From the NCBI GenBank assembly GCA_021296095.1, contig JAGWBB010000011.1:1-40435 (forward strand): a stretch of 40,435 bases of DNA, given 5' to 3'. How positions within the stretch are numbered: the first letter of the stretch is position 1; each line of letters begins with the position of its first letter. Under the pieces are notes generated by a model that was given only the letters and a program-made list of their open reading frames with translations, was not told where the DNA came from and ran no database searches. Made by a program: the position numbers and the translations under genes. The DNA is from Desulfurellaceae bacterium. Its GTDB lineage: Bacteria; Desulfobacterota; Binatia; Bin18. This document shows positions 1-40,435 of the stretch, piece by piece.

Positions 1-149
1 GTCACCCGTTCGAGCTGGGCGAGTTGGACGTAGCGGACAATCTGGCTGAAGGACGGACGGCTCTGGCCAAAGCCGTCGGCCACCAATCCGACAGGGAGCG
101 CAAAAAGGAGGCAGCCAGCGAGGCTGAGGTATAGCCAGCGTTTGATCAT
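1..149 (-). CDS. N-terminal fragment of an exported or membrane-anchored protein (cut by window edge)
   Basis: About 49 codons run from an ATG at 149 to the window edge. The product starts MIKRWLYLSLAGCLLFALPV and continues through GLVADGFGQSRPSFSQIVRY, a basic start plus a hydrophobic core typical of a signal peptide or anchor. A GGAGG lies only one base before this ATG, closer than usual, so the start is uncertain. The gene lies 68 bases downstream of the receiver-LpxC gene on the same strand and may belong to that operon. The family cannot be recognised from this fragment. Confidence 0.5.
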   Translation of the reverse strand, partial: MIKRWLYLSLAGCLLFALPVGLVADGFGQSRPSFSQIVRYVQLAQLERV

Positions 150-217
150 GCCTCCATCATAGCCGGTCAGAGCCGGTTTTCCACACAGGTGCGTGCTGGC
201 CGCCATTCAGCGGCTCT

Positions 218-1501
218 TCAGTGCAGCGTCGGGAGTAATCCCAACTCCTCGCGCAGGACTCGAACCAGGGCGATATTATCGCTGTGGCCGGTCCGGTCGG
301 CCGTCACCCTGGCCCGCAGCGGCCGGCCCAACAGGTAGAGGTCGCCAATCAGGTCCAGGACTTTGTGACGGGCGAGTTCGTCGTCAAAACGCAGCGGGGG
401 GTTAATCACGCCCTGGTCGCCGATCAAAATACAGTTGTCCAGCCGTCCACCGTTGGCCAGGCCCATCTGTTCCAGGGCCTGGACTTCTTTCAAAAATCCG
501 AAGGTGCGGGCCGGGGCAATTTCGGCACGAAAGCTCTCGGTCCCGTGGTGGATATAGTCGTGTTCCTGACGGCCAACCGGCGGGGGATACTCGAGAATAT
601 AACGGACCGAGAAATGGTCGGCCGGCTCAATGCGCAGCCTCTTACCGCCCCCCTCGTCGCCGACCTGATACGGCCGGTCAACCGCAATGACCTCAACCGT
701 CTCGTCCTGCTCGACGACGCCGGCTTCGTCGAGCAGCTGACAGAACTCACGCGCCGAGCCGTCCAGAATCGGAATCTCATCCTGCATCTTGACCATCAGA
801 TTGCTGATGCCATAGCCGTGCAGGGCCGCCATCAGATGCTCAATCGTCCGCGCCACAGCACCGTCTCGGTACAGACTCGTCGCATAGCCGGTCGAGCCGA
901 CATACTCGACCGAGGCCGGAATCACCACGTCGGTCGATAAAGAGCCGAACACAATCCCGCTACCGGGCGGCAGCGGCTGCAGGATCACCCCGGTGCGCAC
1001 TCCGGAGTGCAAGCCCTGACCGCGCAGCACGACACTGTGCCCAATGGTCCGGGCCTGAACACACTCGCGCGGCCGCACGGCAGCCTGACGGCTGGGTGGC
1101 AGGTCGCGGGATTCTCCCCGGGCCGCAGAACCAGCCGCCTCACGCCCGATCGCCCGATACACCGAGCGCAGCAGGGCTTCGAGCGAGAACGGTTTTTCAA
1201 TAAAATCGGTCGCCCCCAGCTTGGTTGCCCGGACGGCCGTCTCAATCGTCCCGTGGCCGGAAATGACGATGACCGGCAACTCCGGTCGCTGGGTTTTCAG
1301 CTGTTCGAGCAGACTGATCCCGTCGAGCTGTGGCATCCAGATATCGAGAATGACCAGCCGGGGCTGACGGGTACGCACGAGGTCGAGGATCTGGGTCCCG
1401 TCACCAGTGTCCAAGACCTGAAATCCCTCATCGCCCAGAATGCCGCGCAGGGTGGTTCGAATCTGTTCCTCATCATCCACCACCAGAATGGTCTCCTGCA
1501 T
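218..1501 (-). CDS. lpxC: Response-regulator receiver domain fused to LpxC (UDP-3-O-acyl-GlcNAc deacetylase)
   Basis: One 427-residue ORF with two domains. Residues 1-120 form a CheY-type receiver: acidic pair D9/D10, phosphoacceptor D53 in LVILDIWMP, switch serine S81 and K103 in EKPF. After a polar linker (about 121-148), residues 150-427 are a complete LpxC, the zinc deacetylase of the committed step of lipid A synthesis in the cytoplasm. Catalytic and zinc residues are present: E221-H222 (EHLMAALHG), H379 and D383 (HKVLD), and H406 (TGHSDN). The H379-H406 spacing of 27 equals the E. coli H238-H265 spacing. The ATG has an AGGAGG Shine-Dalgarno sequence and lies 9 bases after the NtrY-like kinase stop. 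No ATG, GTG or TTG start was seen at the native LpxC N-terminus, so translation appears to make the fusion. Phosphorylation by the neighbouring kinase is an inference. Confidence 0.93.
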   Translation of the reverse strand: MQETILVVDDEEQIRTTLRGILGDEGFQVLDTGDGTQILDLVRTRQPRLVILDIWMPQLDGISLLEQLKTQRPELPVIVISGHGTIETAVRATKLGATDFIEKPFSLEALLRSVYRAIGREAAGSAARGESRDLPPSRQAAVRPRECVQARTIGHSVVLRGQGLHSGVRTGVILQPLPPGSGIVFGSLSTDVVIPASVEYVGSTGYATSLYRDGAVARTIEHLMAALHGYGISNLMVKMQDEIPILDGSAREFCQLLDEAGVVEQDETVEVIAVDRPYQVGDEGGGKRLRIEPADHFSVRYILEYPPPVGRQEHDYIHHGTESFRAEIAPARTFGFLKEVQALEQMGLANGGRLDNCILIGDQGVINPPLRFDDELARHKVLDLIGDLYLLGRPLRARVTADRTGHSDNIALVRVLREELGLLPTLH

Positions 1502-1510
1502 ACCGTCCTC

Positions 1511-3820
1511 CTAGCTGTACTGGCCGTTTGCACTCGGCTGTGGCGACGCGGCCCGGTCCGGGCTCAGCTGCTCCCGCCGGCGAACCGGCAGCTCAATGAT
1601 AAAGCGACTGCCGTGGGGGAGGTTGTCCCGCACGCGCAAGAACGCCTGATGGTCGGCCACCACCGTGGCCGCTATCGCCAAGCCCAGACCCGTGCCGTCT
1701 TTTTTGGTCGAAAAATAGGGCTCGAACAAACGGTCCTTGATCTCGGCCGGAATACCGCAGCCGGTGTCAGTCACCTCAAGTCGGACGATGCCGCCCGAGC
1801 GGAAAAAGCGGGTCACCACCTCAATGCGCCCCGGGGCACCATTGGCGCCGCCGTCAAGGGGTGTCCGACAGGCGGCCACGGCGTTGTCCAGCAGGTTGCG
1901 AATCATCCGTTTGATACCCTCGCGGTCGAGGTCCAACAGCGGCAGCTCAGGGTCGTGGGCCAGGCTGAACTCCAGGTCCCGGTGCGCCTCGGAAAAGATG
2001 ACAATCACCTCCTGGATCAGGGCGTTCAGGTTCTCCGGCCGGTACTCGGCGGTCGGCAGGCGGGCAAAGGTCGAAAACTCGTTGACCAGCCGTTTAATCG
2101 TATCGACCTCATGGGCAATGCTCTGGACACACTCGTCAAAAACGCCCTGGGAATCGGACAGCTGCGGCGCAAAGCGGCGGTGCAGGCGCTGAGCGGCGAG
2201 CTGAATCGGAGTCAGCGGATTTTTGATTTCGTGGGCAATCCGGTAGGCGACCTCGCGCCAGGCTTCCATGCGTTCAACCCGGATGATCTGCGTCACATCC
2301 TCAAAAAAGCACACTCCGCCCAACACATCCCCACGCTCATCGGTCAGCGGCGCGGCCGTCACCAGCAGGGTCAGGGCGTGGTCATCGCGCAGCAGGCGCA
2401 GCTGGGCCTGGTTTTTGGGACCGCTCTCATCCCCGACGTTCGGGCTGTCGAGCGATTCGCTCAGCAGGGCGCTGACCATCCGTCGCAGTTCGGCGAACTC
2501 GTCCGCCCCGAACACCTCATGGTAGTCTCGCTCAACGGCCCGCTCGGCCGCTACCCCGAGCAGCTGTTCGGCAGCCCGATTGACCGTCGAAACCAGGCCG
2601 GTCCGGTCCAGGGAGACGACCCCGGTGTTCATATTGGCCAACAGGATTTCCATGTAGCGCCGGCGGGCTTCCAACTCGTGGTGGCTCTGCTGCAGGTCGG
2701 TCGTCATCCGGTTGAAGGCGGCCACCAGGGTCCCGACCTCGTCCTCGCCCTCGCCCTCAAGGCGATGGGTCCAGTGGCCTTGGGCCACCTCACGAGTTGC
2801 CGCAGCCAGCTGTTGAAGGGGAACAGCGATCTTCTTCGACAAAAAGAAACCCAGCCACACCGCAGCAAAGACCGCGACCAGGGTGACCAGGAACATGGTG
2901 ATCAAATAGTTATTCTTCATCGGCTGCTTGAGAATCCGCAGCTGCCGATACTCGCGGAAGGCGTCCGCCACCTGGCTTCCCTGGCGGGCCACATGGGGCG
3001 GCACCGCGTATTCGACGACGACCGCTCCGGCCACCTGCCCGCGGTCCAGGATGGGCACACCGCCACGCACGACCTCGGTCTGGCCCAGGAAATAGGTCTG
3101 GCGGACGGCGGTACTGCGGAATACCCGCTCAAGCAGTTCGGCGTCCATGCCGCCGTCCCCACTCAGCGCGCGGTCCGATCCCGAGGCGCTGGCCACCAGC
3201 TGCCGCTGGGGATCGAAGACCAGAATCCGGCCCAGCTCAAAGCGCTGACGGGTCTGCTCGAGCAGCGCCACCAGCGCCTGACCGTGCCCGGCGGTCACCT
3301 CCTGAGCCGCCACCTCGGTGGCCAAGCCGCGGGCGTGGAACAGGGCCTCGTCGGCCAAATGGTCGTAGAAGGCATCGACAACGCTGAGCGCTCCGCCCAG
3401 CGAGTTTTCGATCTCGCTGGAAAACCAGTTGTCGATGGACCGGTTGACAAAACCGATGCCGATTAACAACAGCAGAATGGCCGGCAGCAGGGAAATCGCC
3501 ACAAAGGCCAGGACCAGCTGAAAGCGTAAATACGCGCCCGGCAGCTTCTGCCGTCGCTCGTAAAAGAGTTTGACCAGATTGCGACCGACCAGAAAGACGA
3601 GCAGGACGAGCAGGATGATATTGAGGTTGATCAGCAGCACAAAGACAATGTTGCTGCTCAGGCTGTGGGTATTGCTGAGCTGCGGCAGTGGGCTCTGAAA
3701 GACGGCAAACAGCCCGACGCCAAGAGCGGCGATCAGAATCAGCACACCTTCCCAGCGCCGCCGGCGTTTGGCCTGCTCGGACTCTGGGGGCGGGGAAGCG
3801 GACGACGGTCGCGTGTCCAT
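1511..3820 (-). CDS. NtrY-like transmembrane sensor histidine kinase
   Basis: A kinase of about 769 residues. Three hydrophobic segments lie in the first ~130 residues and a fourth (YLITMFLVTLVAVFAAVWLG) ends the extracytoplasmic sensor region. It is followed by HAMP (KKIAVPLQQLAAATREVAQG), a PAS domain (ILLANMNTGVVSLDRTG), HisKA with phosphoacceptor H530 in AHEIKNPLTPIQLAAQRL, and HATPase with N box (NLLDNAVAA) and G boxes (DTGCGIP, GTGLGLAIAA). The HEIKNPLTP motif and layout are typical of NtrY. ATG 3820 is chosen because AGGTGA sits five bases upstream; a GTG at 3829 is in frame. The next gene downstream encodes a receiver fused to LpxC instead of an NtrX, and is its obvious candidate partner. 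The signal sensed is unknown. Confidence 0.9.
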   Translation of the reverse strand: MDTRPSSASPPPESEQAKRRRRWEGVLILIAALGVGLFAVFQSPLPQLSNTHSLSSNIVFVLLINLNIILLVLLVFLVGRNLVKLFYERRQKLPGAYLRFQLVLAFVAISLLPAILLLLIGIGFVNRSIDNWFSSEIENSLGGALSVVDAFYDHLADEALFHARGLATEVAAQEVTAGHGQALVALLEQTRQRFELGRILVFDPQRQLVASASGSDRALSGDGGMDAELLERVFRSTAVRQTYFLGQTEVVRGGVPILDRGQVAGAVVVEYAVPPHVARQGSQVADAFREYRQLRILKQPMKNNYLITMFLVTLVAVFAAVWLGFFLSKKIAVPLQQLAAATREVAQGHWTHRLEGEGEDEVGTLVAAFNRMTTDLQQSHHELEARRRYMEILLANMNTGVVSLDRTGLVSTVNRAAEQLLGVAAERAVERDYHEVFGADEFAELRRMVSALLSESLDSPNVGDESGPKNQAQLRLLRDDHALTLLVTAAPLTDERGDVLGGVCFFEDVTQIIRVERMEAWREVAYRIAHEIKNPLTPIQLAAQRLHRRFAPQLSDSQGVFDECVQSIAHEVDTIKRLVNEFSTFARLPTAEYRPENLNALIQEVIVIFSEAHRDLEFSLAHDPELPLLDLDREGIKRMIRNLLDNAVAACRTPLDGGANGAPGRIEVVTRFFRSGGIVRLEVTDTGCGIPAEIKDRLFEPYFSTKKDGTGLGLAIAATVVADHQAFLRVRDNLPHGSRFIIELPVRRREQLSPDRAASPQPSANGQYS

Positions 3821-3849
3821 AGGTCTCACCTGCTCGACGGTCGCGGGGT

Positions 3850-4932
3850 TCAGAACAGCCGGTCCTGACCCGAGCCGTCTGTCCCGCCGCCGGGGGCTCT
3901 ATCAAAATGGGTATAGGCTTTCAGGGTCGCCAGCCGCCCACGGGGGGTGCGCTGCAGATAGCCCTCCTGGAGCAGATACGGCTCGTACACGTCTTCAATC
4001 GTATTCTTCTCTTCGCCGATAGCCGCCGCGATCGTTTCGATCCCGACCGGGCCACCCTGAAACTTGTCGATAATCGTCAGCAGGACAGTCCGGTCCATTT
4101 TGTCAAAACCGACCTCGTCAACCTCCAGCAGCTGCAGCGCGGCCTGGGCCACCTCCAGGCTGACCACTGAGTCGGCCTTGACCTGGGCGAAGTCGCGGAC
4201 CCGCCGCAGCAGACGATTGGCAATCCGCGGCGTGCCGCGCGACCGGCGCGCAATTTCGGCTACCCCGTCGGGGTCAATCGTCATATGCAGGATAGCGGCC
4301 GAACGACGAATAATCTGGTCCAACTCGGACGCCCGGTAAAAGTCGAGGCGAAAGGTCGAGCCAAAACGGTCGCGCAGGGGCGAGGTCAGCAGGCCCGAGC
4401 GGGTCGTCGCGCCGACCAGGGTAAAGTGCTTAAGCGACAGCTTGACGGTGCGGGCCGAGGGCCCTTGGCCGACCACCAGGTCGAGCTGAAAATCCTCCAT
4501 GGCCGGATACAGAAATTCTTCGATCACCCGGTTCAGGCGGTGAATTTCGTCGATGAACAGCACGTCCCCGTCTTCGAGATTGGTCAGGATGGCCGCCAGA
4601 TCGCCCGGCCGTTCAATCACCGGCCCGGTCGTGGCCCGAATATCCACCCCCATTTCTCGGGCAATGATATGGGCCATTGAGGTCTTGCCCAGCCCTGGAG
4701 GACCGTAAAACAGCAGGTGATCGAGCACGTCACCACGTTGTTTGGCCGCCTGAATGGCGATGCGCAGGTTCTGTTTGGTGCTCTCCTGGCCGATGTAGTC
4801 GTCCAGGCTACGGGGACGCAGCGAGCCCTCAAGCCGCGCTTCGCCGCCGCTCTCGACCGCCTCGCCGCCGTCTTCCGGCGACGGGCTCAGATCGAGCACG
4901 GGGTCTCTGGATGATGCTTTTGGCTCGCTCAC
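3850..4932 (-). CDS. ruvB: Holliday junction branch-migration helicase RuvB
   Basis: A 360-residue protein of normal RuvB length apart from a slightly long polar N-terminus. Motifs: [11 protein letters not shown], Walker [10 protein letters not shown], Walker B DEIHRLNR, sensor 1 GATTRSG, and the C-terminal winged helix with [19 protein letters not shown]. RuvB is the hexameric AAA+ motor that drives branch migration of Holliday junctions with RuvA. Its ATG overlaps the ruvA stop by four bases (ATGA), indicating translational coupling. It is the last repair gene of yebC-ruvC-ruvA-ruvB, and the kinase gene follows within about 30 bases on the same strand. Confidence 0.97.
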
Positions 4933-5519
4933 GCGCTCAGACTCCGTAGTGACTCCTGGATAATATCGGTCAGCGTCGAGCGGCCATCCCGCAGGGCGCG
5001 CTGGACCGCTTTTTCGGCTTGGGACTGACGATAGCCCAGGTTGACCAGGGCCGACACCGCATCCGTGGAAACCGGAATCTGGGCACCGGGAACGGCCGCG
5101 CCGTCACTGCCGGGAAGCGTCCCGACCTTTTCCCGCAGCTCGACGACCAAACGCTCGGCCGTTCTTCGCCCGACCCCCGGAACCGCCAGCAGCCGGGTCA
5201 CATCCCCGGCGCGCAGGGCGTCCTCAAGATCCTCAACCGGAATGCCGGATAAAATGCTGACGGCCAGTCGGGGGCCGATCCCGCTCACCCCCTTGAGCAG
5301 CACGAAACCGGCCTTTTCCTGCTCATCGAGAAAGCCGAACAGCTGCAAGACATCTTCACGTACATGGGTATGGATATGCAGGCTGACCGGCTGGCCTCGC
5401 TCGGGCAGGCGATAGAACGTCTGGAGCGAGACAAACACCTGATAGCCCACCCCCCCGACATCGACGATCAGGTGATCCGGCGCTTTGTCTTCGACTCTTC
5501 CGCTCAGACGCGCAATCAT
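4929..5519 (-). CDS. ruvA: Holliday junction DNA-binding protein RuvA
   Basis: A 196-residue protein from ATG 5519 ([20 protein letters not shown]), the normal RuvA start. A longer reading frame begins upstream, but its first 55 codons lie over the end of ruvC and do not resemble RuvA. Domains: OB fold with GGVGYQV; tandem helix-hairpin-helix motifs ([16 protein letters not shown] and [16 protein letters not shown]); and the C-terminal domain III ([16 protein letters not shown]) that contacts RuvB. RuvA tetramers bind four-way junctions and load RuvB. The ruvC stop lies only two bases upstream of this start. Confidence 0.96.
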
Positions 5520-5521
5520 CG

Positions 5522-6154
5522 TCAGCCCCGGCCTCGTGTCGCCCCCCCGACCACGCGCTCGGGAGCCAAACTGTCGACAGACACCTGGCGCCATGAGCGC
5601 GGACCGCTTTTGCGCTGACCAGAGGTAATCGCGGCCAGCTGGGCCTGCATTTGGGTCGCCAGCGGTGAGGTATGACAGTGGCACACCGCTGCGGCCAAGG
5701 CGTCCGTGGCGTCCGGGCTGGTCGGCAAAGCCTGTGTATTGCCCAACAGAGCAAACACCGCTTTCTGCACCTGGGTCTTATCCGCCCGGCCATAACCGAC
5801 CACCGCAGCCTTGATCTCGGTCGGATTGTACTCGGCAATGTGCAGCCCGGCCTGCGCGGCGGCCAGCAGGATCACGCCCCGCGCTTCGCCGAGCCGAAAC
5901 GCGCTCTGGACATTGTAGGCCACAAACGCTTTTTCCAGACTCAGGGTATGAGGCGTCCATTGCTCGATCACCTCGGCGATGCCGGCGTGCACCACCCGCA
6001 GCCGTTCCGGCAGGGAGGAGAAGCCGGCGGTCGAGATTACGCCACCGGCACAAAAAGCGAGGTTCCGGCCTCGGCGGTCAACAATGCCCCAGCCCGTCTG
6101 CCGCGTCCCGGGGTCAACCCCGAGCACCCGTTGTGCTGTTTCCGTGCGTCCCAC
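5522..6154 (-). CDS. ruvC: Crossover junction endodeoxyribonuclease RuvC
   Basis: RuvC resolves Holliday junctions as a dimer with an RNase H-like fold. Acidic catalytic residues are visible: D in VLGVDPGTRQTGWG, E in LSLEKAF, and the C-terminal SPDATDALAAA pair. The ORF is open to an ATG at 6184, but a strong AGGAGG six bases before GTG 6154 supports a 210-residue protein starting VGRTETAQRVLGVD, close to the family N-terminus. The C-terminus (about 35 residues after TSPLATQ) is longer and more basic than in E. coli RuvC. It lies between yebC and ruvA, the common order. Confidence 0.94.
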   Translation of the reverse strand: MGRTETAQRVLGVDPGTRQTGWGIVDRRGRNLAFCAGGVISTAGFSSLPERLRVVHAGIAEVIEQWTPHTLSLEKAFVAYNVQSAFRLGEARGVILLAAAQAGLHIAEYNPTEIKAAVVGYGRADKTQVQKAVFALLGNTQALPTSPDATDALAAAVCHCHTSPLATQMQAQLAAITSGQRKSGPRSWRQVSVDSLAPERVVGGATRGRG

Positions 6155-6231
6155 CTGTCTCCTCCTCATCGAACCCGTCAGCATGCCGATGCGGTGACGC
6201 CGACGAGTGTTGTCCCCGCCTCTTTTCGTGA

Positions 6232-6984
6232 TCAGGCCGCGCTCAAGCGCTCGAAGTCGTCTTCAGAGAACTCACAGTTAGCGGCCACACTCTGGATATC
6301 GTCGTGTTCCTGTAACACATCAAGCAGTTTATACGCCTGCTCGGCCTCTTTCCCGGACAGGCTGACCGTGTTTTGGGGGATGAGCGTCACCTCAGCCGAC
6401 CGCATGGCCAGATCGGCCTGCTCAAGCGCGGTGTGCACCGCGTCAAAATCCTCCGGGCTGGTCACCACCTCGAACGCGCCCTCGCCGCCACTCACGTCTT
6501 CCGCCCCGGCTTCGAGGACGATCTCCATCAGTTGGTCTTCGTCAACCTGCTCGGCTTCAACCGAAATAATGCCCTTCTTATCAAACATCCAGGCAACCGA
6601 ATTCGAGGTGCCCAGGCTACCGCCATGCTTGGTCAGGAAATGGCGAATTTCGGCCACCGTGCGGTTTTTGTTATCGGTCAGGACTTGCAGCATGATCGCC
6701 ACCCCGCCCGGCCCATGGCCCTCGTACACCACCTCCTCATAATGGACGCCTTCGAGTTCGCCAGCGCCTTTTTTGATCGCCCGCTCAATTGTGTCGTTCG
6801 GCATGCTGGCCGCCTTGGCCGCAGCCAGAGCCGTCCGCAGACGTGGGTTGGCCGACACATCACTGCCGCCGGTGCGGGCTGAAATAGTCAGGTCTTTAAT
6901 CAGTTTGTTGAACAGTTTGCCCCGGCGGGCATCCTTGACCGCCTTTTTGTGCTTGATCGTACTCCATTTAGAGTGGCCTGACAT
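6232..6984 (-). CDS. yebC: YebC/PmpR/TACO1 family protein
   Basis: A 250-residue protein with the family start MSGHSKWSTIKHKKAVKDAR and the typical three-domain layout. Recognisable blocks are KLFNKLIKDLTISAR, NPRLRTALAAAKAASMPND, YEGHGPGGVAIMLQVLTDNKNRT and a C-terminal LLDVLQEHDDIQSVAANCEF. YebC proteins are long annotated as transcriptional regulators, and some members are reported to assist ribosomes during elongation. A GGAGG lies in the leader (gcaggagggccattcccATG). It heads the ruvCAB block, a widespread arrangement. Confidence 0.95.
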   Translation of the reverse strand: MSGHSKWSTIKHKKAVKDARRGKLFNKLIKDLTISARTGGSDVSANPRLRTALAAAKAASMPNDTIERAIKKGAGELEGVHYEEVVYEGHGPGGVAIMLQVLTDNKNRTVAEIRHFLTKHGGSLGTSNSVAWMFDKKGIISVEAEQVDEDQLMEIVLEAGAEDVSGGEGAFEVVTSPEDFDAVHTALEQADLAMRSAEVTLIPQNTVSLSGKEAEQAYKLLDVLQEHDDIQSVAANCEFSEDDFERLSAA

Positions 6985-7128
6985 GGGAATGGCCCTCCTG
7001 CGCGGTGAATTCTGGTCTCGTGCTTAGCATATCGGGGCGGCTGAGTAAACGGAGAAATCGCTGTCCGATAGCGCCCAATAAAATGCTAAAGGTCTGAAAA
7101 ACATAAGGTTTCACAATACCCCGACGCT

Positions 7129-8877
7129 CTATCCGACGCCGCTGGCCTCGACCCGGACCGTCACCACAGCCGTGTCGTGATACTGCTGGTGACGCACCGA
7201 CGAGGCGAAGTGGCGCAGCAGGCGCAGCGACAGCTCATCCTCAGCCGGCGTCCCGGCCGCGCCTTCCTCAAGCAGCGCCAGCTGGTCCTCAAGGTTCTGC
7301 TCACCGGTCGCGGACACAAACTCCAACTCTGCGGCGTTCGCGTCGCTGCGCGCAACCACCAGCAGGCGCCGTCCTTCATCCGCCTGCTCGCCCTGCTCTG
7401 GCCGCAGCAGGGTCAGCAAGGTCTCTTCGCCAGCCGAGCACAGGCGTTCGGTTGACTCGGTATTCCAGCCCAGCCGCGAGGCAAAACCGCGCAGAAAACG
7501 CTCAATGTTCGGCACGGCCTCGATGTTCAAGCCCATCTCAAGCCGGCGGCGCGGTCCGGTCACCTCCATGAACAAGCTCAGCACGACTGCGGCCAGGCCG
7601 CCCATGGTCATGCCGTTGCCCAGCAAGGCACCCCAGGTCTCATTGAAATAGTCGGCGAAGATCACTCCATTCTGGAAGCCCACGCCGATCCAGAAAGAGA
7701 GTCCGGCCACCACGGCCTTACGGTAATCAATACCGTCCTGGACGACGATCTTCATCCCCTGCATGAACAGCAGCCCGAACAGGATGATCGCATAGGCACC
7801 GACCACCGGGTTTGGAATGGCCAGCAGCAGCGCCGTGACTTTGGGGAAAAAGGCCAGCACGACAAAGATGATCCCCATGCACACCCCAACGCTGCGGGCG
7901 GCCACGCCGGTCAGTTCGGCCAGCGGAACACTCGACGAGTAGGTTGTATTTGGCACGGTTGCGGCAAAGCCGGACAGCAGATTACCCAGACCGTCGGCGG
8001 CCAGCGAGCCCTGCACCGTGCGGAAATCGACCGCCCGCGGCGTACGCCACGAGACCCGCTGCACGGCGACCGTATCGCCGACCGTCTCAATCGCCCCGAC
8101 CAAGGTCACGAACACAAAGGCCGGCAAGAGCGCCCAGAAGGCAGGACCAAAGCTCAGGTCAAACCCCGCCCAGCCACCCGTCGGGAAGCCAACCCAGGCG
8201 GCCGCACCCACCTGCTCAGTGTCATACAGACCGAACAGTGAGGCAGCCACACAGCCCACGCCAATGCCGATGACCGGCGCCCACAGGCGCCAGATGCCCG
8301 AGGCGCGCAGCACGAAGGCGACGCTGGTGACCAGAGTCACCGCAGCGCTTACCGGAGCCGCAGCCAACGGCGTGCCCTCGGGCACCTCGGTCAACAGCTG
8401 GAACATGATCGGCATGATGGTGACGGCGATCAGGGCGATCACCGTCCCCGACACGACCGGCGTGATGATCCGGCGCAGCAGGGCCAGCCGCGCCGACAGC
8501 GCGAACTGGAACAGCGACGAGACAACGATGAGGGTCGCCAGCAGACCCGGCCCACCCTCGACCAGGGCCGCGATGCACACGGCAATGAAGGTGCCGGAGG
8601 TGCCCATGATGAGGACGTGACCGGAGCCGATGCGCCACAGCCGGGCGGCCTGCAGGGTGGTCGTCAGCCCGCAGATCACCAGCGCCGCGAAGATCGCCCA
8701 GGACAGGTAGGCCTCGCTCTGGCTGGCCGCCCGGATCACAATCGCCGGGGTCAGCACGATGCCGGCCAGCACCAGCAGGGCGTACTGAAAGCCGAGGCCA
8801 AAGGACAGCAGATGCGGCGGCCGTTCGTCGGGTTCATAGCGGATGTCCGGGCTGGGGCCAGGCGGTGCGGCGGACAT
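7129..8877 (-). CDS. NCS2-family nucleobase (xanthine/uracil-type) permease with extra C-terminal domain
   Basis: A 582-residue protein. Residues about 20-450 form a polytopic NCS2 core beginning LLSFGLGFQYALLVLAGIVLTP, with GAIETVGDTVAVQ resembling the substrate and cation motif in the middle and a run of hydrophobic helices to about 445. NCS2 proteins import purines or pyrimidines across the inner membrane with a cation; the substrate cannot be assigned. About 126 residues follow (from N457) that the family does not need. They read like a degenerate RsbW-type GHKL ATPase fold (ERFLRGFASRLGWN, SAGEETLLTLL, LSLRLLRHFASSV), but the N-box asparagine and DxG motif are missing. It is transcribed divergently from the TonB receptor gene. 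Confidence 0.88.
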   Translation of the reverse strand: MSAAPPGPSPDIRYEPDERPPHLLSFGLGFQYALLVLAGIVLTPAIVIRAASQSEAYLSWAIFAALVICGLTTTLQAARLWRIGSGHVLIMGTSGTFIAVCIAALVEGGPGLLATLIVVSSLFQFALSARLALLRRIITPVVSGTVIALIAVTIMPIMFQLLTEVPEGTPLAAAPVSAAVTLVTSVAFVLRASGIWRLWAPVIGIGVGCVAASLFGLYDTEQVGAAAWVGFPTGGWAGFDLSFGPAFWALLPAFVFVTLVGAIETVGDTVAVQRVSWRTPRAVDFRTVQGSLAADGLGNLLSGFAATVPNTTYSSSVPLAELTGVAARSVGVCMGIIFVVLAFFPKVTALLLAIPNPVVGAYAIILFGLLFMQGMKIVVQDGIDYRKAVVAGLSFWIGVGFQNGVIFADYFNETWGALLGNGMTMGGLAAVVLSLFMEVTGPRRRLEMGLNIEAVPNIERFLRGFASRLGWNTESTERLCSAGEETLLTLLRPEQGEQADEGRRLLVVARSDANAAELEFVSATGEQNLEDQLALLEEGAAGTPAEDELSLRLLRHFASSVRHQQYHDTAVVTVRVEASGVG

Positions 8878-9020
8878 TGTTCACCTCTTGTTATGTTCAC
8901 ACATAGACAGGCAGCGCGAAAAGTCTTGCCCGGCACTATTGCCCGAAAGCCTCTTCTTGACAAGCATCTCCACTTGCTCTTTCTGGCTCACCTGCATAAG
9001 TTACGGAGGAATGTTGTCAG

Positions 9021-9053
9021 ATGGTTAGTCGACCTAGACATACAATGAGTTAG
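9021..9053 (+). CDS. Possible 10-codon leader ORF before the first TonB receptor
   Basis: ATG 9021 encodes MVSRPRHTMS and stops at 9051-9053, one base before the receptor ATG at 9055. A strong Shine-Dalgarno sequence (ACGGAGGA, ending at 9010) is well placed for this ATG, whereas the receptor start has no SD of its own. The geometry suggests termination-reinitiation coupling. The peptide shows no recognisable regulatory codon run, and the ORF could be fortuitous. Confidence 0.35.
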   Translation: MVSRPRHTMS

Positions 9054-9054
9054 C

Positions 9055-11700
9055 ATGAAACGAGTCGGAATATGGTTAGGGGGGTTGGTGGGAGTCCTAC
9101 TGTTTGTGGGAAGCTCTGCGCCGGCAGGAGCCCAGGAGGCGCAGCCGCAGGACGAGGTCGTCGGCCTCGACGAGCTGCGAGTCGTCGGCTCCCGGCTACC
9201 CGGTCGCTCGGCCGCAGATTCGCCTGTGCCGGTCGATATCATCGACGGTGACAGTTTCCAGAACTACGGCGTGCGAGATCTCAACAACCTGCTGGCCGCC
9301 ACTATTCCGTCCTACAACGTCACCCAACACGCCATCGGCGATGCCAACGCGCTGGTCCGCCCGGCCAAGCTGCGCGGCCTGCCGCCGGACTCGACCCTGG
9401 TGCTGATCAACGGCAAACGCCGCCACCGCTCGTCGGCGATCAGCATCTTCACCTTTGGCCAGGCCCAGGGGGCGCACGGCGCCGACATTCGTTCGATCCC
9501 GGCCATCGCCCTCAAACGCGTCGAGGTACTGCGTGACGGGGCGGGCGCCCAGTACGGCTCCGACGCGGTAGCCGGGGTCATGAACTTCGTGCTGCGTGAC
9601 GCGCCCGAGGGCGGCACGCTCGAAGCTCGCTGGGGCCAGTACTACCAGGGCGACGGCGACTCGGTGAGCACGGCGGCCAACATTGGGCTGCCGCTGACCG
9701 ACGCCGGTTTCGCCAATTTCAGCTTCGAGTTCGTCAACTCTGACTCAACCGACCGCAGCTATGCGCTCGACTCGGAGAAGTCGCTGAGAGGAGCGGGTCT
9801 GCCCGTCAAATCTCCGGCGATGGTCTGGGGCGCGGCGGACGTGCCGTACGATTACAAATTCTTCGGCAACCTCGGCCTCGACCTCGGCGACCACCACCAC
9901 GCCTACGCCTTCGGCAACTGGGCCGAACGCGAGATCCTGGACTCGTGGTATTTCCGCTCCCCAACTGCTCAGTATGGGTCTCCGGCCTCGATAGGCGGGG
10001 TCTATGAAGATAGTGGGAACGTGCTGGTCGCCGACCTGTCACCTGACGGACGATCCGGCAACTGTCCAACCATCCCGCGGAGCGAGTTTGCGCAAAACGG
10101 CATGGCCGCGCTGGCCCCGCTGCAGGGCAACCCGAACTGCTACGCGCTCGCCCAGAATTTGTCGGGGGGCTTCACCCCGCGGATGCGCGGCAATGTGGAA
10201 GACTGGAGTATCGCCTTCGGCCTGCGCGGGACACTGCGGAGCGCCTCCCTGCTGCTCGACGGCTGGAACTACGACATGAGCGCCGTGTTCGGTCAGCACC
10301 GCACGACATACTTCATCTGGAACACCGTCAACCCGCAACTCCTGCGCCTCAGAGAGGACATGCCGACAGAATACTTTGGACGCGCCTACGAGGAGCGGGA
10401 CAAGACCTTCAACCTCGACCTCTCCCGGCTGTTCGATACCGACCTCTTCTACTCTCCGCTGAACGTGGCCTTCGGGCTGGAGTACCGCGAGGAAGAGTAC
10501 GAGATCGAATCCGGCGAGAAAAACGGCTGGTGCATCGACGACCAGGGAGAATGCGACGGACAAGCGAAGGAATATGGTCTCGCGGCCCAGGGGTTCGACA
10601 TCGGCGGCCAAGCCTATCCCGGCATCCGCCCGGAGAATGCCGTGGAGGCCGAACGGGGCAGCTTCGGTGCCTATCTCGACCTCGAAGCCGACGTCATCGA
10701 GAGCGTACTGCTCAACGCCGCCGGCCGCTTCGAACACCATGAAGGCATCGGCGAGTCTTTGGACGGCAAGCTGGCCGGCCGCTGGGACGTGATCGCGGAC
10801 TATCTGGCGCTGCGCGGCTCGCTGGGCACCGGCTTTCGCGCCCCGACCGTGGGGCAGGTCCTCTACCGGGATACGACCTTCGGCCTTGACGAACACGGTA
10901 TCCTCACCGAGCAGCCCACGCTGCCGGCGAGCGACCCGATTGCGCAACAAAAGGGGGCCAAGCCGCTCACGCCCGAGACCTCCTTCTCTTTTTCCATCGG
11001 CACGGTGCTGACCCTTGGCGAGCTGTCCGTCACCCTGGACTACTACAACATAGAAGTCAGAAACCGGATTGGGCTGACCGCCCCCCAAAGCATCACCGCT
11101 CAAGATATCACCGCCCTGGCGGCTCGGGGCGTCGACAATCGGGGCGTGACGACCGTCAAGTTCTTTGCCAACGCGTTCGAGACCTACACCCAGGGCATCG
11201 ATCTGGTGGCAACCTACCCTCTGGAACTGTTCGGCGGCAACATCGGCACGACTCTGTTGACCTTCGCTGGCAACTGGAACGACACCAAACTCAATCTTGA
11301 TTCGATTGACGCGCAGGTCATCGATTCGGTGCGCAAAGTCCAGGTTGAAGAGATTGAGCCGGAATTCCGCTTCTCGCTGATGGCGGACCACACCTGGGGC
11401 CCATGGCGGCTCCTCGCCCGGCTGCACTACTACGACCAATTCACCGAGCCGTACCAGGATTATTTTATCAGCCCCCCCCTCCGCCCCAAGGCCCGGGCAT
11501 TACTCGACCTGGAAGCGTCATACACGTTCGGCTTCGGGATGACGGTGGCGGTCGGTGCGGACAATCTGCTCGACACCTATCCGACCAAGGTCGGACGGCT
11601 GCATCGCGATGCATATGATGCCGGCCAGAAGTATCCGGTCGCCTCACCGTATGGCTACAACGGCGGCTTCTACTACTTCAGGGCGTCGTACGCATTCTGA
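9055..11700 (+). CDS. TonB-dependent outer-membrane receptor (copy 1, intact)
   Basis: An 881-residue protein with a signal peptide (MKRVGIWLGGLVGVLLFVGS, cleavage near APAGA-QEA). A TonB-box-like segment (DELRVVGSR) follows, then a plug domain (about 45-180: PVDIIDGDSFQNYG, LRGLPPDSTLVLINGKR, VEVLRDGAGAQYGSDAVAGV) and a 22-strand-type barrel ending in the aromatic C-terminus YYFRASYAF recognised by the BAM machinery. Such receptors import siderophores, cobalamin, sugars or other large ligands using TonB energy. The ligand is not evident, and no ABC transporter or TonB gene lies next to it. It is a tandem paralogue of the next gene and probably shares transcription with it (gap about 100 bases). 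Confidence 0.93.
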   Translation: MKRVGIWLGGLVGVLLFVGSSAPAGAQEAQPQDEVVGLDELRVVGSRLPGRSAADSPVPVDIIDGDSFQNYGVRDLNNLLAATIPSYNVTQHAIGDANALVRPAKLRGLPPDSTLVLINGKRRHRSSAISIFTFGQAQGAHGADIRSIPAIALKRVEVLRDGAGAQYGSDAVAGVMNFVLRDAPEGGTLEARWGQYYQGDGDSVSTAANIGLPLTDAGFANFSFEFVNSDSTDRSYALDSEKSLRGAGLPVKSPAMVWGAADVPYDYKFFGNLGLDLGDHHHAYAFGNWAEREILDSWYFRSPTAQYGSPASIGGVYEDSGNVLVADLSPDGRSGNCPTIPRSEFAQNGMAALAPLQGNPNCYALAQNLSGGFTPRMRGNVEDWSIAFGLRGTLRSASLLLDGWNYDMSAVFGQHRTTYFIWNTVNPQLLRLREDMPTEYFGRAYEERDKTFNLDLSRLFDTDLFYSPLNVAFGLEYREEEYEIESGEKNGWCIDDQGECDGQAKEYGLAAQGFDIGGQAYPGIRPENAVEAERGSFGAYLDLEADVIESVLLNAAGRFEHHEGIGESLDGKLAGRWDVIADYLALRGSLGTGFRAPTVGQVLYRDTTFGLDEHGILTEQPTLPASDPIAQQKGAKPLTPETSFSFSIGTVLTLGELSVTLDYYNIEVRNRIGLTAPQSITAQDITALAARGVDNRGVTTVKFFANAFETYTQGIDLVATYPLELFGGNIGTTLLTFAGNWNDTKLNLDSIDAQVIDSVRKVQVEEIEPEFRFSLMADHTWGPWRLLARLHYYDQFTEPYQDYFISPPLRPKARALLDLEASYTFGFGMTVAVGADNLLDTYPTKVGRLHRDAYDAGQKYPVASPYGYNGGFYYFRASYAF

Positions 11701-11800
11701 AACAAAGAGTGAACGTGTCCTCCAAGAGATATCAGCTGTTGACACATTGACTCTTGCTGGCGCTCACCCACCAGGCGCGATGAACAGGCGAGGAAAACGC

Positions 11801-13678
11801 ATGAGGAAACTCGGGCAATCCGGTCTCCTGGTGTCACTCCTGGTCTTGCTGATCTCAGCACCGGCCGGGGCGCAGCAGGCCGCCCAGGCCGACAGGGTCG
11901 TCGGCCTTGAAGAAATCCGGGTAGTTGGCTCCCGGTCGGCGGGCCGCTCGGCCGCAGATTCGCCCGTACCGGTAGACGTGATTGATGGCGACAGCCTCAA
12001 GCACTACGGCACCACGGATATGAACGACCTGCTGTCGGCGACCGTCCCCTCCTACAAGGTCTTTCAGTACGGCATCGGTGTTGAGGCCGCCCTGGTCCGC
12101 CCGGCCAAGCTGCGCGGCCTGCCGCCCGACTCGACCCTGGTGCTGGTCAACGGCAAACGCCGCCACCGTTCCTCGGCGATTACCCGCTGGAGTTACGGTT
12201 TGGCCAGCGGTTCGCATGGGACGGATATCGCCTCCATCCCGTCCATCGCCCTCAAACGCGTCGAAGTCCTGCGCGACGGCGCCGGCGCCCAGTATGGCTC
12301 CGACGCGGTGGCCGGAGTGCTGAATTTCGTGCTGCGCGACGCGCCCGAGGGCGGCAGCCTGGAGACCAACCTGGGCCAGTACTACCACGGCGACGGCGAC
12401 CGGCTGAATGTCGCGGGCAACCTCGGCCTGCCGCTGACCGAGGCCGGCTTTGCCAACTTCAGCTTCGAGTTCACCAACGCCGATTCGACCAACCGCAGCG
12501 TGCAGCGCGACGACGCCCGGCGCATGATCGAGCACGGCAACGCCTTTATCCGCAGATCCGCAGCCCAGCCCTGGGGCGCACCGGACGTGACCTACGACTA
12601 TAAATTCTTCGGCAACCTCGGCCTCGACCTCGGCACCGACCACCAGCTGTACGCCTTCGGCAACTACGCCGAGCGCGAGATTGAAGACACCTTCTACTGG
12701 CGTAATCCGGCCAGTTTTCCCGGCGTGTTCGCCCAGGGCGACGAGCTACTGGTCGCCGACCTGTCTGCGGACGGGATGTCCGGCAACTGCCCGACGATCA
12801 CGGCCGGCGATTATGTTGAGCAGGGTCCGGCCGCGCTGGCCCCGCTAATGGGCCAGGACGACTGCTACGCCCTGGCCCAGGCATTCCCGGGCGGTTTCAC
12901 CCCCCGGTTCCGGGGCGTGGTCAACGACTGGAGTCTCGCCTTCGGCCTGCGTGGGGAGCTGCGCAGCACCTATGCCTTAAAGAGTAGACGTGCCAACACC
13001 TTTGATATATTGGCGGACACGTTTGCTCTTTTGCTGGACGGCTGGCACTACGACCTGAGCGCCGGCTTCGGTCAGAACAGCATGGACACCCACCTCAGGA
13101 ACAGCGTGAATCCGAATCTGGTCCGCTTCAGGGCCGCGATTCCGACCCGCTACCGAACCCGCAGGTACGAGGAGCGGGACAAGATCTTCAACCTCGACCT
13201 GTCCCGGCCGTTCGACCTCGGCCTGTTCGCCTCTCCGCTGAACGTGGCCGTCGGCCTGGAGTACCGGGAAGAAACCTTTGAGAGCGGAACCGGGGAACCG
13301 AATTCCTATTTCCGTGACGAGGTGCTGGCCCGACAGGGCTTCGCGGTCGCAGTCTCCGGCTACCCGGGCACCTCGCCCGAGGAGGCGACCGAGGCCAGCC
13401 GGGACAGTTTTGGCGCGTATCTCGACCTGGAGGCCGATGTCGTGGCCGATGTGTTGCTCACCGCTGCGGGTCGGTTTGAGCACCATGCCGGCGTCGGGGA
13501 ATCGCTCAATGGCAAGCTGGCCGCCCGCTGGACTCCCCCCATCCCCCCCCTGCTAGGGGGGGCATGGGGGGGTTGGCGCTGCGCGGCTCCATCGGGACCA
13601 ACTTTCGGGCGCCAACCGTCGGGCAGGCCAACTATCGGAACATCACCTCGAGCCTCAACGCCGAGACCGGCGAACTGA
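11801..13678 (+). CDS. TonB-dependent receptor copy 2, N-terminal part (broken by frameshift)
   Basis: The start ATG 11801 (MRKLGQSGLLVSLLVLLISA) has a GAGG about eight bases upstream; an in-frame ATG exists at 11780. A signal peptide (to APAGAQQ), TonB-box-like region, full plug (LRGLPPDSTLVLVNGKR, VEVLRDGAGAQYGSDAVAGV) and the first two thirds of the barrel match copy 1 closely. After NGKLAARW (about 13531) the frame enters a G/C homopolymer palindrome and continues in the wrong phase (TPPIPPLLGGAWGG...) to a stop at 13678. The native phase resumes in the overlapping ORF starting at 13564. Relative to copy 1, 41 bases replace 18, a net shift of +2. As read, the product lacks the last barrel strands and should not assemble. 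It also carries a lower-GC insertion of about 20 residues near 12970-13030. Confidence 0.85.
   Translation: MRKLGQSGLLVSLLVLLISAPAGAQQAAQADRVVGLEEIRVVGSRSAGRSAADSPVPVDVIDGDSLKHYGTTDMNDLLSATVPSYKVFQYGIGVEAALVRPAKLRGLPPDSTLVLVNGKRRHRSSAITRWSYGLASGSHGTDIASIPSIALKRVEVLRDGAGAQYGSDAVAGVLNFVLRDAPEGGSLETNLGQYYHGDGDRLNVAGNLGLPLTEAGFANFSFEFTNADSTNRSVQRDDARRMIEHGNAFIRRSAAQPWGAPDVTYDYKFFGNLGLDLGTDHQLYAFGNYAEREIEDTFYWRNPASFPGVFAQGDELLVADLSADGMSGNCPTITAGDYVEQGPAALAPLMGQDDCYALAQAFPGGFTPRFRGVVNDWSLAFGLRGELRSTYALKSRRANTFDILADTFALLLDGWHYDLSAGFGQNSMDTHLRNSVNPNLVRFRAAIPTRYRTRRYEERDKIFNLDLSRPFDLGLFASPLNVAVGLEYREETFESGTGEPNSYFRDEVLARQGFAVAVSGYPGTSPEEATEASRDSFGAYLDLEADVVADVLLTAAGRFEHHAGVGESLNGKLAARWTPPIPPLLGGAWGGWRCAAPSGPTFGRQPSGRPTIGTSPRASTPRPAN
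13532..13574. repeat. G/C-homopolymer palindrome disrupting TonB receptor copy 2
   Basis: The segment holds four homopolymer tracts arranged as an imperfect inverted repeat: C6-AT-C8, a short TGCTA centre, then G7-CAT-G7. The arms pair almost perfectly (ACTCCCCCCAT and ATGGGGGGGTT at the ends). It replaces the six codons (DVIADY) found here in copy 1 and shifts the frame. It looks like a small mobile palindrome or a slippage tract. Adding one base in any tract gives a 42-base insert with no stop, restoring a full-length receptor. Confidence 0.75.
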
Positions 13679-14460
13679 ACCTGACCTATGTGCTGTCGGG
13701 CAACGACCCGATTGCCCAACAGAAGGGCGGCAAGCCGCTCGGCCCCGAACACTCAACCAGCTTCAGCCTCGGCGCGATTCTCACGCTCGGCGACCTGTCC
13801 GTCACCGCCGACTACTACAATATGGAGGTCCGCCGTCGGATCATGTTGAGCCAGAATTTCCTCCTCACCGAGGCCGACAGAGCCGCCCTGGCCGCCGCCG
13901 GCATCGACATTGTGGGCGGCCAGGTCAGCTACTTCAACAACGACTTCAGCACCACGACCCAGGGGCTGGATGTCGTGGCGACCTACCCCCTAGACTGGTT
14001 CGGCGGTCGGGCCGGCTCGACCCTGTTCACCTTTGCCGGCAACTGGAACACCACCGAGGTCGACAAGCGCAACCCCAGAATCACCAATGACCTGCGGGCC
14101 GCCCAAATTGAGAACACCTCCCCGGAGTTCCGCTTCACGCTGAGCGCAGATCATAGCTGGGGACCGTGGCGGCTGCTCACCCGGCTCCACTACCATGACG
14201 ACTTCAAGGATTTCCCGATCTTCAGAGCCACAAACCCCGTCCATGCCCATGCCCGCGCCCTGCTCGACCTGGAAGCGTCGCATACCTTCTTCAGCGGTGC
14301 GTTCAGCGGCGTGACCCTGGCGCTTGGCGCGCAAAACCTGCTCGACACCTATCCGACCAGAAACAAGTATGCCGGCCGCCACGGCATGAAATACCCGGTC
14401 GTCTCACCGTACGGCTACAACGGCGGATTCTACTATATGCGGGCATCCTACGCCTTCTGA
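13564..14460 (+). CDS. TonB-dependent receptor copy 2, C-terminal barrel part (after frameshift)
   Basis: Open in the phase that matches the end of copy 1: LALRGSIGTNFRAPTVGQ aligns with LALRGSLGTGFRAPTVGQ, followed by NDPIAQQKGGKPLGPE, the barrel segments and a C-terminal YYMRASYAF with terminal phenylalanine. The apparent ATG at 13564 lies inside the palindrome and has no Shine-Dalgarno sequence or signal peptide, so this is not an independent gene. It is the distal part of the gene starting at 11801. The coding sequence is otherwise undamaged, which argues that the break is recent, reversible or an assembly error. Confidence 0.85.
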   Translation: MGGLALRGSIGTNFRAPTVGQANYRNITSSLNAETGELNLTYVLSGNDPIAQQKGGKPLGPEHSTSFSLGAILTLGDLSVTADYYNMEVRRRIMLSQNFLLTEADRAALAAAGIDIVGGQVSYFNNDFSTTTQGLDVVATYPLDWFGGRAGSTLFTFAGNWNTTEVDKRNPRITNDLRAAQIENTSPEFRFTLSADHSWGPWRLLTRLHYHDDFKDFPIFRATNPVHAHARALLDLEASHTFFSGAFSGVTLALGAQNLLDTYPTRNKYAGRHGMKYPVVSPYGYNGGFYYMRASYAF

Positions 14461-14537
14461 ACCTAAGGACCCGTCCGACGCGGCTGATTCCCAATACATT
14501 TGTCTCTCCACGCTCCATTGTTCGTATCCAGCCTGCT

Positions 14538-14561
14538 ACTTGTAGTCTGTAGACTCATAGG
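14538..14561 (+). promoter_or_regulatory. C-box-like operator of the restriction-modification controller
   Basis: A 24-base segment with the palindromic core AGTCTGTAGACT (AGTCT-2-AGACT), flanked by ACTTGT on the left and CATAGG on the right. It lies about 50 bases upstream of the C-protein-like gene. Layout and sequence resemble the C-boxes of C-protein-controlled type II restriction-modification systems. Autoregulation by the adjacent HTH protein is inferred. Confidence 0.65.
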
Positions 14562-14611
14562 CAGCATCGTCAGAGGCTTAGCCTCTCAGTGTTGCACGAG
14601 ACCAGGGGCAG

Positions 14612-14938
14612 ATGGAAAGTAGACGGCTGAGAAAACCAAGTCAGGAATTAAGGCAAATACTTGCGGATAATATCCGTGCCTACAGAACAGCGAGGTGCAT
14701 CTCGCAAGAAGAGCTCGCGGACAGGTGCGACCTACACCGCACGTATGTGGGTTCGGTGGAGAGAGGCGAACGGAATGTCACCCTCAGTACCTTAGAGACC
14801 TTTGCCGCTGCCCTTGGTGTGAGTGTCCCTGGACTCTTAACCAAGGGAGCGGTGAAGGATGGCAAGGAACAATCCCGACCTAGAGCGGTACATCGCGGTA
14901 ATCCAACTAAGCGGCCTGTCAATCTACGATCCTATTGA
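14612..14938 (+). CDS. XRE-type HTH controller (C protein-like) of the restriction-modification system
   Basis: A 108-residue protein. Residues about 15-80 are a helix-turn-helix of the lambda-repressor/C-protein type: LADNIRAYRTARCISQEELADRC, LHRTYVGSVERGERNVTLSTLETFAAALGV. The start ATG follows AGGGG by five bases. The 3' end overlaps the endonuclease gene by 80 bases in another frame, a common C-R arrangement that couples the two. A C-box-like palindrome lies upstream. C proteins delay endonuclease expression until the host DNA is methylated, and this role is inferred from context. The C-terminal tail after residue 85 is basic and longer than usual, possibly because it reads through the overlap. 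Confidence 0.85.
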   Translation: MESRRLRKPSQELRQILADNIRAYRTARCISQEELADRCDLHRTYVGSVERGERNVTLSTLETFAAALGVSVPGLLTKGAVKDGKEQSRPRAVHRGNPTKRPVNLRSY

Positions 14939-15911
14939 GATTGGTCACCCGCAGCTCTGGATTCCAACATCAACCTTAGAAGAAATTCTCAACCGGGCAC
15001 TGAAAGACGTTTCCCTCCATGGGCTGCCATTACGCACTCGCTCGAAGGTGGTGAAAGAATACATCTGCCGGGCACTCGGCTATCCGGTGTCACCCCGCTT
15101 CAAAAGGACTCGGCCGCGTTTTCCAGGACAGCTTTTTGACACCTACATCCAGAAATCCAACAATCTGCAAGTCTGGAACGAGGAGCTTGCTCCCACACGC
15201 CGGTATGTCATCGTTCGAGTTGGGCCGGGAGACGTCATCACGAGAGTAAAAGTCGTCACCGGCACCACGCTGGCGCGACTGGACACGACGGGGAGGCTGA
15301 CCCACAAGTACCAGGCGCAGCTGATCCCAGGAACGCAAAACGCGGAACTCGTCACCGCCGAAGACACGGGGCTGCTCCAGTTCATCGTCCAGCCTGGCGT
15401 CGATCTGGGGTCCGTTGCCAGTCCTACTGACCAGCCTCAGGCAGGCCAGATCTTGCCGATTGGCGAGATTTTTGAGCGGCTGAAATATCTTGTCGGAGAG
15501 GGCTTCATAGATGCTGGTTCTGACCAGGAGCGGAATCGCGGCGCGGCTTTACACCGGCTGGTGTGCCAGCGCCTCGGCTACACCGACTACCGGGACGACG
15601 GGCAGTTTCCAGACGTGCGCCACCAGCTTCTTGAAGTGAAGCTGCAAACCTCACCGACAATCGACCTCGGATTGGTGCGCCCCGATAACACAGAAGCTCT
15701 CGATATCCCGCACATTGAGGGCCAGCAGATTCGCCATTGCGATGTGCGCTATGCGTTGCTCTCTGCGCGTAGCGACGGAAAATACGTAACGCTGACGCAC
15801 CTGTTCCTCTCCACTGGCGAGAGGTTTTTCACCCGCTTCCCCCAGTTTCAGGGCAAGGTCCTGAACAGGAAGCTTCAGATTCCTCTACCGACTGACTTTT
15901 TCAAGGCGTAA
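14859..15911 (+). CDS. Probable type II restriction endonuclease (PD-(D/E)xK type)
   Basis: A 350-residue protein that I cannot place in a named endonuclease family. The C-terminal third carries a plausible nuclease core: FPDVRHQLLEVKLQ, with the order D...E-V-K expected of PD-(D/E)xK enzymes, preceded by an acidic helix region (DQERNRGAALHRLVCQRLGY). The N-terminal ~190 residues may recognise DNA. Identification rests on its position between a C-protein-like gene (overlapping by 80 bases) and a convergent adenine methyltransferase, plus the motif. Its last 27 bases overlap the end of the methyltransferase gene on the other strand. The recognition site is unknown. Confidence 0.75.
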   Translation: MARNNPDLERYIAVIQLSGLSIYDPIEIGHPQLWIPTSTLEEILNRALKDVSLHGLPLRTRSKVVKEYICRALGYPVSPRFKRTRPRFPGQLFDTYIQKSNNLQVWNEELAPTRRYVIVRVGPGDVITRVKVVTGTTLARLDTTGRLTHKYQAQLIPGTQNAELVTAEDTGLLQFIVQPGVDLGSVASPTDQPQAGQILPIGEIFERLKYLVGEGFIDAGSDQERNRGAALHRLVCQRLGYTDYRDDGQFPDVRHQLLEVKLQTSPTIDLGLVRPDNTEALDIPHIEGQQIRHCDVRYALLSARSDGKYVTLTHLFLSTGERFFTRFPQFQGKVLNRKLQIPLPTDFFKA

Positions 15912-17630
15912 ACCGAACGCTTCCCAGACCATGGCGTCCAGCTCCTTTTGGAGGCCATGGGCTTCAGGAGAAGGAATACACCGGTATAGGTGCTTGGCTT
16001 TCGCCACAATGGCACGACCGGGTTCGCTATACGGGTCGGGCAGGGGAAAACGTTCAACATACTGGGTGATGAAGCGGCGGCGACCAGCGTACAGCTTATT
16101 GTGGAAACAATGATCGTAGAAGTGTTCGATGAACGTGGAGTTGCCGACGGCGGCGGCCAGCCAGAGCAGGTCTGTGGGCACAGAGTCCTGGCAGGTGAGC
16201 CAATAGCAGTCACCATTGACCACGGAACCTTCCTGGTCAATCCAGAATGTAGGCTCTTGGGCAATATCGCGGAACACCAGCTTGGGATCAGTCCACGCCT
16301 CAGGATCCTGGGGGACCCAGATTTCATACCATTCACGTCCCGCCTCAATGAGGTATTGACGCCCTTCAAGGGTGGCCCGGTGAGTCTCAAGGTAGGCTCG
16401 GCTGCGAGGATATTTTGCCAGCACTACGGCCTGACGCCGGCCCTGCACAACCTCATGCGGATAGAGGATGCTGTTTTGCCGGTCGGGTATGAGGGGCTTG
16501 AAACGACGCGCCAGGTGATGGGTGGCAAGAGGTTTGAGCAGCTCAGGCCGCTCTGCCTTGGACATGTCCTGCCAGTCTTTGCGGATGAACACCTTGTCGG
16601 CGCAGGTCTTGACGCCAACCCGGATTTTTCCAATATCGCGAAACGTGCCCCACGTCCGCGCCTCGACTGTAGCCAGCCAGGTGTCAATGGCCTGTGTGGT
16701 CAGACGCCAGACGCCGTCAGCAGCACCGTTCGTGTCCAACCTGCCATGTTGCACCTGAAAGTGTCGTCCATCGGCAAGTTCAATGACGCCTTCCCTGTCC
16801 AGAGCGCTCAGCGGGTCGGTCATCCGTTCGTGGGCCGGGGCAGAAGTCTGGTAGATCGACGTGAATTCCGGGGAGGGTGCCTTGCCGCCGTGTGTTCCTT
16901 CGGCAACCAGAACGGCGGGCAGGACAGCAGCATCAAACAGCTTCGTGTCTCCCAAATCCCAGATATGGGAGATATGGAAGCGTTGCAGAAGAACCCGCCG
17001 GACAGAAGCACCGGACTTCGTCGTCATGAAACGGTTGGAAACAACGATCCCGGCCAGCCCTCTGGGGGCGAGCACCTGAGATATGCCGAGGATAAAAGCG
17101 TAGTAGAGATCCACGCGACCGGATAGTCCGAACCGCCGAGACAGGAGCCGCGCCCGTGTAGTCCCCATAACCTGGGTACGGACGTAGGGAGGATTGGCAA
17201 TAATCAGATCGTAAGCCTCTGGAACCGTGCGACAAAAGAGGTTGCCATTCTCACCATCCCCCCACTGTTCAAGAACAAAATCCAGAAAGTTTGTTGGCTC
17301 GAAATGCAGTGACACGCTGGGGAATTGCTGCGTAATGCTTCGCCTGGCGGAGTCAAGCGCCTCGGTGTTGGTCTCAAAACCGAAGGCTTCGATCATCAGG
17401 TTTGGCTGGTCGGCCAAGCGTTCGAGCAGACTGAGAAGAAGCTGTCCGTGACCGACAGCGGGGTCAAGGATACGCAGGGGCCGGTCAGCGGGCAGTGTTT
17501 CGGCGGTTTGGACAACCTGCCGGGCAATAAAATCGGCGAGAATTTTGGGCGTATAGGTAACGCCGTCAGCCTTTTCTTGGGTGACGGCATCATAACGCTT
17601 CGTCAAGCCTGGCTGGTCAAGTGTTGCCAT
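15885..17630 (-). CDS. N6-adenine DNA methyltransferase of the restriction-modification system
   Basis: A 581-residue protein. The N-terminal half is a Rossmann methyltransferase: motif X region (KADGVTYTPKILADFIARQV), SAM-binding motif I (LDPAVGHGQLLLSLLERL), motif II (FGFETNTEAL) and catalytic motif IV NPPY (DLIIANPPYVRTQVM). The X-I-IV order is that of gamma-class N6-adenine enzymes such as M.PstI/M.BsuBI or Eco57I-like proteins. The C-terminal half (from about 330) is likely the target recognition domain. It protects host DNA from the convergent endonuclease. The stop lies inside the endonuclease gene, a 27-base tail-to-tail overlap. The methylated sequence cannot be read from the protein. 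Confidence 0.9.
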   Translation of the reverse strand: MATLDQPGLTKRYDAVTQEKADGVTYTPKILADFIARQVVQTAETLPADRPLRILDPAVGHGQLLLSLLERLADQPNLMIEAFGFETNTEALDSARRSITQQFPSVSLHFEPTNFLDFVLEQWGDGENGNLFCRTVPEAYDLIIANPPYVRTQVMGTTRARLLSRRFGLSGRVDLYYAFILGISQVLAPRGLAGIVVSNRFMTTKSGASVRRVLLQRFHISHIWDLGDTKLFDAAVLPAVLVAEGTHGGKAPSPEFTSIYQTSAPAHERMTDPLSALDREGVIELADGRHFQVQHGRLDTNGAADGVWRLTTQAIDTWLATVEARTWGTFRDIGKIRVGVKTCADKVFIRKDWQDMSKAERPELLKPLATHHLARRFKPLIPDRQNSILYPHEVVQGRRQAVVLAKYPRSRAYLETHRATLEGRQYLIEAGREWYEIWVPQDPEAWTDPKLVFRDIAQEPTFWIDQEGSVVNGDCYWLTCQDSVPTDLLWLAAAVGNSTFIEHFYDHCFHNKLYAGRRRFITQYVERFPLPDPYSEPGRAIVAKAKHLYRCIPSPEAHGLQKELDAMVWEAFGLRLEKVSR

Positions 17631-17697
17631 GACGGATCAGCCTCGTCCCCTCAGACCCAGCAGCTACATAGCTCAGAAATAAAGCCCTCAGCACGAG

Positions 17698-18822
17698 CTA
17701 CTTCTTGGCCCACAGGTCGGCATAGCCGGCGATCTCGACCTCGTAGGCTGCCGGCGTCATCTGGAGCGGCTGTTCGGTATCCAGATTGATGGCGACAAAT
17801 TCCAGCCGGGCGTCTTTCTTCCAGTGCTTGACGCTGTTCTCCCACACCCCGGGTTGCGGCCCGTGGTGCAGCCCCTGGGGATTCAGCGAAATCACCCCGT
17901 AGGGCGTGGTGCCGCTCTTGCGACTCAGGGTGAATTCGCCGCTGTGGACGAAAAACACCTCGTCGTAGTCGATATTGCGGTGGTACCAGGGCACCCGCAG
18001 GGCACGCGGGTCGCCCTCAAGCGGACGCGGGGCAAAGGTACAGATCACAAAGCCCGCCGCTTCGAACGTCCCGTGGGCGCTGGGCGGCAGATGCACGCCC
18101 TCGCTCATCAGCGGCCGGAAGTCCTTGACGTTCAGCTTGAACACCGAGTGGCTGCCCTTCCAGCCAACCACGTCGAGCGGACAAAAATCGTAGAAGATGG
18201 ACGTGTGCGCTCCACGGCGTTTAACCCGCAGCTCCCACTCGTCGCGCTGCTCGGTCACCGGTCCGGGCTCAGGCACTTCGATCACGTCATAGTCAAACGG
18301 CGCGTAATGGCCGACACCGGCCCGGTCGGGGAAGCTGATCGGCCCGCGCGACTCGATGATCAGCGAGAAGTTGTCGCGGCTGTCCGGCACGAGGCGATAG
18401 CTCGTGCCTTTGGGAATTACCAGATAGTCGCCCTCGACATACGCCAGCGGCCCAAAATCACTCTGCAACACACCCCGGCCCTTATGGATGAAGTGCACCT
18501 CGTCGCCGTCGCCGTTCCGAAAGCAGTGCGGCATCGGCTCCGAGCGCTGCGAGACGGACAGACTCACGTCGTCGTTGTACAACACCTGGCACGGCTCGCC
18601 GCGCGGATCGTCGCGGTCGGTCGGCACCAGGTCGTAGGCGTGAAAGGCCCGCGGCCGCAGTGGTCCCTCAATCCGCTTCCAGTCGGTCGGCGGATGGGTG
18701 TGATAGAACTGGCTGGCCGGACCAAAGAAGCCCTGCCGGCCGTGCTCCTCTTCGTACAGCCCCTCGGGAATGGCGACGTGGGCCTGTTTGGGAACGGTGC
18801 CTTTTGTGTGTTGGATTTTCAT
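17698..18822 (-). CDS. Homogentisate 1,2-dioxygenase-like cupin protein
   Basis: A 374-residue protein resembling the shorter bacterial homogentisate dioxygenases (ring cleavage of homogentisate to maleylacetoacetate, Fe(II), cytosol). Family-like blocks are QVLYNDDVSLSVSQ, GDGDEVHFIHKGRGVLQSDFG, GDYLVIPKGTSYRL, and the metal region VPWYHRNIDYDEVFF (H281, E288) with GLHHGPQPG (H319/H320). The classical H-x5-E spacing is one residue longer here (H-x6-E), so the substrate may differ. AGGAGG precedes the ATG, 10 bases after the luciferase-like gene stop. Co-transcription with that gene is likely. Maleylacetoacetate isomerase and fumarylacetoacetase are not next to it. Confidence 0.8.
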   Translation of the reverse strand: MKIQHTKGTVPKQAHVAIPEGLYEEEHGRQGFFGPASQFYHTHPPTDWKRIEGPLRPRAFHAYDLVPTDRDDPRGEPCQVLYNDDVSLSVSQRSEPMPHCFRNGDGDEVHFIHKGRGVLQSDFGPLAYVEGDYLVIPKGTSYRLVPDSRDNFSLIIESRGPISFPDRAGVGHYAPFDYDVIEVPEPGPVTEQRDEWELRVKRRGAHTSIFYDFCPLDVVGWKGSHSVFKLNVKDFRPLMSEGVHLPPSAHGTFEAAGFVICTFAPRPLEGDPRALRVPWYHRNIDYDEVFFVHSGEFTLSRKSGTTPYGVISLNPQGLHHGPQPGVWENSVKHWKKDARLEFVAINLDTEQPLQMTPAAYEVEIAGYADLWAKK

Positions 18823-18832
18823 GCTGCCCTCC

Positions 18833-19876
18833 TCATATGTGCGGCAGGACGTGTTTGCCGAAGCGATCCAGCGAGGCCAGGATCTGCTGCCGGGGCAGAC
18901 CGCCGAAGTCGGCCAACAGGCTCACATTGGTGATGCCCGAGGCTTTGATCTGCCGAATGCGCTCGATACACTGCTCGGGATCGCCAAAGAGCACGCGCTG
19001 GGGATATAGATAGTTCTCGTAATCCATGGCCTCGAAGCCTTTGCGCAGATTTTTATAGGCCGCGTACTGATCGGAGTAGGCCGACTCGGGGTTGGCCGCC
19101 TGAACCGATTCGAGGTAGCGCATCATCGCCGCCTGTGGCTCGTGCTTGGCCTTGTCGGGCGTTTCGCCGCAGTAGAAATGGTACACGCCCAGGACTTCGG
19201 CGGCGTCGGTATGGCCGTGGGCGGTGCGCGTGTCACGAAACAGCTTGATTCGGCCGACCAGGGCTTCGGGCTGGGCGGCGGCGTAGGGCACGACCATGAG
19301 GTGATAGCCCTGCTTGCCGGTCCATTCAAACGATTCCGGGGTGAAGATGCACGCTACATACACGGGCGGCGGTTTCTGGACCGGTTTGGGCAGGACTTGC
19401 AGATCGGTGACCGTACGGAATTTTCCCTGGTAGGAAAACCGGGGCTCGGTCCAGGCTTTCATGATGATGTCGTGGGCCTCCTCAAACAGCCGCCGACTAT
19501 CGCCCATATCGCGCTCAAAGGCGTCAAACTCGCCCCGTTGAAAGCCGCGGCCAATCCCAAACTCCAGCCGCCCGCCCGACAGGCAGTCGAGCATGGCGAA
19601 TTCCTCGGCAATCCGAATCGGGTCTTGCAGCGTCAGCAGGGCGATGCCGGAACCGATACGGATGTTTGTAGTCCGCTGGGCCACGGCCGTGCCCAGGACC
19701 GGCACCGACGGGATATGGCCGCCGTAGTGGTAAAAATGGTGCTCGGCAAACCACACCGAATGAAAGCCGTACTCCTCGGCCTTATCGGTTTCGAGCAGCA
19801 TGTTCTGGTAGAACTCGTACTCGCTGGCGTGCAGCTGGGGAAAAAAGCTGGGGAGGTGAAAGAGTGAAATTTTCAT
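18833..19876 (-). CDS. LLM-class (luciferase-like) flavin-dependent oxidoreductase
   Basis: 347 residues from ATG 19876 (MKISLFHLPSFFPQLHASEY), chosen because GGGAG lies six bases upstream and the family start matches; the frame is open further upstream to 19951. TIM-barrel blocks of the bacterial luciferase family are YGFHSVWFAEHHFYHYGG, TTNIRIGSGIALLTLQDPIRIAEEFAMLD, GGRLEFGIGRGFQRGEFDAF and the C-terminal GDPEQCIERIRQIKASGITN. These enzymes use reduced flavin and O2 to oxidise organic substrates; this substrate is unknown. It lies between an aminotransferase gene and a homogentisate-dioxygenase-like gene, all on one strand. Confidence 0.9.
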   Translation of the reverse strand: MKISLFHLPSFFPQLHASEYEFYQNMLLETDKAEEYGFHSVWFAEHHFYHYGGHIPSVPVLGTAVAQRTTNIRIGSGIALLTLQDPIRIAEEFAMLDCLSGGRLEFGIGRGFQRGEFDAFERDMGDSRRLFEEAHDIIMKAWTEPRFSYQGKFRTVTDLQVLPKPVQKPPPVYVACIFTPESFEWTGKQGYHLMVVPYAAAQPEALVGRIKLFRDTRTAHGHTDAAEVLGVYHFYCGETPDKAKHEPQAAMMRYLESVQAANPESAYSDQYAAYKNLRKGFEAMDYENYLYPQRVLFGDPEQCIERIRQIKASGITNVSLLADFGGLPRQQILASLDRFGKHVLPHI

Positions 19877-19940
19877 GCTGTCTCCCTGGGTCTGGGCTGG
19901 GCCTGTGCTAAACGATGATCTCTTCCTGATGCAGTGGTCA

Positions 19941-21062
19941 TTAACGTTCACCTTTGTCGGTCTCGGTTAGAAACTGGCGCATGGTGGCCAGCAGCTGATC
20001 GATCTCCTCGTCACTGCCAATCGAAATGCGCACGCAGTCGCTCAGCTCGGGTTCGGAAAAATAGCGGACCAGAATCCGCCGCGCTTTCAGCCGCTCGTAC
20101 AGCGGCTGCTGGCTGACCCCGCGCCGACGCGCCACCACAAAATTCGCCTGCGAGGGGGAGACGTCATAGCCGAGGTCGTGGAGGGCCGCGCTTAGCCGTG
20201 CGCGCGTGGCCCGGATCTTGGCCACATTGGTCCGCATCCAGCCGTAGTCTTCGAGCGCCGCCACCGCCGCCACTATGCTCAGACGGTTCATGTTGTACGA
20301 ATCCTTGACCTTCATCAGCTCGCCAAGCAGCTCGGGGTGGCCAAAGGCCAGACCGATCCGCAGCCCGGCCAGAGAAAACGACTTGGACAGGGTGCGCAGA
20401 ATCACTACCTGGGGATAACGGGCCAGCAGCGGCAGGGCGGTGTGGTGGGCAAAATCCACATACGCCTCGTCAACCACGAGCAGCCCCGGGGTCTGTCGGG
20501 CCAACTCCTCGAGCTGCTCCAGGGGCGTGAAATTGCCGAACGGCGCATTCGGGTTGGCGACAAAGATGAGCTTGGCCCGGCTCTCGACCAGGGCCTGGAG
20601 CGGCAGGGAAAAATCCGCGGGCCAAGGTACATGCACAGCCCGGCCGTCCTGCATGGCCACCAGGATATCGTACAGGCTATAGGTCGGGACCGGATAGGCG
20701 ACCCGGTCACCCGGGTCGATACAGGTACGCATCAGCATGGTCAGCAGGTCGTCCGAGCCGTTGCCGACCAGGACCTGATCCGGCTCCAGGCCGTACACCT
20801 CGGCCGCCTTGCGCCGCACGTCTTCGGCACTGGGACTCGGATAGATGCGCAGCTGGTGGCCGGGCGCGCTTTGGCGGGAGGAATCGTCACCGACCGCCCG
20901 TTGCAGGGCGCGCACGACGTGGGGCGACGGCGGATAGGGGTTCTCGTTGGAATTGATCTTGATGTAGCGGTCCAACTCCCGGGGCTGTTCGCCGGGCACA
21001 TAGCCGTGCATGCGGCGGACGGCCGGCCGCACGACCGCAAAGCGGGAAAACGGCTGCTGCAT
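19941..21062 (-). CDS. hisC: Histidinol-phosphate aminotransferase (HisC-type class II PLP aminotransferase)
   Basis: A 373-residue fold-type I aminotransferase. Visible: IKINSNENPYPPSPHVVRAL, GNGSDDLLTMLMRT, ANPNAPFGNF, VDEAYVDFA, and the PLP lysine in RTLSKSFSLAGLRIG, with RISIGSDEEIDQLL near the end. HisC converts imidazole-acetol phosphate to histidinol phosphate, but close relatives transaminate aromatic amino acids. No other his genes lie nearby, and the next genes downstream are a luciferase-like oxidase and a homogentisate-dioxygenase-like protein. An aromatic aminotransferase role is therefore an open alternative. Confidence 0.85.
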   Translation of the reverse strand: MQQPFSRFAVVRPAVRRMHGYVPGEQPRELDRYIKINSNENPYPPSPHVVRALQRAVGDDSSRQSAPGHQLRIYPSPSAEDVRRKAAEVYGLEPDQVLVGNGSDDLLTMLMRTCIDPGDRVAYPVPTYSLYDILVAMQDGRAVHVPWPADFSLPLQALVESRAKLIFVANPNAPFGNFTPLEQLEELARQTPGLLVVDEAYVDFAHHTALPLLARYPQVVILRTLSKSFSLAGLRIGLAFGHPELLGELMKVKDSYNMNRLSIVAAVAALEDYGWMRTNVAKIRATRARLSAALHDLGYDVSPSQANFVVARRRGVSQQPLYERLKARRILVRYFSEPELSDCVRISIGSDEEIDQLLATMRQFLTETDKGER

Positions 21063-21226
21063 GGCCTCTTCCTATAGCCGACTTCCGAGGGCGAGAGAAG
21101 GGATGTCGATAGCTCTGTGTGTCGGGAACGGCCTATGCGCCGACCGGTGTCTGTCTTAATTCTGACGCAAACTCCCTGGTAGGCTCATGCGCCTGAGAAA
21201 TGGGCACGGGAGCGCAGAAGGGACAC

Positions 21227-21922
21227 ATGAAGGAGAAGATCACAAAAGCCGATCAATCTGACAGGACTCGGACCGCTCTCCTGACCAGCGCCCGTGAGCT
21301 GTTTGGCAAGCAGGGGTATGTCAACACGTCCACCGAAGAGATTGTTCGGGAGACTGGAGTGACCAGAGGCGCGATGTATTATCACTTTCGCAGCAAAGCC
21401 GACCTCTTCCAGGCCGTTTTTATCGAGGTTGAAGGCCTTATGCAGCGAACAATTGTTCAGAGAGTGATAGAGGCCGAGGGCGATACCTGGCAGCGTATGG
21501 TGCTTGGCTCCCGCGCCTTCTTTAAACTCTGCACCAAGCCTGACATTCAGCGTATTCTCTACGTTGATGGCCCAGCCGTCTTAAACAAAGACGCCTGGCA
21601 GACTCTGGGCATTGAGGGTGGGAGAAATATTATCCGACAGAATTTACGGATATTGATGGATCATGGCTACATCGAAAAGCAGCCGCTTGAAGCGCTGACA
21701 CACCTGTGGTCTGGGGTCTACTCCGAATCGGCTTTATACATCGCCCGCGCGGAGGATAAGGAAGCAGCCCTGGCAGAAGCAGAACGGTGTGTGGCGCAGT
21801 TGGCCAACGGGCTGCGGCTCCAAGCCCAGGTTGCGCGCAGCCGTAAGAGACTACTCCGAGAGCCAGACGACTCGCCCAGAGCAGCCCTGGCTCTCCCCGC
21901 CTATGGCGGCCTGTGTGTTTGA
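21227..21922 (+). CDS. TetR/AcrR family transcriptional regulator
   Basis: About 231 residues from ATG 21227 (MKEKITKADQSDRTRTALLT; AAGGGA just upstream). An in-frame ATG at 21200 is possible. Residues about 15-60 form a TetR DNA-binding domain: ARELFGKQGYVNTSTEEIVRETGVTRGAMYYHFRSKADLFQAVF. The rest is a helical ligand-binding domain with no recognised family. It is divergent from hisC and directly upstream of, and co-oriented with, the hydrolase and luciferase-like genes. It probably represses them and perhaps itself. A perfect 9+9 inverted repeat lies between this gene and the hydrolase. Confidence 0.93.
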   Translation: MKEKITKADQSDRTRTALLTSARELFGKQGYVNTSTEEIVRETGVTRGAMYYHFRSKADLFQAVFIEVEGLMQRTIVQRVIEAEGDTWQRMVLGSRAFFKLCTKPDIQRILYVDGPAVLNKDAWQTLGIEGGRNIIRQNLRILMDHGYIEKQPLEALTHLWSGVYSESALYIARAEDKEAALAEAERCVAQLANGLRLQAQVARSRKRLLREPDDSPRAALALPAYGGLCV

Positions 21923-22026
21923 TACCATCATTCTACCGCGTTACTATTCGAGCTCGGTCTCGTTCGGGTTCTGACACTCTCTTTTCCAAGAGGAGACCCA
22001 GAGGTTCCATACTGACCCACTCCCAT

Positions 22027-22053
22027 CCTGTGTGCGAGTTGACAGCACACAGG
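22027..22053 (+). promoter_or_regulatory. 27-base inverted repeat over a TTGACA element; candidate TetR operator
   Basis: Half-sites CCTGTGTGC (22027-22035) and GCACACAGG (22045-22053) are perfect inverted repeats with a nine-base spacer. The spacer ends in TTGACA (22039-22044), a consensus -35 hexamer. A consensus-like -10 (TATAGT, 22078-22083) lies further down but at non-ideal distance from TTGACA. The site precedes the hydrolase start at 22108 and follows the TetR gene. Repression of the hydrolase operon by that protein is inferred. A single similar half-site (CTGTGTGTC) lies at about 21114-21122 upstream of tetR. Confidence 0.6.
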
Positions 22054-22107
22054 GCCATTTGCTACTCAAAAAGGCGCTATAGTGAGAGAGAGAAGGAGGA
22101 AAGATCA

Positions 22108-22893
22108 TTGGCAAACTGGACCGAAACAACGGTCAATGTCGGCGGCACCGACGTTGCTCTCGTCAGAGGTGGCTCCGGCAAACCTCTTTTTATGCTCCAC
22201 GATGAGCTTGGCTTTCCCGGCTGGGTCACATGGAACGACGCCCTGGCTGAGGAGCGTGAGTTTTTGATTCCTCTCCAACCGGGCTACGGCAAGACCCCCC
22301 GCGTGGACTGGATCCGCACCTACCGTGACCTGGGCGGTTTCTACGCCCGCATGATCCGGGAAATGAACCTGGGTCCGATTGATGCTATTGCCTTTTCCGC
22401 AGGTGGCTATGCGGCCGCCGAGATGGCTGCGGCCGACCCCGCCATGTTCGAGCGGCTGGTCCTGGTCGCGCCCATGGGCATCAGGCCCGAAGAGGGCGAA
22501 ATCGCCGACATCTTCCCGCTGACCATCCGCACCCATATGCGGGCGACGGTTGCCGATATCAACACGCCCGAGTTCGGGGACATCTACGGCGGCGAAATGA
22601 CCCCGGACCAGTTTGAGGCGTTTGAGGACGCCCGGGCGGAAGCCGCCCGGATCGGCTGGGAGCCGTACATGCACAACCCCAGCCTGCCCCATCTGCTGGA
22701 GGGGGCCAAAGGCTTGTCGGCCCTGCTGGTCCGGGGTAGTGCCGACGCCATTGTCCCCAAAGGCTGTATTGATTCGTACAAGAAAGTCATTGACCACGCT
22801 CAGGTCGCCACCATCCAGGGGGTGGGCCACCGACCGGAGATCGAGAACTCGGCCGAGTTTATCCGCATCGTCAGAGACTACCTGACCTCGTAG
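22108..22893 (+). CDS. Alpha/beta hydrolase
   Basis: A 261-residue protein starting at TTG 22108 (LANWTETTVNVGGTDVALVR). An AGGAGG eight bases upstream supports this start; the frame is open back to 21913, but the extra residues do not look like hydrolase sequence. The alpha/beta hydrolase fold shows an oxyanion strand (GGSGKPLFMLHDELG), nucleophile serine in AFSAGG (an A-x-S-x-G-G variant of GxSxG), an acid in GSADAIVP and histidine in GVGHRPE. The substrate is unknown; it may hydrolyse a ring-cleavage product or an ester. The luciferase-like gene starts 17 bases downstream, so the two are probably co-transcribed. Confidence 0.88.
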   Translation: MANWTETTVNVGGTDVALVRGGSGKPLFMLHDELGFPGWVTWNDALAEEREFLIPLQPGYGKTPRVDWIRTYRDLGGFYARMIREMNLGPIDAIAFSAGGYAAAEMAAADPAMFERLVLVAPMGIRPEEGEIADIFPLTIRTHMRATVADINTPEFGDIYGGEMTPDQFEAFEDARAEAARIGWEPYMHNPSLPHLLEGAKGLSALLVRGSADAIVPKGCIDSYKKVIDHAQVATIQGVGHRPEIENSAEFIRIVRDYLTS

Positions 22894-22910
22894 ACCTGCA
22901 AGAGGGAGCC

Positions 22911-24242
22911 ATGAAACTCGCCTATTTCACCGAACGGCCGTACCGCTGGATCGACGAGGACGAGGTTCTGAAAAACAAGGCCTTTTTTGCCCTGTCGAAC
23001 CGGCACTTCGATCATCACAAGGCGGCCGACGACTATAACTACTTCCTGGACGAATACTGCTACGCCGAGGAACTGGGCTTTGACGCAGTAGCTCTCAACG
23101 AACATCACGGCAACCCGTTCTGCATGGGCAGCGTGATGAACGTCGAGGCGTCCATCCTGGCCCGCATCACCAACAAGGTCAAAATCGTCCTCATCGGCAA
23201 CCCCCTGCCGGTCATCAAACACCCGCTGCGCATGGCTGAGGAACTGGCCGAGATCGACCTCATCTCGCGCGGGCGGCTGGTGACGGGCTGGGTACGCGGG
23301 GCGGGCAGCGAGCAGTTCTTCAACAATGCCAACCCGGCCTACAACCGCGAAATGTTCAATGAGGCGCACGACTTCATCGTCCAAGCCTGGACCAAGCCCG
23401 GTCCGTGGCGCTACGAGGGCAAGCACTTCCACTACCGGCACGTCAACCCGTGGGCCCTGCCCTACCAGAAACCCCACCCCCAGATGTGGATTCCGGGCGT
23501 CCTGAGCCCGGAGACGGTACGCTGGTGCGCCCAACACCGCTACCCCTATATCGGCCTTGGCACCGCGCTCGGTCCGACCTGCGACCTGTGGGATATGTAT
23601 GCCGACGAGGCGGCCAAACTCGGCTACCAGGCCGGTCCGGAGAACTTCGGCTATCTGATTCCGAGCTTCGTGGCCGAAACGGACGAAAAAGCCCAGGAGC
23701 TGGGCAGAAATTTCGTGTACGGCGGGGGGCAAAACGCCTTTTCCCGGCCCGAGCATACCCTGCCGCCGGGCTACAACTCCAAGGGCGCGATCAAGATGCT
23801 GGCCCGCCATCCGGGCGGCAGCTGGCTGGGCGTCAACCCCGACAAGCTGCGTGAGTCCAAAGACGGCGAACTGCGGCCGGAGACCGACTATGACGTGGTC
23901 CGCAAAAAGCTCTTGTCCGGCTACCAGAAGGTGCAGAACAACCATCAGCTGATTATCGGCTCGCCCAAGACCGTGATCCCCAAGCTGAAACTGCTGTTGC
24001 AGATTCTGCGACCTGGTGTGTTCGTGTTCTTTAATGTCCAGGGCACGGTCAGCAACGAAGATCGGCTGACCAGCATGCGGCTGATCGCCAATGAGGTCAT
24101 GCCCGAGCTGCGGGAGTACGCCAAAGAAATCGACCTGCCCGATTCATACCAACGCACGCCGGGCTCGGTCGCCCTGCAATCGGGTGTCTCCCCGGCTCCG
24201 GTCTCCGACCGGGGACCGCTGGAGGAGTTAGGTTTGCGCTAA
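22911..24242 (+). CDS. LLM-class (luciferase-like) flavin-dependent monooxygenase
   Basis: A 443-residue protein with luciferase-family TIM-barrel motifs: MKLAYFTERPYRW, AEELGFDAVALNEHHGNPFCMG, ITNKVKIVLIGNPLPVIKHPLRMAEELAEIDLISRGRLVTGWVRG, and the long insertion and C-terminal segment LIIGSPKTVIPKLKLLLQ. It is longer than the first copy (443 versus 347) and only distantly similar, so they are different subfamilies and not a LuxA/LuxB pair. The SD AGGGAG is close to the ATG. Together with the upstream hydrolase it forms a small TetR-linked catabolic operon. The substrate is unknown. Confidence 0.9.
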   Translation: MKLAYFTERPYRWIDEDEVLKNKAFFALSNRHFDHHKAADDYNYFLDEYCYAEELGFDAVALNEHHGNPFCMGSVMNVEASILARITNKVKIVLIGNPLPVIKHPLRMAEELAEIDLISRGRLVTGWVRGAGSEQFFNNANPAYNREMFNEAHDFIVQAWTKPGPWRYEGKHFHYRHVNPWALPYQKPHPQMWIPGVLSPETVRWCAQHRYPYIGLGTALGPTCDLWDMYADEAAKLGYQAGPENFGYLIPSFVAETDEKAQELGRNFVYGGGQNAFSRPEHTLPPGYNSKGAIKMLARHPGGSWLGVNPDKLRESKDGELRPETDYDVVRKKLLSGYQKVQNNHQLIIGSPKTVIPKLKLLLQILRPGVFVFFNVQGTVSNEDRLTSMRLIANEVMPELREYAKEIDLPDSYQRTPGSVALQSGVSPAPVSDRGPLEELGLR

Positions 24243-24295
24243 GCCCAGCCATACTGTGTGGCCAGGTGGACGTGGATGGTCATGGAGGAGGAGTC

Positions 24296-26089
24296 ATGCA
24301 GTCGGTGAACATTCTGCGGGTTGTAATCGGAACCCTGTTCGGAATCGTGCTCGTCCTGCCGCCCGGTGGACTCCGGGCCGCGCAGACGGCGAGCGTCGCT
24401 CACCCCTTTCCCTACCCGCCGGCCCTCAGGCCACAGGTCGAGTTCTGGCAACGGGTGTTCACCACCTCGAGACAGACGGTCATTCTGCACGACAACGTTC
24501 ACATGATAGTCTATAAGGAGCTGGACTTTCAGCCCTTGTATGAGGCGCATGCGGACCGGCAGCGCACCCTCGCCCGGCTGAGAAAACAGCGCGTCGAGCG
24601 CGAGATCAGACACATTCGGACGACCCTGCGCAAGCTGCACCGCGCGAACAGGACTACCCGGCTGACGGCCGAAGAACGCCGGATTAAGCGGCTGTTCAGC
24701 GACATCCCCGGCTCCAGGAAGTTTCTCCGCGCCGCAGCCGAGGGCCGGGTTCGGTCGCAAACCGGGATCGGCGAAAAATTTCGGCAGGGCATCCAGATTT
24801 CGGGGCGCTATCTGGACGAGATGGAGGCGATTTTCCGCCAGGCCGGCCTGCCGGTTGAGTTGACCCGTCTGCCGCTGGTCGAATCCACGTTCAATATCAA
24901 CGCCTACTCAAAAGCCGGCGCGGCCGGGGTGTGGCAGTTCATCCGCTCGACCGGGCGGCTGTTCATGCGGGTCGATGGGCTGATTGACGAGCGGCGCGAC
25001 CCGCTCCTGTCCGCCCAAGCGGCGGCCAAGCTGCTCAAAGCGAACTACGACAGACTCGGCACCTGGCCGCTGGCCATTACCGCCTACAACCACGGTCAAG
25101 CCGGCATGGTCAGAGCGGTCAGAAAGCTCGGCACCACCGATATTGCCCGTATTATCCGTTCCTACAAAAGCCGCCGCTTCGGTTTTGCCTCGCGCAACTT
25201 TTATCCCGAATTTCTGGCCGCCCTCGAAGTCGAGAAAAACGCGACCGCCTACTTTGGTGAAATCAAGCGCGACGCCCCGTTTCGCTACGACGAGGTCGCC
25301 CTGGACGGCTATCTGTCGCTGGGCGTTGCGGCCCGCTGCGCCAACATTTCGACCGAGCGGCTGATTGAGTTCAACCCCGCCCTGGGCAGGTCTATCCGTC
25401 GGGGCAGGCGCTTCATCCCCAGCGGCTACCGGCTGCGTCTCCCGGATGGCACGGCCGACTATTTTCGCCGCCAGTATGCGGCCCTGGATATCAACTCGCA
25501 TACCGTGCAGCCCGGCCAGACCCTGGACATCATCGCCCAGCGCTACAGGACCAGCGTCAAGGCCCTGCAAGAGCTGAACCATATCCCGAATGTCAATTTC
25601 ATCCGGGTCGGCCAGCGCCTGCGGCTGCCCCACACCAAGGCGCCGACTGTCGTGGCCCAGGCGCCCGCCGCCCCAGCTCCGTCCCAACCCACGCCGCCTG
25701 AAGCCGCCCCCGAGCTACCGACTACCGTTGTCCAGGCACCCGTCGCCCCAGCTCCGTCCCACACGCCTCAACCCGAATCCAGCCGTTCAGACTACGCCCA
25801 TACGGTCCAGCACGGTCAAACCCTGGGCACGATCGCCCAGCGCTATCAGACCACCGTTGCCACCCTCAAGAAACTCAACGGCATTGAGCGGGTGAACTTC
25901 ATTCGTCCCGGCCAGCAACTCCGCCTGCCCGGCAGCTACGCGACCCATACGGTCCAGCGCGGCCAGACCCTGGACACGATTGCCAAACGCTACGGGACGA
26001 CCGCGGGCGTGCTCAAGCGCCTCAACGGGGTGAAGAACCCCCGTCTGCTGCGGATCGGCCAGACCTTATACATCCCCCTGAGTTATTGA
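24296..26089 (+). CDS. mltD: MltD-like membrane-bound lytic murein transglycosylase with LysM repeats
   Basis: 597 residues from ATG 24296 (AGGAGGAG just upstream; a GTG at 24266 is in frame). An N-terminal signal or anchor (NILRVVIGTLFGIVLVLP) is followed by an alpha-helical basic region, then the SLT catalytic domain with glutamate in LPLVESTFN and the motifs SKAGAAGVWQFI and ITAYNHGQAGM. A linker leads to LysM 1 (HTVQPGQTLDIIAQRY), a Pro/Ala-rich spacer, LysM 2 (HTVQHGQTLGTIAQRY) and LysM 3 (HTVQRGQTLDTIAKRY). The enzyme cleaves peptidoglycan glycan strands to 1,6-anhydro ends in the periplasm, and LysM binds the glycan. No lipobox cysteine is evident, unlike E. coli MltD. Confidence 0.92.
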   Translation: MQSVNILRVVIGTLFGIVLVLPPGGLRAAQTASVAHPFPYPPALRPQVEFWQRVFTTSRQTVILHDNVHMIVYKELDFQPLYEAHADRQRTLARLRKQRVEREIRHIRTTLRKLHRANRTTRLTAEERRIKRLFSDIPGSRKFLRAAAEGRVRSQTGIGEKFRQGIQISGRYLDEMEAIFRQAGLPVELTRLPLVESTFNINAYSKAGAAGVWQFIRSTGRLFMRVDGLIDERRDPLLSAQAAAKLLKANYDRLGTWPLAITAYNHGQAGMVRAVRKLGTTDIARIIRSYKSRRFGFASRNFYPEFLAALEVEKNATAYFGEIKRDAPFRYDEVALDGYLSLGVAARCANISTERLIEFNPALGRSIRRGRRFIPSGYRLRLPDGTADYFRRQYAALDINSHTVQPGQTLDIIAQRYRTSVKALQELNHIPNVNFIRVGQRLRLPHTKAPTVVAQAPAAPAPSQPTPPEAAPELPTTVVQAPVAPAPSHTPQPESSRSDYAHTVQHGQTLGTIAQRYQTTVATLKKLNGIERVNFIRPGQQLRLPGSYATHTVQRGQTLDTIAKRYGTTAGVLKRLNGVKNPRLLRIGQTLYIPLSY

Positions 26090-26095
26090 CCGACA

Positions 26096-26136
26096 GCGTC
26101 CCACGCTGGGACGCGCAGGGCATTCCTCTGCTTTTT
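26096..26136 (+). terminator. Double hairpin terminator after mltD
   Basis: Seven bases after the mltD stop a perfect 8-bp hairpin (GCGTCCCA-CGC-TGGGACGC) is followed directly by a second 6-bp stem (GCAGGG-CATTC-CTCTGC, one G-T pair) and T5 at 26132-26136. The second hairpin plus T-run fits an intrinsic terminator. It separates mltD from the tetrapyrrole operon. Confidence 0.65.
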
Positions 26137-26156
26137 CGGCTGTGCTAGCGTTCCGG

Positions 26157-26208
26157 CAAGGCGGTTGATGATTCTCTCCCCTGTGAGCGGTCATCATCAA
26201 CCGCCTTG
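26157..26208. repeat. 15-bp perfect inverted repeat in the leader of the tetrapyrrole operon
   Basis: CAAGGCGGTTGATGA (26157-26171) and its exact complement TCATCAACCGCCTTG (26194-26208) flank a 22-base loop. Two further G-T pairs can extend the stem. No T-run follows, so it is not a standard terminator. It lies 33 bases before the ATG of the siroheme gene and could be an attenuator, a protein-binding site or a small palindromic element. Confidence 0.7.
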
Positions 26209-26241
26209 TTGGCCGAGCCCTTTGGGCCGGACACGAACGCT

Positions 26242-26904
26242 ATGGGCTATTATCCAATCTTTGTCGATCTGAACGGCCAGCCGTGCCTTGTCATTGGGGG
26301 CGGAAGCGTCGCCGAGCGGAAAGTGGCGTCTCTGCTCGACGCCCAAGCCCGGATCAGCGTGATCAGCCCGACACTGACCCGGCAGCTCGAAGCCTGGGCC
26401 GCCGAACTGCGGATCAGGACGCTGCGGCGTACCTACCAGAGCGGTGATCTGCGCGGCTTTCGTCTGGTGTTTGCGGCCACCTCAGACCAGGATTTGCACC
26501 AGCGCCTGGCCGCAGAGGCAGACGCCGCGGGCGTGTTGCTGAACGTCGCGGATCGCCCGGCCGTGTGTTCGTTCATCGTCCCGGCCGTCGTCTCCCAGGG
26601 CGATCTGAGAATCGCCGTGTCCACCAGCGGGACAAGCCCGGCCCTGGCCCAAAAAATCCGCCACCAGCTGTCCGCAGACTTTGGTCCCGAGTACGCCCAG
26701 GCGCTCCAACTGCTGGCTCGAATCCGAGAGCGGGTGACCCGAGAGCGGCTGTCAAGCCAGGAACGCCAGCACCGTTTTCACAGCCTCGTCAATTCTCCCC
26801 TGCTCGACTATCTCCGCGACCGGAAAATTGATAAGCTCGACGGCCTGCTGCGCGTAACCCTGGGAGAAGCCTACAGTCTGGAGCACCTCGACTTTCAGGT
26901 ATGA
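26242..26904 (+). CDS. Precorrin-2 dehydrogenase / sirohydrochlorin ferrochelatase-like (CysG N-domain / Met8p)
   Basis: 220 residues from ATG 26242 (MGYYPIFVDLNGQPCLVIGG). The NAD-binding Rossmann motif is VIGGGSVAERKVASLLDA, followed by ISVISPTLTRQL, LVFAATSDQDLHQRLAAEA, LLNVADRPAVCSFIVPAVV and SQGDLRIAVSTSGTSPALAQKIR, all typical of the CysG N-terminal module. It oxidises precorrin-2 to sirohydrochlorin and may insert iron to give siroheme. The substrate comes from the CobA domain of the bifunctional gene at the end of this operon. The Shine-Dalgarno sequence is weak. The stop is three bases before the next start. Confidence 0.92.
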   Translation: MGYYPIFVDLNGQPCLVIGGGSVAERKVASLLDAQARISVISPTLTRQLEAWAAELRIRTLRRTYQSGDLRGFRLVFAATSDQDLHQRLAAEADAAGVLLNVADRPAVCSFIVPAVVSQGDLRIAVSTSGTSPALAQKIRHQLSADFGPEYAQALQLLARIRERVTRERLSSQERQHRFHSLVNSPLLDYLRDRKIDKLDGLLRVTLGEAYSLEHLDFQV

Positions 26905-26907
26905 CCG

Positions 26908-27723
26908 GTGGAAATTGTCCTGCTGACATCAACCCTCGTCTTCTATCTGCTGAGCACGGTGGGATTTCTGCTCGCCCTGGTGTCGCCCCAGCAGCTCTTT
27001 GGCCGCATCGCCCCCGGCCTGCTGCTGGTCGCCTGCGCCACCCACGGCGGGGCGATTATGGTGCGTTCGCTGTCGGTCGGCTATATTGCGGTCACCAATC
27101 CGTATGAGGCAGTGTCCTTCTTCACCTGGATAACCAGCGGCCTGTTCCTGCTGGTCCAGTGGCGCTCGTCCCTGACCGTGCTGGGGGCGGTGGTCAGTCC
27201 GATTGGCTTTGTCCTGACTCTGGGCGTGTTTGTCTTGTATACCCAGGCGCGAGCCCTGCCGCCGGCCCTGCAGAGCAGTTGGCTGCCGGTACACGTGACG
27301 CTCGCCTTTTTGGGCAACGCCGTGTTCTGCGTCGCCTTCTTTGCCAGCCTGATCTATGTGTTCCAGGAAAAGCGGCTCAAGGGCAAAAAAATCGGCGGGG
27401 TGCTGCGCCACCTGCCCTCCCTGGAGACCCTCGACAAGCTGAACTATCGCTCCCTGTCGTGGGGCTTCCCGCTGCTGACCCTGGGCATTGTCAGCGGCGC
27501 GGTGTGGGCCCGCCACGCTTGGGGCCATTTCTGGATTTGGGAGCCGCGGCCGATACTGTCCCTGGTCAGCTGGGTCTTGTACGCCTTCCTGCTCCACTAT
27601 CGCAGCTTCGGCTGGCGCGGACGACGCGCCGCAACCCTGACCATTGTGTGTTTTGCCGTACTCCTGGTCTCATTCCTGGGAGCCCAGCTCCTGCCGGGTC
27701 GGCATGGGGGCGAATTTGGCTAA
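26908..27723 (+). CDS. CcsA/HemX-like membrane protein (cytochrome c assembly family)
   Basis: A 271-residue protein with about eight hydrophobic helices (LLTSTLVFYLLSTVGFLLALV, APGLLLVACATHGGAIM, LLVQWRSSLTVLGAVVSP and others) and the tryptophan-rich motif WARHAWGHFWIWEPRPILSL, a variant of the WWD haem-handling motif of CcsA/ResC/CcmC proteins. The start is GTG 26908. In this position, directly before hemA, the gene is often called hemX or ccsA. It may present haem for cytochrome c maturation or modulate HemA levels; the two roles cannot be separated here. Its 3' end overlaps the hemA start by about 20 bases. Confidence 0.88.
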   Translation: MEIVLLTSTLVFYLLSTVGFLLALVSPQQLFGRIAPGLLLVACATHGGAIMVRSLSVGYIAVTNPYEAVSFFTWITSGLFLLVQWRSSLTVLGAVVSPIGFVLTLGVFVLYTQARALPPALQSSWLPVHVTLAFLGNAVFCVAFFASLIYVFQEKRLKGKKIGGVLRHLPSLETLDKLNYRSLSWGFPLLTLGIVSGAVWARHAWGHFWIWEPRPILSLVSWVLYAFLLHYRSFGWRGRRAATLTIVCFAVLLVSFLGAQLLPGRHGGEFG

Positions 27724-29014
27724 GCCGGACCCCAGCCTGATGGTCGTTGGCCTCAACCACCATACGACGCCGGTCGAGGTGCGCGAGAAGCTGGCCTTCA
27801 GCGACGGCATGCTGCACCATGCCCTGCCCCGCCTGGTCGAGGCGCCCGGCATCCAGGAAGGCGCGATCATCTCGACCTGCAACCGGGTCGAAGTCGTGAC
27901 CTGGACCCACGATCCGCCACAGGCCAGCCGCCACATCAAAACCTTTCTGGCCCAGGAGCAGGGCCTGCCGCTCCGTCTGTTTGAAGCCCATCTGTACACC
28001 CATACCGACAGGGAGGCGGTCAGACACGTGTTCCGCGTCGCCTCCAGCCTCGATTCCCTGGTCGTGGGCGAACCCCAGATCCTGGGACAGATCAAAGACG
28101 CGTATAGCGCCTCGGCCTCGCTCGGCACGCTGGGGACGGTGCTCCACCGCTGGTTCCACAAGGCATTCTCGGTCGCCAAACGCGTGCGGAGTGAAACCGC
28201 CATTGCGGCCAAACCCGTCTCGGTCAGCTCGGTGGCGGTCGAGCTGGCGTGTCGGATTTTTGACCAGCTGACCGACAAGACCGCCATGGTCATTGGCGTG
28301 GGAGAGATGAGCCAGCAGGCCATCCGCCAGCTCCGGGCCAGGGCCATCGGTACCCTGCTCATCACCAACCGGACCTTCCAGCGGGCGGTCGAGCTGGCCA
28401 GCACCTGCGCCGGGACCGTCGTACCGTTCGAGCAATTCCCCAGGCAGCTGCACTTGGCCGATGTGGTAATTGGCTCGGCCGGCGGCAGCGCCTATCACCT
28501 CACCCCGGAGCGTGTTCACGAAGCCCTGCAAGAGCGCAAACGGCGGCCCATGTTCCTGATTGACCTCGGCGTGCCGCGCAATTTCGACCCGCGTCTCAAC
28601 GACCTCGAGAATGTGTTCGTGTACGATATTGACGACCTCGAACAGATCGTCGCTGACCACAAGGGCGAACGCGAGCTTGAGGCGCGTAAAGCCGAGGCCA
28701 TTGTCAGCCAGGAAGTCGAGGCCTTCTGGCAGTGGTACGCCAGTCGAGACATCAGCCCGACCATTGTTGCCCTGCGCCAGAAAGCCGAGGCCGTGCGCCA
28801 GCGCGAGGTCGAAAAAACCCTGGCCGGGCTCAAAGACTGCTCGCCCGAAACGCGCCGCGCCATTGAAGGACTGAGCGCGTCACTAATGAACAAGCTGTTG
28901 CATCCGCCAATCGGCTATCTGAAACACCGCACCCGGAACGGGAATGCCGAGGACGGCGCGACCAGCGTGACTGCGGTGCGGCAGATGTTCGGCTTGGATG
29001 ACGACCAAGACTGA
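27704..29014 (+). CDS. hemA: Glutamyl-tRNA reductase HemA
   Basis: 436 residues from ATG 27704 (MGANLAKPDPSLMVVGLNHH). A start at ATG 27740 would give the usual MVVGLNHHTTP N-terminus but has no Shine-Dalgarno sequence. The catalytic cysteine is C59 in ISTCNRVEV. Other blocks are VASSLDSLVVGEPQILGQIKDAY, the NADPH-binding VIGVGEMSQQAIRQL (normally GAGEM), LLITNRTFQRAVELA, FLIDLGVPRNFDP and the C-terminal dimerisation helix ending with LKHRTR. It reduces glutamyl-tRNA to glutamate-1-semialdehyde, the first committed step of C5 tetrapyrrole synthesis. hemC follows. Confidence 0.96.
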   Translation: MGANLAKPDPSLMVVGLNHHTTPVEVREKLAFSDGMLHHALPRLVEAPGIQEGAIISTCNRVEVVTWTHDPPQASRHIKTFLAQEQGLPLRLFEAHLYTHTDREAVRHVFRVASSLDSLVVGEPQILGQIKDAYSASASLGTLGTVLHRWFHKAFSVAKRVRSETAIAAKPVSVSSVAVELACRIFDQLTDKTAMVIGVGEMSQQAIRQLRARAIGTLLITNRTFQRAVELASTCAGTVVPFEQFPRQLHLADVVIGSAGGSAYHLTPERVHEALQERKRRPMFLIDLGVPRNFDPRLNDLENVFVYDIDDLEQIVADHKGERELEARKAEAIVSQEVEAFWQWYASRDISPTIVALRQKAEAVRQREVEKTLAGLKDCSPETRRAIEGLSASLMNKLLHPPIGYLKHRTRNGNAEDGATSVTAVRQMFGLDDDQD

Positions 29015-29045
29015 TCCAACAGGACTGATCCAACAGGACTGACCC
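29010..29045 (+). repeat. 14-bp tandem repeat spanning the hemA stop and hemC leader
   Basis: ACTGATCCAACAGG occurs at 29010-29023 and 29024-29037, followed by a partial third copy (ACTGACCCC). The first copy contains the hemA TGA stop and the last contributes the AGGA that serves as hemC Shine-Dalgarno. It is probably a small local duplication that changes hemA-hemC spacing. Confidence 0.7.
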
Positions 29046-29046
29046 C

Positions 29047-29976
29047 ATGCAACGCACCGTTCGGATTGGCACCCGTGGCAGCACCCTGGCCGTCTGGCAG
29101 GCCGGCTGGGTCAAACAGCGACTCGAAGCCCACTGGCCGGATTGGCGGGTTGAGCTGGTGCCGATTACGACTTCAGGAGACAGGATTCAGCACGTCTCAC
29201 TGGCCCGGATTGGCGGCAAGGGCTTGTTTGTCAAAGAAATCGAACAGGCGCTGCTGGCCGGCACGGTCGATCTGGCCGTCCACTCGGTCAAGGACCTGCC
29301 GGCCGAGCTGCCGTCCGGACTCGTCCTGAGCACCATTCCCGAACGGGAAGACCCCCGCGACGTGCTCATCTCGGCCACGGGTTCGTCACTGGCCGACCTG
29401 CCCCAGGCTACCCGCGTGGGCACCAGCAGCCTGCGCCGCCAGGCCCTGCTCCTGCACCTGCGTCCCGACCTGCGGATCGAAGTGCTGCGGGGCAATGTGG
29501 AAACCCGTCTGCGCCGCCAGCTGGAAGGCCGGGTGGACGCCACCATTCTGGCTGCGGCCGGGCTCAAACGGCTGAGCCTCAGGCTGAAAAACGGCGTTCC
29601 GCTTGACGCCGAGGAATTTCTGCCGGCCATCGGCCAGGGCGCGCTGGGGATTGAAATCCGGGCCGGCGACGCGATCGAAACCCTGCTCGCCCCCCTGCAT
29701 CACGCCGAAACAGCCTGGGCAATCAAGGCCGAGCGCGCCTTTCTCAGCGGCATGGGCGGCAGCTGCCGCACGCCCCTGGCCGCCAGGGCCACGGTCGCCA
29801 ACGGCAGCCTGCGCTTGACCGCCCTGGTCGCCAGCCCGGACGGCAAGCGCCTGCTGCGCCACGAGATCAGCGGTCCGACCGAAACGGCCAGACAGATCGG
29901 GACCGAGACGGCCGCACTCCTGCTGGACCGGGGCGGCCGGGATATCCTGGCCGCCCTGGAAGCGACAGAGGCATAA
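29047..29976 (+). CDS. hemC: Porphobilinogen deaminase (hydroxymethylbilane synthase) HemC
   Basis: A 309-residue enzyme of standard length. Visible: RIGTRGSTLAVWQAGWV, TSGDRIQ, GGKGLFVKEIEQALL, DLAVHSVKDLPAELP, GTSSLRRQALLLHLRPDL, RGNVETRLRRQLEG, AAAGLKRL and IGQGALGIEIR. The cofactor-attaching cysteine is C240 in MGGSCRTPLAA. It polymerises four porphobilinogens to hydroxymethylbilane using a dipyrromethane cofactor. It sits between hemA and the fused cobA-hemD, the classical order. Confidence 0.97.
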   Translation: MQRTVRIGTRGSTLAVWQAGWVKQRLEAHWPDWRVELVPITTSGDRIQHVSLARIGGKGLFVKEIEQALLAGTVDLAVHSVKDLPAELPSGLVLSTIPEREDPRDVLISATGSSLADLPQATRVGTSSLRRQALLLHLRPDLRIEVLRGNVETRLRRQLEGRVDATILAAAGLKRLSLRLKNGVPLDAEEFLPAIGQGALGIEIRAGDAIETLLAPLHHAETAWAIKAERAFLSGMGGSCRTPLAARATVANGSLRLTALVASPDGKRLLRHEISGPTETARQIGTETAALLLDRGGRDILAALEATEA

Positions 29977-29981
29977 GCCGT

Positions 29982-31523
29982 ATGCCGGTGTATCTCGTTG
30001 GCGCGGGTCCCGGCGACCCGGGGCTGTTGACCCTCAAGGCCAAGCGTTGCCTCGAGCAGGCCGATGTCGTGGTGTACGACTATCTGGTCGATCAGCGCAT
30101 CCTGGCCTACGCCCGTCCCCAGGCCGAGCTGATCTACGCCGGCAAGCGCAGCGGCAGCCCGAGCATGAGCCAGGCCGACATCAATCGGCTGATTGTGGAC
30201 CGGGCCCGCCAGGGCCAGACCGTCGTCCGGCTCAAGGGCGGCGATCCGTTTCTGTTCGGGCGGGGCGGCGAAGAGGCCCAGGAACTGGTCGAGGCCGGTC
30301 TTCCGTTTGAGATTGTGCCGGGCGTCACTTCAGCCCTGGCGGTCCCGGCCTATGCCGGGATTCCGCTCACCCACCGCGACCACGCGTCTGCGGTCGCGAT
30401 TGTGACCGGCCATAAAGAAGTCTGGGACACCGCCCCGCACCTCAACTGGGCCACCCTGGCCGGGGTGGGCGGCACCCTGGTCTTCCTCATGGGCACCCGT
30501 CAGCTACGCAACAATATGCAGCGTTTGATGCGTCACGGGCTTTCCGGCCACACCCCGGTGGCCCTGATTCGGTGGGGCACACGGCCCGATCAAGACGTGT
30601 TGGTCGGCACGGTCGAGACGATTGCCGAGCTGGTTGAGCAGCGGGGCTTTGAGCCGCCGGCGGTGGCGGTGGTCGGCCAGGTGGTCGAGCTGCGCCAGCA
30701 GCTCCGCTGGTTTGAAACCACGCCGCTGTTCGGTCGGCGCATCGTGGTCACCCGGCCGCGTCTTCAGGCCGGCGGTTTCGTCGAGCGGCTCGAACAGCAC
30801 GGCGCGGCCGTGGTCCAGTTTCCAACGATTGAAACCGTGCCGGTTGCCGCCTCCGACCGGCTGGACGCGGCCCTGGCTGTGCTGCCGAGCTACGACTGGG
30901 CGATTTTTACCAGCGTCAACGGCGTGCGCTACGTCTTTGAGCGCCTGGCCGAGCGCCGACTCGACATCCGGAGTCTGGCCGGGGTGCGCCTGGCGGCGAT
31001 CGGTCCAGAGACGGCCCGCGCCCTGGAAGCCCGCCATGTGCGGGTCGAGGCCGTGCCGGCCGAGTACCGCGCCGAAGCCCTGCTGTCCGTACTCGGTGCT
31101 GTCACCGGCCAGCGGATTCTCCTGCCACGGGCGACCCAGGCGCGAGACATCCTGCCCAAATCCCTGCGCGCCGCCGGTGCCGAGGTCGACGAAATCGGGG
31201 TGTATCAGACCGTTCGTCCCACCACCCGGACCGCAGAACTGCGCGAGCTGCTGCGAGCCGGTCAGATCGATCTGATCACCTTCACCAGCTCAAGCACGGT
31301 CCGCAATTTCATGGCCGCGTTTGCCGACCGGAATGCCGATCAGGATATTCCGGCCCTGCTCGGCACGACGGCGCTCGGCTGCATTGGGCCGATTACGGCC
31401 GAGACGGCCCGCGGATATGGACTGCGCGTCAGCATCCAGCCCCAGGAGTACACCATTGCGGCGTTCAGCCAGGCGATTGTGGACTATTTTCGGGCCGAGC
31501 CGCACCCCGACCGCGCTGCCTGA
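29982..31523 (+). CDS. Bifunctional uroporphyrinogen-III C-methyltransferase / uroporphyrinogen-III synthase (CobA-HemD)
   Basis: A 513-residue fusion. Residues 1-250 are a SUMT: VYLVGAGPGDPGLLTLKAKR, DVVVYDYLVD, RLKGGDPFLFGRGGEEAQEL, VPGVTSALAVPAYAGIPLTHR and GTRPDQ. It methylates uroporphyrinogen III to precorrin-2. Residues about 255-510 are a HemD domain (GRRIVVTRPRLQAGGFVERLEQ, DWAIFTSVNGVRYVFERL, ITFTSSSTVRNF, IGPITAETARGYGLRVSIQPQEYT) that cyclises hydroxymethylbilane to uroporphyrinogen III. The gene follows hemC by five bases. Precorrin-2 made here can feed the dehydrogenase at the start of the operon and the cobyric acid synthase pathway nearby. Confidence 0.95.
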   Translation: MPVYLVGAGPGDPGLLTLKAKRCLEQADVVVYDYLVDQRILAYARPQAELIYAGKRSGSPSMSQADINRLIVDRARQGQTVVRLKGGDPFLFGRGGEEAQELVEAGLPFEIVPGVTSALAVPAYAGIPLTHRDHASAVAIVTGHKEVWDTAPHLNWATLAGVGGTLVFLMGTRQLRNNMQRLMRHGLSGHTPVALIRWGTRPDQDVLVGTVETIAELVEQRGFEPPAVAVVGQVVELRQQLRWFETTPLFGRRIVVTRPRLQAGGFVERLEQHGAAVVQFPTIETVPVAASDRLDAALAVLPSYDWAIFTSVNGVRYVFERLAERRLDIRSLAGVRLAAIGPETARALEARHVRVEAVPAEYRAEALLSVLGAVTGQRILLPRATQARDILPKSLRAAGAEVDEIGVYQTVRPTTRTAELRELLRAGQIDLITFTSSSTVRNFMAAFADRNADQDIPALLGTTALGCIGPITAETARGYGLRVSIQPQEYTIAAFSQAIVDYFRAEPHPDRAA

Positions 31524-31530
31524 GAGCCAG

Positions 31531-31554
31531 GATTCTTGACCTGGGCGAAGAATC
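31531..31554. promoter_or_regulatory. 24-base inverted repeat between cobA-hemD and the CitE-like gene
   Basis: GATTCTT (31531-31537) and AAGAATC (31548-31554) are perfect inverted repeats with a ten-base spacer. TTGACC (31536-31541) overlaps the left arm and could be a -35 hexamer for the next gene. No T-run follows, so an operator is more likely than a terminator. The binding protein is unknown. Confidence 0.4.
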
Positions 31555-31596
31555 GGCCAATGCTGACAGCCATTACATCTATGGAGGAGAACGCCC

Positions 31597-32514
31597 ATGA
31601 AACTCTATCGCTCGGTTCTGTTTGTTCCCGGCAACCGCCCGGACTGGATTGACAAGGCTCCCAAATACGGGCCGGACGCGCTGATCATTGATCTCGAAGA
31701 CGCCGTGCCGATTGCCGAAAAGGCCCAGGCGCGTCCGATTGTGCGGGCCGGCATTGAGCGCCTGCGGGACAACGCGGTCGGCGTCTTTGTCCGGGTCAAC
31801 GGGCTGGATACCGGCCTGACCGGCGAAGACGTGGAGGCCGTTGTCACCGCCGGGCTCGACGGCATTGCCATTCCCAAGCTCGAAAACGCGGACGAGATTC
31901 GGAAAATCGACGCCTGGATCGAGCTGTTTGAGCGCAAGGCCGGCCTGGACCTCGGCACGGTCGAAATCATGGCCATCCCGGAGACGGCCAAGGGGATCAT
32001 GAACGCCTACGAGCTGGCCTCGGCCTGTCCCCGCGTCGGAGCCGTCATCGGCGGCGTTGGCCAGCGCTCGGGCGATGTCACTAAGGCGGTCGGTTTCCAG
32101 TGGACCCGTGAGGGCTTGGAGAGCCTGTACATGGGCTCCCATGTCCTGCTGGCGTGTCGGGCGGCCGGCTTTGAGTATCCGATTGGTATCGGCTCGCTGG
32201 AGGTCGGCGATACCGAGCTGGTCAAGGCTCAGCTCAGGCGTGGCCGGGAGATCGGTTTTCGCGGCGCCCTGCTGATCCACCCGTCGGCCGTGCCGCTGGC
32301 CAACGAGGTGTTTGCCCCGTCGGCCGAGGAGATCGAATGGAACAAGGGCATCTTACAGGCCATGGCCGAGGCCGAGCAGGCCGGCCGGGCGGCCGTGACC
32401 TATGACGGCATGATGATCGACTACGCCCACGTCCGCAACGCGCTGGACTTGATTCACCAGGCCGAGGCGTTCGGCATCCCGGTCGGGGACTACGCCCAGG
32501 TCAAGGCGCTGTAA
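31597..32514 (+). CDS. CitE-like HpcH/HpaI family CoA-ester lyase
   Basis: A 305-residue TIM-barrel protein of the citrate lyase beta-subunit type. Motifs: MKLYRSVLFVPGNRPDWIDKA, ALIIDLEDAVPIAEK (Mg-binding acidic residue), FVRVNGLDTGLTGEDVEAV, IPKLENADEI, EIMAIPETAKGIMNAYELA, IGGVGQRSGDVTKAVGFQWTREG and GALLIHPSAVPLANEVFAPSAEEIEW. Family members cleave or form malyl-CoA, citramalyl-CoA or related esters. No citrate lyase alpha or gamma genes are present, so a stand-alone (S)-citramalyl-CoA or malyl-CoA lyase is more likely than citrate lyase. A strong GGAGGAG precedes the ATG. It converges on an enoyl-CoA hydratase gene. Confidence 0.9.
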   Translation: MKLYRSVLFVPGNRPDWIDKAPKYGPDALIIDLEDAVPIAEKAQARPIVRAGIERLRDNAVGVFVRVNGLDTGLTGEDVEAVVTAGLDGIAIPKLENADEIRKIDAWIELFERKAGLDLGTVEIMAIPETAKGIMNAYELASACPRVGAVIGGVGQRSGDVTKAVGFQWTREGLESLYMGSHVLLACRAAGFEYPIGIGSLEVGDTELVKAQLRRGREIGFRGALLIHPSAVPLANEVFAPSAEEIEWNKGILQAMAEAEQAGRAAVTYDGMMIDYAHVRNALDLIHQAEAFGIPVGDYAQVKAL

Positions 32515-32525
32515 AACATGGCGCT

Positions 32526-33311
32526 TTAGCGATACCGGAACTGGGGTTTGCGTTTCTGCAGAAAGGCGTCTCGACCCTCAAAATAGTCCGGGTTCTCAAA
32601 CGTCCGGGCGCGCAGCTCGCGGCTCGTCGGCGTGTCGTCCTGAGCACCGGCGACGATTTCCCGGACGGTCGTCTTGACCGCCCGAATCGTGAACTGCGAC
32701 AGACGACACAGCTCGTGGGCAAAGGCCCAGGTCTCGTCGGCCAGGGTCTCGGGGTCAAACAGCCGGGTGGCCAGACCCCAGGTCAGGGCCTCTTCGGCGT
32801 TCAACACCTTGGCCCCCATCAGCATTTCCTTGGCTTTTGACGGGCCGACCAGATCGACCAGGCGTTTTGTTTCGTGCAGGGTGTAGGCCACGCCGAGCCT
32901 GGCCGGCGGGATGCAGAACCGGGCGGTGTGGTCGGCGTAGCGCACGTCGCAGGCCAGGGCCAGGGCGCAGCCCCCGCCAAAACAATAGCCGGCGATCATG
33001 GCAATGACCGGTTTCTCCAACGCGGTGAGGCCGTCCAGGGTCGAGCGAAACAGGTCGTTGAACCGCTCGCGCGACTCGGGCGTGGCGTGGACCTTGGGAA
33101 ACTCGCTGATATCCGCCCCGGACGAAAACACCTTGGCCGTGGCCCCGCGCACAATCATGACCTTGATCTCGGGATTGTCGGCCACCTCGGCCGTGGCGGC
33201 CTTGATCCGTTCCAGGACCTCGGAGTTGAGCGCGTTCAGCTTGTCCGGGCGGTTCAGCACCAAGCTGGCGATTTCGCCCCGGGTTTCCAGATACACCGCA
33301 TTGTTCTGCAT
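32526..33311 (-). CDS. Enoyl-CoA hydratase/isomerase family protein
   Basis: A 261-residue crotonase-fold protein: LVLNRPDKLNALNSEVLERI, the oxyanion-hole segment FSSGADISEF, then EKPVIAMIAGYCFGGGCALALACDVRYAD and FCIPPARLGVAYTL. Typical hydratases carry two glutamates in the active site; the second expected near the PPARLG segment is not evident, so isomerase or another crotonase activity is possible. AGGAGA lies seven bases before the ATG. It converges with the CitE-like gene, with an 11-base gap between the stops. The CoA substrate is unknown. Confidence 0.9.
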   Translation of the reverse strand: MQNNAVYLETRGEIASLVLNRPDKLNALNSEVLERIKAATAEVADNPEIKVMIVRGATAKVFSSGADISEFPKVHATPESRERFNDLFRSTLDGLTALEKPVIAMIAGYCFGGGCALALACDVRYADHTARFCIPPARLGVAYTLHETKRLVDLVGPSKAKEMLMGAKVLNAEEALTWGLATRLFDPETLADETWAFAHELCRLSQFTIRAVKTTVREIVAGAQDDTPTSRELRARTFENPDYFEGRDAFLQKRKPQFRYR

Positions 33312-33435
33312 GCCTGTTCTCCTGTTTCTCAGCGCTGCTCACTATGGTCCGAGACACGCGTCGGTGTCAATCCTGACCGCCTGCGGCTCAGCTTGCAAAG
33401 CCGGCCCGCAAGTGACAAGCTGGCCCCTCACGCGT

Positions 33436-33924
33436 ATGGCACTCCCCGAGCGATATAATACCGGCTATAACCTCGGCGTCGGCGGCGCGGTGGCGTGGGA
33501 CAACCGCCTGTTGCTGGTCCGTCGGGCCTCGCGCCGCGGACGCGGCAACTGGCAGGTGCCCGGCGGTTTTGTCGAACCTGACGAAACCATCGAACAGGCG
33601 GTGATTCGAGAGGTTCAGGAAGAGGCCGGGGTGCTGGCCGCAGTCGAGGGCGTGCTGGGTCTGCGCAACCGCTACGACCCGGACATCGGCAACAGCATCT
33701 ACATCGTGCTGCTGTTGCATCCGGTCAGCGGCGAGCCGCAGCCCGACAACGACGAGGTCGACCGGGCGGCCTACCTGACGCTCGCCGAAATCGAAGCCCT
33801 GGACCAGATCCCGCCCATCAACCTGGAAATCGCTCGCCGGGTGTTTGCCCCTGACCGGCGTCTGCTGCTACCGCAGGTGCTGACCCATTTCACCGGCGTG
33901 AGCTACACCTTGTTCGCCGGTTAA
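33436..33924 (+). CDS. Nudix hydrolase
   Basis: 162 residues from ATG 33436 (MALPERYNTGYNLGVGGAVA). The Nudix box is complete: G44-x5-E50-x7-R58-E59-V60-x-E62-E63-x-G65-V66, within VPGGFVEPDETIEQAVIREV. The box binds Mg and hydrolyses nucleoside-diphosphate-linked substrates. The frame continues far upstream over the reverse side of the enoyl-CoA hydratase gene, but no Nudix sequence lies there. The substrate cannot be read from the sequence. It heads a run of plus-strand genes with the DsbA-fold protein 21 bases downstream. Confidence 0.92.
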   Translation: MALPERYNTGYNLGVGGAVAWDNRLLLVRRASRRGRGNWQVPGGFVEPDETIEQAVIREVQEEAGVLAAVEGVLGLRNRYDPDIGNSIYIVLLLHPVSGEPQPDNDEVDRAAYLTLAEIEALDQIPPINLEIARRVFAPDRRLLLPQVLTHFTGVSYTLFAG

Positions 33925-33945
33925 GCGCAGGACGGAGGAAACCCC

Positions 33946-34581
33946 GTGGCCCTGGAGAAGATCACCCACTATTTTGATTACAAAAGCCCCTACGCCTACC
34001 TGGCCCAGGCGGAGACGTATCAGCTCGCCCGGGATTGTGACGTGGCCATCGACTGGCTGCCGCTGACCCTGCACATCCCCAGCTTTCTAGGTTCGGCCGA
34101 GGTCGACGCCGGCGGGACAGTCCTGAGCGAAAACCGCAACGCCCACCAGTGGCGACGGGTCAAGTACAGCTATATGGACTGCCGGCGCGAGGCCAACCGA
34201 CGCGGTTTGGTGATTCGCGGCCCACAGAAAATCTTCGATAGTTCGATCGCCCACATCGGCATGCTGTACGCCAAACACCGGGGCGACTTCCGGGCCTACC
34301 ATGACGCGGTGTACGAACGCTTCTGGCGGCGCGAACTCGATATAGAGAACCCGGAACTCATCGGCCGGGTGTTGACCGAGGTCGGCCTCGACGCCTCGGG
34401 ATTTCTCGACTACCTGCACGGCCAGGGACGCCACGAGCACGACCAGGTCATGGCCGCAGCCGAGGCCGACGGCGTGTTCGGCGTGCCCAGCTATGTGGTC
34501 AACGGCGAGCTGTTCTGGGGTGCGGAGCGTATTGAGCGGGTGCGCGAACGGCTGGCCGAACACGGCCACACTCCCCGCTAG
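33946..34581 (+). CDS. DsbA-fold 2-hydroxychromene-2-carboxylate isomerase-like protein
   Basis: 211 residues from GTG 33946, supported by GGAGG seven bases upstream. The N-terminus ITHYFDYKSPYAYLA carries the SPY motif where thiol oxidoreductases have CxxC, as in kappa-class GST / HCCA isomerases. The C-terminus has DGVFGVPSYVVNGELFWGAERIE, the cis-proline region of this fold. HCCA isomerases use glutathione in naphthalene catabolism; other members have unknown roles. No naphthalene genes lie nearby, so only the family is assigned. Confidence 0.87.
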   Translation: MALEKITHYFDYKSPYAYLAQAETYQLARDCDVAIDWLPLTLHIPSFLGSAEVDAGGTVLSENRNAHQWRRVKYSYMDCRREANRRGLVIRGPQKIFDSSIAHIGMLYAKHRGDFRAYHDAVYERFWRRELDIENPELIGRVLTEVGLDASGFLDYLHGQGRHEHDQVMAAAEADGVFGVPSYVVNGELFWGAERIERVRERLAEHGHTPR

Positions 34582-34588
34582 GTGCCGT

Positions 34589-35119
34589 GTGGCCACCCGC
34601 CTGCCGATTGTCGGCGTCATGGGTTCCGGCAGCCAGCCACACGCCGTGCGCGCCCGGCAGGTCGGCTCGTGGCTGGCCCAGGCCGGCGTGCACCTGTTGA
34701 CCGGCGGCGGCCGCGGAGTAATGGCCGCCGTCAGCCAGACGTTTGCCGAGACCGCCGGCCGCCGGGGGCTGGTCATCGGCATCATTCCCAGCGCCACAGA
34801 TGAGCTGCTGGCCGAGCCCAAAACGGGCTACCCCAACCCCTGGGTTGAGATTCCGATTTATACCCACCTGTCGCTGAGCGGCGAACGCGGCACCGAGCCG
34901 CTGTCGCGCAACCATATCAATATCCTGAGTGCCGACGTGGTGATCGCCCTGCCCGGCGGAGCCGGAACAGCGAGTGAGGTCGCCCTGGCCCTGCGCTACG
35001 GCCGGCCCCTGGTCGCCTATCTCGACCGGCGCACCGACATCGAGGACCTGCCCGACCAAGCCGTGGTCGAGAACGACTTCTCCGCCGTACAGGCCTTTGT
35101 CCGCGCCCACCTGCCCTAG
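34589..35119 (+). CDS. LOG-like / TIGR00725-type Rossmann protein
   Basis: 176 residues from GTG 34589 (VATRLPIVGVMGSGSQPHAV), seven bases after the previous stop. Motifs: LLTGGGRGVMAAVSQTFAE and VVIALPGGAGTASEVALALRYGRPLV, the GGGxGVM and PGGxGTxxE signatures of the LOG / putative lysine-decarboxylase fold. LOG enzymes release free cytokinin bases from nucleotides, while the TIGR00725 branch has no settled function. The 3' end overlaps the convergent DUF1579-like gene by four bases. Confidence 0.85.
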   Translation: MATRLPIVGVMGSGSQPHAVRARQVGSWLAQAGVHLLTGGGRGVMAAVSQTFAETAGRRGLVIGIIPSATDELLAEPKTGYPNPWVEIPIYTHLSLSGERGTEPLSRNHINILSADVVIALPGGAGTASEVALALRYGRPLVAYLDRRTDIEDLPDQAVVENDFSAVQAFVRAHLP

Positions 35120-35733
35120 CCTGGCGTGTCGTCGGTCATCCGCCGTAGCTGAAGAATCGAATAGGTCTCAAACCGGCCGTCCGGTCGCTCGATTTCGAGC
35201 CGCTCTTCATAGCCGTCGGCGGTCGGCCGCACCACCTTGCGAGCCCGTCCGCGGCCGGCGCCGTGACCGGGCGGACGGTCGGGGAAACGGACGGATTGGC
35301 CGTCGAGTTCGATGGGGTATGTCACCACGGACCCCGCGTCGGTATAGGCCCGACCCTCAAACGTCCGGGTGGCGGAATCGAGGCCGATGAGCACCAACGC
35401 CTGGTGGCAGTCGTTGCGGCCGTCGGCCAGAGGATAATTCACCCCCATACGCAGGGACAGGAAACGGCCGCCCGCCTCCCAGCCACCGGTGACTTCTTTT
35501 TGAAAGCCGCCCGGACGCCCGGTGTAGTGTCCGTGTCCGTAAAAGTGGCCGACCAGAAAGGCCAGCGGCCGCAGGCTGTCGTCCGGCCCGGACCAGACGT
35601 GGACGGGGTTTTTCGGCGACAGAATCCGCAAGTAGCTGCCCTCAGCCGCGGCGCGGCCGGCGGATGAGAACAACCTGGAGCGCAGCTGCCGGCGGAATGC
35701 GCTGAACGACCACATCACGTTCATACACCACAC
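35116..35733 (-). CDS. DUF1579/calycin-like hypothetical protein
   Basis: Up to 205 residues. The recognisable part runs from about residue 50: LRPLAFLVGHFYGHGHYTGRP, VTGGWEAGGRFLSLRMGV, CHQALVLIGLDSATRTFEGRAYTDAGSV, a pattern of beta strands like DUF1579 or nitrobindin-type calycin barrels. The N-terminal ~45 residues (from the GTG at 35733; ATGs follow at M4 and M7) are arginine-rich and unlike the family, so the true start may be further in. It is convergent with the LOG-like gene and divergent from cobQ. The function is unknown. Confidence 0.65.
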   Translation of the reverse strand: MWCMNVMWSFSAFRRQLRSRLFSSAGRAAAEGSYLRILSPKNPVHVWSGPDDSLRPLAFLVGHFYGHGHYTGRPGGFQKEVTGGWEAGGRFLSLRMGVNYPLADGRNDCHQALVLIGLDSATRTFEGRAYTDAGSVVTYPIELDGQSVRFPDRPPGHGAGRGRARKVVRPTADGYEERLEIERPDGRFETYSILQLRRMTDDTPG

Positions 35734-35815
35734 GGATGGTCTCGACAGTCAACACCTGATCGTCGCCCCAGGCGGGGGCGGACGGGACGCGGAGGCTGTG
35801 ATAGACAGGGCCGGT

Positions 35816-37321
35816 ATGAGTGCGCAGGTCATCATGATCCAGGGCACCGGCTCCGATGTCGGCAAGTCCGTTATCGTGGCTGGTTTGTGTCGCATCGCCA
35901 GGCGGCGGGGTGTGCGTGTTGCGCCCTTCAAACCCCAGAACATGTCTAATAACGCGGCCGCGTGTGCCGACGGCGGAGAGATCGGCCGGGCCCAGGCCGT
36001 CCAGGCTCGGGCGGCCGGGTTGGCGTCGCACACCGATTTCAACCCGGTGCTGCTGAAACCGCACACCGATCGGGGCGCACAGATCGTGGTCCACGGCCGG
36101 CCGGTCGGCACCCTGGACGCCGCGGACTACCCGGCCGGCCGCCAGCGCCTGATGGGCGCCGTCATGGACAGCTTCGGCCGGCTCGTGGCGGCGCACGAGC
36201 TGGTCATCGTCGAGGGAGCGGGCAGCCCGGCGGAGGTCAACCTGCGGGCTGGCGATATTGCCAACATGGGCTTCGCCCGGCGCGTCAACGCCCCGGTGTG
36301 TCTGGTCGGCGACATTGATCGCGGAGGCGTTATCGCGGCCCTGGTCGGCACCCAGGCCGTGCTCGACCCGCAGGACAGCGCCCTGATCGTCGGCTTTGCG
36401 GTCAACAAGTTTCGGGGCGATCCGAGCCTGTTCGAGGCCGGCATTGCGGTCATTGAGCAGCGTACCGGCTGGCCGTGCTTTGGCCTCATCCCCTGGGCTG
36501 CGGCAGCCTCGCGTCTGCCGGCCGAAGACGCCGTGCCGCTGCCCCAGCTCTACCCGACGCAGCCCGGACGGGTTCGGATTGCCGCCCCGATGCTGTCCCG
36601 TATCGCCAACTTTGACGACGCCGACCCGCTGCGCCTGGAGCCGCAGGTCGATTTCAGCTTTGTGCCGCCCGGACGACCGATTCCGCGCGACGTGGATGTC
36701 GTGATCCTGTTCGGCACCAAATCGACCATCGGCGATCTGGCCTTTTTGCGCGCCCAGGGCTGGGACCACGATGTCATTGCCCATGTCAGAAGCGGCGGCC
36801 GGGTGCTGGGGCTGTGCGGCGGATTCCAGATGCTGGGTCGCCGTGTCCACGATCCGGCTGGGGCCGACGGCCCGGGCGGTTCGGTGGACGGGCTGGGCCT
36901 GTTCGAGTTTGAGACCACGATGATCGGAGAGAAAACCGTCCGCCCCGCCCGGGGACGCTGCGTCCTGACCGACGCCCCGGTTGCAGGCTACGAGATTCAC
37001 ATGGGCCAATCCCAGGGCTCAGCCCTGGAGCGGCCGCTGTTTCAGCTTGAGACCGGCGCCGACGGCGCGCGCAGCCCGGACGGGCGGCTCGAAGGCACCT
37101 ACCTGCACGGTCTGTTCGCCAACGACGGCTACCGTCGTGCCTGGCTGGAGCGTATCCGCAGCCATACCGCCGCAGCCCTGGACTACGAGGTCAGCGTCGA
37201 GACGGCTCTCGACGAACTGGCCGACAGCCTGTCCGCAGCCCTGGACATCAATGCCCTGCTTGGAGCTGCACGCAGCCCCGACCCGACCCGTTCGGGCCGG
37301 CTATCTGCCACAGAGACTTGA
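35816..37321 (+). CDS. cobQ: Cobyric acid synthase CobQ
   Basis: 501 residues from ATG 35816 (MSAQVIMIQGTGSDVGKSVI); an in-frame start at 35798 is less likely. The N-terminal P-loop-like amidoligase domain includes GTGSDVGKS, RVAPFKPQNMSNNAA, GEIGRAQAVQARAA and VEGAGSPAEVNLRAGDIANMGFA. The C-terminal class I glutamine amidotransferase domain has the nucleophile cysteine in RVLGLCGGFQMLGRRV and a histidine in GTYLHGLFAN. It amidates four carboxylates of adenosylcobyrinic acid a,c-diamide. No other cob genes are in the window beyond the CobA domain, and no cobalamin riboswitch was recognised in the short upstream region. Confidence 0.96.
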   Translation: MSAQVIMIQGTGSDVGKSVIVAGLCRIARRRGVRVAPFKPQNMSNNAAACADGGEIGRAQAVQARAAGLASHTDFNPVLLKPHTDRGAQIVVHGRPVGTLDAADYPAGRQRLMGAVMDSFGRLVAAHELVIVEGAGSPAEVNLRAGDIANMGFARRVNAPVCLVGDIDRGGVIAALVGTQAVLDPQDSALIVGFAVNKFRGDPSLFEAGIAVIEQRTGWPCFGLIPWAAAASRLPAEDAVPLPQLYPTQPGRVRIAAPMLSRIANFDDADPLRLEPQVDFSFVPPGRPIPRDVDVVILFGTKSTIGDLAFLRAQGWDHDVIAHVRSGGRVLGLCGGFQMLGRRVHDPAGADGPGGSVDGLGLFEFETTMIGEKTVRPARGRCVLTDAPVAGYEIHMGQSQGSALERPLFQLETGADGARSPDGRLEGTYLHGLFANDGYRRAWLERIRSHTAAALDYEVSVETALDELADSLSAALDINALLGAARSPDPTRSGRLSATET

Positions 37322-37352
37322 TGCACCCCCTCAGGAGACTTAGAATTAGCCC

Positions 37353-39191
37353 ATGAAGAAAATGGACCATAAGATCCGTTTTAATATCTGGTATGTATTC
37401 ATCGCCCTGTGGGGGGTGATTCTGCTGCACAACCTGTGGCTCCAGGCTACCCGGATCGAACAGATTCCCTACAGCCAGTTCCAGGCTTACCTTGACGAGG
37501 ATCTGATCGAAGAAATCCGGATCACCAACAACTATATCCAGGGCACGCTGCGGCAGCCCCTGGAAGGCCAGCCGCAGCAGTTTGTGACCATTCGGGTCGA
37601 ACCCGACCTGGCCGACAAACTGGCCTCCAGCGGGATCCGCTTCGCCGGAGAGATTGAGACGACCTTTCTGCGCGATTTCCTGTCGTGGATTGTCCCGGTC
37701 CTGCTGTTTGTCGGCATCTGGCTGTTCTTCATGCGCCGCTTTGCCCAAAAACAAGGCTTGGGCGGCGGCTTCATGTCGATCGGCAAGAGCAAGGCCAAGG
37801 TCTACATGGAACAGGATGTCAAGGTCACCTTCAACGACGTGGCCGGTGTGGACGAGGCCAAGACCGAACTCCAGGAGGTGATTGCCTTTCTGAAGACACC
37901 CGAAAAATTCGCCCGGCTGGGTGGCAAAATTCCCAAGGGCATCCTGCTGGTCGGTCCGCCGGGGACGGGCAAGACCCTGCTGGCAAAAGCCGTGGCCGGT
38001 GAGGCCAGCGTGCCGTTCTTTTCGATCAGCGGCTCAGAGTTCGTGGAGATGTTCGTCGGGGTGGGCGCAGCCCGGGTGCGCGACCTGTTTGTCCAGGCCA
38101 AGGAAAAGGCGCCGTGTATTATTTTTGTCGACGAGCTGGACGCCCTGGGCAAGGCGCGGGGCATGGGGCCGGTCTCCCACGAAGAGCGCGAACAGACCCT
38201 CAACCAGCTGCTGGTCGAAATGGACGGCTTCGATCAGCGCACTGGGGTGATCCTGATGGCCGCCACCAACCGGCCGGAAATTCTGGACCAGGCGCTGTTG
38301 CGGGCCGGCCGCTTTGATCGCCACGTGGTGGTTGACCGGCCGGACAAGATCGGCCGGCTGGCGATTCTCAAGGTCCACTCCCGCAATGTACAGCTTGACC
38401 CGGACGCCGACCTTGATGTGGTCGCAGCCATGACCCCCGGCTTTGCCGGGGCCGACCTGGCCAACATCATCAACGAAGCCGCGCTGCTGGCGGTCCGTAT
38501 GAGCAAGGACTCGGTCGGCCTGCCCGAGCTGCAGGAGGCGGTTGAGCGGGTGATTGCCGGCCTGGAAAAAAAGAACCGGGTCCTCAACCAAACCGAAAAA
38601 GAACGCGTCGCCCACCACGAGATCGGCCACGCCCTGGTCTCCCTGTCGCTGCCGGGCAGCGACCAGGTTCAGAAAATCTCGATCATCCCGCGCGGCGTGG
38701 CCGCCCTGGGCTATACCTTGCAGCTGCCGACCGAAGACCGCTTTGTGATCACCAAATCCGAGCTGGAGAACAAAATCGCCGTATACCTGGGCGGCCGGGT
38801 CGCCGAGGAGATCATCTACCAGGAGATCTCGACCGGTGCGCGGGACGATCTGCTCAAAGCCACCGACATCGCCAAGAACATGATCAAAGCCTACGGCATG
38901 AGCGAGCAGCTGGGCCAGATCAGCTTCGACCAAGACCAGCAGCCGATGTTTCTGCAAAACGGCCAGAGCCCCGGCCCGGGCGACTACAGCGAGGAAACCG
39001 CGCGGGCGATTGACACCGAAATCCGGCGCATCATCGACGCCCAGTACGCACGGGTAACCGCCCTGCTGTGCGCCAAGACCCAGATCTTGAAGGACGCGGC
39101 GCGAGCCCTGCTGGACAAGGAAACCCTCACCGGCGAGGAGCTACGGGCGATTGCCTTCCCGGCCGGCCAGCCCGACACGGACGCCGCCTAG
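37353..39191 (+). CDS. ftsH: ATP-dependent zinc metalloprotease FtsH
   Basis: A 612-residue membrane AAA+ protease. TM1 ([19 protein letters not shown]), a periplasmic FtsH_ext domain (about 35-105), TM2 ([19 protein letters not shown]), Walker A GPPGTGKT (201-208), Walker [36 protein letters not shown], zinc motif HEIGH (422-426) and a downstream [22 protein letters not shown]. It degrades membrane and some soluble proteins, notably LpxC in E. coli. It lies only 31 bases after cobQ. The SRH and pore motifs look intact, so it should be active. Confidence 0.96.
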
Positions 39192-39574
39192 GGCGTGGTC
39201 GTCCACTCGGGCTAGGGTTCAGACCCTAGTCCAGAGGAAGGCCCGGAAGGTAGGCTGCGGGTCAGACGGCGATCAGGAGGCCCTGTCCTTTCCTCCCATA
39301 AGCTTGACACTGTGGCCGTGCTCAGCCGGAGCGTCCCATTTTGCGGCGGGGGTATTGAATATCTCCGACACAGATTGCTGAGACGGGTAAATCGCACACA
39401 TTTGCCCCGCTCAGCCCCTCTGTCCGGCCCGTCTGGCCGCCGTCCCACAAAACCCTCCTTTTTCAAGACAGGAGCTAGACCCGCTCTGTCCTCACCGAAA
39501 TTGATGGGACCGTTGAAAAATTGGGCAGACGAGTCCCTCTCGGGAAACGCCCTAGGAGAGGAAGAGGAGTGGGC
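39192..39574. other. Intergenic region after ftsH
   Basis: About 380 bases with no convincing gene. Near its start a 9-bp hairpin (GGGCTAGGG, loop TTCAGA, CCCTAGTCC; 39209-39232, one G-T pair) may help end ftsH transcription, but no T-run follows. Short open frames here lack Shine-Dalgarno sequences and recognisable protein motifs. The rest shows no repeat, RNA or operator that I can support. Confidence 0.5.
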
Positions 39575-39937
39575 TCAAGAGGGCCGCAGCCGGATCCGCC
39601 CCGGCTCGACGATAGCCAGACGGCCTGGCAGGCGAGCGAGCACGACCGGCTGTTGGAGGAAGAGGTCTACCAAGTGGAGAATAAAGGCCACGGTGGCATG
39701 CCGGGGGAGCGTGAAGACCACAATGCCCGCATACAAGGGCGGCGGATAATTGCGGATATCCGCAAAATCAAAATCGCCGGTGAGCAAACAGAGGCGCTGG
39801 GCCTGGGCATAGGCCGCAATGGTCGAGTCTGGCGCGTCTCCCAGACCGATATCGCGCACATCGAAGGCGGTATGGCCGGCCCGCCGCAGGGCCGCGCCCA
39901 CGGCCCGAGGCAGGTCGGCGTCGATGAGAAAGCGCAC
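39575..39937 (-). CDS. DUF5615 PIN-like protein (probable toxin)
   Basis: 120 residues from GTG 39937. The pattern MRFLIDADLPRAVGAALRRA, a GH-AFDVRDIGLGDAPDS block and LCLLTGDFDFADI match the DUF5615 PIN-like family, in which acidic residues (D6, D8, the D in GDAPD, and the Ds in TGDFDF) form a nuclease-like site. It starts nine bases after the stop of the DUF433 gene, the common antitoxin-toxin order. RNase activity is inferred from the fold. Confidence 0.85.
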   Translation of the reverse strand: MRFLIDADLPRAVGAALRRAGHTAFDVRDIGLGDAPDSTIAAYAQAQRLCLLTGDFDFADIRNYPPPLYAGIVVFTLPRHATVAFILHLVDLFLQQPVVLARLPGRLAIVEPGRIRLRPS

Positions 39938-39946
39938 GGTGCGAAT

Positions 39947-40171
39947 CTAGAAGGGCGGTAAGGGATGGTGTTCGTCTTGCTCGATCAGCTCGCTCGCATA
40001 GGTCAGGGCGGCCTGCACGTCGGCTTCTGTCACCCCGTACTCGGCCGCCACTTGGTCGATGCTCAGCCCGCCCGCCAAGCCCCCCAGGAGCCGCACGACC
40101 GGCACCCGCGTGCCCCGGATGACCGGCTTCCCATGGTGCACGTTTGCCTCAATGACAATACGATCCTTCAT
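39947..40171 (-). CDS. DUF433 family protein (probable antitoxin)
   Basis: 74 residues with the complete DUF433 pattern: GKPVIRGTRVPVVRLLGGLAGGLSID, then QVAAEYGVTEADVQAALTYASELI, a small winged-helix-like DNA-binding fold. AAGGAG lies six bases before the ATG. It is co-directional with and nine bases upstream of the DUF5615 PIN-like gene, so the two should be one type II toxin-antitoxin-like operon, probably self-repressed. Confidence 0.88.
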   Translation of the reverse strand: MKDRIVIEANVHHGKPVIRGTRVPVVRLLGGLAGGLSIDQVAAEYGVTEADVQAALTYASELIEQDEHHPLPPF

Positions 40172-40359
40172 CGCCGCTCCTTTCCAAGCGTTTGCCTCTC
40201 TCGGGCAGAGACCCTTCTATCGAACGCAAGAAAGGCCGAAAAGTCAATCCAGGGAACTCCTCGTTTTTCGGGATCAAACAAGTCCTCACAGTCGGTACTG
40301 CGTTCTGATGAATTGAAACGGATTGTGCAGGCGGAGTCAAGAAAAGCGCAAGTATCTTA

Positions 40360-40435
40360 GGGCCTGTCATCAGTTAAGGAGGATCACCGAGGCAGCGAGA
40401 TAGATAGCTCCCCGAAAGCTGACGGCGCGTTTGTC
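40360..40435 (-). mobile_element. Right end of an IS5-like insertion sequence (cut by window edge)
   Basis: The minus-strand frame from the window edge reads DKRAVSFRGAIYLAASVILL and one more residue before a TGA at 40370-40372, the typical C-terminus of IS5-group DDE transposases (RYDKR-x-YR-x-F-x-LAA). The sequence between the stop and about 40360 (GGGCCTGTCATCAG) is likely the terminal inverted repeat, with TTAG next to it as a possible target site. The rest of the element lies outside the window. Confidence 0.6.
40370..40435 (-). CDS. C-terminal end of IS5-family transposase (partial)
   Basis: Only the last 21 codons and the stop are inside the window. The peptide (DKRAVSFRGAIYLAAS...) fits the end of an IS5-family DDE transposase. 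The catalytic residues are outside the window, so activity cannot be judged. Confidence 0.6.
   Translation of the reverse strand, partial: DKRAVSFRGAIYLAASVILLN

Follow-up and report, generated by a model that had tools for sequence, protein, structure and literature searches.

An open reading frame on the minus strand of the window (the whole stretch of 40,435 nucleotides analysed here) encodes the deacetylase LpxC joined to a response regulator receiver domain, and both activities are predicted for its product. LpxC catalyses the committed step of lipid A synthesis and is both the chief point at which that pathway is regulated and an antibiotic target; it is known to be controlled by proteolysis, through protein partners and at the level of transcription. 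We consider it probable that the receiver derives from the transcription factor NtrX, that it is phosphorylated at residue D53 by a kinase, and that this alters the activity, stability or location of LpxC, the arrangement having arisen from a cluster in which lpxC adjoined ntrY and ntrX. It also appears somewhat likely that the committed enzyme has come under direct two-component control through capture of NtrX, and that this arrangement is now fixed in a class and in a phylum. If so, signals would pass from an envelope sensor to outer-membrane synthesis in a single step, through a receiver within LpxC, and expectations of how LpxC is regulated would change for Nitrospinota, for the window's class and for scattered Acidobacteriota.

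The fusion gene occupies positions 218–1501 (minus strand), with 427 open codons and a product of 427 amino acids. The receiver domain (1160–1489, minus strand; residues 5–114) matches PF00072 with 108 bits and contains the phospho-acceptor D53, and the LpxC deacetylase domain (254–1051, minus strand; residues 151–416) matches PF03331 with 279 bits. Against the lpxC equivalog model TIGR00325 the protein scores 237 bits, above the cut-off of 187. In an AlphaFold2 model both domains are well folded; the LpxC part matches the structure of Aquifex LpxC with a TM-score (target) of 0.95, and Pseudomonas LpxC was also matched. The two domains are separated by a linker (1058–1141, minus strand; residues 121–148) that is variable in alignment and predicted to be disordered at residues 124–142, where pLDDT falls below 50. 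The receiver pocket, consisting of DD, D, S/T and K, is complete (D9, D10, D53, S81 and K103), and the LpxC fold retains its zinc ligands and catalytic residues (E221, H222, H379, K380, D383 and H406). The initial annotation had described an intact receiver and an intact LpxC in one reading frame; this observation is confirmed, and all ten residues that it named are present. It had also proposed a strong Shine-Dalgarno sequence, which is found as AGGAGG at 1507–1512 (minus strand), overlapping the stop codon of the kinase gene. As to its further statement that there is no internal start at the N-terminus of LpxC, a GTG at codon 142, just before the edge of the LpxC domain, is the sole ATG, GTG or TTG among residues 115–157, and it has no strong Shine-Dalgarno sequence.

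The window is a complete contig from a 4.3 Mb draft assembly (185 contigs, 97% complete), which leaves room for the suggestion that an assembly or gene prediction error has merged two genes. In a sample of 98 genomes from the class, covering 16 families and 54 genera, a full-length fusion is present in 90, with 51–69% identity in other genera. The remaining genomes comprise two in which the fusion is cut by contig ends and six without any LpxC, and no unfused LpxC was found in the 98. Since the identical junction recurs in 90 of the 98 genomes, single-contig assemblies included, it is not an artefact; the frameshift or misjoin that had been named as a possible objection is refuted by this recurrence, and we give it practically no credence.

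The fusion is spread over the class, Nitrospinota and scattered further lineages, which is wider than was seen at first. In a 198-genome sample of the window's phylum, 190 of them from outside the class, approximately 40 genomes outside the class carry it, a count made by match and reading frame length with a domain check on most. Of 60 Nitrospinota genomes, 54 encode an LpxC of the fused type, nearly always in a long reading frame with a receiver, and the 20 proteins read at full length are all fused. Four of 149 Acidobacteriota genomes are fused, and one of the four also has an unfused copy. Carriers include a Terriglobia, a Thermoanaerobaculales, a Nitrospinaceae and a Desulfomonile genome. 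Three genomes have both fused and unfused LpxC.

The gene upstream of the fusion (1511–3829, minus strand) encodes an NtrY-like sensor histidine kinase with NtrY_N, HAMP, PAS, HisKA and HATPase_c domains. Its earlier boundary at 3820 is an in-frame ATG, while the reading frame itself extends to 3829; the coordinates bear out the spacing of nine bases that had been given between kinase and fusion. The match to NtrY_N is narrow (PF19312, 23.7 bits against 23.2), while those to HAMP, PAS, HisKA and HATPase are clear. In a tree the kinase sits in the NtrY clade together with kinases of lpxC-ntrY-ntrX clusters, and the catalytic boxes (H533, N649 and the G box) are intact in 22 of 22 kinases checked. 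The fusion takes the position of NtrX after an NtrY-type kinase, as first described, with REC-LpxC as the partner gene. Further upstream lies a block of ruvB, ruvA, ruvC and yebC (3850–6984, minus strand), the order of which is conserved in class loci; yebC-ruvC-ruvA-ruvB-kinase-fusion was found in 12 of 15 class loci read at length.

The pairing with a kinase, for which a neighbourhood survey had been proposed, holds within the class but not beyond it. An NtrY-like kinase lies directly upstream of the fusion in 34 of 34 distinct class loci sampled, whereas outside the class a kinase adjoins just six of 43 fused genes, and so local pairing is not universal. The kinases that do adjoin fused genes belong to the NtrY clade, yet they do not form one group (three changes in the tree), which makes gene transfer or repeated rearrangement likely, beyond one vertical event. 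At one other fused locus, a gene for a DUF4390 protein (3640–4242 of that locus) lies directly upstream of the NtrY-like kinase.

A separate lpxC or ntrX elsewhere in the genome would have counted against the proposed reading, and neither was found; the window's genome contains no second LpxC and, judged by model scores and the receiver tree, no NtrX orthologue. It encodes four full-length REC-AAA regulators with an NtrX-like receiver, but these reach 308–371 bits, short of the NtrX cut-off of 600, and those that could be placed in the receiver tree fall outside the NtrX clade. These results bear on the direction in which information flows. LpxC binds a lipid A precursor and is linked to the receiver, and the sequence does not fix the direction, so LpxC might itself be the sensor, its substrate or product state altering the receiver and, through it, the kinase or a phosphate sink. 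Such reverse flow seems quite improbable, as no other NtrX-type output for the kinase was found in the window's genome and proteins derived from NtrX normally have the C-terminal domain as their output. Neither LpxB nor LpxK was matched in the draft genome (97% complete). LpxB is present in 78 of 80 genomes overall, including 24 of 24 other class genomes tested; its absence here is for this reason taken as an assembly gap rather than a loss, and the same count counters the idea that the lipid A pathway has been lost or that LpxC serves another pathway.

The origin of the fusion may be read from related gene clusters and from intermediate proteins. Clusters in which lpxC is unfused and adjoins ntrY-ntrX occur in Acidobacteriota, in Rokubacteria and in several genomes of deltaproteobacteria. 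The gene block of the window reappears, in the order yebC-ruvC-ruvA-ruvB-lpxC-ntrY-ntrX, in a Syntrophobacterales genome and in three genomes from the window's own phylum. The fused receivers nest in the NtrX clade, albeit with weak resolution, in agreement with a descent from NtrX. Against the NtrX model NF051870 the fusion scores 136 bits, below the cut-off of 600 and over residues 4–120 only; the receiver is consequently regarded as NtrX-derived, and the protein not as an NtrX. In the tree of LpxC domains, a single branch (SH-aLRT 99) separates all sampled fused forms from 43 unfused forms, which supports one fusion event without settling it.

A second architecture, REC-AAA+-LpxC, of about 680–800 residues, represents an intermediate state, in which the pocket of the receiver is still intact. 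Several of these proteins, when aligned with NtrX, display the remnant of a Fis-type HTH between AAA+ and LpxC. Their mean identity is 60% over the receiver and 61% over LpxC but 31% over the AAA+/HTH part, whereas NtrX proteins of unfused clusters retain 52% over that part. The GAFTGA motif, which contacts sigma-54, is present in none of 11 fused proteins against 14 of 17 unfused ones. It is likewise found in none of 19 long Nitrospinota forms, where the AAA+/HTH part has decayed in the same manner. Walker A is kept in the REC-AAA-LpxC proteins examined despite the loss of GAFTGA and of much AAA+ sequence, so ATP binding may persist, and the AAA+ domain may remain as an ATP-binding or assembly module. 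In an ancestral lpxC-ntrY-ntrX cluster, lpxC probably became attached to ntrX at its C-terminus; decay of the AAA+ and HTH domains would have followed, with outright loss in several lines, the window's class among them. The intermediates fit the capture of the NtrX transcription factor by lpxC and its decay to an enzyme-control module. If this is correct, the series lpxC-ntrY-ntrX, NtrX::LpxC and REC-LpxC would form an unusually complete record of the conversion of a transcription factor into such a module.

The loss of AAA+ and HTH with retention of the receiver argues that the receiver acts on LpxC; the DNA-binding function has gone, the phosphorylation site and, in the class, the kinase have been kept, and the receiver is best explained as acting on the output that remains. 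Because LpxC is built into an NtrX-derived signalling protein, an envelope sensor kinase probably controls outer-membrane synthesis directly, beyond gene expression. In this mechanism the NtrY-like kinase would phosphorylate D53, and the phosphorylated receiver would change the amount of active LpxC through an effect on the enzyme, its stability or its location. The sequences establish the fusion with its distribution, its intact sites, the gene order and the intermediates, whereas phosphotransfer, an effect on LpxC of either sign and the signal behind it are inferred. Against the mechanism stand the lack of an adjoining kinase at most fused genes outside the class, the failure of the adjoining kinases to form one clade, and the predicted disorder of the linker, in which a rigid allosteric path is not evident. 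Control by the receiver, as the initial annotation had inferred, is nevertheless plausible and in part supported, and the evolutionary evidence for it is good.

Conservation of the receiver bears on whether phosphorylation matters at all. Across 79 distinct fused proteins of several phyla, D9, D10, D53, K103 and W55 are invariant, S or T occupies position 81 in 78, and no LpxC ligand varies in any protein long enough to include it. In 20 additional Nitrospinota proteins the pocket is unchanged save for two replacements of D9 by E, so that among the 99 sampled fused proteins D10, D53 and K103 are present in all and D9 in 97. Receiver domains are capable of dimerising and many fused genes have no neighbouring kinase, from which it might be argued that the receiver serves as a scaffold, structural or for dimerisation, with phosphorylation irrelevant to LpxC. 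A scaffold would be expected to lose its acid pocket, but the residues are retained in these proportions and the kinase has been kept beside the fusion at every class locus sampled; this makes the scaffold unlikely, and a phosphorylated receiver acting on LpxC is preferred.

One way in which such a receiver could act is through proteolysis, a special case of the main explanation: phosphorylation would make LpxC accessible to FtsH or another protease, or shield it, and turnover would still set the level of LpxC, now governed by the kinase. FtsH is the classical setter of LpxC, and an ftsH gene (FtsH_ext, AAA and Peptidase_M41 domains) lies on the fusion's own contig at 37353–39191 (plus strand), which speaks for this route. 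The disordered linker would suit a degradation switch. The fusion ends in LREELGLLPTLH, a C-terminus that differs from the E. coli degron. As a test of FtsH/LapB control, a search with a LapB zinc-ribbon model does not discriminate, since genomes that lack LapB are matched too and only some of the candidates were scored. As neither a degron nor an adaptor was identified, gating of proteolysis is regarded as a tentative, less probable form of receiver control.

Several known systems resemble parts of this arrangement. NtrYX shares with it an NtrY-like kinase, an NtrX-type receiver and the operon order, but known NtrX is a DNA-binding AAA+/HTH regulator, whereas the fusion proteins have lost these domains or keep them in decayed form, with LpxC as their output. 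NtrYX affects lpxC expression in R. sphaeroides and Caulobacter (PMC7240162, PMC12444477); in R. sphaeroides without NtrYX, lpxC mRNA rises 8.8-fold and LPS is increased (PMC7240162). The D. vulgaris response regulator DVU2934, which has lpxC as its single target (PMC3333781), is likewise dedicated to lpxC but acts on transcription, and LpxC there is a protein of its own. The operon orthologous to that of DVU2934 in S. fumaroxidans has lpxC immediately upstream of it (PMC3333781). Earlier literature ties NtrYX-type systems to lpxC transcription only. The initial annotation had compared the fusion with control by FtsH alone. The enterobacterial FtsH/LapB system is similar in that LpxC is controlled post-translationally, but it works by proteolysis through a C-terminal degron, without phosphorylation; transcriptional control of lpxC by NtrYX and DVU2934 provides closer precedents.

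Fusions of either partner are known as well. LpxC-FabZ (PRK13188) also places LpxC within a fusion protein, but there the partner is a biosynthetic FabZ-type dehydratase and not a signalling domain; the present protein scores 207 bits against that model, below its cut-off of 465, and a Pfam search found no FabZ domain in it. Response regulators with enzymatic output (CheB, GGDEF, EAL and others) resemble the fusion in joining a receiver to an enzyme, and the linking of receivers to metabolic enzymes is a recognised general theme (PMC5847659). No description of a receiver-LpxC fusion was found in the open-licence papers searched. Proteolysis, partners and transcription are the controls described in a review of lipid A regulation from 2025, whose section on LpxC of other organisms contains no receiver fusion and which does not use the word 'fusion' (PMC12444477).

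Elsewhere in the window, two overlapping reading frames of 881 and 707 amino acids (9055–13678, plus strand) each contain a TonB-dependent receptor plug domain and may be either tandem receptors or a gene duplication. An adenine methyltransferase of the Eco57I/TaqI type, possibly a restriction-modification enzyme, is encoded at 15885–17630 (minus strand).
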